Below are positions 1-64,000 of a stretch of 64,000 nucleotides of DNA, in pieces. Within the stretch, counting starts at the first letter, position 1, and every line of letters begins with the position of its first letter. The notes under the pieces were generated by a model. That model was not told where the DNA came from and did no database searches. It was given only the letters and a program-made list of their open reading frames with translations. The DNA comes from Aurantiochytrium sp. KH105 (lineage: Eukaryota; Sar; Bigyra; Thraustochytrida; Thraustochytriidae): the NCBI GenBank assembly GCA_003116975.1, contig BGKB01000056.1, forward strand, positions 310,001-374,000, in the 5' to 3' direction. The position numbers were made by a program, and so were the translations under genes.

Positions 1-914
1 CGCCATCACAAGAGGAGACAACAACCGTGACAACTCATCAGAGCGCTTCTGCTTCAGATGGTGCAGAGGCAGATCTCCCCTCAATTTCGGCGTGGCTCGA
101 GCCACTTTTTGCTCCGAAAATGCGTTTGTTCTGCTTTGCCTACGCGGGAGGGCATCCAAATGTATTTCGAGAGTGGACGATGCACATTCCCGCTTGCGTC
201 CAAATTTGCCCTGTCGCTATGCCTGGCTACGGAAAACAGACGGACCGCGCGTTTTGGCGCTCGATTCCGGAATTAGCTGCGAGTGTGAGCGCCTCGCTTC
301 CCTCAGATGTTCCATTTGCGCTCGCTGGATCGTGCCTTGGCGCCATAATTTCCTTTGAGGTAGGGCGAACGCTTCGGCAAACTGGCCGCAGACTACCGCT
401 GCACCACTTTGCAATGGCGTGCAGCGCGCCTCAGGACTACTCGCGTGCACTGCGCCTCCTTTACAGCCATCGACTAAAGGAAAATGCGTTCTTTGTCCCA
501 TCTGACGAGGCGCACGCTGCTGTGCGCTTCCAGGATCTAAGTGAGCAGGAGCGCGACGACACAGTGCAAGATTTGCATCAGCTAGGCTTCTTCAAGGACG
601 ACGAGACGTTGTCAAATCTTGCATCCAACAAGGTATACTTTGAGCATGTCATGGCTCAAATTGCGGGACAGATGCAGCTTGCGGAGCGCTATGTTTATGA
701 AAAGACGTCATCCTTTGAAAGCCCCGTAATCCCTGTGACTGCAATCAGCGGAAGGCTTGACGATACAATTCCTTCTGGTTGGCCACAGGCATGGGAAGCT
801 CACGCTCCCCAGGGAAGTTTTCGGCACGTGGAGATCGCAGATGGTGGGCACTACATTTTACAAACACATGCGGCTCAGGTGACTCGTGCGATCATCGAAG
901 ACTTGCTCGACTGA
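1..914 (+). CDS. Thioesterase (type II TE / alpha-beta hydrolase), 5' end missing
   Basis: Alpha/beta-hydrolase thioesterase of the TesA/GrsT type, which hydrolyses acyl or peptidyl thioesters on PKS/NRPS/FAS carriers. The reading frame is open from base 3 with no stop. The first in-frame ATG (nt 120) lies immediately before the conserved FAYAGG strand, so the true start or an upstream exon/domain is probably outside the window. Seen: FAYAGG (oxyanion region), a nucleophile elbow reading GSCLG at nt 327-341, an Asp in SGRLDD (nt 759-761) and the C-terminal His in GGHY (nt 849-851). The elbow puts Cys (nt 333-335), not Ser, at the G-x-S-x-G nucleophile position. The TGA follows LLD. It could be a free-standing editing TE or the last domain of a larger megasynthase; the window cannot decide. 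Family call firm, role uncertain. Confidence 0.75.
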   Translation, partial: PSQEETTTVTTHQSASASDGAEADLPSISAWLEPLFAPKMRLFCFAYAGGHPNVFREWTMHIPACVQICPVAMPGYGKQTDRAFWRSIPELAASVSASLPSDVPFALAGSCLGAIISFEVGRTLRQTGRRLPLHHFAMACSAPQDYSRALRLLYSHRLKENAFFVPSDEAHAAVRFQDLSEQERDDTVQDLHQLGFFKDDETLSNLASNKVYFEHVMAQIAGQMQLAERYVYEKTSSFESPVIPVTAISGRLDDTIPSGWPQAWEAHAPQGSFRHVEIADGGHYILQTHAAQVTRAIIEDLLD

Positions 915-1246
915 TATGTTCAAACGAATCCAAAAGACAAGTAGAAAGAAATAACTAAAGTTTGCCTCCTTAACCAAAACATCAATGCAGCACGTAGAAC
1001 GCTGAAGCGTAAATGTGGCACCTTGCAGGTATAAGAGTGAATGAAGAATGGTACCAGGTGCGGCTGAGCGGCTTCGTCGCTGCGGCTAAAGGTCAGAGAC
1101 CTTGTAAGGATAATGAAAGAAAAGGAAAAGACGCACGTCGATCGTTCAATGATAAACTTTGTCGCGTATGAGCAAGCTCAGTGGATCTCAATAAACTGAC
1201 AAAAGCCTTGACTTCTATTTTAGCAAAATGTTTTATAAGTCTCGGC
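915..1246. other. Intergenic, convergent 3' ends
   Basis: Gap between the stop of the thioesterase gene (+) and the stop of the CaMK-like kinase (-). It is more A/T-rich than the genes, as expected for two facing 3' UTRs. I see no coding signal or repeat. Confidence 0.5.
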
Positions 1247-2379
1247 CTAGGGTACTGTGGCCATCTTCTTGCCGCTCGCGGTGACCGCCGCACTAATGCC
1301 AGCAGCATGATCTCCGCCGGCGAGAGACTTGCGCATGCGGGCGACAGCCTTGATTCCATTGACAGCATTCTTGAACTTGCGCGTAGCGTTGTACTCCCTG
1401 AGCTTGTCAAGGTTGCCCGTAAGGTTGGAGTTGGCGTCACCTTGCAGCCACTTGTGCTGGAGCACCTCGGAGATCGTCGGACGCTCAACCGGATTGGTCA
1501 CCAGCATAAAATTGATAAAGTCCTTGGCGTCTTGAGAGACATCGTCCCAGTACGGAGAAGGGAACTCGTACTTGCCACGTTTGATTTGACGGAAGAGCTC
1601 CGCGTTGTTGGGGTGGTAAAAGGGCGGAAACCCGCATAACAAAATGTAGGCGATGACGCCAAAGCTCCAGACATCGACCTTGAAGTCATACTTGTCGCCC
1701 TGGAGAATCTCAGGAGCCACGTAGCCCGGCGTCCCGCACGCGGTCTTCATGAAGGGCTCCTCCTTGCAGACCTTTGCAAGACCAAAGTCTGCGAGTTTGA
1801 CGACGGCGTCGTTTGTCTCGTCAGAGTAGAGGAGGTTCTCAGGTTTGAGATCGCGATGTACAATATCCTGCTTGTGGCAGTATTCGAGAGCCTTGGCAAT
1901 GCTAATGAGGTCCCGTCGGGCCATGCTCTCTTCGTAGTGCTCCTTTTCTACGATGCGATCAAACATTTCTCCGCCCATCATGAGCTCCATGACCAAGTAC
2001 ACGTTTTTCTTTGACCGATACGTTTCATAGAGCTTGACGATATTTGGATGGTCCATGTCGTAGAGAATTTGCATCTCTGTTTCAAGCGCTTCGGCGTCCT
2101 CGGCCTTCATGGTCAGCAAGTTCATGATTTTGACAGCGCGCTGGACATTTTTATCCTCCTTGAGGGTGCAAACCTTGACGGTGGCAAAGCTACCCGTGCC
2201 AAGGGTCCTGCTCACACGATACCGCTTGTTGAATTCCTATTGGGCGAAAGCGATTGCGCAGCACGTACATTGTGGTTAGTCTTCTCGCGCGTCACGTCTC
2301 TGGCTACCGCCTCGATAAAAGTTGGGGCACGTCAACCCGCGCAATAACTTACGTCCGTGTTAAAGAAGAATGACGGCAT
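1247..2379 (-). CDS. CaMK-type Ser/Thr protein kinase (two exons)
   Basis: Calcium/calmodulin-dependent-kinase-like Ser/Thr kinase. Two-exon model: exon 1 is 2379-2353 (ATG in CACCATGCC, peptide MPSFFFNTD), then a GTAAGT donor, a 116-nt intron (2352-2237) containing ACTAAC as a possible branch point, an ATAG acceptor, and exon 2 2236-1247. The join is in phase and gives 338 residues starting the domain with EFNKRYRVSRTLGTGSFATV. All catalytic motifs are intact: glycine loop GTGSFA, AVKI lysine, HRDLKPENLL (Asp about 138), DFGLAK (Asp about 159), CGTPGYVAPEIL, DVWSFGV. The C-terminal tail (RKFKNAVNGIKAVARMRKSL) is basic and amphipathic like the autoinhibitory/calmodulin-binding segment of CaMKI. 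A one-exon reading would begin at a GTG inside the domain, so the spliced model is preferred. Confidence 0.85.
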
Positions 2380-3540
2380 GGTGGCGATGTACCAGAGCGC
2401 ACGTCGCTAGGCACGCAAGAAGCGGGTGGAGGTGCCGCGTGCACGTCTGCGACGCAACAACGATTTGTGTGCGGACGTGCTTGCTCCGACGGCCAGCAGG
2501 TGCGCGCAACTCTGCTTTGCCTTGTCGCTAGAGCCTGACCCTGTCCCCACTATCTCGGGAGGCCGCGAGCCTGAGAAAAGGGGTGACTGAGCTGCCGCTA
2601 ATCCAGGATTCGTTGATGCGATGCTTCGGAGACACCTCCCCCTCTTTGCGCGGTCTGCTCCTTCTTGTACCCCTACTTTTGTTTATGTTTTGTCTAATTC
2701 GGAAGTGGATTGCGTCGGGTCCGCGCCCCCGCAATCACCGGCCGCGTCGGCCAACGGGAGTCGGCTTGGAAGAACATCACCCCTTCACTGTTGGGGCGAT
2801 CGCAAAACGAGCCAAACTTGCCAAAACCCATAAAAACAGCGAAGCAAAGTGCAAAATGGATCCCCGGCCTTTGGCCCTCCGCGCGCGGTCCCGTCCCTCT
2901 CTCTCTCTCTCTCTCTCTCAGGAATAAAAATAGCAACCATTGCTGCGCATCCCGCGCTAAAATCCACGATGGCGCCAATCAGCAGCTGCAGCTGATGAGT
3001 CTATCTGTCTCCAGCTCCAGCCAGCACGGATGCTCTTGGTCGCACGCACGCACCCACGCACGCACCCGCGCAAATAAGCTCGCTCGCTCGCTCGCTCGCT
3101 CGCTTGCTGGGACAGCGGTTTCGCCTTCCTCCACGCAGCCAGCCGCCACTTTTCCGGCCACGGGGACCGTCACAGGAAGCGCCCGCCCGCGCAATGTGCT
3201 TCTCCATCCGCGCGTCTTCGTCGCTGTCGCCGGAGATCCGTTGAGTTCTGGCGTCGGCGCGGGCCAACCCGATAGACCCCTTCTTGGGCCTTTTGCGGCC
3301 GCCGTGCATAGGTCTCTTTCCTCGTCTCTGCGCGCGCAAATAAGTCTCTTCGCGGTCCTCGAGAGCGTGTCCACGGCGGTCGCCTCGCTCGCCGGGCTGG
3401 GCTGGGCTGGCCGGGCCCAATCACCGTGACGGCGCGCCCGCGTCGCACCACGCCCAGCGCCAATGTACGCTCGCGCTTGAGAGACAGGTCCCTGCGCAGC
3501 TCGACGACCTCGCTCGCTTGCCCTTCGGCGGCGCGCGACC
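2380..3540. promoter_or_regulatory. Divergent promoter region with microsatellites
   Basis: About 1.16 kb between the divergently transcribed CaMK-like kinase (-) and translocase-like gene (+). GC-rich towards the translocase. Holds a (CT)n run at 2896-2919, a CGCA/CGCACC array about 3041-3070 and a (GCTC)n array at 3078-3104. Open frames here on both strands are low-complexity and overlap one another, so I call no gene. Confidence 0.5.
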
Positions 3541-5213
3541 ATGCTCGGCGGAGACGAAGACTCCGGGTCCGCGACGCCACGACCGCGGCGAGTGTTGACG
3601 CCCATGGCGAGGCTCGTCGCGAAGGACTTCGACGCCAGCGAACGCGGCAGGCTGGACGAAGGAATCGCCGCCACGGCGGGCGACGAGGACCGGGTCGCCG
3701 CAAAGGCGGAAGCGGAGAAAGGCCAGGCGGCTGACGAAGGCGTCGCCGCACAGGCTGCTGTGCGATGCATGTGTCTGGCCTTTGGAGCGCTCATGGCAGC
3801 GAACTACTTGCTGCAAGCAGTGCGCGACGCCCAGATCATGTTCGTGGGTAAAGCAAACAGCTCGAACCTCTTGACAGTGTCGACCATGGTCTCACTGGTT
3901 GTGGGACCATTTGCAAGAGTAAGTTGACAAAATGCACATTGCTCAGTTCGAGAAAAAGTAAAATGGCAAGGCACGCCAGGTCACGAATGAACGCGAGAGC
4001 TCACTCATCGACCTTGCATCCGATTCAGTCAATCGCGAAACCATCACTTGAAGCGACGGCGAGCAAGATCGGCCAGCTGTATCGTACTTTTTCGGCAATT
4101 CTTTTACTCGGGGTGCTCCTTGACATGTCTGCGGTGGATACCGCCCCTCCAGCAATGCGAGTCGTGGTTGCCTCTATGTATATTGCAACGCAAACCTTGA
4201 ACAACCTTGCTATCTCCGTTCTCTGGAGCTTTTCAGTGGATGTTCTGCCAGGAAAAGCCGCACTTTCATATTTTAGTCTGTTTGGTGCCTCTTGCACGAT
4301 CGGCCAGGCGGTGGGTTCGGTCCTGGCAGAAATGGTGCTGTGGCGAGGCATCAAGGTCCGCTTTCTCTTGCCTCTGATTTCACTCTTTTTAGAGTCAGCA
4401 GTGCAGTTCCTGATGATGTCAGCGCGACATGCGGTCAAGACGCACGTGGCGGACACTGATGACGCAAAGATGAGATCTGCAGTAGCGGATGCAGCCTCAG
4501 CCTCAGCAGCAGCTTCGGCAGCAGTTGATGTACGGACAGCTCGAATCGTTGACAGGTGGCGCAAAATTGCTTTGAAAAGCAGCGCCGACTGGCTTCAAGG
4601 ACTGCACGTGCTGTGGAGCGATCGATATCATTTGTGGCTTGGTGTCTACACTGTCTGTTATGCGGGCACGTTATCGCTCATTTATCTGGAACGCACCGTG
4701 ATGGCAGCCACGAGTGGTCTCTCTGTGGAAGAGGCAGCCTCCCTGTCCGCGCGCCTCAGTCTGCTTGCCTCGGTGTTCACCTTTGGTCTTCAAGTAGGAC
4801 TCGCGAACAAGGCTATAGCGCAAAATCTCGGAATGCAAGCAGGATTGCTTGCCGCACCGTCTGTAACGTTGTTTGGCTTCGCAATGCTCGCGACGGGATT
4901 CATTCCAGGTCTTACATCCGTCGTTTGCCTCGAGCTTGTGCGACGCGTGGTTGCCTTTGGGATCGCCAAGCCGGTCCGGGAGTCGCTATTTGCGGTCATG
5001 CCGCGCAAGGTTCGCTTCGCTGCAAAGAGTGTACTCGATACCTCTGTGTACCGCGGGGCCATGGGACTGGGAGCCATGTCTTTTGACCTGTTGGCTCAAG
5101 TACGGGAAAGTACGCGTTTGCTCGCACATGCCACTGTCTTCTTTGTTTGGGCCACTGCGGCACATTCATTGGCTGTCGAGCATAAAAGGCGAGTCTCTGC
5201 GGCTCGCCGTTGA
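3541..5213 (+). CDS. ATP/ADP translocase (NTT)-like membrane carrier, two exons
   Basis: Polytopic carrier related to the bacterial/plastid ATP:ADP antiporter (NTT/Tlc) superfamily, not the mitochondrial carrier family. Exon 1 3541-3918, donor GTAAGT, 110-nt intron 3919-4028 ending CAG, exon 2 4029-5213. The join is in phase and gives 520 residues. The N-terminal ~75 residues are charged and soluble. The membrane part begins with CLAFGALMAANYLLQAVRDAQ. The C-terminal half carries the family-like block KPVRESLFAVMPRKVRF, followed by AKSVLDTSVYRG. A small Ala/Ser-rich linker (about 4490-4530) separates the two halves. Probably 10-12 TM helices. The substrate is unknown: nucleotide exchange is what the family does, but many relatives are uncharacterised. 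The ATG at 3541 is preceded by promoter-like GC-rich DNA and I see no better start. Confidence 0.7.
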
Positions 5214-5428
5214 TTGACGCACTTTTCCAGAGCCTCGTACTTTACGGAATGCAAATGTACTTTAGTCTGCGCAACGAAGATCCACTTGGGGCATTATGAA
5301 AGCCCAACCGAGATCGCAAGCTCTCATGTACAATACAAATAGCAAGCGATATCAACCCTTGACTTTCCTCAATCTCTCTTTCTCTCTTCTTCTCTCGCTT
5401 GCATGCACACACGCACGCTATAAATATT

Positions 5429-6424
5429 TCACAATTTAGGTTCAGGAACTTTCATCAGGAACGAATAAGATTTAAACTCGGCAATATCGCCACAATACCC
5501 GAGACGCTGCCGAGGATTTTTGCTCCCAATGAGATCTTCAACAAAGCGAAGAGCGTCCCCGTCAAGCTCTGGACGAAGGCCCTCGGGGACCGTAAGAGGA
5601 TCTTCACAAATCATTCTGCGCAACTCGGATGCTTCCGGTGCGTACCAGGGGACAATGCCGGTCGCCATTTCGTAGATGACGACACCATAGCTCCACCAAT
5701 CTGCCTCGAAGCTGTGCGGGATCATTTGCAATTTTTCGGGGGACGAGTATTGCAGGGTACCCTGCTGGCCAAGCACTTTGTTTCCTCCAGACATGCTCTC
5801 TCCAATGTCCCACGAAAATCTGTCTTGTCTGCTGGAGTGTTCGAAAGGGTCGAGCAAGATCTCAGAGCACCCAAAGTTCGAGATTCGAACGTGGAAATCG
5901 GCCGTCAAACCAATATTACTTGGTTTGAGGTCCTCATGGAGAATCCTGTGAAAGTGCAGAAAGGATAAGCCGTATGCAATTTCAGAGGCAAATTTTCTGA
6001 TTTCGTGACGGTATAGAGATCGTCGTGAGAGAAGCGACGCCAAGTCTCCTTCTCCACAGTACTCGAGACCAATACTCCGAAGCTCAATAGTAAAGAGCGG
6101 CATAATGATGTAGGCGCTCTCCACGTTTGTTGTTGCTAAAATGCGCAGCGTGTCAACTTCTCTCTTACATTGTTGACTTCCGCGAGCCGAAAACTTGTAT
6201 TCCTTGAAGAGGAATATTTCTTTCTCACCATGGAGTCGCGCCTTGAACATTCTGCAACAGTCTTCATCAGAGATCTCTCGCAGTTTTTGGAAACATCGAC
6301 TACCAACGTAGGAGTGACCAAAGCGATGTTCATGATCGCATGCTGTACTTTTGCGTGGACATTTGAACTTGATCTCGTCATGAAAAATGGGCGATTGTAC
6401 GGCAGTGACGATGGCAGATCCCAT
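5429..6424 (-). CDS. AGC-like protein kinase, probably a pseudokinase
   Basis: Kinase fold of 331 residues, closest in style to AGC kinases (TLQYSSPEKL, DWWSYGVVIYEMATGIVPW, QRLGY). Several catalytic elements are changed. HRD reads HED (HEDLKPSN, Asp about 165 kept). The DFG metal-binding Asp is Asn (ISNFG, codon AAC at 5876-5878, residue 183). The N-lobe shows no Gly-x-Gly-x-x-Gly loop where one is expected (REISDEDCCRMFKAR). The substrate-side scaffold and the APE-like SPEKL are retained, so the fold should be intact. The ATG at 6424 follows an in-frame TGA 30 nt upstream. Most likely a pseudokinase used as a scaffold or allosteric partner; weak residual activity cannot be excluded. The convergent neighbour is the translocase-like gene. 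Confidence 0.75.
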   Translation of the reverse strand: MGSAIVTAVQSPIFHDEIKFKCPRKSTACDHEHRFGHSYVGSRCFQKLREISDEDCCRMFKARLHGEKEIFLFKEYKFSARGSQQCKREVDTLRILATTNVESAYIIMPLFTIELRSIGLEYCGEGDLASLLSRRSLYRHEIRKFASEIAYGLSFLHFHRILHEDLKPSNIGLTADFHVRISNFGCSEILLDPFEHSSRQDRFSWDIGESMSGGNKVLGQQGTLQYSSPEKLQMIPHSFEADWWSYGVVIYEMATGIVPWYAPEASELRRMICEDPLTVPEGLRPELDGDALRFVEDLIGSKNPRQRLGYCGDIAEFKSYSFLMKVPEPKL

Positions 6425-7626
6425 ATCCTGCTGCGCCTGCCTTGCGGATGCCCCTCACTGCGATTTACGATTTGAAATTTTATGAAATCTGGCATGTCTA
6501 GTCCGGCGAACTTCTCCAGGCAAGTGCTACCATTGAAAGCCTGCGTTCACACTGAACAGCTCTTGAACAGGTCCTGACATGAACGGAGGGCTTCTATGCT
6601 GCCCTAAGGAGAAAAAGTCTTGGCGCTTGCCAGTCATTTCTACTTTATCCGATCTGGGAGACCAACTGGATTCCCAAGAATCCATTTTTCTTGGGGAGAA
6701 AGAACGCGTACGGCAACTTGCATGCCGTGAAATTCAATCGTTCCTTTTCCGTTCAAGGATGTGCTGAAGTTTTGCGATGGATCGAAAAGGGAAAGAGCCA
6801 GAGTGACTGACGGTAGAGCTCTCGAGAAGTCGTGCATGGAATTGGCTACGGAACCTCAAAAAGGGACGCAAGAGCCGATTTGAAGACCAGGCCCTCCTCA
6901 GCTCAAGGTACGCACATGCGTCGGCTCTTGCAGATAGATCACTTGATGAGCCTTTATAACCTTGCTACTGATATGGATGGACCCGTGTAGCAGATGTCAG
7001 GTATCCTGGCCGCCTCATCGCGAAGTGGATTTGACCAGGCTAATAAGGGTCAAACCTAATTTCGCAAATCCAGTTTATTTGTTGATAGGCATAAGTAACG
7101 TAACACTCAGTTCTGCATAGCATTAGCCGAAGTGGATTTTTTCCTTTCCACGCGATTTCTCTGACCACCCATGCGTGAGGAGGAAGATGAACCTCGATTG
7201 CTCTTCTCAGCCGTCGCTCCTTTACTCCGCCTCCAAACCATGCCTCGAGCCTTGGCCTCGGCCCATCAGGAGCCTCGACATGTGCGCCAAGCCACGCCAC
7301 GGTTATCATCCTAGACAGTGAGAGCGCTCTCAGTCCGGCCTGCAGATGACGTAAGCCGCCCTGCGTTGCGCAGAACCCGACCTAGACGCGCTCGAAGGTC
7401 CTGCGACTCACGTCTACGCGACCACACCGACCGAGCGTCCGCCCCGCACGCCGCGCCGAGGCCGGGCGCGCTCTGCCCTGCGCGGCGGGAGCCCGCCGGC
7501 GCGCCGCTCGCGACCCATGACGATGACGGCCTCGATCGATGACGATGGCGATGGCGGCGGCGACGACGGCGAAGACCTCGTCCAGGGCAAAGCCGAGTCG
7601 CGGCCGGCGCGGAGAGCAGGAGCACG
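6425..7626. promoter_or_regulatory. Divergent intergenic region
   Basis: About 1.2 kb between the pseudokinase (-) and the dethiobiotin synthetase (+). The left 850 bp is of mixed composition with only short open frames (62-89 codons) that resemble nothing I know. From about 7390 it becomes very GC-rich, probably the promoter/5' UTR of the synthetase gene. Confidence 0.4.
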
Positions 7627-8382
7627 ATGGCGACGGCGGCGGGCGCGCGGCGCGCGGTGATCTTCGGGGCCAACACGGACGTGGGCAAGACCGTGGTGAG
7701 CTGCGGCCTCGTGCGCGCGGCATGCGGCGCGCTGACGGGCGGCGGCGTCGCGTACGTGAAGCCGCTGCAGACGGGCGCTGAGCACGGCCACTCTGACGAG
7801 CGCGCGGTGCGGCGCGCCGTCACGGCCGCGGGCCTCGAGCAGAGGCTGCGCAGCGCCACGCTGTATTCGTGGGGCCCCGCCGTCTCGGCGCACGTCGCCG
7901 CGGAAGCAGGGCCGGCCATCACAGCCGAGGGCGTCGAGGACGGCGTCCCTTCCGACCACGACGTCTGCGCGCGCATAAGCGCCTACCTGGACGCGCACGC
8001 GGACGCAGAGCTGTCCTTTGTAGAGACCGCTGGCGGCGTGCTGTCCCCAGGCCCGGCGCGGACGATGCAGGCTGACATGTACGCGGGGCTAAAGCTTCCC
8101 GTCATGCTCGTGGGCGACGGCCGCCTTGGCGGCATCTCGAGCACAATCTGTGCCGTCGAGTCGCTTCGTCAGCGGGGCTACGAGATTCCGGCGCTGGCCA
8201 TCCTCGAGGACCCGGACGAGGGTTACGGAAATACCGAGTATCTTCAATACAAATTAGGCGATTCCATGCGCATCTTTGGCTTTGGCGCCTTGCCGCCTGA
8301 ACCTGAGCCGCTTGACGAGTGGCACGCCGAGGCCCAGCCGCAGTTTGAGGCCATCGTCGAGCATCTCATGAAGCATCTCTGA
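7627..8382 (+). CDS. Dethiobiotin synthetase (BIO3-type), stand-alone
   Basis: ATP-dependent dethiobiotin synthetase, which closes the ureido ring of 7,8-diaminononanoate with CO2 in biotin synthesis. 251 residues. The P-loop is GANTDVGKT (residues 14-22), followed by YVKPLQTG, ETAGGVLSPGP and the LPVMLVGDGRLGGISST block. That block is typical of the synthetase half of eukaryotic BIO3-BIO1 bifunctional proteins. The open reading frame stops at 8382 (KHL, TGA) and no aminotransferase (BIO1) domain follows; the next gene is Lon on the other strand. So the synthetase is separate here, or was split from a fused ancestor. The ATG at 7627 sits 12 codons before the P-loop strand, which suits a cytosolic enzyme with no presequence. 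Convergent with Lon, 228 nt apart. Confidence 0.85.
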   Translation: MATAAGARRAVIFGANTDVGKTVVSCGLVRAACGALTGGGVAYVKPLQTGAEHGHSDERAVRRAVTAAGLEQRLRSATLYSWGPAVSAHVAAEAGPAITAEGVEDGVPSDHDVCARISAYLDAHADAELSFVETAGGVLSPGPARTMQADMYAGLKLPVMLVGDGRLGGISSTICAVESLRQRGYEIPALAILEDPDEGYGNTEYLQYKLGDSMRIFGFGALPPEPEPLDEWHAEAQPQFEAIVEHLMKHL

Positions 8383-8610
8383 TCTAATGTCCAGTTAGTG
8401 ATATTCCTGCTCTGCTCAACGTTGATGTGCGTGTCTGAACGGTGGGTTACTGATTCGGATTAGGCCTACGATGAATAACATCTTGTTGTTGTTGTTGTTG
8501 TTATTTTTTCTTGAGAAAAAAATCGGTTCTGGCGGTGGTGTAGAAGGTGAGTAAAAAATACCAAAATCGTCTTTCTCCAAAATTTGTGGTGCAATGTATA
8601 AAAGAAATGG
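8383..8610. other. Convergent 3' intergenic region
   Basis: Between the synthetase stop (+) and the Lon stop (-). Contains a (TTG)n run at about 8483-8502 followed by T-rich DNA. No gene. Confidence 0.4.
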
Positions 8611-11600
8611 CTATGCCGAAGACGCGAGCTCCTCTTGAAACGCGACGCGGTACACATCCTTGTATTCCTTGGCAAAATGAAAATCGATACCTTCGCGAAG
8701 GTAGTCCGGAAGCTCATCCACATCCTTGCGGTTGCCATCGGGTACGACGATCGTGTCGACACCAGCGCGCCGCGCGGCGATCACCTTCTCCTTGATGCCA
8801 CCAACAGGAAGGACGCGGCCAATAAGACTAATTTCACCCGTCATGGCGAGGTCAGCCTTGACGGACTTGCCGAGCGCCAACGAAAGAAGCGCCGTCGTCA
8901 TAGTCACACCCGCAGAAGGGCCGTCCTTGGGGGTCGCGCCCTCGGGAACGTGAAGGTGGATCTGGTTGGCCTCGAAAAAGTCGCTACCAGGGGAAACCTC
9001 TTGCAAAAAGTGCTTGGCGTTCGTCTGCGCAAGACGGACACTCTCCTGCATGACGTCACCCAGCTGGCCAGTCGAATGCACGCTAAAGGGAGAACCAGGA
9101 CCGCGCGCTGGCGTCTTGCCATCTTCCGTCGTTTCTTCCTTGCGAGGTGGCTGCCTAATGCAGGTGCTCTCGATGTACAGAGCGCTGCCACCGACGGACG
9201 ACCACGCAAGACCCATGACGACGCCAGCCGGGGGCACCGAGCCGTAGAGCTTGTCGCTGTCAAACTTACGTTTGCCAACGTACTTTTCGAGATCTTCATC
9301 AGTGATGACCCACGAGGTCCGGGGCGCCGACTCTTTGTCAGCGTCCTTTTCAGCGTCAGCGTCCACCTTGTTGAGGTCGTCCTTGGCCTTGGCTTGCTCC
9401 ATGAGCAACTCAAGCGAAATCTTGCGGTAGATGCGCTCGATATGCTGCTCGAGGTTACGAACGCCGGCCTCGCGGCAGTACCAGCGGGCAAGGGACTCAA
9501 CAGCCGAGTCAGCAAGACCCAGATCCTTGGGGATTTCGATCGAAGAGGCACGCGTGGGGTTCTTCTTCATGTCCTCCGAGGGCTCCTCGAGCTCCTCGAC
9601 CGTCTTCACAACCTTGTCGTCCTCCGGGAGCGCCAGACCGGACTCACGACGGGCACGCGGCTCGAGGTAACGCTTGGCAATCTGAACCTTTTCGGGCAGA
9701 TCGTAACCGGAAAGACGAAGGACCTCCATACGGTCGAGAAGAGGGCCCGGAATCGTGCTCAAGTCGTTGGCAGTGCAGACAAAGAGAACCTTGGACAAAT
9801 CGATGGGAACGTCCAGATAGTGGTCCATGAAGGCATTGTTTTGCGCAGGATCAAGGAGCTCGAGCATGGCGCTCGAAGGATCGCCACGAAAGCCGCTCGA
9901 GCCAAGCTTATCGATCTCGTCGATGAGAACGACCGGGTTCGAGACGCCAGCGGTCTTGAGACACTGCACGAGCTTGCCCGGCATACTGCCAATATACGTG
10001 CGGCGGTGACCCTTGATTTCAGACACGTCGCTGAGGCCTCCAACAGAGAAGCGGTAGAATTCGCGGTCCAGCGCATGTGCGATGGACTGACCGATCGAGG
10101 TTTTGCCGACGCCAGGAGGACCTACGAGAAGAATAATCTTGCCCTGCACTGTGCCGCGCAAGTTGCCCACGGCAATAAACTCGAGGATGCGCTCCTTGAT
10201 GTCCTTGAGACCAAAATGATCGGACTCGAGAACGTCGCGGGCACGTGAAATGTCGAGATTCTCTACAGAATGACGACCCCAGGGCATGGCCATGAGCCAG
10301 TCCAAGTAAGCGCGCGTGACATTGAATTCGGGCGAGGTCTTTTCAAGGGTCGAAAGCTTTTTCATTTCGTCCTTGATGACCTTTTCTGCCTCGGCCGGGA
10401 GCCCCTCGTAAATGTACGTCCGCTCGTTCGTCTTTTCGCTTCCGTCTTGCTTATTTCCCTTGGAATCGGTCTCTTCCGGCTCGAGGCCCTGCAGTTGGCG
10501 AAACTGCTTTTCGTACTTGGCCAAGAGGGCATCCTTGTCGTCATGCTCGAGACCGAGCTCCTTTTTAATCTGTTTGAGCTGTTCATTGAGAAAGTACTTG
10601 CGCTGATTCGCGCTGATCGTCTCCTCGACTTGGCGCGAGATCTCCTGCTGCAAATCGTTGAGGTGAGCCTCCTTTTTCAAAAGCGCAAGCACCTTGCTCA
10701 GACGAGTTTCCAAATTGAAGGCCTCAAGAACCTCCTGAAGCTCGTCGCCGTCAGCCGACGTGAGCGAGGCCGCAAAGTTGCACACGTGGTACGGGTCACT
10801 CATGTCGAATCTGGTGGAGAAGAAGTGCATGTGCTCACGCATCAGAGGATTTGTCCTCATGACATCTCGAAGGGTACTCAGCACCTCATTGGTGTAGGCC
10901 CGGATCACGTCGCGATCAAAATTTTCAAGCGGGAACTCGGTCAGATGCTGCACCTGGACAAGTGGCGGGGGTCCTTCCTTGAGAATTTCCTCGAGTTGAA
11001 TTTTGCGGTGCGCCTTGACCACCAAGGTCCACGACTCCTCCCGAGCACTGGCGACGGCTTCATTTGGCGTCGCAGCGCGTGCGCGAGTCAGCTCGTCCTC
11101 CTCAAAGAGGGCGTTGCGAAGATCTTGCTTTCTACGTTGCTGCACGGGGTCCTGAAAGTCAATCGTGGCTTCTTCGCGATGGTGCAAGCCATGATCGCCA
11201 AAGCCGTCATTGTGCTCGGCCTCGTGTCCCGGCGAGAGAAGCTCGCGCATGGGCTCCATTTGCACGATCTGAGCAAAGGTGCCGATTTTGTGGACATCCT
11301 TCATGCTTTTGAACGAGTGCATGTCGGCGGTTGGAATCGCCTCGGGATCCGCATGCAGGCCACCTTTCCGGAGGAACAGACCGATGAAGGGGTTGCCGCT
11401 TGCGCGTGTGCGCACCAGGGCTTCGTAGACCTTGCGGTCGGTGATCTGAATAGGGTGCAAGAGTCCAGGGAAAAGAGGGCGCCGGTCCAGCGGCAGTGCA
11501 AGCACTTGCGGCTGTCTCGGGGCACCCTGAAGGTTCAACACCGGTGCGATCGACGACGACGACGACGACGACGACGAAGAAGAAGAAGAAGAAGAAGAGG

Positions 11601-11952
11601 AGGAAGAGGAGGAGGAGGAGGAAGAAGCAGAAGATGGATCCTGCGGGTTCTCCGAGGCTGACGTCTTTGGCGTTCCCTTGGCCTCGGCACTCTCTGCCTC
11701 ACTCGCCGCCGTCTGCTCGGACGCGGCAGCGTCCTCCTTGGCAGCCGCGGCGGCTGCGTCGGTCGCGCCCTCCGTCTTGGCCTTCTTGTCCCACCACCAC
11801 GAGCTCATCGCCCTCGTCTCCGCATTCTGGGCCCCCGCCGCCGCCCTCCGCACGGCCTCGGTCTCCTGCCGCGGCCGCAGCAGCGCCGCGCGCGCGCCCG
11901 CCCTGCGCGCCGCCGCCGCGAGCATCCCGCCAAGAGTGGACGACGATTTCAA
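8611..11952 (-). CDS. LONP1: Mitochondrial ATP-dependent Lon protease
   Basis: AAA+ Ser/Lys protease of the mitochondrial matrix (LONP1/PIM1) that degrades misfolded and oxidised proteins. 1113 residues. An Ala/Arg-rich N-terminus with few acids looks like a presequence. It is followed by an Ala/Glu linker and a run of about 30 Ser (nt 11552-11638). Then come the LON substrate-binding domain (from [14 protein letters not shown]), a coiled-coil middle region ([20 protein letters not shown]), Walker A GPPGVGKT (residues about 611-618), Walker [10 protein letters not shown] and the protease domain. The catalytic dyad is Ser1013 in KDGPSAGV and Lys1056 in GGIKEK, at the usual spacing of 43. The insert-rich region after the AAA lid ([19 protein letters not shown]) is charged and species-specific. 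Intronless. The Ser tract arises from a (GAC)n(GAA)n microsatellite read on the other strand. Confidence 0.95.
11552..11638. repeat. (GAC)n/(GAA)n/(GAG)n trinucleotide tract inside lon
   Basis: Compound trinucleotide microsatellite on the + strand. In the minus-strand lon frame it encodes a poly-Ser linker between the presequence and the LON N-domain, so length changes would stay in frame. Confidence 0.85.
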
Positions 11953-12860
11953 AAAGCAAATCCGCCGCGATCCCGTTCAAAAAACCAAATCGACCCTGAT
12001 CGATCTGCCTGGCCAAGCCCGCCCGCCCGCCCGCTCGCTCCCGCGCCCGCCCGCACGCACGCACGCGCTCGCGCCCGCGTGCCGCAGCCGGTCGCTCCGT
12101 CGATCGGGGTCTGCTGCTGCAGCTGCGGCTGCTCCTCCCCGTCACTCTCCCTCGCGATCCTGCTTTCTTTCTCTGCCATCGTCGCGCGATCTTCGCGATC
12201 TCGCCGCCGCCGCACACAGACAGACACACAGACAGACTGACTGACCGACAGACCCGGCCTCGCGGCGCCGCGGCGTGCGCGCGCGGCGTGCGCGGCGGCC
12301 GCGGCGTGCGCGGCGGCCGCGGCGTGCGCGGCGGCGAGGGACGCGGCCGGCGGCGAGATCGAGCAGATCGGATGCGGCTGCCGGGAGGCGGAGGGAGGGA
12401 GGGGCGAGGGCGGGGATGATTCCGCCCGGTTCTGCAGCGCGCGCGCCAGACCTGGCGAGGCGCAGGCGCGGCGCAGACGCCCGCCAGGGGCCTTCTCTCG
12501 CGCGCGCGCTCGGCTGCGGCCGCTCGACGTGCGACGAGCTGAGCTAGGCTGAGCTAAGCTAAGCTGAGCTGACGCTGGATGAGATGAGTTGACCTTGGTT
12601 GAGATGAGACGACCTGAGAGCGCCTCAAAGATAGCGCATGCAGACCTGCTTTGCGCAAGCTGCCGCCCGAGCTCTCTCTCGCCCGAGTTCTCTCTCGCCC
12701 GTGTCGCGCTTGCGTGAGGAGGAGGAGGCGGCGGGGCGCAGGTAGCGCTCACCGCGCGACGGTGGCTCGCGTTCCGGTGGCGGCGGCGACGACGACGACG
12801 ACGACGGCCCTACCTAGCTAGGTCGTGCGTCACAGCAACCTTTTCTGCTCACTGGCGAGG
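11953..12860. promoter_or_regulatory. Divergent GC-rich promoter between lon and the amidohydrolase gene
   Basis: About 0.9 kb, extremely GC-rich, between two genes with mitochondrial-looking N-termini. Contains three near-perfect copies of an 18-bp unit (GCGGCGTGCGCGGCGGCC) at 12283-12335, a 5-bp-periodic GAGCT/AAGCT tract at about 12535-12570 and a (GAC)n run at 12787-12806. Long open frames here are compositional. Confidence 0.5.
12283..12335. repeat. 18-bp tandem repeat, 3 copies
   Basis: Units at 12283-12300, 12301-12318 and 12319-12335 (last one lacks one base), identical apart from the truncation. Lies in the shared lon/amidohydrolase promoter. Confidence 0.9.
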
Positions 12861-13724
12861 ATGACGCCGGCACGCCGCCTCGCGACGAGCGTCGCGCGAC
12901 GAGGGTCGCGCAGCGCCTCGACGTCGGCGGCACCTAAGACACGCGAGGGACCGAATTTCAAGACGGTGATCCCGCATCAAGCAAAAGGGCCGGCAAACTT
13001 TCTCGTCACCTGCGAGCATGCCGCGAACGGGCTTCCCGCGGAAATCGCCTGGGGCGCCGCCGACGAAAGCCGCGGGCTCTCTACGCAGCATTGGGCGTAT
13101 GATCCGGGCGCACTTGACTTGGCGGTAGAGCTTGCGGATGCGCTCCAAGCCCCTCTCGTGCATTCGCTGTACAGTCGGCTCTTTGTCGATGTCAACAGAC
13201 CCGTCTCGTCATCGACGCTCGCGCGCACGCTCTGCGATCAGCAGGCCGTCGAGCTGAATCGCGATGTGCAAGACTCACCGCAAGCGCTGGAAGAAAGAAT
13301 TTGCAAGTACTATCTGCCATACCACGGTGAGATTGAACGCGTTGCGCAGGAAACAGGCGCGAAGACGGCTATTTCTGTGCACACTTTTACACCAAACTAT
13401 GAAGGGTCCGTTCGCGACTTTGAAATCGGAGTCCTCTACTCCACGTCCAACCAGACGCTTGTAGAAATGATGACGGACGCGTTCAACGCGAGCGGGTTCT
13501 CGGCCAAAGTCAATGAGCCCTGGAGCGGGCGGCACGGATTCATGTTCTCCGTTGACTGCTTTACGTACAATGCTAGTCCTCCCGGGACACGCGACGCGAT
13601 CATGTTGGAAATTCGCAATGACAAGTGTCAGGACGCAGCCTGGCGTGCGCGCTTCCTTGAAGCTATGCTTCCGTTCTTGGCAAAAGCGGAGGAGAAGGGT
13701 TCCGCGCCTTTTCCGCGCTTGTAG
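12861..13724 (+). CDS. N-formylglutamate amidohydrolase family protein
   Basis: Member of the FGase family of metal-dependent amidohydrolases. 287 residues from the ATG at 12861. The frame is open to a GTG at 12825, but the ATG is the first standard start. Seen: VTCEHAANGLP (metal-site strand), AYDPGALDLA, YSRLFVDVNRP, AISVHTFTP and MLEIRND, i.e. the whole conserved order of the family. The N-terminus (MTPARRLATSVARRGS) is Arg/Ser/Ala-rich without acids, like a mitochondrial targeting peptide. Bacterial relatives act in histidine degradation; eukaryotic members are largely uncharacterised, so the substrate is open. Its 3' end overlaps the proposed last exon of the glycosyltransferase-like gene on the other strand by about 60 nt. 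Confidence 0.85.
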   Translation: MTPARRLATSVARRGSRSASTSAAPKTREGPNFKTVIPHQAKGPANFLVTCEHAANGLPAEIAWGAADESRGLSTQHWAYDPGALDLAVELADALQAPLVHSLYSRLFVDVNRPVSSSTLARTLCDQQAVELNRDVQDSPQALEERICKYYLPYHGEIERVAQETGAKTAISVHTFTPNYEGSVRDFEIGVLYSTSNQTLVEMMTDAFNASGFSAKVNEPWSGRHGFMFSVDCFTYNASPPGTRDAIMLEIRNDKCQDAAWRARFLEAMLPFLAKAEEKGSAPFPRL

Positions 13725-15334
13725 CCTCGCGCAGAGCGTCGCGACAGCGGAACCTTGCACGGACGCGCGCATCAAAGGGATCCTCCGACGGCGACTGCGC
13801 TGATAGGGGTCTTCCGTCGATATCTCTGTGTGTGAACAGCCCTGGACCTTGCGCCAGCACAAAGCAGCGTTCGTCCCAGAGGTGTGGGCTGTGTGCCAAT
13901 GCACCTTCGATTGTGCGCGTCCAGTCACGAGCAGCTGCTTCTCGAATGTAGGTCTTTTGTTTGAGTTCATTTCCATCCATTTCATTGCATCCATTGATAC
14001 ATTTATCCAGTCAATCATGCATGCATGTGTGTTCGTTCTTGTTAGATTGTCCTTTTACCGCACAGCCCTCCCATTCGACGTACCTTGTAAAAGAGTGGCG
14101 CCAGGACAAACGGATTATTTGACCACCCGCTATGCGTAGAGTGCGCGCAGAACCAGGTCTCGTGCCAGCTCGCAGTCGTGTCCCCGCAACGCCAGATGAT
14201 CTCAGCATGAGCAAGACCAAAGTATTTTACAGGATCTAATAGCCAGTGAACGGTTTCCAACAAACTATGATTCGAGCCGTATGGCGTTTCGATATGCATC
14301 AAGTCCGCCTCACGTCTCTTCCATATCCAAGGATAGAACGGCTCGCCAGGTTCGTACCGGTGTCTCAGCTTGACCACGTCTACAGCGCCCGAGCGTGCGA
14401 GTGCTCGCGCCTGTTCAAGTATTTCAAGGGCGTTTTGCTTGGCGTGATCCTGCACGCAAAAATCTTCCTCAATGAAAAGGACGTGTTCGACACCGCGTTC
14501 TAGAGCTCTATCCATGAGAATATTGAGCGCAGGACCGATTCCCTCTTGATGCGCAGATCCAACCACCTCCAGAGCATATTCTGCAGGCAATGTATCGACC
14601 CGTTTGTCCCTGGCAGCAAGATGAGGAACACTTTTTTCCATAGACGGTGGCGCATCTGCCCAATTTTGCAGGAAAATAATCCGATGATCTGCAGCAGCGA
14701 GCAATCCACTCTCCATCCATGATGCTGCCGCCGCCTGAAACGATGGACCACCACGATTCACAAGTGCCACGATGGCGAGGCTACCTGGGCGAGTTTGGCG
14801 TTCATCAAGTACACGAGCTCTGCGACTGCATTCCTTGCGCAAAGATTGATCACCTGCAAAAGGTAAATGAGTCGTGGCCACAATCGTTCGCGTCGAGCCA
14901 CTTGACGAGACGCCACGAGCCCACACAACGAGCGTGTGCTCCCCAAACGGCAAGCTGCCAGCGTTGATGACGGTTGCCTCGCTGCTTGGTAGGCAAGAGG
15001 CTGGCGCTGGATCAAACTGCACCGAGAAAAGCTGGATGCAGATTTGTGCGTCACGAAGTTCATTTGGGATGTCGAGCTCAAAGGCTGTGTTCGTCAGCAC
15101 GTAGACGCCGTCCCTTGCAGGCTGCACGACGCGTACGCGCGGACTCGCTGCTGCGACTGCTTGCTCATCTGATCCAATGCTCTGCAAGGCCTCTGCGGCA
15201 AGACCCGGGCAAGCGTCGAAACTTGGCGCAGAGCACTCGCGCGTTTGCTCGCTCGCGCAGAAGACTATGAGCGCAAAGAGCGTCGTCGTCCATGGCAACA
15301 GCCAGCTCAAGATCTTCATGGTTGGTTTTTGCAT
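13663..15334 (-). CDS. Putative secretory-pathway glycosyltransferase (two exons)
   Basis: Type II or secreted protein with an N-terminal hydrophobic signal/anchor (MKILSWLLPWTTTLFALIVF). Exon 1 15334-14084 codes 417 residues and ends TTTTACAAG followed by a GTACGT donor. A 130-nt intron (14083-13954) ends AAAAG, and exon 2 13953-13663 adds 96 residues in phase (TYIREAAARDWTRTI and so on, with FVLAQGPGLFTHRDIDG). Reading straight through the donor gives only 13 odd residues, so splicing is favoured. The centre has SLAIVALVNRGG and VEHVLFIEEDFCV, an acidic motif in a hydrophobic strand as in nucleotide-sugar-binding glycosyltransferases, plus HWLLDPVKYFG. I cannot assign a GT family. The alternative start MKILS is five codons downstream of the first ATG. 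Confidence 0.5.
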
Positions 15335-15601
15335 TGCTTGAAGTTCTAATTTTCAACGACGTGAAGAATTTTTTTAGTTGGACTGATCATCGATTACGGT
15401 CGAGCTTAAACACACCGATTCATCTTCCTCTACCAGCACACAACAAACCGAGCAGGCGACAAAAGAAGAGAGAAACATGACATGGGAAAATTATGCTTTT
15501 CTCGAATTTCGAAGCTCGTCGAGCTTGCTTGACAATCAAGTCCAATACTCAAACCAGCAGGAACCAATACAAAGTTCAATATCATTTCTTTATTCGTCAT
15601 A
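15335..15601. other. Short intergenic region
   Basis: Upstream of the glycosyltransferase-like gene and downstream of the Roc gene (both -). An AATAAA on the minus strand at 15594-15589 begins only 7 nt after the Roc-gene stop, implying a very short 3' UTR. Relatively A/T-rich, no gene. Confidence 0.4.
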
Positions 15602-18600
15602 CTACGCATTTTTAATGCGCGTGATGAGCTCCTTGTAAAAGGCTTCTGCAAGGTACAGGCGACGCTGAAAAGGCATGGACTCCTTTTCTGAGAAGAGATG
15701 CTCGGCCGATGGTGGAGCAGCATCAATGTAAGCAGAGAAAGTGGCAAACCCCGTACGATTTGGATCACTCTCATGCACAAGCAAAATGGGTTTCTCCTCT
15801 TGCAGCGCTGTTCCCAGCTCCATTTTCACGGCGTCAGAGAACACCGTCTTGGAAAGGAAAAGCAAATAGCACTTGGACTCACGAATGCCACGTCTCATGG
15901 CATCCTCTGCGAGGTTACCCTCCGTCTCCTGGTCAATCCAGACACGAAGTCCACGATTCCGAAGCTTCTCCGCCATGAGGTTGCAGGCATCCCCTGCATC
16001 GACATGCCGATGGCTTATAAAGACGTGGTTATTGAGTCCAGCAGCGAGCGGAATGTTCTCCCTTTCCACGGGACTCGTATCCACCTCATCTTCCGTCAAT
16101 GAGCCGTCCTCAAAAAAGGGAGCAAACTCTGGAACTTTGGCATTTCTCGTTCCCACAGACATGACCAGGTGTTTCCCGGCCTCGCGCGCCTCGACCATGT
16201 CATCATATCTGACCAGCACAGAGTCGTCTGACGGGGACTGCAACAGGAGCTCCCATGGCAAGTCCCGAAACACGGCATCACGCGCCCCGCGAAAAATGCT
16301 CACCAGCGTCTTGAGTGTTGTTGCCGGTTGGTGCGCGTCTTGTGCCATGCGGACCCATATTTTGTCGCCTTCTTCCTCGAGCGCAAATACCGAGAGGTCG
16401 AAGCGAACAATTGCTCGATCTCCGGCAAGCTGAGGTGCGCGCTTGCCTTTGTTCACTTCTCCGCTGTACTGCGCACAAAGCGAGAGCATTCGCGCGAAGA
16501 CACCGTCCGGGAGAAAGAATTCGGAAAAGTCCAACACGCAGGTGAGGCCGCTGTCCATGTCGGTAATCTCTGCGTCAAGACGAGAGTCTATCGAGTTCTT
16601 GAGCAGACTGCTCACGAGGTAAAGTGTCTCGTTTTGACGGTTTCTCGGCAGCGACTTTTCGGAAAAGTTCCAGTCTGACATCAGCATATTGTCGTGCATG
16701 AACTCCCGAAGGTAGTCGACTTCTTCGTCATTCCACAGAAACCTCAGCAGACTGAGCGTGGCGATCCCGCGTTTGCGTAGTACGGCAAAGTCCTTTCTAA
16801 GCCCAGCGTTCTGAAGTTCTTGGCCGTACCGAACCTGGCTGACATGGATCTCATCCGCAATCACGCGCGAAAGCTTGTCCAGAAGCCACTGCGGGTTCAG
16901 GACGACCTTGTTGTGCAAGGTGTCTGTAGCGCGGAGATGGACGAGCATGCCGAGTTCATGGAAAAAGCTCAAGAGCTCATCGGTTTGATCACCGGCGTGG
17001 TACTTGGTCGCGAGTTCTTGCACTGTATCAAAAGACACATGATCGCGGCCGAGCTTCAGCAGGTCGTCCAACACCTTGAGCCACCTCAACGAGATCTTTC
17101 GCGAGATGGCCTCGAGCGACGACGCGCTCCCTTCGACAGCAGTTCTCAATTCTGAGGCATGACCTGGCTCACGGCTCATGTTGTCGATGGGAAAGAAACT
17201 GAGCCCTGCCGTCGAATTCAGAACGATGTTTTCATTCTCCTCAACAGACAAGTTGTCGACGAGAATCTTCTCCGCATCACGAGCGCTATCAGACGCCTGG
17301 TCATAGTGCGTGCCCACCAGAATGATGGGTGCAGTCGGCGCATGCAGCTTGACCGAGTTGAGCCAAAAGGAAAGGTACGCCACGGCTTGGTCTTGCTTGA
17401 TGAGGAGTTCCTGCATGTCGAAGACGACCATGAAGACGCCGCCCTCGCGCGTGAGAAAAATGTGGTGCAGCGCGTAAAAGACCTCCTGACCCGCATAGTC
17501 CCAGATCGTAAAGATGATCTTCTCGCCCGACTGCGTCTTGCCGGCCATGTCCTGGATCTCCGCATATTCGAACCGCTGCGCCATCTCGGCCTCGGGCACC
17601 AGCTCCACCTGCTCCTCTGCCGCGAAAGGCCGCGCGGCAGAAGAACGTCGGCGTCCAAAGACGGCATTCGAAAGGCCTTGGGAGACGCGCCGGGGCAGTA
17701 ATTGCCTTCTCTGGCTTCTGGGTTGCTCCGCTTGCACGGCCATGCGCAGCGCCGCCACGCGGCACACTTGGCGTTCGAACCCGCTGTCGAAGTCCTTGCT
17801 CTTTTCCCAGGACTCTGCATCGGTGCGCGTGAGCTCGACGCCCACCGTCGAGAGGTGCTCCGCCACGGGCGGCATGCTCAGCAGCGAGCGCACCGTGGAC
17901 GTCTTGCCGGCGGCGCCCTGGCCGATGACCATGAGCTTGCAGCGGCCCAGCTCCGCGGGGTCCCCGTTCGCCAGCGCCGCCTTGAGCGCCTCCTTCGCCG
18001 CCACAGTAGTTGTGGGAGCGCCGAGCACTTCCTTGATGGGCCGCACGGGCTCCGTGCCGTCCAGCACGCGCATCGAGGCGCCAGTCTCCGCGTCCCAGAT
18101 GCGCACGCTCTTGTCGAAAGATCCGCTCACGATCTCCGACCCCAAGAGAGAGACCGAGGTTACCGACAACGAGTGTCCTTGCAAGGCGTGCAGCTTCGCT
18201 CCGCTGCGCGCGTCCCAGAGTCTGACCGTCTTGTCGGCGGACCCGCTCACGATGCGGTCTCCCTCGATCGCGACAGAGTACACCAAGCGGGTGTGTCCTT
18301 CGAGGACGCGGACGAGCTCGAAGGAAGGCACGGCGTAGACCCTCACCTTGTTGTCATAGGACCCGCTGACCATGCGCTGCGCGTCGACCGCGACCGCTCC
18401 GACCGCGCCTGTCGCCTCCGTGAGGACGTGGCGTGGGCCGCCGCTGACCCGGTCGAAAATGCGCACGGTGTTGTCTTTCAACCCGGCCACGAGGAGGTTC
18501 TCGTGGGCGGCGACGCTGTAGACCTTCGCCCCGGCGTCGATCCTCAAGGTCTCTCGGCCGCTGATCTCGTCCCAGACGCGGACGGTCCGGTCGCCGGACC

Positions 18601-18907
18601 CGGAGATGATCTCGTTGCCGTCGAAGATGACGCTTAAGACAGCGATAGTGTGGCCCTGGAGGGCGTGCAGGACGGAGGCGGTGGCCAGATCAATCAGGAA
18701 GAGGCCGCCTGCGCCAGTCCCCACGGCGGCGAGGTTGCCCTGCACGGCCACAGTGTTGGCCCCATTGTTGTTGGGCGTCTTCATCTCCAAGACGAGGGCG
18801 CCGTCCTTCTTGCTCCATGCACGCAACGAGCAGTCGTCGACGCTGGCAGCCAGCACGAGGTCGGTGGACTGCGCGACGCCGTACACGTTGCCTCGGATGC
18901 GGACCAT
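15602..18907 (-). CDS. WD40 - Roc-COR GTPase - TIR domain protein
   Basis: 1101 residues from the ATG at 18907 (ACCGCCATGG, strong Kozak context). The frame is open 74 codons further up, but that part is Pro/Ala/Arg-rich 5' UTR-like sequence. Order: WD40 repeats forming a likely 7-blade propeller (residues about 1-295, repeated SGSxDKTVRLWDxxSG units). A Roc GTPase follows, with P-loop GQGAAGKT (329-336), a poorly conserved insert, G3 DYAGQE and G4 VGTHYD. A COR region comes next (about 570-900, LSLLRFLWNDEEVDYL, LPDGVFARML). The C-terminal TIR domain (about 961-1101) runs HVFISHRHVDAGDACNLMAE, GLRVWID, YLLFLSKTVFSDAVKMELGTAL. Glu1030 sits where SARM1-type TIRs have their catalytic NADase Glu. 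Likely a cytosolic GTP-switched signalling or cell-death protein. Function is inferred from domains only. Confidence 0.88.
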   Translation of the reverse strand: MVRIRGNVYGVAQSTDLVLAASVDDCSLRAWSKKDGALVLEMKTPNNNGANTVAVQGNLAAVGTGAGGLFLIDLATASVLHALQGHTIAVLSVIFDGNEIISGSGDRTVRVWDEISGRETLRIDAGAKVYSVAAHENLLVAGLKDNTVRIFDRVSGGPRHVLTEATGAVGAVAVDAQRMVSGSYDNKVRVYAVPSFELVRVLEGHTRLVYSVAIEGDRIVSGSADKTVRLWDARSGAKLHALQGHSLSVTSVSLLGSEIVSGSFDKSVRIWDAETGASMRVLDGTEPVRPIKEVLGAPTTTVAAKEALKAALANGDPAELGRCKLMVIGQGAAGKTSTVRSLLSMPPVAEHLSTVGVELTRTDAESWEKSKDFDSGFERQVCRVAALRMAVQAEQPRSQRRQLLPRRVSQGLSNAVFGRRRSSAARPFAAEEQVELVPEAEMAQRFEYAEIQDMAGKTQSGEKIIFTIWDYAGQEVFYALHHIFLTREGGVFMVVFDMQELLIKQDQAVAYLSFWLNSVKLHAPTAPIILVGTHYDQASDSARDAEKILVDNLSVEENENIVLNSTAGLSFFPIDNMSREPGHASELRTAVEGSASSLEAISRKISLRWLKVLDDLLKLGRDHVSFDTVQELATKYHAGDQTDELLSFFHELGMLVHLRATDTLHNKVVLNPQWLLDKLSRVIADEIHVSQVRYGQELQNAGLRKDFAVLRKRGIATLSLLRFLWNDEEVDYLREFMHDNMLMSDWNFSEKSLPRNRQNETLYLVSSLLKNSIDSRLDAEITDMDSGLTCVLDFSEFFLPDGVFARMLSLCAQYSGEVNKGKRAPQLAGDRAIVRFDLSVFALEEEGDKIWVRMAQDAHQPATTLKTLVSIFRGARDAVFRDLPWELLLQSPSDDSVLVRYDDMVEAREAGKHLVMSVGTRNAKVPEFAPFFEDGSLTEDEVDTSPVERENIPLAAGLNNHVFISHRHVDAGDACNLMAEKLRNRGLRVWIDQETEGNLAEDAMRRGIRESKCYLLFLSKTVFSDAVKMELGTALQEEKPILLVHESDPNRTGFATFSAYIDAAPPSAEHLFSEKESMPFQRRLYLAEAFYKELITRIKNA

Positions 18908-19414
18908 GGCGGTGGCGAGGGGAGCGCGGGCGGGCGGGCGCGCGGGCGGGCAAGCGCCGCAAAGAAGCGCCGCGAGCGAGCGGGTGCGGCGGAGAGGGAG
19001 CAAGAAAGCAGAGAGAGAGAAGAGACTCGGAGCGAGGGGAGGGGAAGATGGGAGAAATGGGAGAGCCTGCCTGCGCTGCTGATTCGATGCGGCCTTTGCG
19101 CGTTCTCCGCGCGGGCGCCGCCGCGACACGCTCCGAAAGAGGGTGGGGGTTGCTGGCTTGCGCCTTGCGCGCCTACCTGCCTGCCTGCCTGCCTGCCTGC
19201 CGCGCGGTCGCGCCGCGCGCGCGATGGCGTTGAGGGGGATTAGGTGTTTGGGCGAAGAGTTCTAGCGCGTGCACACGGCCGCACCGCGCGTGCCTGCACA
19301 CACACAATAGGCCAACATCACATCTGTCTGCCAGTGTCTGGCAAGTACAATTGTAAAAATTTTGGACCCTTTGTTTCCGAGTCTGCGGTGCAACAACTAC
19401 TTATACGAATCTAT
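18908..19414. promoter_or_regulatory. Promoter/5' UTR of the WD40-Roc-TIR gene
   Basis: GC-rich. Holds two adjacent CTTGCGC motifs at about 19156-19173 and a (CCTG)n run at 19176-19201, then a less GC-rich stretch towards the 3' end of the claudin-like gene. Confidence 0.45.
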
Positions 19415-20431
19415 CTACACGTGCGTAATTGCCTGGGGCGAGGAGGACTCGAGGTCATCGGCCATCTTCGTATCGGCAGCGGTAGGAGCCGCCTCCTCAA
19501 GCGCCGGCAATGTGCGATGAGGCACGGCCATTGAGCTTGCTGCGATGAGCGCAAAGACAGCGGCGAAAATAGCAGCCCAAAAACCGAGTCCCAAGTACAC
19601 GGGGTCCGAAGGCTCGGTCACGACGAGAACGTATTCGTTCGCGCCGGACGCGGGATCTCCGCTCGGGACGAGAAAGCCTGCACGTCCGTCACGGATCGCA
19701 TTGTAGTAGTTGCCCGACAGAGCCAATGCAAAGTGAGTGATTTCCAAAGCAGCAGAGAGCAGAAAGGTTGCAAAGCCAAGACCGCGCATCAAACGCGAAG
19801 CATTTGCAATATAAAGGAAAGCGAATGCAATGGCCAGTGCGAGAGACACGACGGCGATGGCGCCTACAGTGAGCATGGCAATTTGTTCACCGGGGACTCG
19901 AAACGTGCCGTTAACTTCGTCGCAGAACCCGTGGACGCCAAAGTAGTCGTAGGCTGTCATGTTGTCTACTGCGTTGCCTACAATTTGCAAATCAGAGCGG
20001 CAAGCGTCATCGCTCACGCTAGAGAACTTGATACGATAGTCTGCCGCGCCGACGCCAAGCACTGTGCCTTCCATGGCGGTGAGAAGGATGGGCGAAGTTG
20101 AGAGATCTGCAGACCCGAGCAGAAAACCTTCCGTATCATACACGAACCAGCTGACTGCAAGCCATTGCGGAGTTGCCACTGCAATGACAGCGAGCACCCA
20201 CGCAAATACGCCACACATTGCTGCGCTCCCTGCCCCCTTTTTCGCACCAATGGCCGTCATCTTGTTCGTCTCGTAGTTGTCCTGACTCCTCTGACTTTTA
20301 CTTTTGACTTCTGTTTTTATCTCGTCGTGAAGGCTGTTGAGCAATTTGCAGGTTTGCTTCGAAGAGCTCGCGGTCGAGCGATCTGCCACGCGTTTATTGA
20401 TCTCGTCAAGCTGCTCTGCCCAGCGTGGCAT
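19415..20431 (-). CDS. Four-TM claudin/PMP22-like membrane protein
   Basis: 338 residues from the ATG at 20431. A later in-frame ATG at 20260 would give 281. Four hydrophobic helices: CGVFAWVLAVIAVATPQWLA; IAMLTVGAIAVVSLALAIAF; LGFATFLLSAALEITHFALA; VYLGLGFWAAIFAAVFALIA. A first extracellular loop of about 95 residues carries two cysteines and N-glycosylation sequons (NMT, NGT), and the tail is cytosolic and acidic. This is the claudin/PMP22 topology, but no family signature is unambiguous. The frame is open further to an ATG at 20590. However, nt 20475-20525 read on this strand is a long pyrimidine tract ending in CAG, so I read it as an intron 3' end and place the start downstream. Function unknown. 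Confidence 0.6.
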   Translation of the reverse strand: MPRWAEQLDEINKRVADRSTASSSKQTCKLLNSLHDEIKTEVKSKSQRSQDNYETNKMTAIGAKKGAGSAAMCGVFAWVLAVIAVATPQWLAVSWFVYDTEGFLLGSADLSTSPILLTAMEGTVLGVGAADYRIKFSSVSDDACRSDLQIVGNAVDNMTAYDYFGVHGFCDEVNGTFRVPGEQIAMLTVGAIAVVSLALAIAFAFLYIANASRLMRGLGFATFLLSAALEITHFALALSGNYYNAIRDGRAGFLVPSGDPASGANEYVLVVTEPSDPVYLGLGFWAAIFAAVFALIAASSMAVPHRTLPALEEAAPTAADTKMADDLESSSPQAITHV

Positions 20432-20844
20432 CCGGCCGAACTCAGCTTCTTGCTGGCTCTTACTAGCAAGCAGGCTGACTGAAAGAAGAAAAAAAAGAAG
20501 GAAAAACAAAGAAAAGGAAAATGTGTCTTTTGTTCGTTGGTTCACGTGACTGGCGAACTGACCGGCTGACTGCCTGCAAAACGCGGCCATGTGTGCCCTC
20601 GGTCAGCGCGATGTCGCCGACCAGGGCCGCAGCTGCGTCCCTTCCCTTCCTTGGTAGTAGTGGTCGCTGACGCAAGTACCGTGTCGCTGGTGTCGTGCTG
20701 AACCTGTACCCCCACACTTGGCCTCTGAATGACGGCCTTCAAGCACCAGCACGCAGAGGAATTCGAAGAGCACGCAAAAGGAAAGTCACTGATTCATCGA
20801 CGTAGGCCGTCGCAGCCATCATAGATAACATCTCATTAGCGTCG

Positions 20845-20885
<41 letters not shown>

Positions 20886-21111
20886 CGCACGCACGCACGC
20901 AGTCTGCATGTTCTTCCTGTCAACGTCACATGGACGAGATCATCCCATCATAAAGCAGCATGTGCATAGTCGCATAGCCTTGTGCTCACGAGATAATACA
21001 AGTGCACAAAGAAACGTGATATGGAGATAGGCCAGATTCTTTTAGTGTTTTCGATTCTTATCTTTTATCCTTCCCCCCTGACGAAACATGCAAATATTAC
21101 GTCCCAAAAAG
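20432..21111. promoter_or_regulatory. Promoter/5' UTR region with tetranucleotide arrays
   Basis: Upstream of the claudin-like gene, downstream of the ABCB gene. Contains a likely 5' UTR intron (pyrimidine tract and CAG near 20480) and a compound microsatellite at 20845-20900. No gene seen. Confidence 0.4.
20845..20900. repeat. (AAGC)10(ACGC)4 microsatellite
   Basis: Perfect AAGC units at 20845-20884 directly followed by four ACGC units at 20885-20900. Confidence 0.95.
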
Positions 21112-24100
21112 TCATTCAGACGTGCCCTCCTGAGCGTTCCAGAGAGCTGTGTAGGCCCCATCCTTGTTGGCGAGGAGCTCATCGTGAGTGCCTTGCTCGA
21201 CAGGAACACCATGCGAAAAGACGACAATCTTGTCGGCGTTCTGAATGGTTGTAAGTCGATGCGCCACAATGAGGGTAGTCGCTTGAAGCTCTTCAATCAT
21301 CGTGTCGAGCGTATCTTGCACAATGCGCTGGGACTCGTTGTCGAGAGCGCTGGTTGCTTCATCAAGAAGCAAAATCTTTGGGCGACGCATGAGGCAGCGG
21401 GCGAGGCAAATGCGCTGGCGTTGGCCGCCACTGAGCTGGCTTCCCTGGGGGCCCACATCGGTCTGGTAGCCGTCCGGAAACTCCATGATGAAATCGTGAG
21501 CGTTGGCCCTCTTGGCAGCAGCTTCGACCATCTCCTGCGTGACTGGGGTGTTATCGCCGTCGGCGCCGGCAGGAATACCATAGGCAATGTTCTCAAAGAT
21601 GGTCGTCGCAAAGAGCTGACCCTCCTGCTGCACAAAACCAATCTGCTGGCGCAGCCACGCCACGTTGGCATCCTTGGCCTCGACGCCGCGAATCTTGACC
21701 GATCCGCTTGCAGCATCGTAAAAGCGTTCCACCAGCCCAACGCAAGTCGACTTGCCGCTGCCCGAGGCACCGACGAGCGCCACAGTGCTTCCACCCTTGA
21801 TATTCAGCGACATGTTCTCGTACACGAGCGCGTCCGGGCGCGTAGGGTAGGCAAAGTTGACTGCAGAAAAATCAATATCCTCCGAAGTGACGGCCTCATC
21901 CTTGAGACCCGAAGAATCGGCAGCATCGATCTTAGACTTGCGGTCGATGATGCTAAAGACATTGCTGACGCCCACACTCGCCTTGGCAATATCGGGCGTC
22001 ATGGCCGCCGACTGACCAATGCCAAAGCCGACCATTAGAATGGTCATGACACTTGTGAACACATCGCGGAACGTGTAGCCCTCGTTGGCGATAAGGCGCG
22101 AGGCATAAAAGAAGGCCACACCATAGACCATGAAGATGACGCACTGCGAAAACCCAAAGCCGAGACCGCCACTGATTCCCTTCTTGACGCCAAGCTTCGA
22201 CGGACCGACCAAATGCTTGTCATACAAGTTGATGACACGCGTGCGCAGACCGAACGCCGTCACCGTGCGAATGCCGTAAATGGCTTCCGTGAGCGTCTGA
22301 CCAGCTTCTGCCATGGCCACGTCGTCCTCCTTGGCAAGGCCCGACATGACGATGAGCTGCAAACCAGCGCCAACAATGATGATGGGCAACATGGCCACGA
22401 GCGCCAGCGTGAGCTGCCAACAAAAGACAAAGCCGATGACTATGCCTGAAATCGCCGTGACCGAGTTCATAACAGCAAGACCCATGCGGTCTGTCACCGA
22501 AGCCTTGACCACTGAAGCGTCCGAGGCCAACTTGGACGTGAGAGCGCCGACGCTGTTTTTGCGCTCGTCAAAGAATCCGATCTCCTGACGGAGCGCGGCG
22601 CGAAAGAGCTCGAGACGCACGCGCGTGGTCATGCGTTCGCCAATGATGCCAAAGTATGTAAACTGTGCCCAGTAGCCAATGCCCGTAAGTACAGCCAACC
22701 CAATGAAAAAGTAAACGTAAAAGTTTGCTTCCTCCGAGATGATGTCTTGCGTCGGAAAGTAGTACACTGTGGCGATACCTGAAAAGAGAATTCCAAAGAG
22801 GGGCATGATGACGCCGTTGATGCAGGCCGCCAACATAGCTGGCACGTACAAGAGCTTTTCTGGTGCGCTGTAGGCAAAGAGACGACGCGTCGAGACCTTG
22901 TAAAGCTCCTTCTTCTTCTTCTTCTTCTTGCCCTTGGCGCTACCGTCTCCGGAAGACTCGTCGTCGCTATCAACGTCTTCTTCGTGGGGTGCGATCTCGT
23001 TTGTCTTCATTGCAGACTTGTTCGCGGCCGGCATGCCCGCAGCAGAGGCACCGCGACTCGTGCGCGCGTCGCCTGCCATAAGGCTGTTGCCGCTACGGGC
23101 CTTGGAAGCGCTGATGGCCCCACTACCCTCGCGAAAGCTACCGCTGCCTTCTCGCGGTCCTGACGCGGCGCTCAGATGCGAACCAAAACGCTGCTGCACT
23201 TTGTCATCCGAGGCCATGAGCGCTTGAATGTCCACCTCACCGGCTTCTTCGCCATTTTCGCCTTCTTGTGAGCGCTGCGCCGCGGCAACGAGTGCCGAGT
23301 ACATGCCGTCAAGGGCCAAAAGTTCAGAATGCGAGCCTTGCTCGAGAACGCCACCCGCATTGGCACCGAGAACGACAATTTTGTCTGCGTTGCGAATGGT
23401 ACTCAGGCGGTGCGCAATGACAACCGTGGTACGGCTGCGCTTGCGCAAGAGGTCATCGAGGGCGCGCTGCACGATGCGTTCCGACTCAGAGTCGAGCGCA
23501 GAGGTTGCCTCATCGAGAATGAGCGTCGAAGGATCACGAATGATGGCGCGGGCAATGGCGATGCGTTGCTTCTGACCGCCTGAAAGCGAGGATCCTCGTT
23601 CGCCCACAAAGGTGTCAAAGCCCTCTGGAAGCTCGCTGATAAAGTCGAAGGCATTGGCGGCGCGCGCCGCGTCCTCAATCTCCTGACGGGTGACCACCAC
23701 GCCGGGCGCGGCGCCCTGGGCAATGTTGTCGGCAATCGTAGTCGCAAAGAGGACAGGTTCCTGACCAACCAGTCCAATTTGCGCGCGCAAGGATGCGACG
23801 TTGAACTCGCGAATGTCCCTGCCGTCTAGCGTAATCTTGCCGCCCTCTGGATCGTAGAATCGCATCAGAAGCTGTGTGACTGTGCTCTTGCCGCAGCCAG
23901 AACCGCCGACCAGCGCGGTGGTCTTGTTCGGCTCAATTTCCAGGTTGACTCCATTGAAGATGAGCACGTCTTTTCGGGCGGGATAGCGAAAGGTAACATT
24001 TTCGAGACGGTATTTGCCCACGAGGGTGGACTTGTTCACCTCGTCGCCAGGCGTTCCGCTTGCGTCGATCTCGGGCTCGCGATCAATGACTTGAAAGATT

Positions 24101-25524
24101 TTGCCTGCCGCCGCACGCGCGTTGGTCAAAGAAGTGATGCCAGGCGCCGCTTGGCCGATGGCCATGGATCCAATGATGATGGAGAAAAAGCAGGCAAGAA
24201 TGTCGCCGCCATTGATGCATCCTGCATCGACGCCCTCGCGATTGCAGCCACAGTTGCACATTGTGCACGAGCAGACATCTGCGGCGTTTTCAAAGGTGAA
24301 TGAGGGTTCGTCGTATTCGTAGACCTGGCAGCCAAGCTGCAAGCCCTGCTCCCAGGAAATGGTGCGGCCGACCTCGCAGTACTGCGCCAGCGAAGGATCC
24401 GACATGAGGCTCGCATCGAAGGGATAGTCATCAGCTGCCTGATCGCCACTCTTAAAGACGAGCACGGTGCCGAACCAGAACGCAAGTGCATAGCAGCCAA
24501 AGTAGATGCCAAAGGTGAAGCCCATGCCGAATCCCTGAGCACGCGACTTTTTGATACCGTTATCTTCGGCGTGCTTGAGCTCGTCATTGTAACGCTCCAC
24601 GGTGCGGTTCTCAATCGAGTAGCTTTGGATCGTACGCACAAGAGAGAATGCTTCTTCCGCGACGGCGCCAGCGCGCGCGTAGGCTCCAAGACCTCCACTG
24701 GTGGCATCTGCCATGAGTTTCATCATCATGAATCCACCGGCAGCGAGAAGTGGTGCCACGGCCAGAATTACAAGTGTCAGCTTCCAGCTGTACACAAAAC
24801 CAACCACGTATCCAGCGAGAAACATGGCAATGAATTGGAACATGGCTCCAAGCTTGTCGCCCAGACCGTCGCGAATGACCACGGTGTTCTCGGCAATTTT
24901 GCTAGAGAGCTGACCGGGGTTCGAGGTATCGAACCAGGCGACCTCTTGCCGCAGAATGGAGGCAAGATACAACTTGCGGATGCGCAGTGTGATGCGCTCG
25001 CTCAAGATGGTGAAGAAGGCAACCTGACCTGCGCCGCAAGCAAAGGCGCCGAGGGCGATCCATGCGAAAAGCTTGGCATAATGTTCGCCTGCACCCAGGA
25101 CGTCTCCGCCGTTAAAGTCGTCAACAAGGCCTCCAAGCAGAATCGAAAACAACGGCAGGGCTACGCCGGTACCGGCTCCGCAAATCACGCCTGCCACACC
25201 CAGCAGGATGTCGAGCCAGTCCGCGTACTTGAAGAGGCCCCGGAACGAGACCGAGGGGGCCTCATCCTCGTCACCCTCGCTCGAGTTCCCGTCGCCGCCG
25301 TTGCCCTTCTTGCCCTTGGACGACGCCCCCTTCGTCCCGGCCTCCTTGCGCACCTCCACGGCGACCTCTCGCGCGTCCGGGTCCGCCTTCTTCTCCGCCG
25401 CCGCGGCCGGCGCTGCTTCTGCCGCCGTCGAGGCCGCCACCTCGGCCGCCGGCAGCGCCGCGGCGGGCGGCGGGACCGGCGCGGGGGCCGTCGCCGCGGC
25501 GGCCTCCTCGGGCGTCGCCGCCAT
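21112..25524 (-). CDS. Full-length ABCB (MDR/P-glycoprotein-type) ABC transporter
   Basis: 1470 residues from the ATG at 25524 (GAGGCCATGGCG). The frame is open 68 codons higher, but that part is Arg/Ala-rich non-coding-like sequence. TMD1-NBD1-TMD2-NBD2 in one chain, as in animal and plant ABCB exporters. NBD1: Walker A GGSGCGKST, signature LSGGQKQRIAIARA, Walker B LILDEATSALD. NBD2: GASGSGKST, LSGGQRQRICLARC, LLLDEATSALD. All ATP-site residues are kept, so both sites look active. The N-terminal 120 residues are Ala/Pro/Glu-rich. The loop between TM5 and TM6 of TMD1 holds an insertion of about 70 residues with eight cysteines (residues about 370-440) that the second half lacks. The linker after NBD1 is long, Ser-rich and charged, like the phosphorylated linker of P-glycoprotein. 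Likely plasma- or vacuolar-membrane export of hydrophobic compounds. Confidence 0.95.
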   Translation of the reverse strand: MAATPEEAAAATAPAPVPPPAAALPAAEVAASTAAEAAPAAAAEKKADPDAREVAVEVRKEAGTKGASSKGKKGNGGDGNSSEGDEDEAPSVSFRGLFKYADWLDILLGVAGVICGAGTGVALPLFSILLGGLVDDFNGGDVLGAGEHYAKLFAWIALGAFACGAGQVAFFTILSERITLRIRKLYLASILRQEVAWFDTSNPGQLSSKIAENTVVIRDGLGDKLGAMFQFIAMFLAGYVVGFVYSWKLTLVILAVAPLLAAGGFMMMKLMADATSGGLGAYARAGAVAEEAFSLVRTIQSYSIENRTVERYNDELKHAEDNGIKKSRAQGFGMGFTFGIYFGCYALAFWFGTVLVFKSGDQAADDYPFDASLMSDPSLAQYCEVGRTISWEQGLQLGCQVYEYDEPSFTFENAADVCSCTMCNCGCNREGVDAGCINGGDILACFFSIIIGSMAIGQAAPGITSLTNARAAAGKIFQVIDREPEIDASGTPGDEVNKSTLVGKYRLENVTFRYPARKDVLIFNGVNLEIEPNKTTALVGGSGCGKSTVTQLLMRFYDPEGGKITLDGRDIREFNVASLRAQIGLVGQEPVLFATTIADNIAQGAAPGVVVTRQEIEDAARAANAFDFISELPEGFDTFVGERGSSLSGGQKQRIAIARAIIRDPSTLILDEATSALDSESERIVQRALDDLLRKRSRTTVVIAHRLSTIRNADKIVVLGANAGGVLEQGSHSELLALDGMYSALVAAAQRSQEGENGEEAGEVDIQALMASDDKVQQRFGSHLSAASGPREGSGSFREGSGAISASKARSGNSLMAGDARTSRGASAAGMPAANKSAMKTNEIAPHEEDVDSDDESSGDGSAKGKKKKKKKELYKVSTRRLFAYSAPEKLLYVPAMLAACINGVIMPLFGILFSGIATVYYFPTQDIISEEANFYVYFFIGLAVLTGIGYWAQFTYFGIIGERMTTRVRLELFRAALRQEIGFFDERKNSVGALTSKLASDASVVKASVTDRMGLAVMNSVTAISGIVIGFVFCWQLTLALVAMLPIIIVGAGLQLIVMSGLAKEDDVAMAEAGQTLTEAIYGIRTVTAFGLRTRVINLYDKHLVGPSKLGVKKGISGGLGFGFSQCVIFMVYGVAFFYASRLIANEGYTFRDVFTSVMTILMVGFGIGQSAAMTPDIAKASVGVSNVFSIIDRKSKIDAADSSGLKDEAVTSEDIDFSAVNFAYPTRPDALVYENMSLNIKGGSTVALVGASGSGKSTCVGLVERFYDAASGSVKIRGVEAKDANVAWLRQQIGFVQQEGQLFATTIFENIAYGIPAGADGDNTPVTQEMVEAAAKRANAHDFIMEFPDGYQTDVGPQGSQLSGGQRQRICLARCLMRRPKILLLDEATSALDNESQRIVQDTLDTMIEELQATTLIVAHRLTTIQNADKIVVFSHGVPVEQGTHDELLANKDGAYTALWNAQEGTSE

Positions 25525-26896
25525 GGCCTCGCCTCCTCGTCTCCGCGCGCGCGCTTCCTTCGCCGCGCAGCCTGCGAGCCCGCGTCGAAGCGCGTCTGCT
25601 GCTGCTCGTCGCTCGCGCCCGCGCGCCAGAACGTGCCTCAGAACCGCGGCACGATCCGGGTTTGTTTCTTTTCTTCCCCGCTCCGCGTCCGGTCTCGGCC
25701 CTGCGCTTTCTCGCGTCCCGGTCTGCACCTGCCTGCTGCGTCGGCTGCGCTCTCAGTCGCTATCCCGGCCTCGCGTTCGGGGTCTGCCGGCCTGCTCTGC
25801 GCCGCGCTCTGCCTGCGCGGTCTTGTCTGGCTCGCGCTGCTGCTGCGGCTGCTGCTCGCGCTCCCAGCCGCGACTGCGAAGCGACTTGCGGTTTTCTGCC
25901 CCTGGAAATCGCGGCAGGATCACCATACCATGATCGTTATCGTAATCGTTGTCATCGTCGTCGTTTCGTCATCGTCGCCGCGGAAACGTGCTGCTGCTGC
26001 GCTCTCGAGCGGCGCGAGGTCGCGTCGTTGCGGCGGACGCAGCTAGCGAGCTCGGCGCTCGCTCGCTCGCGCGATGCCTTGCGTTGCGTTGCGGCGCGTT
26101 GCGAGGCGCGCCCGGTCTTGACGTAGACACCATCGTAGACTCGCGTCCCGCGCGCGCCGTTTGCGACAGAGCACACCGCGCCCCTGTCATTCATTCATTC
26201 CCTGCTCGACCGACCGACCACCTGCACCTGGCTGCGTGCAGCAGCAGCCAGAGCTTTGCAGGCTTCCCGAGGGCGCGGTGCGGACGTGATGGGAAAAGAA
26301 CTCGGAGCAGGCAGGCCGAGATTCGTTCGGGTTGTGATCTACCACGAGTTTCGTCGCGAGCAAGTCCGCCGCGCCGATGAGCGCCAAGACGCCCTGAATT
26401 CTGTCGCGACGGTCCGCGACTCGAGCACCGGCGCGATCGGTCCCTGGGCCCGGCGTCGTCAAGACTTCGGCTCCGGAGCGATAGCGCATCGCATCGGCCT
26501 TTGATGTCGCAGAGCTCAGGACCGACCGACGAGCGACGTCGAGGCGGCAGCGGCGTCGTCATCAGCAGCAGCTGCAGCAGCAGCAGCTGCAGCAGCAGAT
26601 GATAGTGAACGAATGGGTGGATGCGGCTGTCTAGGAGGATCGATCAAGGACCGAGGCGCCATGCGCCGGGCTGGAGTGGCGACATTTTGGAGGACGTAGG
26701 ACGTAGGGGGGAGGAGGAAGAAACGAAAAGCAATGCTGCTGCTGGCTGCTGCTGCAGCTGCTGCTGCTGCTGCTCGCCCGGGCGGGCGGGCAGGCGGAGA
26801 TGATGAGCACAAGAGCACGACTGCGAGGTTTCGCTGGAAAGACAGTTTAGAAGGGACTCTATTCTACTACTACGTGCGCCGACCACGCGGCTACAA
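25525..26896. promoter_or_regulatory. Intergenic region: ABCB promoter and channel-gene 3' flank
   Basis: About 1.37 kb. The left part is the GC-rich 5' region of the ABCB gene. Around 26560-26600 and 26745-26775 are CAG/CTG-rich tracts. Open frames on both strands through these tracts are repetitive and not supported as genes. Confidence 0.4.
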
Positions 26897-29800
26897 CTAA
26901 CCGCTGGCATTCGCACCAAAGACGACGCGTTGACGGCTCCGCGGACTCCGAGGCTTCGAGGAGGGCTGCGGCACAGAGGTCGTCTTGAGCAGACCGTCCG
27001 AAGACTGCGGCAGCGTAGACGTGGACCGCGAAAGCCCATGCGAACGCGCGCGCAAGAGCACGACCTCCCGCTCGAGTCGACGATTGCTCAGAATGAGCTC
27101 CTTGACCGAGAGCGCGAGGTCCTCAATGTCCTTCTTGCTCGCCGCAGAGGAGGATGACGAGAAATTCGCATGCGAAGAAAACAATCTCGAGCGCGAGCCC
27201 AATCCATCGCCAGACTTGTCGTCGTGCTGAGACCTGGGCGCATGAAAGACAGTAATGAGCTGGAGTTCCGATTTCTCGCTCAATGCCGCGCCAAATTCCT
27301 TGTCCACCGGCTCAAAGTGCAGCTGCCCAGACCCAGAGCGGTGGCCGCGCACCTCCATATCCGGGTGCAACGCCTTGGAAGCCGCAGCAACGCGGTCGAC
27401 CTTTGGCCACGTAAACCCGCCCGTAGAACCCCGCACGCGATTGTACAAGGCGAAGAGCCAAGTCCGCACACGATGGAAAACATGCGAATTGCGCTTGCGG
27501 AAGACGGCGAGCTCTTCAATGTACGAGCGCGGAAGCTCCACCTCCACCGAGTCGTCCACCATTTCACGCACGTACTGGTTCGAGTCGCCGGGGGGAATGT
27601 ATCGTCCAGAACGCTTGGCAATCTGCGCGGCTGTCTTGGAAAAGATGATCGAGTTCACGGCCATCTCGTAATGCTCGTAGAAAAGCACAAGACGCGCCTT
27701 TTGCATCATCCAGGCCGCCTGCGAATTCTCGCTAATCTCCTCATATGTGTTGGTCATGACCGCCACCAAAAGGTTGACGACCACCAGACTGACGAGCACC
27801 ATGTACACGGCAAGCACAAGAAAAGCAAACCACTTGCGCCAAAAGATGCTGTCCTCGTTCAGTGTCGTCACGTCCAGGTTAAAGATGAACATAAAGAGAT
27901 TGATCCACGACATGCCCACCGAATTGTACTCGAGCGCGCTTTGCTCGTCCTTGAAGAGTACCGCCATCGAGAGCGAAAACCCCGTAATCAGCGTAAAAAG
28001 AACCAAGAAATACACAATGTTGCGCGAAATCATCCTGCGAATCGTTGCCATTGGCACACCAATGGACTCAAAGCCCTCGCCAAAGACCAGGCCCCGGTAA
28101 AAGAGCCGCGGAATGACCACTGCACTCAGCACGTCTGCCACAATCAGCGCAATGTCAGGGTGCCCGTCCTCGGAAATATCTCTCCGCGGGATCGCGCGAA
28201 GTAACTGCGCCCCAAAGACCGCCACATGCGGAACAATGAAAAAGGCCTCGTTGCGCAGTTTGCAGTGCAGCACGTTCGACCACCGTGGCGCCCCGCCACT
28301 CAGCATGTCTGCCAGACGCGCCTGCACCACGTGAATGTACGTGTACCGCGCATTCAAGGCAAAGAGGATCACATGCGCAATCAGATTCACCAAGCCCATC
28401 ACATTGGTCAAAGACGGTTCCCTCCAGACGCTTGCAAGGACGCCATACGGAAGCACTCTATACGCGCTAAAGACGCTATAGACCAACAGACCTGTGAATG
28501 CGACGTGCACGAGGAACTCGAAAAAGACGACCTCTCGCGTGAAGAGGGTCCAACGCGCGTTCAGCACGAATTGCACGACGCGGTGCGATATGAGCTCTGC
28601 ATTGTCGGTAAACACCATTTCCTTGAGCGCAAAGCTGCTGTGCGGAATGGTCCCGAGTAGCGAGATATTGTACGAGAAAACCTGCGCATTGTTTTCCCAG
28701 TGCAAAAAGTTACGCTGCTGGTCGAGAATCTTGAGAGCCAGAGACGGTCGCTCACGCACGATGACATTGAAAAATGCCTCATAAAACGAAGAAGAGCGCG
28801 ATGCGTAAACATCGGTCAGCGATGTCCCATTCTCGTCGTACTCGGGAATAACCTCCTGCTCCAGATTCGCGCGTCGGCCTGTGAGGAACGCGCGTTTCAG
28901 CACGGTCCACTTGTTGCGCGCATTCTGTTGTAGCATGCGTTGCTGCAATTTTGCCGTCACCCCGCCGTTGCTTGACTCTTGCACAGAAGAAGAAGCCGTT
29001 CCACTCGAACCATACGAAGTTCGCGAACCCGCGCGCAAGAGCGGATCCCCGGACGCCGGGTCGGAGGCCACCGAAGAGGATGCGTCCATCTTGGTCGCTT
29101 CGACGTCAAGATCATCAACGCGGCGGCTATCTTGCGAGCGAAAGAGGCGCTTTGACAAATCTAAAAGGTACAAGGCCACACGGTGCTCTTCGTCGCTGGA
29201 GGCACGCAAGGCTGCTTCTTCGAGAGGGAGTCTTCCGTCGTCATTTGTCACATCCATGCGCGCGCCCTTGCTGACAAGGTACTTGGCCACGTCCACCGAG
29301 GTCGCCAGGTGTAGGGCAGTGTTACCGGAGAAATTGCAAAAACAGACGTCGGCACCGGCGCGCACAAGAACCTTGACGACGCGCTTGTTGTCAGCTGCAG
29401 TTGCCCACTGCAGCGGGGTCGACCCATTGTATGTGGTACGTGCATTGACGTCCGCGCCTGCGTCCAAAAGGTATCGGATAATGTCTAAATTGTCGTTGTG
29501 CGTCGCCGTGTGAAGCGGGGTCTGCCCATTGAGGCCTCGAATGTCCACATCGACCCCGTGATCCACCAAAAGTCGACACACTTCTACAGAAGTCGCAATA
29601 TGAAGAGCGCTTAGGCCGTACGAGACGGCATCTTTAACGGGATTTAGCTGAGAGGCTGCTTCGACCGACATCTGTTCCAGACACCGTCGAGCCGCCTTGG
29701 CATCGCCGGCGGCGCTGGCACTCATGAGTTTGTAGAACGCAGCCTCTGATCCCTGTACGAGGCTTCCAAGACGCACCAAAAGTCTGTCCTCGCGAGTGTC

Positions 29801-30640
29801 GTAGCCACTCAAACTTCGACTCAGACGCATCGGCTTGGCGGGGGGCTGCGCTTTTTCCGAGTCCGAGTCCATCTCGTTATCCGACTCGTCTGTTGTGCCC
29901 TCTCCCGCGCTGTCGACAGAGCTTAGCCGAGACAGAAAAGATGACTTGCCGTCCCCCGTGTTGGCACCGCCCCAGGCGCTGTCGACGCCAAGCGGTTCAT
30001 GTGCACCTTCTCGCAAGAGCCCGCCTCCGGACGGCGCCTGGGACGGGGGCGCGGCAACGAGAGGACTCTGCCTCCCATCCTCGGCGCCAGTGTTGCTCGG
30101 CAATGGCAACAAGCTGTCGAGTTGCATTTGTACAGAGTTCTGTCGTGACGAGGTTCCAGCTTCGAGCGGGGGCAGCATCGACGAAGTTGACGCAGACGAC
30201 TGCGATCGGCCAATCGTCTCTCCCGGCGGCAAACTCGAAGTCTGCGAATGCACAGACCCAGGTGAAGTGGGTGGCATGGATGAGGGAAGTAGCGAGAATG
30301 ATGAAGACGACGACGACGACGAGGATGCTGACCTCGGGGCCGTGAGCTGCGGCAACATCGACACCCCGATCTCGTCCATGCTTGCCTGTCTTGCAGTGCT
30401 GAGACCCACATCTTGCGGGGGCGGCTGACTCTGCGAACTCGCTGCCGCCATTTCACGCTGCGCACGCGTCACCTGCGCTTGCTGCCCCTGGGCCTCTTGC
30501 TCGCCAAGGGCCTGTCTCCTCCTGTGAGCTCCTGCACCTGAGTCGTCGTCTCCTTGGCTATCATCGACTTCTCTCCTCGCGCCAGCGCCTCTCGACGGCC
30601 CTTCCGCAGCTTCCTCGCGCCGCGGGCCGCCTGAGGCCAT
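26897..30640 (-). CDS. Ankyrin-repeat TRP-like cation channel
   Basis: 1247 residues. The N-terminal ~300 residues are disordered, Ser/Gln/Pro-rich. Ankyrin repeats occupy about 340-500 (GLSALHIATSVEVCRLLVDH, GQTPLHTATHNDNLDIIRYL, GSTPLQWATAADNKRVVKVL, GNTALHLATSVDVAKYLV). A six-helix channel domain lies at about 690-1000. It runs from EVVFFEFLVHVAFTGLLVY to a pore-loop region (EYNSVGMSWINLFMFIFNLD) and a last helix (VYMVLVSLVVVNLLVAVMTN) followed by TYEEI. That last part is the typical S6 of TRP/polycystin-type channels. A short coiled coil (KDIEDLALSVKELILSNRRL) lies near the C-terminus. The layout matches TRPA/TRPV-type channels. Ion selectivity and stimulus cannot be read from sequence. 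The ATG at 30640 lies just after a GCTC microsatellite in the 5' UTR. Confidence 0.82.
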   Translation of the reverse strand: MASGGPRREEAAEGPSRGAGARREVDDSQGDDDSGAGAHRRRQALGEQEAQGQQAQVTRAQREMAAASSQSQPPPQDVGLSTARQASMDEIGVSMLPQLTAPRSASSSSSSSSSFSLLPSSMPPTSPGSVHSQTSSLPPGETIGRSQSSASTSSMLPPLEAGTSSRQNSVQMQLDSLLPLPSNTGAEDGRQSPLVAAPPSQAPSGGGLLREGAHEPLGVDSAWGGANTGDGKSSFLSRLSSVDSAGEGTTDESDNEMDSDSEKAQPPAKPMRLSRSLSGYDTREDRLLVRLGSLVQGSEAAFYKLMSASAAGDAKAARRCLEQMSVEAASQLNPVKDAVSYGLSALHIATSVEVCRLLVDHGVDVDIRGLNGQTPLHTATHNDNLDIIRYLLDAGADVNARTTYNGSTPLQWATAADNKRVVKVLVRAGADVCFCNFSGNTALHLATSVDVAKYLVSKGARMDVTNDDGRLPLEEAALRASSDEEHRVALYLLDLSKRLFRSQDSRRVDDLDVEATKMDASSSVASDPASGDPLLRAGSRTSYGSSGTASSSVQESSNGGVTAKLQQRMLQQNARNKWTVLKRAFLTGRRANLEQEVIPEYDENGTSLTDVYASRSSSFYEAFFNVIVRERPSLALKILDQQRNFLHWENNAQVFSYNISLLGTIPHSSFALKEMVFTDNAELISHRVVQFVLNARWTLFTREVVFFEFLVHVAFTGLLVYSVFSAYRVLPYGVLASVWREPSLTNVMGLVNLIAHVILFALNARYTYIHVVQARLADMLSGGAPRWSNVLHCKLRNEAFFIVPHVAVFGAQLLRAIPRRDISEDGHPDIALIVADVLSAVVIPRLFYRGLVFGEGFESIGVPMATIRRMISRNIVYFLVLFTLITGFSLSMAVLFKDEQSALEYNSVGMSWINLFMFIFNLDVTTLNEDSIFWRKWFAFLVLAVYMVLVSLVVVNLLVAVMTNTYEEISENSQAAWMMQKARLVLFYEHYEMAVNSIIFSKTAAQIAKRSGRYIPPGDSNQYVREMVDDSVEVELPRSYIEELAVFRKRNSHVFHRVRTWLFALYNRVRGSTGGFTWPKVDRVAAASKALHPDMEVRGHRSGSGQLHFEPVDKEFGAALSEKSELQLITVFHAPRSQHDDKSGDGLGSRSRLFSSHANFSSSSSAASKKDIEDLALSVKELILSNRRLEREVVLLRARSHGLSRSTSTLPQSSDGLLKTTSVPQPSSKPRSPRSRQRVVFGANASG

Positions 30641-31358
30641 CTCGTCCGCCCGTCCGTCCGCCCGCTCGCTCGCTCGCTCGCTCGCTCGCTCGCTCGCTCG
30701 CTCGCTCGCTCGCTCGCGCGGGCGCTGCGCCTTGCACGCGCCAGCTCCGTGCGCGGGTCGATCGGTTTATGGGACTCGTGGAGCTTCAAGCTGCTAGCTC
30801 GGGCCTCCCCACTGTTATACCTTTTGATTTAGCTTCTTTTTCTCTTTTTTGGGGGGGCGAGGCGACGCGAGCGAGCAGTCGCACGCGCTCCGACTCGCTC
30901 TCGCAGAAGGCCCGAGATCGGACGCTGAAGTCTGTCGCGCCACAAACCTTGGGCTCATCCGGGCTGCTTTGTGCACGAACTGTTCTTTCTCGAGACCGTT
31001 CCCATGTTAGTATGTGAGCTTCAACTAGTAGTAGTAATGACTGTGAGTATACTACGGAGCCAACGGATCTAAGTTGGCAGTCAACTTTCATGTTGTGGAG
31101 CAAGCAACTCGGGTCATCGTCGGCTATGGCGAGAGCTATATGCTTATGATAAGCGCAAGCCAGCTGCTACGCTGGGCTCCACGACTGTACGCGCTGAGCT
31201 GTCGTTGTCGTCGTCAAGCGAGGCAGCAAAGGAATTCATGATCTGGGTGTGAAGCGAGCGTTCTTTGAAGTTTGCTCTGAAAACTGTAGACAAACCCGAG
31301 GCGACGACGGCGTGTAGCTTGCCTGGCAATCCGAAGGCCTTGCTGCTCGTATTTGCAA
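30641..31358. promoter_or_regulatory. Divergent promoter between channel and J-domain genes
   Basis: Holds a 13-unit (GCTC)n array at 30664-30716 immediately upstream of the channel start codon. A mixed-composition stretch leads to the J-domain gene. No gene. Confidence 0.5.
30664..30716. repeat. (GCTC)13 microsatellite
   Basis: Uninterrupted tetranucleotide array, 24 nt from the channel ATG, so probably within its 5' UTR. Confidence 0.95.
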
Positions 31359-32711
31359 ATGGCTTCCTCGCAAGTTGCCGAGGTTCTGAACGCAAGCAGG
31401 GCGCTTGCCATCAAGGGCGAAGTCCACGAGGCCGTGGCGCAATTGTTGCGAAAACGACACGAGTTACAAACTCAAGCTACACAACTTGCTGACGCAAGAG
31501 ACGAAAATGGAGGCAACGGGCAAAGACCGCGCTCTACTCCACACGACAAGCAGGCCAAAGCGCTCGCTAGCGCCATCGAAATCATCAATGCTCGTGTGCA
31601 GCCAATTCTCAACGACTTGCGGAGCAATGCCTACAAGGCGCTCGGTGTCAACGCCGGCGCCGAAGTTGCAGATGCTAAGCGCGCGTATCGCAAACTTGCT
31701 CTCCGCTTCCACCCAGACAAATCCGAGGGAACGACGGACCTCTTTCACTGTATCCAGGAAGCCTTTGAGCGATTCCAAGCCGGAGGCACGCTCGTAAAGC
31801 CACAACAACCGCAAACGAGCTCCAGCTTCTCGGAGCGTTTTCGCGGACGGCAGCGTCAAAATTCTTCACAGCCAGGTCGAAGGTCAAGGACCGGCGCCTC
31901 GTCTTCGTCGTCCTCGTCAACTTCCTCTTCGAGTGCCTCGGGGCCTCTGCAAACACCCAAGAACCTTCGTATGATTGATCACAGCTCGGCATCAGTCACC
32001 GTATGCTGGGACCCTCCTCCCGGAGCAACTCCCTCACAAGTCTCGTGCTATGAGCTACAATTCAAAGAAGCCGATGAGCGCGATTGGCATTCTGCAAGCA
32101 ACTCTTTGTCGCGAACGAGCTGTCAAAAGCACAACCTCAAACCAGCCACAACGTATCGCTTTCGCATTCGAGCTCTTTCTGCCCAAACCGGCGAATGGAG
32201 TCCTTTCTCTGGGTCAGTCACCGCGTCAACCATGGCAGCCGTGCCCGCGCGCCCCCGCATCATTAGCGTCAGCACCAAGGCGAACCTGGGCACCTTTAAC
32301 ATTGTGTGGGAGTCGGGCGCCTCGACTGGAGGCGGATCCTCACGTTATGTTTTGGAGTTTCGCCCGAAAAAAGCATTTAGTGCGTGGATCGAAGTCGAGA
32401 ACAGCAACGAGTACGAAGCCGCGTCCTGTACGCGCATCCTGCGGGATCTCAGTTTCGTCCGAGCCTATGAATTTCGTGTCCGCGCGAAAAATCAAGTCGG
32501 CGCTGGACCATGGAGCTCTACAGCCGCGTATGAGCCACCCTTGAGTGCTGCGCGAACGCGTGCCAAGGGCAAGCTCAATGTTGTTCGCGTTAAAGCGCTG
32601 CCAAGAAAAGAATCGCGTCGAGAGGAGGGGCCCGCTCATGCATCGTGGTCGACCTGGGACGAATGTTTCCGCTGCGACAATCAAGCAGAGGAAAGCACAT
32701 TTTCGGGATAA
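31359..32711 (+). CDS. J-domain protein with two fibronectin type III domains
   Basis: 450 residues from the ATG at 31359. An N-terminal helical part with heptad-like Leu/Ala (about 1-85) is followed by a J domain (about 88-140: AYKALGV, AYRKLALRFHPDKSEG, with HPD near 118). Next is a Ser/Arg-rich linker with a run of Ser, then two FN3 domains (about 200-290 and 294-391). Each FN3 shows the family core: W in CWDPPPGATPSQVSCYELQF, TTYRFRIRALS, then IVWESGAS and YEFRVRAKNQVGAGPWS. The HPD is intact, so it can stimulate Hsp70 ATPase. FN3 repeats are presumably client- or partner-binding. No signal peptide, so cytosolic. Convergent with the ADP-ribosylglycohydrolase-family gene, 42 nt apart. Confidence 0.88.
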   Translation: MASSQVAEVLNASRALAIKGEVHEAVAQLLRKRHELQTQATQLADARDENGGNGQRPRSTPHDKQAKALASAIEIINARVQPILNDLRSNAYKALGVNAGAEVADAKRAYRKLALRFHPDKSEGTTDLFHCIQEAFERFQAGGTLVKPQQPQTSSSFSERFRGRQRQNSSQPGRRSRTGASSSSSSSTSSSSASGPLQTPKNLRMIDHSSASVTVCWDPPPGATPSQVSCYELQFKEADERDWHSASNSLSRTSCQKHNLKPATTYRFRIRALSAQTGEWSPFSGSVTASTMAAVPARPRIISVSTKANLGTFNIVWESGASTGGGSSRYVLEFRPKKAFSAWIEVENSNEYEAASCTRILRDLSFVRAYEFRVRAKNQVGAGPWSSTAAYEPPLSAARTRAKGKLNVVRVKALPRKESRREEGPAHASWSTWDECFRCDNQAEESTFSG

Positions 32712-32753
32712 CGTCTTCTGGGTTTTATACTTCATCAGTGGCGGCAAAAGTGT

Positions 32754-33848
32754 CTACGAACATTCCTGCGAGGAGAGGAATGGCAGACTATCGAGAAAGG
32801 CCTCAACGCGTGCCTCGAGGTCGTCGTGTGTCTGGGCCTTGAGGCCGGATACGAGATGCGAAGGCAATTGAGCGAACCCACACTCTGCGCCGAGAAGAGC
32901 TCCAATGAGCGCGCCTGTGCCAACGTTTTCGCCTCCCCGATTAGCATTGGCCCAAACTGCACGCTCAAAGGCTTCAGAGCGTGAAGTGTCGTCGTTTCCA
33001 GCTGCGTGCTTGTGCACCATGACAAGAACTGCTGGATAGCTTTGAGGCAAGTAGCAGGCGGTCATTGGATTCCCGCGAGTGCGAGCAGCCTCTCGCCCAA
33101 CGTCGAGACCAACTTGTTTGCCCAGCTCCTCTGCGGCTTCCCTTGCCGAAGACTCGCCGCGTGCCACAGATCGCAGCGCCAAGGCGAAATTGCGTGCGGT
33201 TTCGGCCGCGAGCGCTGCGTCGCGCGTAATGTGAACCATCGCTGCAGCTTCTTGGCTGGCTTTAGCATCTTGGGAAGCAGCGAATGCAACAGGAATTGTA
33301 GTTACTAGCGCGTCACAGGTATCGACGTTGTGACCATCGTTATCCGGGCACTCTTCCGGCGGCACGCCATTTGCAAATTTGCCGAAAAACATGCGATGGC
33401 AAGTGCCGCAGTAGGTATCGTTATGCGAATTTGGGGTTGTCATGAATTGAATATAGTCGTCTGTGAGAGCAGCTTGCGAAAAGGTGCCCTTGTTTTGCGT
33501 CAAAACATCGATCGTCCGCATGAGCAGCGAGCCTTCCAGGGTATTTTCGCCAGCAGCTAGCATGTGATGGTAGTGGTAGTCTGCGCCTGGCGCCCAGAAC
33601 TTTTTCTTGTCATGAAAGATCACCTTGCCAATGACATCGCCCTCGTACCCGCCACGGCCTCCTCCGCCTGTGTTCGACTTGCTCATGATCGAGCCTGCAA
33701 GGTGTTCCACTGGTTTCGTGTACGCCTCGAGCAGACCGCCATAAACGCTGCGCACCTGCATGGCGCCGCCGTACATCCAATGCGTCGGAGCCGCGCTCGC
33801 ATCCATAATCAAAGCGCCGTACACGGCGCCCTTGACGAGGTCCCGCAT
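32754..33848 (-). CDS. ADP-ribosylglycohydrolase / J1-crystallin-family protein
   Basis: 364 residues of the ARH/DraG/J1-crystallin fold, which removes ADP-ribose from proteins or metabolites. Seen: an N-terminal helix GAVYGALIMDASAAPTHWMY (family start, usually GxxxGDAxG), DDYIQFM, NVDTCDALVTTIPVAFA and, near the C-terminus, NRGGENVGTGALIGALLGA. The last motif normally reads GGDTDT, with metal-binding aspartates; here Glu-Asn-Val replaces Asp-Thr-Asp. Activity is therefore doubtful and a J1-crystallin-like or altered-substrate role is possible. A Cys-containing motif TYCGTCHRMFF is unusual. ATG at 33848, no targeting signal. Confidence 0.72.
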   Translation of the reverse strand: MRDLVKGAVYGALIMDASAAPTHWMYGGAMQVRSVYGGLLEAYTKPVEHLAGSIMSKSNTGGGGRGGYEGDVIGKVIFHDKKKFWAPGADYHYHHMLAAGENTLEGSLLMRTIDVLTQNKGTFSQAALTDDYIQFMTTPNSHNDTYCGTCHRMFFGKFANGVPPEECPDNDGHNVDTCDALVTTIPVAFAASQDAKASQEAAAMVHITRDAALAAETARNFALALRSVARGESSAREAAEELGKQVGLDVGREAARTRGNPMTACYLPQSYPAVLVMVHKHAAGNDDTSRSEAFERAVWANANRGGENVGTGALIGALLGAECGFAQLPSHLVSGLKAQTHDDLEARVEAFLDSLPFLSSQECS

Positions 33849-34821
33849 GAAGAAAAAGCTGGCGCTGTCCCAGCCCAGCGTAGCCTTCTCGCAGCGTCGC
33901 GCGTCCCACGCGAGCGACGCAAGTTGCGGCCGCCCCGGTTCGCGTCCGACTCGGGATGAGCGTTTCGCCTCCTCCTAAAAAGCTGATCTGATCGTGTCGA
34001 GTCGTCCTCGGGCCCCGCCAACGACCCCGTCATCGCCCAGAAAAACTCCTCCATGCTTGGACGCAGAATTCACCGCGACGCGGGCGACGCGCCGGTGAAA
34101 AAGTTCTTGCCGGCGCCTCGCCGCCGATGATCGGGGCAAGAACTCTTGGCAAGAACAACCTCGAGGTTGCAGGATTTTACTCATGTTTATCAATCGAGAT
34201 TTGGGTTGCGCAAAATATTACGGTCTCGAAGTTGCCATTTTATGCTTCTCGTGCTTGTCCCCAGCGAGTGTGCGATCGGGCCTGCTGCCGCGATTCAGAG
34301 CGTCAGTTGCTCCGAGCTTGCCGAATTCCTCTCGGCGGGTGTGTCGCGGTCGCGGCGCCGAGCACTCTCTCTCGCGAGGCCGATCGCATTGGCGGGTCGA
34401 TGGGCATCGACCATCGGCCAATCACTCAGCGCGGACATTGGCAGTGGCTTGGAAATGGATTTTAGCACCCTGTTTCACACCTCTTGGATTATCTCTCTGC
34501 GAATATAGCCACTTCGCGCGCGCACTGCTTCTGAAACGAGCGCGTGCTGTCATGGACAGGCTTGCCTTACGCAGACATACGCAAGGGACAGGAGAATGAA
34601 CGATGCGCATGTCGTTTACTGTGCTGCCTGCCGTGTGTCTGCATGCCGAAAGGCGGACGGGAGCGTAAAGTCCCAACTCCCGGCTCTCCTCTAGAGGTAG
34701 CTCGTGCCGCCGGCAGCAGCGGAGGGACATCGTAAATCCACAACGCGTTCCCCGGCGCTCGTTGGAGTGATCTGATCACGACCGCTTGGTTGCTGCGTCC
34801 GATTGGCATCCGGCATTCCCC
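33849..34821. promoter_or_regulatory. Divergent intergenic region
   Basis: About 0.97 kb between the ADP-ribosylglycohydrolase-family gene (-) and the first beta-helix gene (+). No repeat stands out and the overlapping open frames look non-coding. Confidence 0.4.
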
Positions 34822-36495
34822 ATGGTAAGCTCTGTTCGTGCCTGGGCAGCTGCTGCCCTCATTGCAGCCTTGGTGTATGGCGACGCGGCGCATGTGGTCG
34901 TGGGTGGCAGCTCGAAGAAAGGGACGGTGACCCTGTGGCAGACAGACTTTGACGCGGGGACGGTCTTCCTCGACAAGAAGGGGGCCACATACAGACTTGG
35001 GGAGGACATTAGCTTTCGGCCTCTTGGTGACCTGCAGGAGGATGAACCGGAATCCTGGATGTATCCCGACCGTTCGAGTGCTCCTTATAACTCGACTCCG
35101 TTCAGGCTGGGCTTCTTTACTGCGATTGCAATAACTGCAGACGACATCACGTTTGATTTGAATGGATTTACGTTGGAACAGTCGCAGGAGCATGCCACGA
35201 TGCAGCGATTCTTTTCGCTCATCGAGCTTGCAAGCATGCCATTCCCCGCTGACAAGGGACCCGCGACTTTTGGTGGCGCAGACGAATTCAAGGCCGCCAA
35301 AAATGTTCGCATTACAAATGGCGTCTTGGGTCGCAGTAGTCACCACGGCATCCACGGAAACAGCAACACCAAAGTTTTTCTCGACAATCTCGAAATTCGT
35401 GATTTCGAGGTCGCTGGCGTCGCGCTCAATAACGTGGATCGATTGCGCATGAAAAACGTAGAGGTCCGCGACGCGCGAGCAGATGTCTCGGCTTCGCCAG
35501 CGCTTTCACACAGCATTTTCCTGCTCCAGGCCGTGTCAAAGTTTCTTTCGGCTCCATCCGACTCGGCAGTGGCAGAAAAGGCGACAGCTTTGCGAACAGC
35601 TGTTTACGATTTCCTCAAGAATGGAGATGATTCGCATGGTATTTTTACCTCGCGAACCGACGGTCTTCCTGACGGCTCTCTGCTTGCTGGCATCATGATC
35701 GCATCGAAGTTCAACGTCGGAGACTTTGAGACGGAGATCCCAGACGATGGGGATGAGGACGGCTCCTTTCGCGTTGTCCTACGGAATGTCCACGTGTCAA
35801 ACCTCACGGCGCGACCGCAAGAGTCCGCAATTCTCAAGTACAAGACTGCGGAGGGCGTTGACTCGACAGGCTACGGCGCGGGCAAGGTGGTCGACATTGT
35901 ATCTGCAGCGTTTGATGTTGATCACGTCGTTGCCTACGCAACAGACTACTCCTATCAGGCCAATCCTTTGGCTGACTTGCAATTAGCCGTGGCTGCTTAT
36001 GCTCTCGAGTGCCAGGCAACAAATGCTACGTGCAACCAAGGCAGCGAGGGCCGTCTTTTGGCGCGCAACAAGATTCCGCAAGAGGTCATCGATTGGAGTA
36101 CGGCTGCAAACCCTACATCGGCCTGGGATACGATCCTTGCGTCATACACGATTCTTCCAAATCAAGATGCCATGGGCCATTTCTCCAAAGGCATTGTTGG
36201 TTTGAAGCTCGATGGCATCTCCAAGGCGCGCATCAAGTCTGTCGAGGTTTCTGAAGTGACCAACGCTGCGCGATCCGTAGATCGGTCACCGTTGGCCCTG
36301 GCGGCTGATCCCGACTACCTCTATCAGGGCTTTGCGGCCCGAGGCGTTTCTGTTGCTGCCTCTGTTAATATTGTGGGTGAGAGCGTCCAGGTATCTGATA
36401 TTGTCTCGGTCTCTGGAGCTCAGGTCTGCGTTGATGCTATCAACCGTGTTCTTGGTCTCGACATGCGTGCCGAGGTAGGCACCTCGTCCATCTAG
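34822..36495 (+). CDS. Secreted beta-helix-like protein, paralogue 1
   Basis: 557 residues from the ATG at 34822; the frame is open to a TTG at 34786. A signal peptide is clear (VSSVRAWAAAALIAALVYGD). The mature protein shows right-handed parallel beta-helix character: repeated short strands with Asn/Asp/Gly turns such as ITFDLNGFTL, NVRITNGVLG, SHHGIHGNSN, VFLDNLEIRDFEVAGVAL and LRMKNVEVRD. Further landmarks are DEFKAAK, DGSLLAGIMIASK and DRSPLALAADPDYLYQGFAARGV. It is clearly homologous over its full length to the gene at 37626. Several N-glycosylation sequons. Probably a secreted or wall-associated carbohydrate-active or adhesive protein, but I recognise no catalytic triad and assign no enzyme class. 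Confidence 0.75.
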   Translation: MVSSVRAWAAAALIAALVYGDAAHVVVGGSSKKGTVTLWQTDFDAGTVFLDKKGATYRLGEDISFRPLGDLQEDEPESWMYPDRSSAPYNSTPFRLGFFTAIAITADDITFDLNGFTLEQSQEHATMQRFFSLIELASMPFPADKGPATFGGADEFKAAKNVRITNGVLGRSSHHGIHGNSNTKVFLDNLEIRDFEVAGVALNNVDRLRMKNVEVRDARADVSASPALSHSIFLLQAVSKFLSAPSDSAVAEKATALRTAVYDFLKNGDDSHGIFTSRTDGLPDGSLLAGIMIASKFNVGDFETEIPDDGDEDGSFRVVLRNVHVSNLTARPQESAILKYKTAEGVDSTGYGAGKVVDIVSAAFDVDHVVAYATDYSYQANPLADLQLAVAAYALECQATNATCNQGSEGRLLARNKIPQEVIDWSTAANPTSAWDTILASYTILPNQDAMGHFSKGIVGLKLDGISKARIKSVEVSEVTNAARSVDRSPLALAADPDYLYQGFAARGVSVAASVNIVGESVQVSDIVSVSGAQVCVDAINRVLGLDMRAEVGTSSI

Positions 36496-37625
36496 ACCGG
36501 ACCTTGACACGAAGAGAGCAATGCTGAGCGACCATCGGAGATTCACGGAATGGAAAGAGTGTCCGTGGCTTGTGTAAAGAATGAAAGTAGTGCTTACGAA
36601 ATATAAAATCTGCTCGGTGAAACCAAAAGGGGGAAACAATGGGTATTCTGCAAGAGACACATTCGCATATTTTCTTGCTGGAGAAAGCGACCTTGCATGA
36701 TATCGTCCACAATGCAAAGAGCGGTTGGCTTTCGAACACGGCGTCACAAGAGTCCTTTCTCTCGATATGGGTAATTTATCATCCGTTCTGACACCCAAAG
36801 ATCACGCATCGCTGGACCTTCTGTCCCGCCGTCGCCGCCGCTGTCGTTCTTTCTCTTTTTCTTCCGCCTTCAAAACTACGCGGCGATTCCGCGCGTCATC
36901 GTTCGGAGACCCCTCTGATCCCCCACCCCACCAAAGAGGTGGCTTTTCAACTCCCAAAAGGTTGGGCTGTGGGAGAGATCCGTTCCGAGAATTGTACCAT
37001 GGCAGTGCAGTGCCATTGCGGGCACATCAGACTTCACACTGTCAGGCTCATCTCAGCGCAGCGCATCTCACTGTGGCAGACAAATCGTTATTTTGCTGAC
37101 GTAAGTGAGTGCACTGATGTAAGCTAGAAAATTGACAGTGAGTAACAAAGTTCTGCTTGCTTCCACTTAGGCTTGGCGGTCGCACGATTGTGTTCATTGC
37201 TTTACTTTCGAGCCGCTCATGCTGCGTACAGCTAAATTCGAAAGCAGATGTCGCGTCCGCGTCCTCTCGGGATGTGCGAGGCTTGCTCGAAACCCCAAGA
37301 GTCATTGATTTTGCGGTGTAAAAAAAATGTGCAATTTTGCGCTTCTGCTCTTGGAAAGAAAAATGACGAGGCCCTATGACGTCTCGCAATACCCCCCTTG
37401 CACCAAGCATGGGGCTCGGATTTGTGTTCATTGCTTTGCTTTTGAGCCGTTCATGCCGTGTTCAGCCTTGCTCGAAAGCGGGTCTCTCTCCGCGCCCTCT
37501 TGAAATGTGGGGGACGCGGACCGAGACCCTTGGATTACTTCTTCAGCGAGCGCAGATGAGAAGGGGTAAGGAGACTTGCTGCTCTCAGCAGAGCCACAAC
37601 TCAGCGAAGAAAGAATAAAGGCAAA
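36496..37625. promoter_or_regulatory. Intergenic region with a duplicated ~110-bp segment
   Basis: Lies between the tandem beta-helix paralogues. It contains two diverged direct copies of a segment beginning TGTGTTCATTGCTTT (37189 and 37423). The second copy is about 200 nt upstream of the paralogue-2 start. No supported gene. Confidence 0.5.
37189..37541. repeat. Diverged direct repeat (copies 37189-~37300 and 37423-~37541)
   Basis: Both copies start TGTGTTCATTGCTTT and continue with GAGCCG(C/T)TCATGC, CTCGAAA and ACGCGGAC/GTCCGCG-like stretches ending near a CTTGG/GAGTCATTG part. Spacing is 234 nt. They look like an old duplication of a promoter or 5' UTR piece. Confidence 0.65.
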
Positions 37626-39266
37626 ATGAAGATCATAGCACTTGCACTTCTCGTCATAGCCTGCTGCGCAGATGTCGCGCAGGGTAGAAGAGTGGTCAAG
37701 CTCTGGCAATCGGATTTTGACAAAGGTACCCTCGTCTTGAAACGTAGTAACACGCGATATGTTCTTGGCGAAGACATCGTCTTCCGGCCGCAAGGAGACT
37801 TGACGCTCGAGTCGCCAGAGACATGGATGTTTCCGAGTCGCAACCAACAGGCCTACACCGGAAGCGCATTTCGTCTCGGCTTTTTTGCGGCAATCACCAT
37901 CTCCGGATACAATGTAGTGCTTGATCTCAATGGCTACACCTTGAGTCAATCGGTAGAACATGCCAACGTACAGCGCTTCTTTGCCCTCATTGAGCTGGCA
38001 AGCTCGCCATTTCCACCAAATCAGGGTCCAGCCTCGTTCGGAGGCGCTGATGAATTCAAGGCCGCTCGCAGAGTGCGCATCGAGAATGGCGTGCTCGGAC
38101 TGAGTAGCCATCATGGCATCCACGGAAACCACAACGTCCGTGTGACGCTCCAAAACCTGGAGATTCGCGACTTTGAGGTTGCTGGTGTTGCCCTCAATCG
38201 AGTTCATAATCTGCGCATGCGTGACGTGTACGTCCATTCCTCGCGAACTGACGTACCTTCGGCTGGCGCACTTTCGCAGAGTGTCTTTCTCTTGCAAGCA
38301 TCGCGCTTCTTTCTTACGCCCACGACCGCCATTACAGAGAAGGCAGCTGCGCTTCGAACTGCTGTGTACAACTTTCTAAATGATGGCTCCGACCCTTCGG
38401 GACTGTTTTCATCGCAATCCGGAGGCCTGCCCGACGGTTCATTGCTCGCTGGCGTCATGGTTTCGGCCAGGCTCAACATCGGACTCTTTGAAACAGAAAC
38501 ACCGTATTGGCGCGACCAGGACGTTTCTCGAGATGTTCAACTCAAAAATGTTGTCATCGAAAACCTTGTCGGTCGTCCAAGGGAGACTGGCGCTTTGAAA
38601 ACGACTTCTCCACGGACTGTGGTGGATCCTCGTACCGAGGCTTACCAGAATGGGCACGCCAGCGACATCATTGCAGCGGTCTTTGACGTTGATCGCGTCG
38701 TCGACATCGACAACAACTTTGCTTACGTGCCCACACCACTTGCAGACCTGCAGCTTGCGGTCGCCGAGCACGCCATCACGTGCCTTTCTCAAAATCTCAC
38801 CTGCGGAACGGGAGCTGAAGGTAGCCTGCTCAAGCGCAACGGAATCTCGCAAGCTATCGTTGACTGGTCCAAGAGCGATGATCCTGCGACTGCGTGGGCC
38901 TATATCCAGGAGGAGATGCACGTTGTGGGCAATCATGATGTGCAATTTCATCATAATAAGGGAATCAAAGGTCTCAAGCTTGAGGGAACTTTTCTCGCTC
39001 ATATTGAAAATGTCAAAGTGTCTGGCATTGTCAATCTTGCGGATTCCACGGACCGCTCTCCTTTGGCGCTCGCTCATGATCCTGACTATGTCTATGAAGG
39101 CTTCGCTTCTCGCGGAGTCGTCATTGCTGCTGCGCTCAATGTCGCGGGGGATAAGGTTGAAGTTACAAACGTGACGTCCGTCTCGGGCCCACACATTTGC
39201 TTGGATGCTGTAAATCACGTGCCCAAACTGAACCTGAACAGGCTTGATATGGAATGCATGTACTAA
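37626..39266 (+). CDS. Secreted beta-helix-like protein, paralogue 2
   Basis: 546 residues. The signal peptide (KIIALALLVIACCADVAQG) starts at the ATG at 37626, so the start is well supported. It is co-linear with the protein at 34822: VKLWQSDFDKGTLVL, DLNGYTLSQSVEHANVQRFF, GPASFGGADEFKAA, NGVLGLSSHHGIHGN, GGLPDGSLLAGVM, DRSPLALAHDPDYVYEGFASRG. Short strand-turn repeats again suggest a parallel beta-helix. It differs by a shorter central Asp/Gly segment and a C-terminus ending LDMECMY. Same strand and 1.1 kb spacing point to tandem duplication. Secreted, function unknown. Confidence 0.78.
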   Translation: MKIIALALLVIACCADVAQGRRVVKLWQSDFDKGTLVLKRSNTRYVLGEDIVFRPQGDLTLESPETWMFPSRNQQAYTGSAFRLGFFAAITISGYNVVLDLNGYTLSQSVEHANVQRFFALIELASSPFPPNQGPASFGGADEFKAARRVRIENGVLGLSSHHGIHGNHNVRVTLQNLEIRDFEVAGVALNRVHNLRMRDVYVHSSRTDVPSAGALSQSVFLLQASRFFLTPTTAITEKAAALRTAVYNFLNDGSDPSGLFSSQSGGLPDGSLLAGVMVSARLNIGLFETETPYWRDQDVSRDVQLKNVVIENLVGRPRETGALKTTSPRTVVDPRTEAYQNGHASDIIAAVFDVDRVVDIDNNFAYVPTPLADLQLAVAEHAITCLSQNLTCGTGAEGSLLKRNGISQAIVDWSKSDDPATAWAYIQEEMHVVGNHDVQFHHNKGIKGLKLEGTFLAHIENVKVSGIVNLADSTDRSPLALAHDPDYVYEGFASRGVVIAAALNVAGDKVEVTNVTSVSGPHICLDAVNHVPKLNLNRLDMECMY

Positions 39267-41053
39267 GGGACTAGGGACTCTGTTTTCCGATGGTATAAAC
39301 GTGTTCACGCATGCGCCTTTTACCTTGTCAAAAATCGCCCTTTGCTAACAGAGATACTCAACTGTTCTCGCATTCACCTTTTACCTAATCAGAAATCGCC
39401 CCTTTTCAATTTCAACAAAAATCATCGCTTCCAAGATTCTACTTCGAAGGCTGGCACAGTGTCGGCGTTCCAAGGGAGCAGGCACAACGAAGAAAGACGC
39501 CCATCACCGCTGTGTATACCCACCCCATTTCCATCACCCTACTTTGCTCTTCATCGCTCCATTTTGTTCATCATCGCTCGATTCTCGAAGAGCAGGTTGG
39601 TAATTAACAGTAAGCCCTACTTGAACCCTCTTCCGTACCCGTGACGGCCCATACGCACCCTCTAATAACTATTGCAACGTCGCGTCACTTGCCGAATGCT
39701 TGGCGTTGTTGACTCCCTCTACCATGAAACGCACGGGTTGGGCAGCCCAGCCTACAGTGCAAACCGTCGCCACTACGCTGTTGAACTGCCTGCTGTGGCC
39801 GGCAGATCGACACAGCTTGTTGGGAGGAGGAGCGAACCGTCGGGTCCCCGAAATCGTCCTACGTTTTCCGTTGTGCTTGGTCCCCACTTCCTCAGGCTCG
39901 AGCCGACCGACGACCGAAAGCGGAACAGCCAGCTGCTGCTGCAGCCACCTACCTCCGGCTAGACATGAGACACGATGTGAAAGAAGTCAAGGTTCCAGCT
40001 GTCCCTTCGCGCGTCCCACTTGGGTCACTGCCACACGCGTGCAAACTGCACTGCGCTACGGGACGACTGTTTGGGCCTCCTTTTTTCCCGTTTCGTTCCA
40101 GGCGCTCCGAGTCCGAGACCGAGCCATTCCGAGCGCGAGCCCAAGCGTGTGCTGTCCAGCGCCGTCGGCCTTTTCTCCTTTCCAGCCTCGGCCAGCCGAG
40201 CTGCTGCATTTTCCGGTGCGTGCGTGCCTTGTGTCGTGTCATCATCGCTCAACGTCGCTCACTATCTCCTCGCGCTGGCAGCCCGGCCCAGCGAAAGAAG
40301 AAAACCCGCCTGGCCGCGGCTTCTGGGCCGCAGCTTTCATTCCATCTCTCGCCGCCGTCTCATGCGACGTGGCCCGCGCGCAGGACGTGGAGGCCGCGCG
40401 GGCACGCGCTCTCAACCCGCGCCCACATGGCGCTCGAGACCGTTGCGCTCTCTGCTTGACCCTTATTATCGTAACTAACTGTAACAGCAGCCGTGCGTAG
40501 TACGTGGCAAACGGCCGCGGCCCTTCCCGGCGCGCATTCCCGACTTGCGGCCGCGCGCGCGCAAGTGCGCTATCCGCGGCGCAAGCGGGCTATCCGGCGC
40601 GCGCAAGTGCGGCAAACGGCCGCCGGCTTGCGCCGCGGATACTCGACTTGCGCGGGGGCGGCCGCAAGTGCGCGGGGGCGGCCGCAAGTCGCGCAAACCG
40701 CCTTCGCGCAGTGCCCGCGCCGCGGCGCCGGAGAAAGGGAGAAACAGAGAGGGAAAACAAACCACCGTCGCCCGGGCCCCGCCCGCTCGGCACGCACGCG
40801 CGAAAGCACGCTCGGCAGGAGCCCGCCCCGCCCCGCCCCGCCCCGCCCCGCCCCGCGCGCCGCAGTCGCGCTCGGCCCCGCGCCCCGCCGCGTGCCGAGG
40901 GAGAGCGCGCGCGAGCCCCGAGATAGATCTCGTTCTCGCGGGCTCCATCGATCCATCCGTCCATCCATCGCGAAGCCCGCGACGGCGACGGCGACGGCGA
41001 CGGCGACCGCGCGGAGGAGCAGCAGCAGCAGCAGCCGGAGGAGGGCCGCAGCC
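39267..41053. promoter_or_regulatory. Long GC-rich 5' region of the poly-Q gene, with repeats
   Basis: About 1.8 kb. The left part has two ~38-bp direct repeats (39308-39345 and 39369-39406). From 40500 it is extremely GC-rich with a dense cluster of ACTTGCG/CGCAAGT motifs (40543-40695) and (CCCCG)n at about 40824-40855. Long open frames run through this DNA but are low-complexity and overlap on both strands. Confidence 0.45.
39308..39406. repeat. ~38-bp direct repeat pair
   Basis: Copy 1 at 39308-39345 and copy 2 at 39369-39406 share CGCAT, CCTTTTACCT and AATCGCCC blocks in the same order, with about seven differences. Just downstream of paralogue 2. Confidence 0.7.
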
Positions 41054-41391
41054 ATGGTCGTCAGCGAGGCGCCGACGCAGGCCGCGGCGGGGCCCGCGCC
41101 CCGCGCGCTGGAGCCTCGGAAGAACGAGGCCGCCGCTACAGCGGCCTCGAAAACGCGCCCCAAGGAGAGCGTGACGGGAACGCACCAGCGTCGACGCGAG
41201 CGCCGCGGCCGTCGTGAGCCCAGGCGTGTGCAGCAGCCGCAGCAGCAGCAGCAGGAGGAGGAGACGTCCGCATCGCTGTCGACGTCGCTCAAAGCGCAGC
41301 AGGGTAAGCAGCAGCGAAAGAAGCAGCAGCAGCAGCAGCAGCAGCAGCTGTCAAAGGCAAAGCAACAACTGCAACAAGAGAATCGCCTCCC

Positions 41392-41447
<56 letters not shown>

Positions 41448-44053
41448 TGACGGGAACGAGGCGCGACACAGTAGTTGTGAAAAAGCTCCCCATTTCGCAG
41501 CAGCAGAACCAAGTCCAGCAGCATCACCGGCAACGGCAGCCACAGCGGCACGTCCCGAGACCCGCTTCTTCTTCCTCTTCTTCTTCTTGTTTCTCTTCTT
41601 CACGCAGACCCAAGGCAAACGTGAAGCCTTTGCCACAAGAGACGCGGCAAGAATTTGTGCGAAAGGCAGCTCCCGAGTCTGTGGAGCCCGTGAGGAGTCC
41701 ACGGGAGGACGAGGAGGAAACGCAAATTCTTCGCGATCGTAGGGAGTTCGAGTGCCTTGATCCTGCTCACGACGAGTCAGACGAGGAATCAGAGGCGCCT
41801 GCACAGGGCCGTGCGCGTCAAATCAACAATCCCGAAGAGGAAGAGGACGACGACGTAGACGTGGACGACGAGGTCGACGTCGGCGTCGGCGACGAGGAAG
41901 AAGATGACGACGAGGTTGTAGAACTGGACGACGAAGAGTCCTCGTCCATGATGTCTGACGACCTTGCCTCGTTCGCATCCTCTGTCAATCCCGGGACTGT
42001 AGCGACACACCTTACTGCAAACAGCTTGACCAGCACTGGACGAAAGTTGGACGTGGCCACTCTCTTTGCGGAGCAACGTCGTTTCGAGGAGGCCAACGAC
42101 AAGGTCAAGGTGAGCGTCGCTCTCGACGGGGGTCCGCCTTTGGAGGTTTTTGTATCTGTAGCAGAAAATGGCCTGTTAAAGTACACGAGCGACGGGAACC
42201 TCGAGGTTACCTGTGCTTCGGGTGTCCTGCGCGTCGCAGTGCATTCCTCATCGCGTGGCATCCACCACGAGATTGAGGGCGCATTTTCTCTGCAAGAGAC
42301 CGTCCGGCTCGACGCATGGACAGAGCTGAACTTTGTCCATGACGAAAAGGAGTCCGCGTGGCGCTTCAAGGGTTTTCAAATTCGTTTGGAAGCGGAGGGT
42401 AAATGCTTGCGCAGCTCTGCAATCGCATCGACCGCCCCGTTGTCTGCGGCGCAAGAAGTCTCGGCGCGCCCTCATTTGGAGGAGGGTTCGCTTCAGATGC
42501 AAGCACCCTCGCAGACACAATCGCCTCCGCTTCCGCAAGGTGTTCAAGGTCCTGCGCCTGTCATGCGGGGCCCGCCCGGCTTCGCGAGCATGCCTGCTGT
42601 CACTGTTGCCCCTCCACTCCCTGTACCCGCGCCTGGGATGACGCCGCCGCCGATGCCGCTGCAGCTGCCGCAGCAGCAGCAAGCACCGCAGCCCATGGCC
42701 CCGATTAACGCTGAAGCAGGTTTTGCACCCCCCATGGGTAAAGCGATGAACCCAAATGCAGACCTGCAGCAGCAGCAGCAGCAGCAGCCCTCAATGATGT
42801 GGTTTCCGTATGGGCCTCCCCCACACGCTGGACTCGCCGGCGCGCGTTCCGGCGTAGCTCCGTATTTTATGTACATGCCTTCTGCGTACGCGCAAATGCC
42901 CCTCATGTATCCTGGCGCTCCTGACCAGCAAGGACCGCAGCCATCTCAGCCGCAGCAACAAGCACACATGCCTCCTCCGCACATGCTTTCTCCGCACCAC
43001 CATCACATGCTCCAGCAACAACAAGCGCACATGCCCATGATGCCCATGATGCCCATGATGCCTGCTTTGGACGGGGCCATGTCGCCGCCAACGCCGGTGC
43101 CCATGGGCCCTATGATGCGCATGCCCGAGCCCGAAGCATTCGAGACCACGGCAGCGTCATTCCTTGACGAAATTCAGAAGCACTCGGGTCTCGACATGCA
43201 GGAATTGCTTTTGCGTTCCGAATGGGGCCGTGGGCGCGTCATGGATTTGCTCCGTCGCAAAGCGCACCCCGACCTGTACGCCACGCTTCTGGATCGCATT
43301 GGGGCCGGTGTCGGTGTTCTCCTTTTGAATCGGTTTGCCTCGCAGGTCGTTCTGGAGATCTTGAAGAGTGGGTCCGCCGTGGAGCGCGAGCGGCTCGTGG
43401 ATCTCCTCGATGTTTCAGCCCCAGCACTCATGTCGAGCACTGTGGCCTGCAACGTGTTGCTGGCTGCGATCAAGGACATGCGCGACGAAGCGACCGGCAA
43501 GCATCTTTTGGATGTCATCCTGGACAATGTCGACGCCACGGAACTGCTGGCGCACCCCCGCGCGCTCACTCTCGCCTTGGCGACGCACTCTGACGCCGAT
43601 GAACGTGTGCGCGCCGCCTTGAGTGCCGCTGCCAATCCTGTGCGCCTTGCGACTTCTCGCGTCGAGACCGCGCGAACCATGGTCGATGCCAAGTTTGTCG
43701 ATCCTGCATATGTACACGTGCTTGCACACCACGAACTCGGGTACACCATTCTGTGCAAGGACGCGCAGCTCCGCGAGGCGTGTGTGGAGCGCCTCGATCT
43801 TCCGACGCTTGCCAAACACGCGCCCGCGGGTGCAAAGCTGGTCCAAGCTCTGCTGGACGAGCCTTCTTCAATGATGGCTGTGGCGCAGCTGTTGGCAGAG
43901 GCGGCGCCCTCTTTGGTTTTTGATCGCACAGGAAGGCGTCTGGCTGAGCAGGCGCTTCGGCTGCTTTTGAAGCGATCCTCTGCGTCGGAAGTGCCCAATT
44001 ACGAGCTGCTCGCCCTTTTTGAACCCGATGTCGAGCAGCAACAGGAGGAGTGA
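41054..44053 (+). CDS. Poly-Q / acidic protein with helical-repeat C-terminus (Pumilio-like?)
   Basis: 999 residues from the ATG at 41054 (GCAGCCATGG). Upstream sequence in the same frame is CpG-island DNA and I take it as 5' UTR. Order: a basic region, two poly-Gln tracts (about 90-97 and 115-131), an acidic Asp/Glu run (about 255-300), then a compact beta-rich domain (about 335-455: KVSVALDGGPPLEVFVSV, LEVTCASGVLRVAVHSS, WRFKGFQIRLEAEGK). A Met/Pro/Gln-rich disordered stretch follows (about 480-700), and finally ~290 helical residues (FLDEIQKHSGLDMQELLL, GVLLLNRFASQVVLEILKSG). The helical part resembles an alpha-solenoid, and the FASQVVLEIL pattern recalls Pumilio repeats, but RNA-contact triplets are not obvious. 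Probably an RNA-associated granule-type protein; low certainty. An AATAAA lies at 44111-44116, about 60 nt past the stop. Confidence 0.6.
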
Positions 44054-45189
44054 GTGAGTCAGTCACCCGGTCAACACGCTGGCTCTTAATGAGATGAAAC
44101 ACATGAAAACAATAAAACACATGCTCGTTGTCTTACTCTCTTTTTGTCTTTTTATGTTTTGCTTGCTTCAGAGAGCTGACTAGCTTTTGGTTCTCATCCA
44201 TTATTTTTGCTCCTCATGGCATTGTGCGTCATGGGCGTTGCGACAAAGAAAGTAATTCATGAAAATGATTATGTTTGAGGTTTTCAGGATAGCTGGGTTT
44301 TACGACAGGACAGATAAGACAAGATTTCCGAAGGTAAATCTTCGTGTAAGCCTATTATCTCAAGGGAAGAACCTGGCTTCAACGAAACCTAAGCAATACG
44401 TGGCGTGGTGGCAGCAAGACAAGACATGAAAGATGGAAAGATAAACACGAAGAAACAAGCTTTGTCCAAGATAAAAGCTCGGAAACAAGCTTTGTGCAAG
44501 ACAGGAGCTGGGAACTCAGCTCAGGTGCAAACACCGACACAATTCTCAGATTCCACCACAAGTTTGCTTTCTTCATTGGTCTCACGCCAAAAGGCGAGTT
44601 TGAAAAAGAGATGCAAGAGCTTGACGCGAGTCATTCTGAAATACACGCACGATCGTAGAGGAGGGACCTCGTGCGAAATGAACACAACCAACGAAAAACA
44701 ACACTTTCTCCAAAGTATTCTCACCCTCACACATACACGTCTGCGCGCGCTCTCTCTCTCTCTCCATTATCTGCGCAAGCACCACGAAGAAGGTCTCGCG
44801 ATAGCAAAGTAAACAATCAAAGTAAAAGTCGTCGTCACATTCTCACCAATTGAAAGGAAAAAGTAGGGGTTGAAGAAGCTTGATCACGCCGAGCAGGGAC
44901 CTGCCTGTACAGCAGACCCGGCCCCCACCACGTACTCGCCTCAAGACGGCCTGGGTACACGCCCAAAAGGTTACTTTACCCTGCCAAGACGCCAGAGAAA
45001 AGATGGACATGCAGACGAGCCAGGGGCAAACGTCAGGAGGAAAGCCAATAAACGTGGCGTCATCGTCATCGTCGTTGTAGTTGTAGCAGGGTCAGGAGCT
45101 ATGAGCACGGCAAGCAGCAGCACGCAGGCGCGGCGCAAAGCCAGCCACCCGCGTCGCCCTCACCGCACGTCTCTAGCACCACGAGCCGC
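44054..45189. other. Intergenic region, convergent 3' ends
   Basis: About 1.1 kb between the poly-Q gene (+) and eL37 (-), much more A/T-rich than the surroundings. A duplicated CAAGCTTTGT(C/G)CAAGA piece occurs near 44456 and 44486. Short frames only; no gene. Confidence 0.45.
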
Positions 45190-45456
45190 TTACTTGGTCG
45201 GCTTGGCGACGGTGCCCTCGCGGAAGCCGTTCTTGGCCTTGCGGGGGATGGTCTTGAGGTAGCGCATGCGGCCGGTGCCCTCCGTGCGGCGTCGCAGGGC
45301 CTTCTTGCCCCACTGGTACCGGCGCATCTTGGGCGAGGGGTAGCCGCACGAGGCGCAAGTCGCCTTCTGCACGTGGTACGACGACTTGCCGCACCGCCGG
45401 CACAGCACGTGCGACTTGTTGTGCTTCTTGCCGAAAGCCTGCGTACCCTTCGTCAT
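45190..45456 (-). CDS. RPL37: 60S ribosomal protein eL37
   Basis: Cytosolic large-subunit protein eL37, 88 residues, near-standard length. The start [16 protein letters not shown] is canonical. The zinc-binding CxxC...CxxC is present at Cys19, Cys22, Cys34 and Cys37, followed by [19 protein letters not shown] and a basic C-terminus ending VAKPTK. It binds rRNA near the exit tunnel. Unlike eL18 in this window it has no intron after the ATG. About 205 nt upstream is a telomere-like CCCTAACCCTA motif, and a GCTTGCGCGCCGCC motif lies about 100 nt upstream. Confidence 0.97.
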
Positions 45457-45991
45457 CTTCCCTGCTGCGACGCGACCTGCGCTGCCAAGCCTGCGTCAAC
45501 TCCTCAAACTATTCTGCTCCTCCGCCTGCGCCGCGCCGCCACCCGGCCGGGCCCCTGCTTGCGCGCCGCCAGCCCGCCCCTAGCCCGGCCCTACGACCCC
45601 CCTACCGCGCCTCCGCCACCCCTTCCCGCCCCGGCGCGCCCGGGCGCCGCATTCCGCGTTGCCCTAACCCTACCCCCCCGCGCGCCGCCTGCCGCGCCGG
45701 ACCTCTCAGCCTGCGACTAGTCGCGGTAAATACCAGTCCCTATTCCCGGTTGCGGGAAACTAGTATGGGGAACTGTCGTGCGTGCGGGAGGAAGCGCGGG
45801 GACGGGGTGTGCGCCAAGGTCGGGGATGGGGTGTGCGCCAGGGGCGGGGACGGGGTGTGCGCCGAGGGCGGGGACGGCGGCGGGATGGGTGGCGAGGCGC
45901 CGGCGCCGGAGCAGCTGCAGAGCGCGATTGGGTCTGCGCGCGCGAGGGCAGAGCAGAAGGCCGGGGACGCGCCGGCGACGCGGCAGGAAAG
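45457..45991. promoter_or_regulatory. Divergent promoter of eL37 and the Lys-rich gene
   Basis: Strongly C-rich on the + strand. Contains GCTTGCGCGCCGCC (45557-45570), a telomere-like CCCTAACCCTACCC (45662-45675) and an ACTAGT...ACTAGT near-palindrome around 45717-45764. A GTG-initiated frame through 45782-45991 is not accepted as coding. Confidence 0.55.
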
Positions 45992-47035
45992 ATGGAGGAC
46001 GAGAAGCTCGCGGATTTGCACGATGATCTCAAGCTCAAGGCGAGCTCGAGGGGCGGCCGCGGCGGGCTGGGAACTGGGTTCCAGGGGTCCGGCGGCTTTG
46101 ACCTGAACAAGGCCATCCTGCGGCAGCACAACATGGACGAACACGGCAACGAGCTCAAGAAGGGACAAGATGATGAGGCCGAAGCCGAGGCGGAACCCAC
46201 CATTTCGGGCCCGAGGCCTGGACACATGCCGCTCATCAAATTCGTCCCTGCCGGGTACAAGCCCAAGCCTGTGGAGAACAAGAACGTTATGACTTTTGAT
46301 GACAGTGACGATGAGAAGAGCGTTGCCAGCAGCAGCAGCAGCAGCAGCAGCAGTGAGTCTGAGTCTGAGTCTGAATCTGACTCAAGCGACGATGAAGAAG
46401 TGCAGACGAAAGTTGTCGCCAAAAAGACGAAAAAGGCTGATGCGAAGCCCAAGGAAAAGGTGAAAAAGGAAAAGTCGGAAAAGGTCGAGGAGAAGAAGAA
46501 GAAGAAGAAGAAGAAGGAGAAGAAGGTCAAAACCACGGAAGAAGAATCCAAAAAGGAAAAGAAAAAGGAGAAGAAGACCAAAAAGGACAAAAAGACGAGC
46601 AAAACGTCCAAGAACTCCGAAGAGGGCGCAGACGCTCCCGCAGAGGAGAAAAAGAAGGACAAGAAGACGAAGAAGGACAAAAAGAAGAAGGACAAGAAGG
46701 AAAAGGAAAAGGACAAGGAGGCCTCCTCTGGCAAGAAGCGAAAGCGACCCGAGGACAAGGAGGCCAGCAGCGAAGAAAGCGAAGAGCAAACGTCGAAGAA
46801 GATCAAGAAGAAGAAGAAGACATCAGACGACGCAAACGGAAAGGTTGAAGCAACAACAAAGAAGGACAAGAAACCAAAAAAGGATGAGAAGAAGAAAAAG
46901 AAAAAGAAGGACAAGGCGCAAAAGGATAGTGAGAAAGAATCGGCCATGGAGACTGATGACGTGTCCGACAAGAAGGAAAAAAAGAAAAAGTCCAAGGACA
47001 AGAAGGAGAAAAAGGCGAAAAAGGAGAAAAAGTAG
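45992..47035 (+). CDS. Lysine-rich (KKEK) nuclear-type protein, unknown
   Basis: 347 residues from the ATG at 45992. The first ~95 residues are non-repetitive and the likely functional part: EDEKLADLHDDLKLKASSRG, GFDLNKAILRQHN and MPLIKFVPAGYKPKP. A Ser run with Glu/Asp (CK2-like acidic Ser sites) follows at about 112-135. The remaining ~210 residues are almost entirely Lys/Glu/Asp/Ser (KKEK-type repeats) and predicted disordered or helical and highly charged. Such tails are typical of nucleolar and chromatin/RNA-processing proteins. I do not recognise the N-terminal motif. Several GAA/AAG-rich stretches could expand or contract. Confidence 0.65.
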   Translation: MEDEKLADLHDDLKLKASSRGGRGGLGTGFQGSGGFDLNKAILRQHNMDEHGNELKKGQDDEAEAEAEPTISGPRPGHMPLIKFVPAGYKPKPVENKNVMTFDDSDDEKSVASSSSSSSSSESESESESDSSDDEEVQTKVVAKKTKKADAKPKEKVKKEKSEKVEEKKKKKKKKEKKVKTTEEESKKEKKKEKKTKKDKKTSKTSKNSEEGADAPAEEKKKDKKTKKDKKKKDKKEKEKDKEASSGKKRKRPEDKEASSEESEEQTSKKIKKKKKTSDDANGKVEATTKKDKKPKKDEKKKKKKKDKAQKDSEKESAMETDDVSDKKEKKKKSKDKKEKKAKKEKK

Positions 47036-48314
47036 AAGCACCTCACTCTTTCCCCTTCCTCTTTCTTTCCCCCTTTCGTCATCGTCGTTGTTACTTGTCT
47101 TTGCGCGTGCAACGCTTTCAATCAAGCGCAGAGCTCTCGATGGCCGTGCAAACCTGATTGCGCTCGGGTAAACTAGGATTCATTTGAGCGTAATCTTTGC
47201 TGGCAAGTGTGCTAATTCTAATCCCATGTGAGGGACGTCCCTGTCTGATTCGTAGGGCTTTATGACTTTATTTTTTCTTGGCCCCCTCGGCTGCCATGCA
47301 CATGACGCGCCCCAATCTCACACCGATGTTTCTTACGAACGCATGGTCGCGCGAGTTAAAAAAAAAACAAAACAATCGTAAGAGCATGCGGTCAAACTCT
47401 ACTTGATTCCACAAGCACCACTTACGTTCACGCACGTAGTCACGACTGAAAAATGCGTGCCGGTTTAAAAGTAAAATTTTCTTTTTTTCCACCTCACATC
47501 ATCGGCAGGCTCTCCTCCTCTTCCTCATCGGATTTTTATTGAATCGACACCTCAACAGCCCATTCGCACAGTGAGGAACGATTTTATGATGGAAGTCGGC
47601 CCTTCAAGCTATTGTGCCGATGCACTTGCACGAATACAAACGCGAAGAACGACAGGCCCATCTCTCGAGAACAACGTACGTACACGGAAACGCATTTCGG
47701 CGCGCCTTGTCTTCTTTTTACACATGCAATCTTGCCGCGTAAACACAAGCGCACGGTGCACAGCGGCTCGTCACGCCCCGTCCATGATGGCGAGCTTTCT
47801 TTTTCGAGAGCCAATGGGTCGTGGAGCCTCTGCGCAGAGATGGGCCCGTCAACTTCATGGCTGCTGCAGCTACTGGCAGCTAGATGCCTCTTTTCACGGT
47901 CAGATGGGGTGGCGACACCCCGCTTCGGTTTGCGCTCGAGGCCGAGAATCTCGCTGGCTAGCTAGCTGGCTGACGCAAGGGCGAATTGCGACGTATGTGA
48001 GAACGTATGCGCACCGCGTGAAATTAACACCTGAGAGGAGTTGGTCGCAGATCGTCGCAGATCTTGCTGTAACTCGAACGATGGAAGAAGGGGTCGCTTC
48101 GGTTTTCAGTTGTGGTCACCTCATCCTTGTTCTTTCTGTCCGTCGCGACGGACATCAGAATGAAGCTTCGGCATATCTTCATGCGTAGCCAAGTCTCGCG
48201 AGGCGTGCAGACGCGAGGCAATTCATCAAATCTGGAATTGACGACGAGTTTATCCCAACATCATCAGCGCTTGCCCTGAGGAGATTAGCAGCTAGACTTC
48301 AATCTTTGGAGAAT
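47036..48314. other. Intergenic region
   Basis: About 1.28 kb between the Lys-rich gene and the first SDR gene, both +. Mixed composition with poly-A/T patches near 47270-47490. One 195-205 codon frame (about 47571-48188) lacks any recognisable motif or good start context and is not called. Confidence 0.4.
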
Positions 48315-49160
48315 ATGTCGTCCATCACGGTTGTCACTGGCTCGAACCAAGGCCTTGGCTTTGAAGCTGTGCGGAAGCTGGCTCGTCAGGCAAATGGTCA
48401 TACAATCATGACATCGCGCAATGCAACACGTGGGCAAGAAGCTCTTGAAAAGGTGCAAAAGGAGTTTCCCGAGGCTAGTGTCGAAGCCATGGAGCTGGAC
48501 CTCGATAGTGACGCCTCCCAGGAAGCCTTTGTCAAGGCCATCGAGGAAAAGCATGGCAAAGTCTCGTGCCTTGTCAACAATGCTGGCATCGGATACGCGC
48601 CCACGAGCGATGTGCCTGTAAAGGATCAAACCTCGCAGACGTTCTCGACGAACGTCTTTCAGACAATCAAGTTCACGGATCGCATGCTTCCGCTGTTGAA
48701 CAAAGATGCGAATCCGCGTATCGTCGTTCTCGCCTCGACGTTGTCCCAGACCGCCTTTGCGTCTCTCAGCAGCGAAGCACAGAAGCGAATTACAAGGGAG
48801 GACCTCACGACCATGGACGTTCTTGCCTTTGCAAAGGACTATGTCAAGGCAGTTGCTGAAGACAAGGCAAAGCAAGAAGGTTTTGCGGAGAATGCCGAGG
48901 CTACGAGCTACATGATGAGCAAGTTGTGCGACGTGCAGTTCGCGCGGACGTATGCGCGAGAGCACCCGAACATTATCGTGAACAGCTGCTGTCCCGGCTG
49001 GTGTGTGACTGCGATGGGCCAGAAGGCAGGCAACCCGCCGCGTTCGTCCGAGGAGGGCGCCGAGGTCATGACATTTCTCGCGACCGCCGACCTCGATGGC
49101 ACGTCTGGAGAGTTCTGGTATGATAACAAAATTCTGCCGGCCTTTACAGTTTCTGCATAG
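48315..49160 (+). CDS. Short-chain dehydrogenase, carbonyl-reductase-like (SDR copy 1)
   Basis: NAD(P)H-dependent SDR of the carbonyl-reductase (CBR1-like) type, 281 residues from the ATG at 48315. The Rossmann cofactor motif is VTGSNQGLGFE, and NNAG follows (CLVNNAGIGY). The catalytic Ser lies in VVLASTLSQ. The YxxxK motif reads YMMSK, preceded by the long insert typical of carbonyl reductases. Then NSCCPGWCVTAMG and GEFWYDNK. The Arg/Ser after the first strand (TSRNATRG) favours NADPH. No targeting peptide or C-terminal anchor, so cytosolic. First of three co-directional paralogues (see 49522 and 53958) and the most diverged of them. Confidence 0.9.
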   Translation: MSSITVVTGSNQGLGFEAVRKLARQANGHTIMTSRNATRGQEALEKVQKEFPEASVEAMELDLDSDASQEAFVKAIEEKHGKVSCLVNNAGIGYAPTSDVPVKDQTSQTFSTNVFQTIKFTDRMLPLLNKDANPRIVVLASTLSQTAFASLSSEAQKRITREDLTTMDVLAFAKDYVKAVAEDKAKQEGFAENAEATSYMMSKLCDVQFARTYAREHPNIIVNSCCPGWCVTAMGQKAGNPPRSSEEGAEVMTFLATADLDGTSGEFWYDNKILPAFTVSA

Positions 49161-49521
49161 TTCCTTCCATGCGCTTACTACATTAGAAGTCATTGATTTC
49201 GCAAATCTCATTTTCCTTTTTTCCGCGCCGCTGGCTGTTGATCCTCTTCCTCGAAAACTCCTCTTGCGCCGACGATTCTGCCTTCTTCTGCTTGGTGTCG
49301 GTGCCCAGAAACGAGGGACGTCACGGCGATCAAAGAAGCACCGCGGGTGGCGGGTCACAAGTGTGGTTTCGCCGAGATTTTTCTATCTTTTGTCCGATGT
49401 TAGCTTTGGGTTTTCGGGCCCGTTCAAGCAAGAAGCAGAACTGGAACGAGGGAGACGCGGCAAGTTTGGGGCATTGAGGAGAGGAGTACGGCAAGCTCCA
49501 AAGGCAAGCGCGAGAGGAGCG
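49161..49521. promoter_or_regulatory. Promoter of SDR copy 2
   Basis: 361 nt between SDR copies 1 and 2, with T/C-rich stretches. The frame of copy 2 happens to stay open through it, but similarity to the other SDRs begins only at 49522. Confidence 0.45.
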
Positions 49522-50364
49522 ATGGCAGCCACGCGCGTCTTTGTCGTGACTGGCGCGAACCAGGGTATCGGTTTTGAGACGGTGCGCAGGCTTGCACGGA
49601 GGGATGGCCTGCACACGATCATGACCGCGCGCAATGCGACACGCGGCCAGGAAGCTTTGGAAAAGTTGCACGAGGAGTTTCCGCAGGCGAGCATTGAGCT
49701 CATGGAGCTCGACCTCGACGATGATGCCTCGCAAGAGGCCTTTGTCAAGACGCTCGAAGAAAAGCACCAAAAGGTGTCATGTCTCGTGAACAATGCCGGG
49801 ATCGCCTTCAACTCGAGAAGCAAGGAGACCTTTGAAGAGCAGACGGAGCCTACGCTCAGGACAAATCTTTTTCAAACAATCAAGCTTACCGAGCGCCTCT
49901 TGCCAATTCTGCAAAAGGAGGAGGACAATCCTCGGGTTGTTGTCGTCGCCTCGCAGGTGTCCAAAATGGCATTTGATAAGATGAGCTCGGAAATGCAAGA
50001 GCGCATTACAGCGCCGGATCTTACAACTGCCGATGTCCTCGCCTTTGCGGAGGACTACAAGGCAGCTGTGCGCGATCATCAGGTTGCCGAGCGTGGGTTC
50101 GCGGCGAACAACTATGGGATCAGCAAGCTCTGCGCCGTGCAATTTACGCGAACTTTTGCGCGAGAGCATCCGGAAATTGTCATGAATAGCTGTTGTCCTG
50201 GATGGTGCGCCACGCGCTTGGGATCTTCTGCGGCGCCGCGATCTGCAGAAGCGGGTGCCGAGGTCGTGGAATTTCTCGCTACGAGTGACCTCGATGGCAA
50301 GACGGGTGAGTTTTGGAGCGACAACAAAGTCAATCCTCCTTTTCAGGCGAGTTCGTCTTTGTAG
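49522..50364 (+). CDS. Short-chain dehydrogenase, carbonyl-reductase-like (SDR copy 2)
   Basis: 280 residues from the ATG at 49522 (MAATRVFVVTGANQGIGFE). Cofactor motif TGANQGIG, CLVNNAGIAF, VVVASQVSK with the catalytic Ser, YGISK for YxxxK, and NSCCPGWCATRLG. It shares with copy 3 the blocks SRSKETFEEQTEPT and DDDASQEAF, so copies 2 and 3 are closer to each other than to copy 1. All active-site residues are kept. Ends SSSL. Substrate unknown (carbonyls, quinones or lipid aldehydes are typical of the family). Confidence 0.92.
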   Translation: MAATRVFVVTGANQGIGFETVRRLARRDGLHTIMTARNATRGQEALEKLHEEFPQASIELMELDLDDDASQEAFVKTLEEKHQKVSCLVNNAGIAFNSRSKETFEEQTEPTLRTNLFQTIKLTERLLPILQKEEDNPRVVVVASQVSKMAFDKMSSEMQERITAPDLTTADVLAFAEDYKAAVRDHQVAERGFAANNYGISKLCAVQFTRTFAREHPEIVMNSCCPGWCATRLGSSAAPRSAEAGAEVVEFLATSDLDGKTGEFWSDNKVNPPFQASSSL

Positions 50365-50869
50365 TTTGAAACGTCACTTTATCGCCAAGACCAGCCGAAT
50401 GAATATTCTCAACAAAATAAGATCAGAATGAATGTTTTCAACAAGATTCGGAGGGTTCTTTTTGGCAGAATGAGTTTGCGCAAATGAGAGCCTTTTTACA
50501 AGTTGAGAGATTTTCAAAAAATAAAATAAAAAACCATTTGGAGCCTCGAAATGATTTTCTATAAAAGTCTGTGAAGACGGTAGAATTTCAAGGAACACAT
50601 GGAACAGAACGGGCGAGGCTGTCCGAGTCACTCGCGAGCTGCGCTCAGCTTCGGAATCATGTTGGCCTTGCTCCATTCGTGCGTGCGCAACAAAAAGCAA
50701 TTTTGACACAGCAAAGCGCAAAGCGCCGACGAACGAACGTTGCGTTTAGCCTGCGCAGCAGCTGCAGCTGCTGTCAGAGTCACACTGTAGGCACAACCGC
50801 CAGCGCGCTGCAATCCCGTTCGTTTCTGAGCTGCAGCCACAGCAACCCCTTTCCGTCTAGATATCAATA
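50365..50869. other. A/T-rich gap before the transposase-like gene
   Basis: Distinctly A/T-rich at 50370-50580. Contains a pair of 22-bp near-identical direct repeats at 50397-50418 and 50426-50447 (GAATGAAT followed by TTCTCAACAA or TTTTCAACAA). I could not find inverted terminal repeats matching the downstream flank. Confidence 0.45.
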
Positions 50870-52888
50870 ATGCAAGGGACAGGAAACAGCATCCATAGGC
50901 ATGAATTTGAAGCGCGAGCGCCGTCAATGTCAAGATTGGGGTCGCAGTCATCGCAGTCGTCGCAGTCGTCACAGTCTTCGCAATCTTCGCAGCTCCAGTC
51001 ATCGCAGTCGCAGTCGCGATCGCAAGCTGAAGACAGCACTCGTCGTGGCCATGGCCAAGAGCTTCTTTCCCGTAAACGCGATTTATCACTCGCCTTTATA
51101 GAGCAAGATCGGGAAGAGTTCCATCGTTTAATAATGACTACCTTGCGTGAACTCGAGAAGGCAAGAAATGAACTCGAGGAGGCAAGAAACGATGCTCGGC
51201 AAGCTCGACAGAAGCTTCATGATATTAGGCAAGCAGAAGAACATCTTCGTGAGCGCAACAGGAATAACGACAGGCAACTTCAGCAACTCAAGCAGAAATG
51301 CCAGGACCTTGAACAGCAACTTCGTCACCATCCCCAACAGCAGCAGCAGCAGCAGGTGCCCTCACAAGACACGAACTCAAATATTTCAAACAATTCCACA
51401 GCCAGACGTGACGATGAGAATGCCACGATGCCCTCTCCAGCCGCCACATCCTCAACTTCGGGCGCCACTACAAGCGAAAACCGACGGAAGAAGCGGAAGC
51501 GGTATAGTGACAGTGACAAACTTTACATCGTTCGCACTTTCGAAACCTTTGGCCGGGATGCAGCCATGACTGCCGCTGATGAGATAGATATGCCAAGACC
51601 AAGTGCGGCTACGATCATGTTGCGCTATCAGAAGGAAGGAAAAGAAAGCATACATGATAAGCGGGTGGATACTGGTGTTCCCGCGCGCAACTCCAAGCGG
51701 GAACCGTGGCAAACTGAAGTCTTGTGCAATACCCTACACTGGGACGCGGCAATGACCTTGAAGTCACTTCTGGGTGCGCTCAACACCGAGATCGGTCGCC
51801 GCATTCTTTGTCAAGAGCAAGACAAGAACTGCCAAACGTGCAAGCATCTGCTGAGCAATAACGAGCGCGAAACAGGGCACCCGCTAGAGCTTATGGAACG
51901 TATGGAGCGTGCCTGCGACAGCGCGAAAGAACTCTATGAGAAGAAGCATATCCGCAACGAACGGACGATTCGCAACTGGCTCAACAGTAAACCGTTGTTC
52001 TACACACGGAAGAATATTGTCAAACAGAAGACATCCACGAACACTGAGGCTCACATGCGCGAGCGTTATGAATACGCGCAGGAGGTGCTAAAGTACTTGA
52101 AGGAAAGGCGATTCTTTCCCATCTTTCTCGACGAAATGCCTTTTTACTCAACGTTGTCGTCCTCTAAGGGGTGCTCACTCAAAGGAACCCGGGCAGTCGT
52201 TCTCGTGCCGCCCAAAAGCAATCTTACGCATCGAATGCAAGTCGTCATGGCGGTACACCCTCAAGAGGGACTCATCTACGGAGACTCTTTCTCTCCAACC
52301 AAGAAAGGACGGAACTATGATGCACAATACGGCAAAAAACAATTCAAGGAGTATCTTCAAGGTCTTTTCCAAACTCTCATGGACGGTGAGAACCCTCGGA
52401 CCAAAGTCAGGTACGCGGAGACATTCAGAAACAGGCAGATCAGAATCATGTGGGACGCCGCCTCGGATCACGGATCCCGACGCGAGGCCGCGATGTCGGA
52501 GTATGGAATTCCCGAAGACGTCAAGCCTGAAAACCTCGACGAATTTGTTTCCTTTGTACGTGATTACGGTGCAGGTGTCAAGTTTGTCTGTGCTGCACCG
52601 ATCTCACCTCATTTGAACTTGTGCGAGTTTTATAACCGCGTGCTGCGAAGTTATGCCAACGCAGAGAGAACCCAGCCTGAAGTGCGGCAAGGGCTTCTAC
52701 AAGTGCAACCTCATCGTCAAAATCTCGAGAATCGGATGAACATGCTATACAACATAGTTCACGAAAGCCTAGAAAACCTGAAGTATGAGCGAGGGCCGCT
52801 TCCGTCAGCAGTGGACACCATGACAAAGATTATACAGAAAGTCATTGATCAAGACGGGTTTTTGGACTGGCATTGGGTAAATCATTAA
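50870..52888 (+). mobile_element. DDE transposase-like gene (IS630/Tc1-mariner type)
   Basis: 672-residue intact frame. The N-terminus is Ser/Gln-rich (SSQSSQ repeats) and is followed by a coiled coil (about 85-160, ELEKARNELEEARNDARQAR) and a poly-Q patch. Next is a helix-turn-helix region (about 210-265, DSDKLYIVRTFETFGRDAAM) and an RNase-H-like DDE core. The triad fits Asp421 (PIFLDEMPFYS, then SLKG), Asp529 (IRIMWDAASDHGS) and Glu586 (ISPHLNLCEFYNRVLRSY), the latter like the family's PxLNPIE block. Spacing between the last two acids is 57, longer than classic D34D/E elements. Codon use is less GC-biased than in neighbours, suggesting later arrival. No stop, frameshift or clear terminal repeats. 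It separates SDR copies 2 and 3. Either a recent element or a domesticated gene. Confidence 0.75.
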
Positions 52889-53957
52889 AAGAGAATCTTG
52901 GAGAGCACAATTTTTCCATTGGTAGTTTTGCCGACATGGTGCAGCTGCAATGTGTCAACCCTGTGCCCAACAATGATCCACTTGTCCAGTCGCACGGCAA
53001 GGGCCATGGTACAGTTGTCCCTCGTAATTTGAATTCGCAAGAGATGTGTTTGGTTTTTGACAAAAAAGCCAAACCGATGAAACCAACCTCATTTTTACCT
53101 TGGAATGTTTCAACTAAAAGCACTCTCGACTTGTAGAGAGGCTCCTCATGTTGTGACTTGCTCGTGCCTGTCTGTTTTTTCTCTTTCGTCACTCCACAGC
53201 CAACCCTGGTTCGCCGCGTCTTTGAGCCATGCCCGAGCTCATTTCTGTCATCAAATCCCGTCAAGAAAAAGGAAAATCTTCGGCACGAATGTCCGGAGAC
53301 TCGTTGCGATAAACGCTGCCGTAATTTCTCTCTCTCTCTCTCTCTTGCTAAGCCAAACAACAGCCGGACCAAAGCTAGATCCCGAGAACGGATCGCAAGA
53401 ATTGCCCAATGCCACTGCCTCACTGCCAGCAGAAGTCAGAGCATCTGCAGCTGCAGCTGGCGATCTAATTCTTCATCTTTCCTTCCCTTGTTGTTGTTCT
53501 TATAGTTGCTCCTTTCTCTCATTAATCTTCGATGCCTCGCTTGATCTACTACGCCTTGCTCCATCGGTGCGCCTCTCGGTCACTGTCAGCATCAGCAACT
53601 CCCAACTTGAGCGAGCCAATGATGGTCTTGCACCCATGTTGGCTACACTGATCAGAGTGAAGCACCTGCGGAGCTGACCCGGGCGGGCAGTGAGTCGTCA
53701 GTCAGCGAGTCGCGTGTTCAGAGTCGGCCGGAAGCTGAGCCTCCTCGTCTGGCAGCGAGTGCTTCCCGCGCCGTCTGGGAGGGACAGAGATTTTCGCCGA
53801 GCTCCCGAGCGTCCCCGCCCGAGCGGGGCCCCGCGGTCGACACGAGCGTCAAGCAATCCGTCAATCCGCCAATCTAGTCATCAATCGCAGATCGCCATCG
53901 CGAGAGAGAGAGTGAAAGAGAGAGGAGAAGGAGCGATATAAAGCAAGGGAATCGATC
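52889..53957. promoter_or_regulatory. Intergenic region, SDR copy 3 promoter
   Basis: The first 250 nt keep the less GC-rich character of the transposase gene, and an 87-codon frame at 52873-53136 overlaps its end but has no known motif. A CT run follows around 53326-53345. GC-rich promoter DNA leads to the ATG of SDR copy 3. Confidence 0.4.
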
Positions 53958-54800
53958 ATGTCGACCTCGCGCGTGTTCATCGTGACGGGTGCGAACCAGG
54001 GCATCGGCTTCGAGACGGTTCGCAAGCTCGCACGCAAAGAGGGGCTCCACACCATTATGACGGCGCGCAATGAGGGTCGCGGCAAGGAGGCTCTTGAGAA
54101 GCTGCAAGAGGAATTCCCCAAGGCCAGCCTCGAGCTCATGGAACTGGACCTGGATGATGATGCGTCGCAAGAGGCCTTCATCAAGGCCCTCAAGGACAAG
54201 CACGGCAAGGTTTCGTGCCTCGTGAACAACGCGGGCATCGCATTCAACTCCAAGAGCAAGGAGACCTTTGAGGAGCAGACGGAGCCGACGTTCAAGACCA
54301 ATCTTTTCCAGACGTTCAAATTTACCGAGCGTGTGCTTCCCTTTTTGCAAAAGGAGGAGCACCCGCGCATTGTGACGGTGGCCTCGGAGGCGTCAAAGAG
54401 CGCTTTCAAGCAACTGAGCACAGAACAGCAGAAGCGCATCACCTCCTCGGAACTCAAGCCGATTGATGTCTTCAACTTTGCAGAGGATTTTATGCAGTCT
54501 GTGCGCGATGGCAAGGTGGAGGAGCGTGGATTCGCAACCAACAACTATGGCATGAGCAAGCTCTGCGTGGTGCAATACACGCGTGCATTTGCGCGCGAGC
54601 ACCCGGAGATCCTCGTGAACTGCTGCTGCCCGGGATGGTGCTCGACGCGAATGGGAAGCGGTGCCGGCGACGCGCCCCGGACGCCAGAGCAAGGCGCAGA
54701 GGTCCTCGAATTTCTTGCAACTGCGGATTTGGAAGGCAAGTCTGGCGAGTTCTGGAGCGACAACAAGGTGGTGCCTCCCTTTGAGCCATCGAGCGAGTAA
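53958..54800 (+). CDS. Short-chain dehydrogenase, carbonyl-reductase-like (SDR copy 3)
   Basis: 280 residues, same length as copy 2, ATG at 53958. TGANQGIGFETVRKLARKEG (cofactor loop), CLVNNAGIAFNSKSKETFEE, VTVASEASK (catalytic Ser), YGMSK (YxxxK), NCCCPGWCSTRMG and GEFWSDNKVVPPF. Codons are strongly G/C-ending, as expected for a highly expressed host gene. Co-directional with copies 1 and 2 but separated from them by the transposase-like gene, which suggests insertion into, or duplication around, a tandem SDR array. Intact active site; NADPH-dependent carbonyl reduction is the likely chemistry. Confidence 0.93.
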   Translation: MSTSRVFIVTGANQGIGFETVRKLARKEGLHTIMTARNEGRGKEALEKLQEEFPKASLELMELDLDDDASQEAFIKALKDKHGKVSCLVNNAGIAFNSKSKETFEEQTEPTFKTNLFQTFKFTERVLPFLQKEEHPRIVTVASEASKSAFKQLSTEQQKRITSSELKPIDVFNFAEDFMQSVRDGKVEERGFATNNYGMSKLCVVQYTRAFAREHPEILVNCCCPGWCSTRMGSGAGDAPRTPEQGAEVLEFLATADLEGKSGEFWSDNKVVPPFEPSSE

Positions 54801-55273
54801 ACAGAAATCTTTTCAGGAAATGAAAAGTATACCAGGTAGGCCTAGTACCATCATAACTTGTAAAGCCACGATTTTCGCAGTACGTGTTTACGGACTACAA
54901 CCTGAATCCCGACGTGCTACGCTTGATGCCAATGCACTTTCCGAATGACAGCCCGCCCCAGCCAGGAAGATACCTGTCTCTTTTCTCGCGATATAGTATT
55001 TGGCCAGCCATGCGTGTTCTACACTGGGCCACCTCCAGCAGCAGAGGTGTGCTGCTGGCTCAGTGAGCTGGGACCGATCAAGCGCAGCAAGATAATTGAA
55101 TAAATGACGTCAAGACGTAGGTAGGCGGGGAGAACAAGAGATCTGGGTGAGGAGGCCCATTTGAGAAAGCAAAAACAAAGGATAGGAAAACAGTCCACAA
55201 CGCCTCGCAAAATGTTTCTGGAAAAGAATAATGGGCCGACGCCCTCAACCTCTTCAGAGTACGCGCGCTCAGC
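54801..55273. other. Intergenic, convergent 3' ends
   Basis: 473 nt between SDR copy 3 (+) and eL18 (-). No repeat or gene detected. Confidence 0.4.
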
Positions 55274-56166
55274 TTACACGCGGAAGCCACGGCTCCGCCG
55301 GCGGCCACGTGCCTTCTCGAACTTGCGGCCCTTGGAGCGGACGTAGGGCTTGGCGTGGCTGTGGGGCGAGCCAGGCGTGCCAAAGTGCTTGACAGCCTCG
55401 CGGGTGTTCTTGCGGCCGCGGAGGAGCATGCAGTTCTTGCCCTCCGGCTCGAGCATGGCGAGCTGGTCAAAGGTCAGGCACTCGCCACCGGCCTGGGTGA
55501 TGCGGGCGCGGGCGCTCTCGGTGAAGCGGAGAGCGCAGACACGCATCTTGGGGCAGTCCAACATGCGGACGTCATCAGTGACAGTGGAGACGACGACGGC
55601 GATCTTGCCCTCGTCCTTCATTTTGCCCATGAGGAGGCTGATGCGGCTAATGGACATGGCCGGGCGGTTCACGCGGCTCATGTACATGCGCTTGAGGACC
55701 TTCTCGTTGAACTCGGACTCGGTGCGGCGCGCGAGGAAGCGGTACAGCTTCACGAGCAGCGCGAGGTACACGTTGTCCGACTTGGGGGCCGTGCGGTTCT
55801 TGTGGCCCACATTGCGCCCACCGGCGATAAGGTCGATACCCTGTTTGTTTGTTTCGTCGTCGTCACGTTTACATTCGCGCCCATTGATCAAAGCGTTTCG
55901 CATCACATCAAATCCCGTTGTCAGCCTTCGTCCACGTCATCTTCGCAGCATTCCGCCTCTCCCCTTTCTCTCTCTTTCTCTCCACCATCTCCACGTCCTC
56001 GTCGTCGCCCTCGTCGGGCGCCGCCATTCATCCCTCCATCCCTCCATCGCCGGCCCTTTCGCCTCGGCGACCCGACGTCGCTCTCTCTCTCCCGCCCGCC
56101 CGCCGCGCGCGACTCGACTCGCCGCGCGCCGCCGCGCCCGCGCGCGCGCCCGCCGCCACGTACCAT
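55274..56166 (-). CDS. RPL18: 60S ribosomal protein eL18 (intron after the start codon)
   Basis: Cytosolic eL18. The conserved protein begins [20 protein letters not shown] at 55840, right after an AAACAAACAG acceptor. The matching start lies at 56166-56164 as ACCATG followed by a GTACGT donor. Exon 1 therefore contributes only the ATG; the intron is 55841-56163 (323 nt) and exon 2 55840-55274. The product is 189 residues, the usual length. Body motifs: [52 protein letters not shown], the C-terminal [20 protein letters not shown] and an Arg-rich end. The promoter (56170-56480) carries three CTTGCG motifs and a telo-box (AAACCCTAA on this strand, 56481-56473). Confidence 0.95.
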
Positions 56167-58267
56167 GGTCTCCGCTGCGGCCTCGGCTCTTCTCCGCCAC
56201 CGGTGTCCGTCTTGTTGCTCTTCTGCTCTCGCCCCGCCGCCTTCGCGCCCCCGCCGCCTGCTTGCCGCTAGTTGGCCGCCCGCCCCTGCTTGCCGCTAGT
56301 CCCGCCCGCCCCGCCCCTCGCGGCCGCCTCTCGATTCCCGCCGCCGCCCCATTCCGCACTTGCGCCGCCCCTTTCCCCACTTGCGCGCCGCCCCCCAAGT
56401 CGCCTATCCCCGCTTTCCCCGCTTGCGCGCCGCCCGCGCGCCGCCCAGCCGCCGCGCCGCCGAGGGCTGGGGTTAGGGTTTTGGACTCCCCGCGTGCCCC
56501 TGGAGGGCCGGGAGAGGAGGCGGGGCGGGGGGGCACCGGGGGGGGAAAGGTGACGTCAGCGGAACGCAGAATGGACAGGCCAGGGACGGAGGAGAGGGGC
56601 GAGGCGCGGTGTGCGGAACGCGAAAAGGGAGGGCCGAGGGAGCGTGGGCGGGCGCAAGCAAGGGGTCTGGTCTGGTCTGTGCCTGTAAAAGAGAAAGGAA
56701 AGGGAGAGGGGGGCGCGGGGGGAGGGACGAGGACGTGGGGAAGATGGAGTTTGGCGACGACCAGCCAAGAGGAGGACTTGACCTGCCATGACGACCAAAG
56801 AAAACGGTCCTCGTCTTCTAGCCTGTCTTGTGTCGATATTTAATGCTGGTGTTGGCTTGTATACGTGTTCTCTCAAATGACGCCTTGACAGCAGCTGACA
56901 GCTGCCTGTAAGCCCCAAAGCATGTCGATCCTCATCACCAGTCTCCAGTCGGCCAGGCAGCCAGCGAGCCAGCGAGCTCGCCAGCGAGCTCGCCAGACTC
57001 GCCTTCATTTTCATCACCGCACTTGCGACGGCGAGCTTCTTTCTGTGCACTCTTCGCCTCACTCCTCTCCTCGTTTCGCCCTGCAAGACAAGGAAGGCCA
57101 AGGAAGTCACCATGTCACGAGGTTTCGCGCCCGCCCCTCTCAAGGTGTCTCTCGGCGTCACGGCGGCGCTCAGCTGCGCCTGTCGTGCCACGCTTATTCT
57201 CTCTCTCTCTCGCCGGCCGTCAGCCTCGCCCAGCTTGATTTCGATCTTGATCTCGATCTTGATCTTGTTCTTGAGCCCGAAGTCGAGCTTGAGCTTGAGC
57301 CTGAACTTGTTGACGCAACGGCTGTCGCGCCTGGCCAGTGCAAAGGCCGCCCAACCACCGCCTCTTCGTGAAAATCTTCTCCCCCCGCCACACCACGCCC
57401 GCGAAACCCGCCACGGAAGATCCTCCGTCCCCGCGCGCGTCCCGTCCGCGGCCCGAGAACATTTCCTCGGCGTCGGAGCCCGCCGCTTCGCCGGCGCAGA
57501 CCACGGACGGCTCGAGAGCGTCGCGAAGACCATCTCGTCGCGCTTCTTCTCCTTCTCCTCCTTGCTCAAGCTGGTCAGCCTCGCGGCCTCGGTCGGACAA
57601 TCGGGGGAACATACGCAGGGAGAGGTGTTTTTCCGAATGCCCGCTGCAAGCCTCGCTGCATCTGCTTGCCGCCTGCTTGCTGCAGACCACCACCATCGAC
57701 GCCAGGTAAGCGCTGCGCGGCGGCGCGGAGGACGCGGGCGGGCTCGCGCGGGGCGCGGAGGACGCGGGCGCAGGCGGCGGGCCGCAGCTCGGCGGGAGGA
57801 CGGCCTCCCTCGACCGCCAGAGACGACAGCCCCAGGCGCGAAGGACGGCCGGCCGGCCGGCCGGCCGGCCGCCACTGCTGCAGCCGCTGCTGCTCAGCGA
57901 CGACGACGACGACGACGACGGCGCCGCCGCCGGGAGCTGGGGAGAAGGCCTGTAGCGAGGAGGGAGAGAGGTGGCGAGAGAATGGGCGGACCTCGCTGTA
58001 GACGCGGAGCTTGACGTGCTCGTCGGGATGCTCGGTCGGGGCGAGGAGGATCGGCTCGGATTGAGCTCGACCAGGAGAATGTAATGCAGAGACGTTGTGG
58101 ATAAGAGGCATGAACGAGGCTGACTAACTTTTTTTCTCTTGAACAACGAACACGGTATAATGTATTGTTCGCGTGGGGATGTTCACGTGGCCGACAACTA
58201 CACAGCCCGCTTTTCGGACCTTTTCCTTTTCGTCTGCACGAGTCGCGAGCAGATCCGGAACAGCACC
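56167..58267. promoter_or_regulatory. GC-rich region upstream of eL18 and of the small 58.3-kb gene
   Basis: About 2.1 kb. The left 320 bp is the eL18 promoter. The rest contains a (GATCTT)n-like tract at about 57236-57310, a good-looking + strand donor (CGCCAG followed by GTAAGC) at about 57709, (GGCC)n at 57846-57871 and (GAC)n at 57899-57920. A 5' non-coding exon for the 58268 gene ending at that donor is possible. No coding call: frames on both strands are repetitive. Confidence 0.4.
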
Positions 58268-58582
58268 ATGTTCAACGTTCAGATCGTGAGCTCGCCGTTC
58301 CTCTTTACGGCCCTGGCCGGCCCGAAGCGCCAGGTCAAGCAGGTCCTGCAGTCGACACAGGCCGGCAAGTCGATCCCCAGCGTCTTGCAAGGCAGCTCCA
58401 AGGTCGCCCGCGTGCCCTTCCTGTCGCGCGTCTTCCGCGCCAGCAAGTACCGCCCCTCGCTCGAGTCGCTCTCAACCCCGGCCTTCTTCGCCACTTCGTC
58501 AATTCGCCAGCAGGTCACCAAATACCCGACCACCAACACCATCATCACCCGCAAGGGCATCAACCAGCTGACCTTTTGCTGA
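58268..58582 (+). CDS. Small hypothetical protein (104 aa)
   Basis: 104 residues from the ATG in CAGCACCATG at 58268. An in-frame ATG at 58160 would add 36 residues. Codons are consistently C/G-ending as in neighbouring real genes, which is the main reason to call it. The protein is basic, Ser/Gln/Val-rich and has few acids (FNVQIVSSPFLFTALAGPKR, RVPFLSRVFRASKYRPS, ITRKGINQLTFC). It looks like a small mitochondrial or organelle-targeted protein. I recognise no family. An upstream CGAGCAG could be an acceptor spliced from the donor near 57709. Confidence 0.45.
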   Translation: MFNVQIVSSPFLFTALAGPKRQVKQVLQSTQAGKSIPSVLQGSSKVARVPFLSRVFRASKYRPSLESLSTPAFFATSSIRQQVTKYPTTNTIITRKGINQLTFC

Positions 58583-60042
58583 GTGCATCTCGAGAGGCGC
58601 GCACATGGATCCCATCTTTCAGAACGCATTCTGACTCGCGACTCGCCTGCCATTGAGGCGTCGCGGGCTCGCCATGTTGCGAGATGGAGGAGCTGCACGC
58701 CTCGTGTCCTCGTCTCATTTCCATAGCTTCCTTCTCCCATGACCCTTTCCATTTCCTTTTTTCAAAATCGAGCTTGATTGTCCCTGCTCTTGCGTGAGAT
58801 TAGTCTCTCGCGCAGCATTTTCTGTTTCGCAAGTTGACCTTGCCTTGTCGTTTCATTTCTCTTCGTTTGCTTGTCTGTTCTTCGCCAATGGCCTGTTCGT
58901 TGTACCGTCGCTTTTTTCAGTCCAAAGCATTTGGTGAAGCAAGCATCTATGTTCGCAATTTCGGACAAGTAAGGATTTCGTATGCGGTAAAAGGGGCAAA
59001 ATGGCATCTCTTGTCGAGTATGAAATGATAGCGCTTCTCTGCAATCAACTGCGCATGGTAGACGCGTCTGACTGTGTGTTATTTATCCCAGAAGGAAGAG
59101 TGGTATGGACCGATTTTTAATTTTTTTAATTTAACGACATTGTCTGACGTCTTCTCACAGAGATCTAACGGCTGTGGTGCACGTGCTATCTAACCTCGCG
59201 GACGAATGTCATGTCAGCTACGCATTGTATCTCTTACTTGGAGAAGCTGTGTTGCCCAATCCTTCCACCATTGCTATTGCTATCACTAACAACGTCGCGA
59301 AAAGCAATGAACGTCAGCGCCACGGCTCAATCTAACTTACAAAGTTTGAACACCAAAAGTGAGTCCAGCAGGCACGCATCGAGGGTGGAAATCGCGATCA
59401 TCCTTGCAATGCAGTGCTGGGGACAGGTCCTATCCGTCTAAATACTGGTCAGCGTGGGCTCCTCGCGCGTGCCCCATTTGGTCCAGCTGATGGGCAGAGA
59501 AAGTCCGCTTCAGCGCATCCCGAGGCCAAGCAGCCTCTATACCCTCGCTCGCTCCCTGGCAGCAGGAGCAGTAGCAGTACCAGCAGCAGGCCGTGTCTAC
59601 GGCGAGCGAGCGGGCGGGCGTATGCGTGTGCGGATGTGTATGCGTATTCGCGGAGAGCGCACACCCCCACTGTGGTCCTAGTTCATCGCGACTCACGTCA
59701 GCACCACTAGCACCTAACTAACAGTAACTAACTAGCTAGCTAACTAACGGGCTGGCCGGCCCGCTGCAGCTGGTCCCCCGAGATGCCTGCTCTCCCCGCC
59801 CGCGCTGCACAAGCTGTCTCTGCCGAACCGCTGCCGGTTGCGGAGGGGCATTCTCGGCTGTGCGCGAGCGACGTGCCGTCGCGGCAGGCCGGCCATCTTG
59901 GGTGTCTTGCTCTTGCTTATTTAGAACTGGCCGTGGTGACACAAGGCTTCTATCCCCCCCCCCCTTTTTTCTTTTTTCATTTTTTTTTCCGCCTTGACCT
60001 TGCGAGACTCTGCGCGCGCGAGCTACGAGAGCTCGACGGGCA

Positions 60043-60077
<35 letters not shown>

Positions 60078-60740
60078 TGTGAGCGAGCGTGCGAGCGCAG
60101 CGCAGCGACTCGTGCTCGCAAGGATAACGAGCGTCTCCGGCTGAGCGCTTGGTCGATCAGCTGTGGAAAGAGGAAAAAAGGTGGCAGAGAGAGAGGTCCG
60201 AGTCGCGTCCCTTCACTTTACAAAGAGCAGAACAAGAACTCCGAAAAGGCGGCGGGCGCCGGAGGTGAACGAGGAAGACCTCGTGCCGAGCGAGCTAGGC
60301 TCAAGCAAGCAGACAAGGAGGCGACCGTGTCTCGTAGCATTTTAGCTTGGCCTTGCGGTTGGCGCTCTCGCTCGCTCGCTCGCTCGCTGCTCGTTTCGAA
60401 ATCATACATTTTTAGGCCTTCTATACGTACATCCATCTATCGCGCACGCGGGTGGAGTCGGCAAATCGAGAATCAGCAGCACAGGCCCGGGTCCTTGTGC
60501 GTTGCCGCGCGCGAGCAGAGCGTAGCGTACTAGGCCAGTAGCGAAGCGCGGACGAAGGCGAGGGGCCGAGTCTTTTTGCTGACCCGGTTTGAACTTGACC
60601 AAGTCAAAGTCGATCACAAACAAGGCGGACGGGCGCAGCGCGAGCGCGGGGCACATCACCGTCTAGACGGCGTTGTCGGCAGCATCGGCCAGAGCCCAAA
60701 GTGAGCTCCAGGCAACGCTTGGTTGTTCATTCGATCATTC

Positions 60741-60910
60741 CCTGTCATTCCCTGTCATTCACTGTCATTCACTGTCATTCACTGTCATTCACTGTCATTC
60801 ACTGTCATTCACTGTCATTCACTGTCATTCACTGTCATTCACTGTCATTCACTGTCATTCACTGTCATTCACTGTCATTCACTGTCATTCACTGTCATTC
60901 ACTGTCATTC
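60741..60910. repeat. Minisatellite, 17 x 10 bp (ACTGTCATTC)
   Basis: Seventeen head-to-tail decanucleotides. The first two read CCTGTCATTC and the next fifteen are perfect ACTGTCATTC. Flanks (TCGATCATTC before, ACTTTATTCGATCATTCATTCG after) are degenerate CATTC repeats, so the array probably grew from a (CATT)n-like seed. Because 10 is not a multiple of 3, all three frames stay open as a 10-residue peptide repeat, which is an artefact. Confidence 0.98.
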
Positions 60911-61072
60911 ACTTTATTCGATCATTCATTCGTTCATTCACTCGCCTCTACATTGCAGCAAGCACTGCCACCGAGTTGTCCAAATTCGAAATTCGGCCTC
61001 GCGCCTCGGTGGCACGCAGCGCGTTCCTCCTACTGGCGCGCGATTTGATTCGATCCGATTCGTCTCGATTCG

Positions 61073-61130
61073 AAGCGAGGCGAGGCGATACGAGGCGAGG
61101 CGAGGCGATACAAGGCGAGGCGAGGCGAGC
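61073..61130. repeat. GAGGC/GATAC pentamer repeat
   Basis: Imperfect 5-bp array built of GAGGC with interspersed GATAC(G/A)AGGC, giving a rough 20-bp higher-order period. Confidence 0.7.
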
Positions 61131-62697
61131 AAAGCGCGACGAGAACACCTCCTGTTTGTGAGCGAGCTCCTCGGCTTTCCCGGCCACGGAGCGCGCCACG
61201 GAGACGTCCGTCCATTCTCCGCGAGACGCTGACGACTGACCTTCCCTCTCTCCTTTTTCTCCTCTCACAATCTCATTCTCCTTTCCCTTTCCTTTTCCAT
61301 TCCTTCCCTGACCTTCCCCTTCATTTCCTTACCACTCCTCGTCTTCGCGGCGCTCTGCTGCTTGGTCTACGCCATCGAGACGTCGTACCGCAACATCGAC
61401 AACGACAACAACATCGACGACAGCAACAACAAGCAGCCAAGCATTTCACATCGGGGTCGACACCGACACCTGCAACAAGCAGAGGCAGCCAGCAAGCCAG
61501 CCAGGCAGCCAAGGAGAAAGGAGCCGAGTCGAGCGCAAACCGAGTCGAGTCGAGCCGAGTCCAGCCCGTTCGCGACGGACGCTAGGACGGACCCCGAGGC
61601 CAACTCGAAGCCAAACCAAAGCAAGCCCGAGGGCGGCAGCGGTGGCACCAGTCAAGTCAAAGTCGCAAGCCAAGAGGCAAATTAAGACGCAAGTCTCCCC
61701 CCTTCTCTCCCCCGGAAAAAGGGAAAAAAAGCAAACGAGCAACCAACAACCTGCCCGAAATTCCCAAGCAAGGCCGGCGAGGACTCCTCCTCCTTTGCGG
61801 CTTGGCGGCTGGCGGTGAGCAGTCACAGTCAGTCACATCGTCACCCCATTCAGGTTGGCGACGCACGTTGCGCATCGTCCCGTCCCTGCTTCGCTTCGCG
61901 GACCCATCCAGCCCGCAAAGTATAGCTAGCTAGCCTGGGAAGATAGACATAGACGCCAAGCGCCAAAAAAAGGCCAAGCAGGCAGGCGCGTGGAAAAACA
62001 AACAGCACGCTCACTCGCACACTCGAAGCTTCGCGACCCTTCGGCACGCCGTAGCCAAGGTCACCTAGGTCAGGCTCGCCTCCATTGCATTGCATTGTCT
62101 TGCATCGCTTCATCGCTTCATTCCTTCGTTCATTCATTCATCCATTCCTGCTGCTCCGGCCTCTTTCCATTCCCTCCCTCCCTCCTTCCATCCTTTCCTC
62201 TCTGCCTGGGCTGCCTTCAAGTCGTCTACTACAGGCCTACTGTACTCGTAGGCGTAGTGGTATTCATTCTCGCGGCGTCAGGCAGTCAGCAGCAGCAGCA
62301 GGCCCCGGCGACGGTGGGCAGCGGCACGAGCGCAGACACGCTCGCGCGCAATTCGGTCGCCGCGACGCGACCCGCGAGGCGCATTTCGGAGCGCGAGGCG
62401 AGGCGAGGCGAGGCCCTCGGCGCGCGAATTTGTTTGCGGCGCGCGCTTGCAAGCGAGCTTCGTCGGGCGCTCGCAGGCGCCACAGCCGTCGAGGTCGTTG
62501 GCGAGCCCAGCCTCGCCGTGAAAGACAAGAGGCAGGCGCGCGAGGCCGCCGCGAGGGGCGACGCCAGACGAGCAGCGGCGGCGGGGCGAGAAGCGACGCG
62601 GAGCGACGCAAAGCGAGGCTACGCGTGAAAAAACGAGCGCGAGCAAGGCCGCCCGTTCGAACGATCGACCGACCGACCGACCGACCGCACGCCAAAC

Positions 62698-64000
62698 ATG
62701 CAGCGCTCGCTTTCGTCCGGGCTCAACGAGGGCCTCCGCATCAAGGACCCAAGCCAGCTGGCGCCTCTGCGCGAGGGGGACAGCGGCGACGACGATGATG
62801 ACGATGACGAGGAGATTGACGACAACAAATCTGACGAGGATGTCGTTGTGAAAGCTGCCCATGAGGCCGCGCAGTTTTCACCGCGCAAAGCCTGCGCAGA
62901 GGAGGTCATGTCCTTTTCGAGGCAAAAAAATAATAATGCACAGAATGGCAACCACGTCGAGGCCGACGCAAGTCAGCCAAATGACAACGGCGTGCTTGAC
63001 AATACCGGTGCCGCCAAACCCGTCTCGAGTCCTCGTCTCTCATCGCAAGATGCAGGCGTCTCGTCATGGTCTGACGCCGCCAAGGCGGGGAAAACGAGCG
63101 AAGCGAACGCTACCGCCACCGCTCCAGCGTCTGCGGGATCTGACACAAAGCCCCTCGGGGCAGCAAGCAGCCCTTCCGCTCTCGCCGGCGCCACGGGCAA
63201 CAATCTGGCAAGCAATGCGGGACAGGGCAACGCTGCCAAGGATGATCCCATGGAAACGAATGATGTCGAGAATGGGACAAGCTCAAAAAAGAAGCGCGCC
63301 GCCAGCGTGAGCAGCGCGCGCGATGCGGGCGCGGCGTCCGAAAACGCAAATACCACTGCTGCTGCTGCTGCTGCTGCTACTGCTGATTCAGCTGGTACTG
63401 TCGGTACAGTTGTGCCCAAGGAAGAGACCAAGTCTGTTCTTGACGAAGCCTGCATCGAGCTACGCAAGCACGTCCTCGAGGGAGATCTCGAAAAGGTTCG
63501 TGAAATTCTTGCTGGCATGGGTGATGCAGACATGCGCAACACCATCGTCAACTCAAACAAGGATGGCTTCAGCACACTCATGGTCGCCGTCTCGTGCGAA
63601 AAGGGAAAGCTCGATCGGGATCTCGTGCTTGAGCTCTTGCGCGCGGGCGCCCAGGTGTCCCCCTGCGATCGTGTCGGTAACACAGCCCTGCACTGGGCTG
63701 CGCTCAACGGCCAGCTTGCCGTGCTCGATGACGTCGGCGGCAAAGACGGTAGTCTCCTTGGCCTCGCCAACAATGACGGGGACACCCCGCTCCACCTGGC
63801 CAGTCGAGCAGGCCATGCCGAGGTGGTCAAGCAGCTCATCCAGCGCATCTACGAGGCCGAGGGCCGCGGTGCAGAAATGGAGGCGACGCTCAAGGCCGAG
63901 GCCATGGAGGAAGGCGAGGGCGCCGCCGTCAAGAAAGAGGCCAAGGCCTTGACGATTTCCGCACCGACGGGACAGAAGCTACCCGACGCCTTGCAAAAGC
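62698..64000 (+). CDS. Ankyrin-repeat protein, 3' end beyond window
   Basis: Reading frame from the ATG at 62698 (MQRSLSSGLNEGLRIKD) stays open to the last base: 434 codons with no stop. Residues about 26-45 are an Asp/Glu-rich patch, followed by a long disordered Ala/Ser/Asn/Gly region with a possible nuclear signal (SSKKKRAAS). An Ala run from (GCT)n lies at about 63356-63380. From about residue 244 ankyrin repeats start: a first, weaker unit (DGFSTLMVAVSCEKGKL, LVLELLRAGAQ), then GNTALHWAALNGQLAV and GDTPLHLASRAGHAEVVKQL. Further domains lie outside. The disordered acidic N-terminus plus ankyrins suggests a nuclear or scaffold protein; no more can be said. Confidence 0.75.
   Translation, partial: MQRSLSSGLNEGLRIKDPSQLAPLREGDSGDDDDDDDEEIDDNKSDEDVVVKAAHEAAQFSPRKACAEEVMSFSRQKNNNAQNGNHVEADASQPNDNGVLDNTGAAKPVSSPRLSSQDAGVSSWSDAAKAGKTSEANATATAPASAGSDTKPLGAASSPSALAGATGNNLASNAGQGNAAKDDPMETNDVENGTSSKKKRAASVSSARDAGAASENANTTAAAAAAATADSAGTVGTVVPKEETKSVLDEACIELRKHVLEGDLEKVREILAGMGDADMRNTIVNSNKDGFSTLMVAVSCEKGKLDRDLVLELLRAGAQVSPCDRVGNTALHWAALNGQLAVLDDVGGKDGSLLGLANNDGDTPLHLASRAGHAEVVKQLIQRIYEAEGRGAEMEATLKAEAMEEGEGAAVKKEAKALTISAPTGQKLPDALQK

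Follow-up and report, generated by a model that had tools for sequence, protein, structure and literature searches.

The genome of the thraustochytrid Aurantiochytrium sp. KH105 (76 Mb) contains at least 42 WD40-Roc-COR-TIR genes, essentially full-length and spread over many contigs, in which one face of the WD40 propeller is hypervariable. One of these genes lies in the window, the 64,000-nucleotide stretch of DNA analysed here (Table 1). We read it as belonging to a large and polymorphic group of intracellular receptors for non-self, in which sensing by the WD40 domain would be passed through Roc-COR to a TIR-mediated response, and we give this interpretation a probability of roughly 0.68. 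A preliminary description of the same DNA dealt with one protein only; the architecture it proposed stands, but the family and its hypervariability, the main finding of this work, were missed. The sensor-switch-TIR layout that it recognized is now well supported by the hypervariable face on the putative sensor, the conserved remainder of the protein, and allelic and presence/absence polymorphism.

Table 1. Features of the window gene; residue numbers refer to its 1101-aa product, P0001.
Feature	Position	Strand	Remarks
WD40-Roc-COR-TIR gene	15602..18907	minus	One ORF, 1101 aa + stop, no intron
Seven-bladed WD40 propeller, residues 1-290	18038..18907	minus	Pfam WD40 2.1e-31; 28 strands predicted, pLDDT mostly >=90
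Roc GTPase, residues 319-545	17273..17953	minus	PF08477 3e-19; approximate limits
P-loop GQGAAGKT, residues 329-336	17900..17923	minus	AAGKT in 40/41 copies
COR region, residues 546-930	16118..17272	minus	PF16095 (COR-A) 1.8e-12 at 608-738; approximate limits
TIR domain, residues 961-1101	15605..16027	minus	PF13676 (TIR_2) 4e-14 at 962-1062; Foldseek best matches SARM1 TIR
Glu1030 codon, putative catalytic Glu	15818..15820	minus	E in 41/41 copies
5' leader common to much of family	18908..19270	minus	Extent approximate; aligned over a median of 362 bp
Register-defined hypervariable residues (first 14 of 28)			7, 9, 24, 26, 49, 51, 65, 67, 89, 91, 105, 107, 128, 130
Register-defined hypervariable residues (last 14 of 28)			144, 146, 168, 170, 184, 186, 208, 210, 224, 226, 248, 250, 264, 266

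That the four domains form a single chain, as previously proposed, is borne out by the stop-free frame of P0001, by the 42 near full-length genomic matches and by the conserved start. Thus, Met occupies the P0001 start position in 38 of the 41 copies in the alignment, which leaves out L037; it is not found in L016 and L025, while L029 is truncated. WD40, Roc, COR-A and TIR_2 each score above the curated Pfam cut-off in P0001, and Roc (PF08477) followed by COR (PF16095) is the arrangement that defines a ROCO protein. The P-loop and DYAGQ motifs, already described as intact, are retained throughout the family (AAGKT in 40 and DYAGQ in all 41 copies), as is a T/S-H-Y/F-D-type G4 motif (41 of 41), while Roc contains a more variable insert at around residues 365-445. 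Neither NACHT nor NB-ARC appeared among the best 25 of 47 Pfam families matching P0001 at E<=1, the protein having a Roc GTPase instead, and PADLOC and NCBIfam searches returned weak TIR and small-GTPase matches and nothing else. In the AlphaFold model of the full chain (pTM 0.41) the WD40 domain was predicted well and Roc poorly, and because of the poor confidence in Roc no claim about domain packing is drawn. The GC content of the window is roughly 57%.

The paralogs display 69-90% amino-acid identity with P0001, and 40 of the 42 copies are without an internal stop, the exceptions being L029 (one TGA) and L037 (one TAG). In a comparison of 5' flanks, 493 of the 820 possible pairs matched. 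The same genome yields 124 COR-A matches, 85 of which share an open frame with a TIR, and at least 150 TIR matches; WD40-only genes, and a PfaA-like PUFA synthase whose best score, 930 bits, falls short of the family cut-off of 1010, are also present. A TIGR02813 search returned matches in near-equal pairs on five contig pairs, which suggests that both haplotypes are represented in the assembly and that each carries fewer than 42 of the genes. Haplotype duplicates are thus part of the explanation for the size of the family.

The WD40 domain harbours 28 hypervariable positions, four per blade, on one face of the propeller. These positions were set by the WD40 register (V-1, V+1, D-1 and D+1 of each blade) once the pattern was already apparent, and show a mean entropy of 2.72 bits, compared with 0.41 bits at the remaining 262 WD40 columns. 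The register set accounts for 23 of the 28 WD40 columns with the greatest variability, and when the register was shifted mean entropy peaked at shift 0; the next value, 1.83, came from shift -2, at which the shifted positions overlap one another. The correspondence is not perfect: residue 67 is in the set yet is nearly invariant (0.29 bits), while residues 23, 48, 66, 207 and 247 are outside it and are also highly variable. Mean pairwise amino-acid difference was 0.80 at the hot sites, against 0.136 in the WD40 scaffold, 0.204 in Roc, 0.305 in COR and 0.240 in TIR. The pattern is bimodal: of 780 pairs, 5 fall below 0.2 and 775 lie above 0.6, with none between. Indeed, two genes whose WD40 scaffolds differ by only 0.8% of their DNA disagree at 22 of the 28 hot positions, and within P0001 the seven blades visibly differ from one another.

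The family is polymorphic both between alleles and in the presence or absence of genes. L013 and L025 are alleles of one locus, as the 1.48 kb downstream of them is present exactly twice in the genome (96% identity), and these alleles disagree at 24 of the 28 hot positions. At the window locus the gene is intact on contig C56, while the other haplotype, C97, carries a broken remnant between flanks that are 95% identical on both sides; a related block on C179 is without the gene. Allelic status is established for these two cases, and L017 and L021 are probably also allelic.

In the mechanism that we propose, the N-terminal propeller would be the recognition domain, and its top face, with some 28 hypervariable residues, would bind a different ligand in each copy and allele. 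The Roc-COR GTPase module, by a GTP switch or by oligomerising, would pass the signal of binding on to the C-terminal TIR, which, by NAD cleavage or by signalling, would trigger a defence or death response. With respect to what is recognized, allorecognition is as plausible as defence. It could be argued that, on fusion of cells or of their networks, the receptors sense a protein that is polymorphic within the species, and that incompatible fusions are then killed or walled off. Consistent with such a role are the largely different faces of alleles at a single locus, the presence/absence polymorphism and the use of the same WD40 sites as in HET-D/E, which act in this way with HET-C in Podospora. 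More than 40 copies is, however, a large number for such a set, the Podospora NWD family having 10 members (PMC1805685), and sensors of pathogens bear the same signatures. We regard this specific role as a serious but tentative possibility.

With respect to the output of the pathway, the preliminary description had aligned Glu1030 with the Glu of TIR NADases and placed it in a WCxxE-like helix. The first of these proposals is upheld, as a profile of the P0001 TIR pairs Glu1030 with a Glu in Cat1 (WDELE), AbTIR (NYELD) and Caenorhabditis elegans TIR-1 (HKELK), which we take to be the catalytic residue of these proteins. The second is not: WCxxE is the context of the Glu in TIR NADases, but P0001 reads AVKMEL, the position of Lys1028 being Cys in ten of the 41 copies. 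The residue lies in a predicted helix (1025-1036; AlphaFold), consistent with a TIR fold carrying the helix alphaC Glu, and is also invariant in four TIRs from other subfamilies of the same genome. The fold comparison suggested earlier also went in favour of the NADases, the best PDB matches of the model (Foldseek) being the TIRs of SARM1 and TIR-1. The TIR of the family may thus cleave NAD, to judge by these alignments. Conversely, the domain could be of the scaffold or adaptor type (TLR/MyD88-like) and without NADase activity. The missing WCxxE in P0001 would fit such a role, and TLR TIRs also match the profile, but at weaker E-values than its best matches, which are Cat1, AbTIR, other bacterial TIRs and TIR-1. 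In view of these matches, the SARM1 and TIR-1 folds and a Glu that is invariant in 41 of 41 copies, an adaptor role appears rather unlikely. It should be emphasized that a single-sequence search of the TIR alone against solved TIRs gave weak matches (best E 0.009).

How the diversity arises is a sharp question, as saturated and nearly unlinked codons are embedded in a homogenised scaffold. As has been proposed for Podospora, blades or whole WD40 domains might be shuffled between paralogs by gene conversion, with selection only sorting the products. Mosaic genes do exist; for example L011 and L031 share 27 of 28 hot residues while their COR DNA differs by 0.23 per site. Divergence at fourfold sites is low in the WD40 region (0.097) compared with COR (0.468) and TIR (0.486), and GC3 is 0.90 in the WD40 scaffold against 0.65 in COR-TIR, while the WD40-only genes could also take part as donors. 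Whole blades are identical between genes in 23 pairs, 18 of them in blade 2, against 6.9 in the shuffled expectation, and codons two apart match together slightly more often than chance would give (221 versus 188, sd 12). Linkage between hot codons 1-3 codons apart is, however, only 0.044, whereas polymorphisms of the scaffold over that stretch show linkage (0.231). As there is almost no linkage even between hot codons separated by six bases, whole-blade shuffling does not readily explain the pattern. Furthermore, in four of the seven blades no two of 35 genes share a set, and a genome-wide search with one P0001 blade revealed no identical copy among 40 scored of 67 candidates, the best match reaching 90% across all 81 bases and 97% across 60. 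On balance, the data lend weak support to the idea that most of the present diversity comes from the shuffling of blades, which we consider improbable.

Equally speculative is a targeted process, in which gene conversion would homogenise some 1.4 kb (leader, WD40 and P-loop) while another process would rewrite single codons at the binding face of the propeller, favouring codon positions 1 and 2 over 3. Entropy at the hot codons is 1.50, 1.45 and 0.98 bits at the three positions, respectively; at site 208 the first position is T-rich and the second G/T-rich, and third positions are C/G-variable at many sites. A diversity-generating retroelement as such was rejected, as the variation is not adenine-centred and third codon positions vary too. 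Were targeted diversification to operate, each locus and allele could acquire a new specificity, giving an antibody-like but germline-coded repertoire built on WD40-Roc-COR-TIR.

An excess of amino-acid change at the hot codons is evident from counts in 14 independent closest pairs, which gave pN 0.439 and pS 0.192 for hot codons and pN 0.046 and pS 0.073 for the scaffold. The pN of the hot codons is 3.2 times the pS of all other codons (0.138); measured by their own pS the ratio is only 2.29, as pS is raised there, perhaps through the way multi-base changes are counted or through a higher mutation rate. Among the 14 sister pairs, three carry 0, 0 and 4 hot changes, so the difference is not found at every locus. 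Site-wise FEL provided weak results, with beta>alpha at p<0.05 for 7 of 28 hot sites and 7 of 262 other WD40 sites, and the opposite direction at 4 of 28 hot sites; we attribute this to alpha being poorly identified where codons are saturated, and prefer the pair counts. Although the surface of a propeller generally tolerates change, an ordinary signalling family that has no role in recognition and whose surface residues drift under relaxed constraint is very unlikely, as variation falls mainly at four positions per blade on a nearly fixed scaffold, and neither the 3.2-fold excess nor the bimodal pattern would be expected.

Hypervariable families of non-self-recognition receptors are known in plants, animals, fungi and bacteria; to our knowledge they have hardly been described in single-celled eukaryotes outside the fungi. 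The repertoire described here looks like an inborn means of telling self from non-self. For the ROCO proteins, to which LRRK2 belongs, it also provides a natural example in which recognition domain and effector can be read off, and thus a test bed for signal transmission by Roc-COR. Our searches of the open-access literature found no paper on a TIR domain in thraustochytrids, nor one joining Roc, COR, TIR and WD40 in protists, and PMC7159879 was the sole match for hypervariable WD40 with ROC-COR. Prokaryote genomes were scanned for two peptide patterns, and none of the 15 matches to them was confirmed as a relative; the architecture may exist elsewhere.

Among known systems, the TIR NADases (SARM1, TIR-1, AbTIR, Cat1) and plant TIR-NB-LRR proteins share with the family the TIR fold, the aligned Glu and the sensor-switch-TIR logic, but SARM1 employs SAM/ARM, and the plant proteins NB-ARC and LRR, where the thraustochytrid proteins have a Roc GTPase, a WD40 sensor and the TIR at the C-terminus. 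TIR, ROC and COR are also joined in one protein in the TIR-ROCO of Aplysia; in the available part of that study, however, there are few genes, two TLRs are described also with LRRs, and hypervariable WD40 is not reported (PMC9334734). Diversity-generating retroelements acting on bacterial conflict sensors likewise randomise codons of a ligand-binding fold on a fixed scaffold, but their targets are C-type lectins with adenine-centred variation rather than WD40 propellers (PMC10907252). The brown-algal LRR-ROC-COR genes, which number 9-47 and are proposed to be immune receptors, resemble the family in their Roc-COR tandem and in being an expanded, mostly dispersed set with a diversified repeat domain (PMC11378527). 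These proteins are simple LRR-ROC-COR chains with an LRR sensor, in contrast with the WD40 sensor and TIR effector seen here, and their diversity is attributed to LRR exon shuffling and alternative splicing, whereas here it lies at point positions on a propeller encoded by an intronless ORF.

The closest parallel lies with the NWD/HNWD proteins of Podospora anserina (HET-D, HET-E and HET-R), which also form a multigene family with an NTPase switch, and whose hypervariable WD40 residues occupy corresponding positions, two pairs per blade (PMC1805685, PMC4986451). In HET-D/E the positively selected sites are codons 7, 9, 25 and 27, on the top of the propeller, as pairs flanking a conserved residue (PMC1805685). 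The Podospora effector, HET, is remotely similar to TIR, and the thraustochytrid family has a TIR (PMC1805685, PMC4986451). The two systems differ in order and switch, being HET-NACHT-WD40 with NACHT in the fungus and WD40-Roc-COR-TIR with a Roc GTPase here, and in their repeats, which in Podospora can be identical and are exchanged, while here there are seven distinct blades with nearly unlinked hot codons. Of the traits that characterize fungal HNWD/NLR (STAND) proteins, the family thus displays the hypervariable WD40 face, but has a Roc GTPase in place of the NACHT/NB-ARC ATPase and, in P0001, visibly different blades in place of near-identical repeats exchanged within a gene. The same fold with corresponding sites, combined with another switch and a TIR, suggests that one solution has evolved repeatedly, and the best reading is that the family is convergent with the fungal HET genes, built on Roc-COR and TIR.

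The window protein, P0001, is best explained as one member of a large, hypervariable and polymorphic family of non-self-recognition receptors. Its gene is a 1101-codon reading frame without interruption, and the WD40, Roc, COR-A and TIR_2 domains of the product all score above the Pfam cut-offs. A search with P0001 identified at least 42 genomic places, itself included, at near full length (43 matches, one gene being split in two), the paralogs being 69-90% identical to the query; the figure is a lower bound, since querying the genome with WD40-block DNA, with 40 of 98 candidates scored, reached places beyond these. Because near full-length matches occur at 42 places, 40 of them free of internal stops, the sequences argue that the single chain proposed in the preliminary description is real rather than fused by chance. 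The position of the start Met is common to 38 of 41 aligned copies (the locus containing a TAG, L037, being omitted). Ten neighbouring ORFs in the window contained neither TIR nor Roc in a Pfam scan; six matched commonplace families only (thioesterase, Lon protease, ABC transporter, ankyrin ion channel, ADP-ribosylglycohydrolase and a weak TFIIA). The ADP-ribosylglycohydrolase gene lies 14 kb from the TIR gene, which may indicate a link to NAD metabolism or be chance.

Across 40 copies (excluding L037 and L029, which carries a TGA), the variable columns of the WD40 domain keep one register through all seven blades. The 28 positions analysed, four per blade and termed hot here, flank the conserved Val of strand a and the conserved Asp between strands b and c; they were chosen after the variability pattern had been seen, and the choice was thus not blind. 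Mean entropy is 2.72 bits at these positions compared with 0.41 in the other 262 WD40 columns (the scaffold), and they supply 23 of the 28 columns with the greatest variability. When the register was shifted from -20 to +19 the mean peaked at 0, followed by 1.83 at -2 and 1.40 at -16, shifts at which the moved set overlaps the original. The 40 copies display 38 distinct 28-residue combinations, or faces, with a mean pairwise difference of 0.80 at hot positions against 0.136 in the scaffold. AlphaFold predicts 28 strands (seven sets of four), mostly at pLDDT of 90 or above, and the variable sites map to the d-a and b-c connections. These connections make up the top face of a WD40 propeller, where the 28 residues are thus predicted to lie.

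The scaffold itself is homogeneous. Over all pairs, fourfold-site divergence is 0.097 in the WD40 domain, climbs over codons 360-440, and stands at 0.468 in COR and 0.486 in the linker plus TIR. The scaffold has a GC3 of 0.90 and COR-TIR one of 0.65, and the high scaffold value would fit gene conversion. Hot residues do not follow this homogeneity; L012 and L020, for example, differ at 22 of 28 while their scaffold DNA differs by 0.8%. Among 35 copies (L029, L037 and one member of each of five face-sharing pairs being removed), linkage between hot codons is 0.044 at 1-3 codons, 0.02 at 21-40 and at most 0.01 further out, whereas the corresponding values fall from 0.231 to 0.093 for polymorphic scaffold codons within that stretch and from 0.281 to 0.13 for COR-TIR codons whose identity is under 0.3. 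On balance, hot codons change almost independently of one another and faster than the DNA around them. A shuffle test revealed some excess of shared whole blades (23 pairs against 6.9 expected, blade 2 contributing 18) and of codons two apart that are identical together (221 against 188, s.d. 12), indicating some copying between genes. Third-position variation is below the amino-acid expectation at 9 of 27 hot sites; at codons 49, 89, 168 and 210 the third base is nearly fixed (T in 38 of 39 at site 89) despite widely varying amino acids. The pairs L011/L031 and L018/L032 share a nearly identical face with much divergence elsewhere in the protein, which suggests that whole WD40 domains may have been transferred between genes.

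Substitutions were counted in 14 independent closest pairs that are 85% or more identical beyond the WD40 domain. At hot codons pN was 0.439 and pS 0.192, compared with 0.046 and 0.073 in the scaffold, 0.037 and 0.109 in Roc, 0.039 and 0.175 in COR, and 0.042 and 0.214 in the linker plus TIR. Multi-base changes account for 165 of 247 altered hot codons, against 13-17% elsewhere. It should be emphasized, however, that three findings count against selection on these codons: three of the 14 pairs contain just 0, 0 and 4 hot changes; pN/pS is only 2.29 when set against the codons' own raised pS; and site-wise FEL was significantly positive at only 7 of 28 hot sites, reversed at 4 and also positive at 7 of 262 non-hot WD40 sites, an outcome we attribute to saturation. 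The hot difference is bimodal across 780 pairs: it exceeds 0.6 in 775, stays under 0.2 in 5, and is intermediate in none.

Faces can differ between alleles as well as between paralogs. The assembly seems to contain both haplotypes of a diploid, since a PfaA-family search gave near-equal matches on five contig pairs (C72/C155, C27/C56, C124/C137, C290/C61 and C98/C89). L013 and L025 are alleles, as the stretch downstream of L013 has exactly two genomic copies, one on C124 and one on C137 (96%); their differences affect 24 of 28 hot, 31 of 262 scaffold and 48 of 811 other residues. L017 and L021, with 21 of 28 hot residues different, are probably also allelic, their downstream sequences being 97% identical; two further contigs match part of this sequence at 95% and 90%. 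The faces of L044 (C36) and L045 (C17) are identical. At the window locus the haplotypes differ by about 5% in DNA, and the colinear partner, C97, is 95% identical in each flank. Between these flanks the window gene survives there as a broken remnant that covers residues 398-1101 and is split into three pieces in differing frames; the WD40 and P-loop half gave no match there. A related block on C53 bears gene L010, and in a third, on C179, the gene is absent and the two flanks are about 10 bases apart.

In the mechanism that we infer, the hypervariable face would recognize a ligand, Roc-COR would act as the switch and the TIR as the effector, through NADase activity. Glu1030, which had been proposed to match the catalytic Glu of NADases, is indeed placed opposite a Glu of known NADases by a TIR profile, is shared by all 41 copies examined and is kept in four TIRs from other subfamilies of the genome. 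The best structural matches of the TIR model (pLDDT 72, pTM 0.74) are the TIRs of SARM1 and TIR-1, at modest TM-scores of about 0.5-0.6. Profile and model thus support a putative NADase.

Genome-wide, COR-A gave 124 matches (116 above the curated cut-off) and TIR_2 at least 150 (150 scored among 258 candidates), a genome rich in TIR domains. A same-strand TIR follows 91 of the 124 COR-A matches at a downstream distance of 2.5 kb or less, and for 85 the open frames reported for COR-A and TIR are equal in length; 46 of these frames measure at least 1100 aa and 35 span 800-1099 aa, only the L002/L051 protein being read whole among the latter. This protein (C16) is a Roc-COR-TIR lacking any WD40, possibly a helper class. 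Two other TIR proteins, L001 and L005, carry armadillo-like (SARM1-like) and ankyrin repeats, assigned by eye. There are also WD40-only genes with a tail of their own, two of which (C259, C157) were followed to a stop codon; tail DNA gave 11 matches, three of them spaced about 1.8 kb on C259. Such genes are possible decoys or donors, and a sensor-helper arrangement among these relatives is speculation.

Positions of the genes and remnants discussed (first two rows in window coordinates, the others by contig)
Feature	Contig	Position	Strand
Window gene, P0001	C56	15602-18907	minus
ADP-ribosylglycohydrolase gene (PF03747)	C56	32757-33848	
Remnant of window gene (L054)	C97	12905-17179	
WD40-only genes or characteristic tail, tandem	C259	about 55-59 kb	
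WD40-only genes or characteristic tail	C235, C67, C157, C17, C26, C124		

In the portions of the literature searched, no earlier description of hypervariable WD40-Roc-COR-TIR genes was found. A thraustochytrid transcriptome study puts the number of WD40 proteins at 290 and 306 for two species and at about 200 for others (PMC8917795), which is consistent with expansion but is not evidence for this family. Brown algae possess 9-47 LRR-ROC-COR genes, the products of which are proposed immune receptors, whereas at most four occur in unicellular SAR organisms related to them (PMC11378527). Similarity to TIR has been reported for fungal HET domains (PMC4986451). In the Podospora non-self-recognition proteins HET-D and HET-E, WD40 codons 7, 9, 25 and 27 are positively selected and, for HET-E, the variable sites are stated to occupy the top face; these sites come in two pairs, with a conserved residue in the middle of each, a layout that matches the 28 positions described here (PMC1805685).
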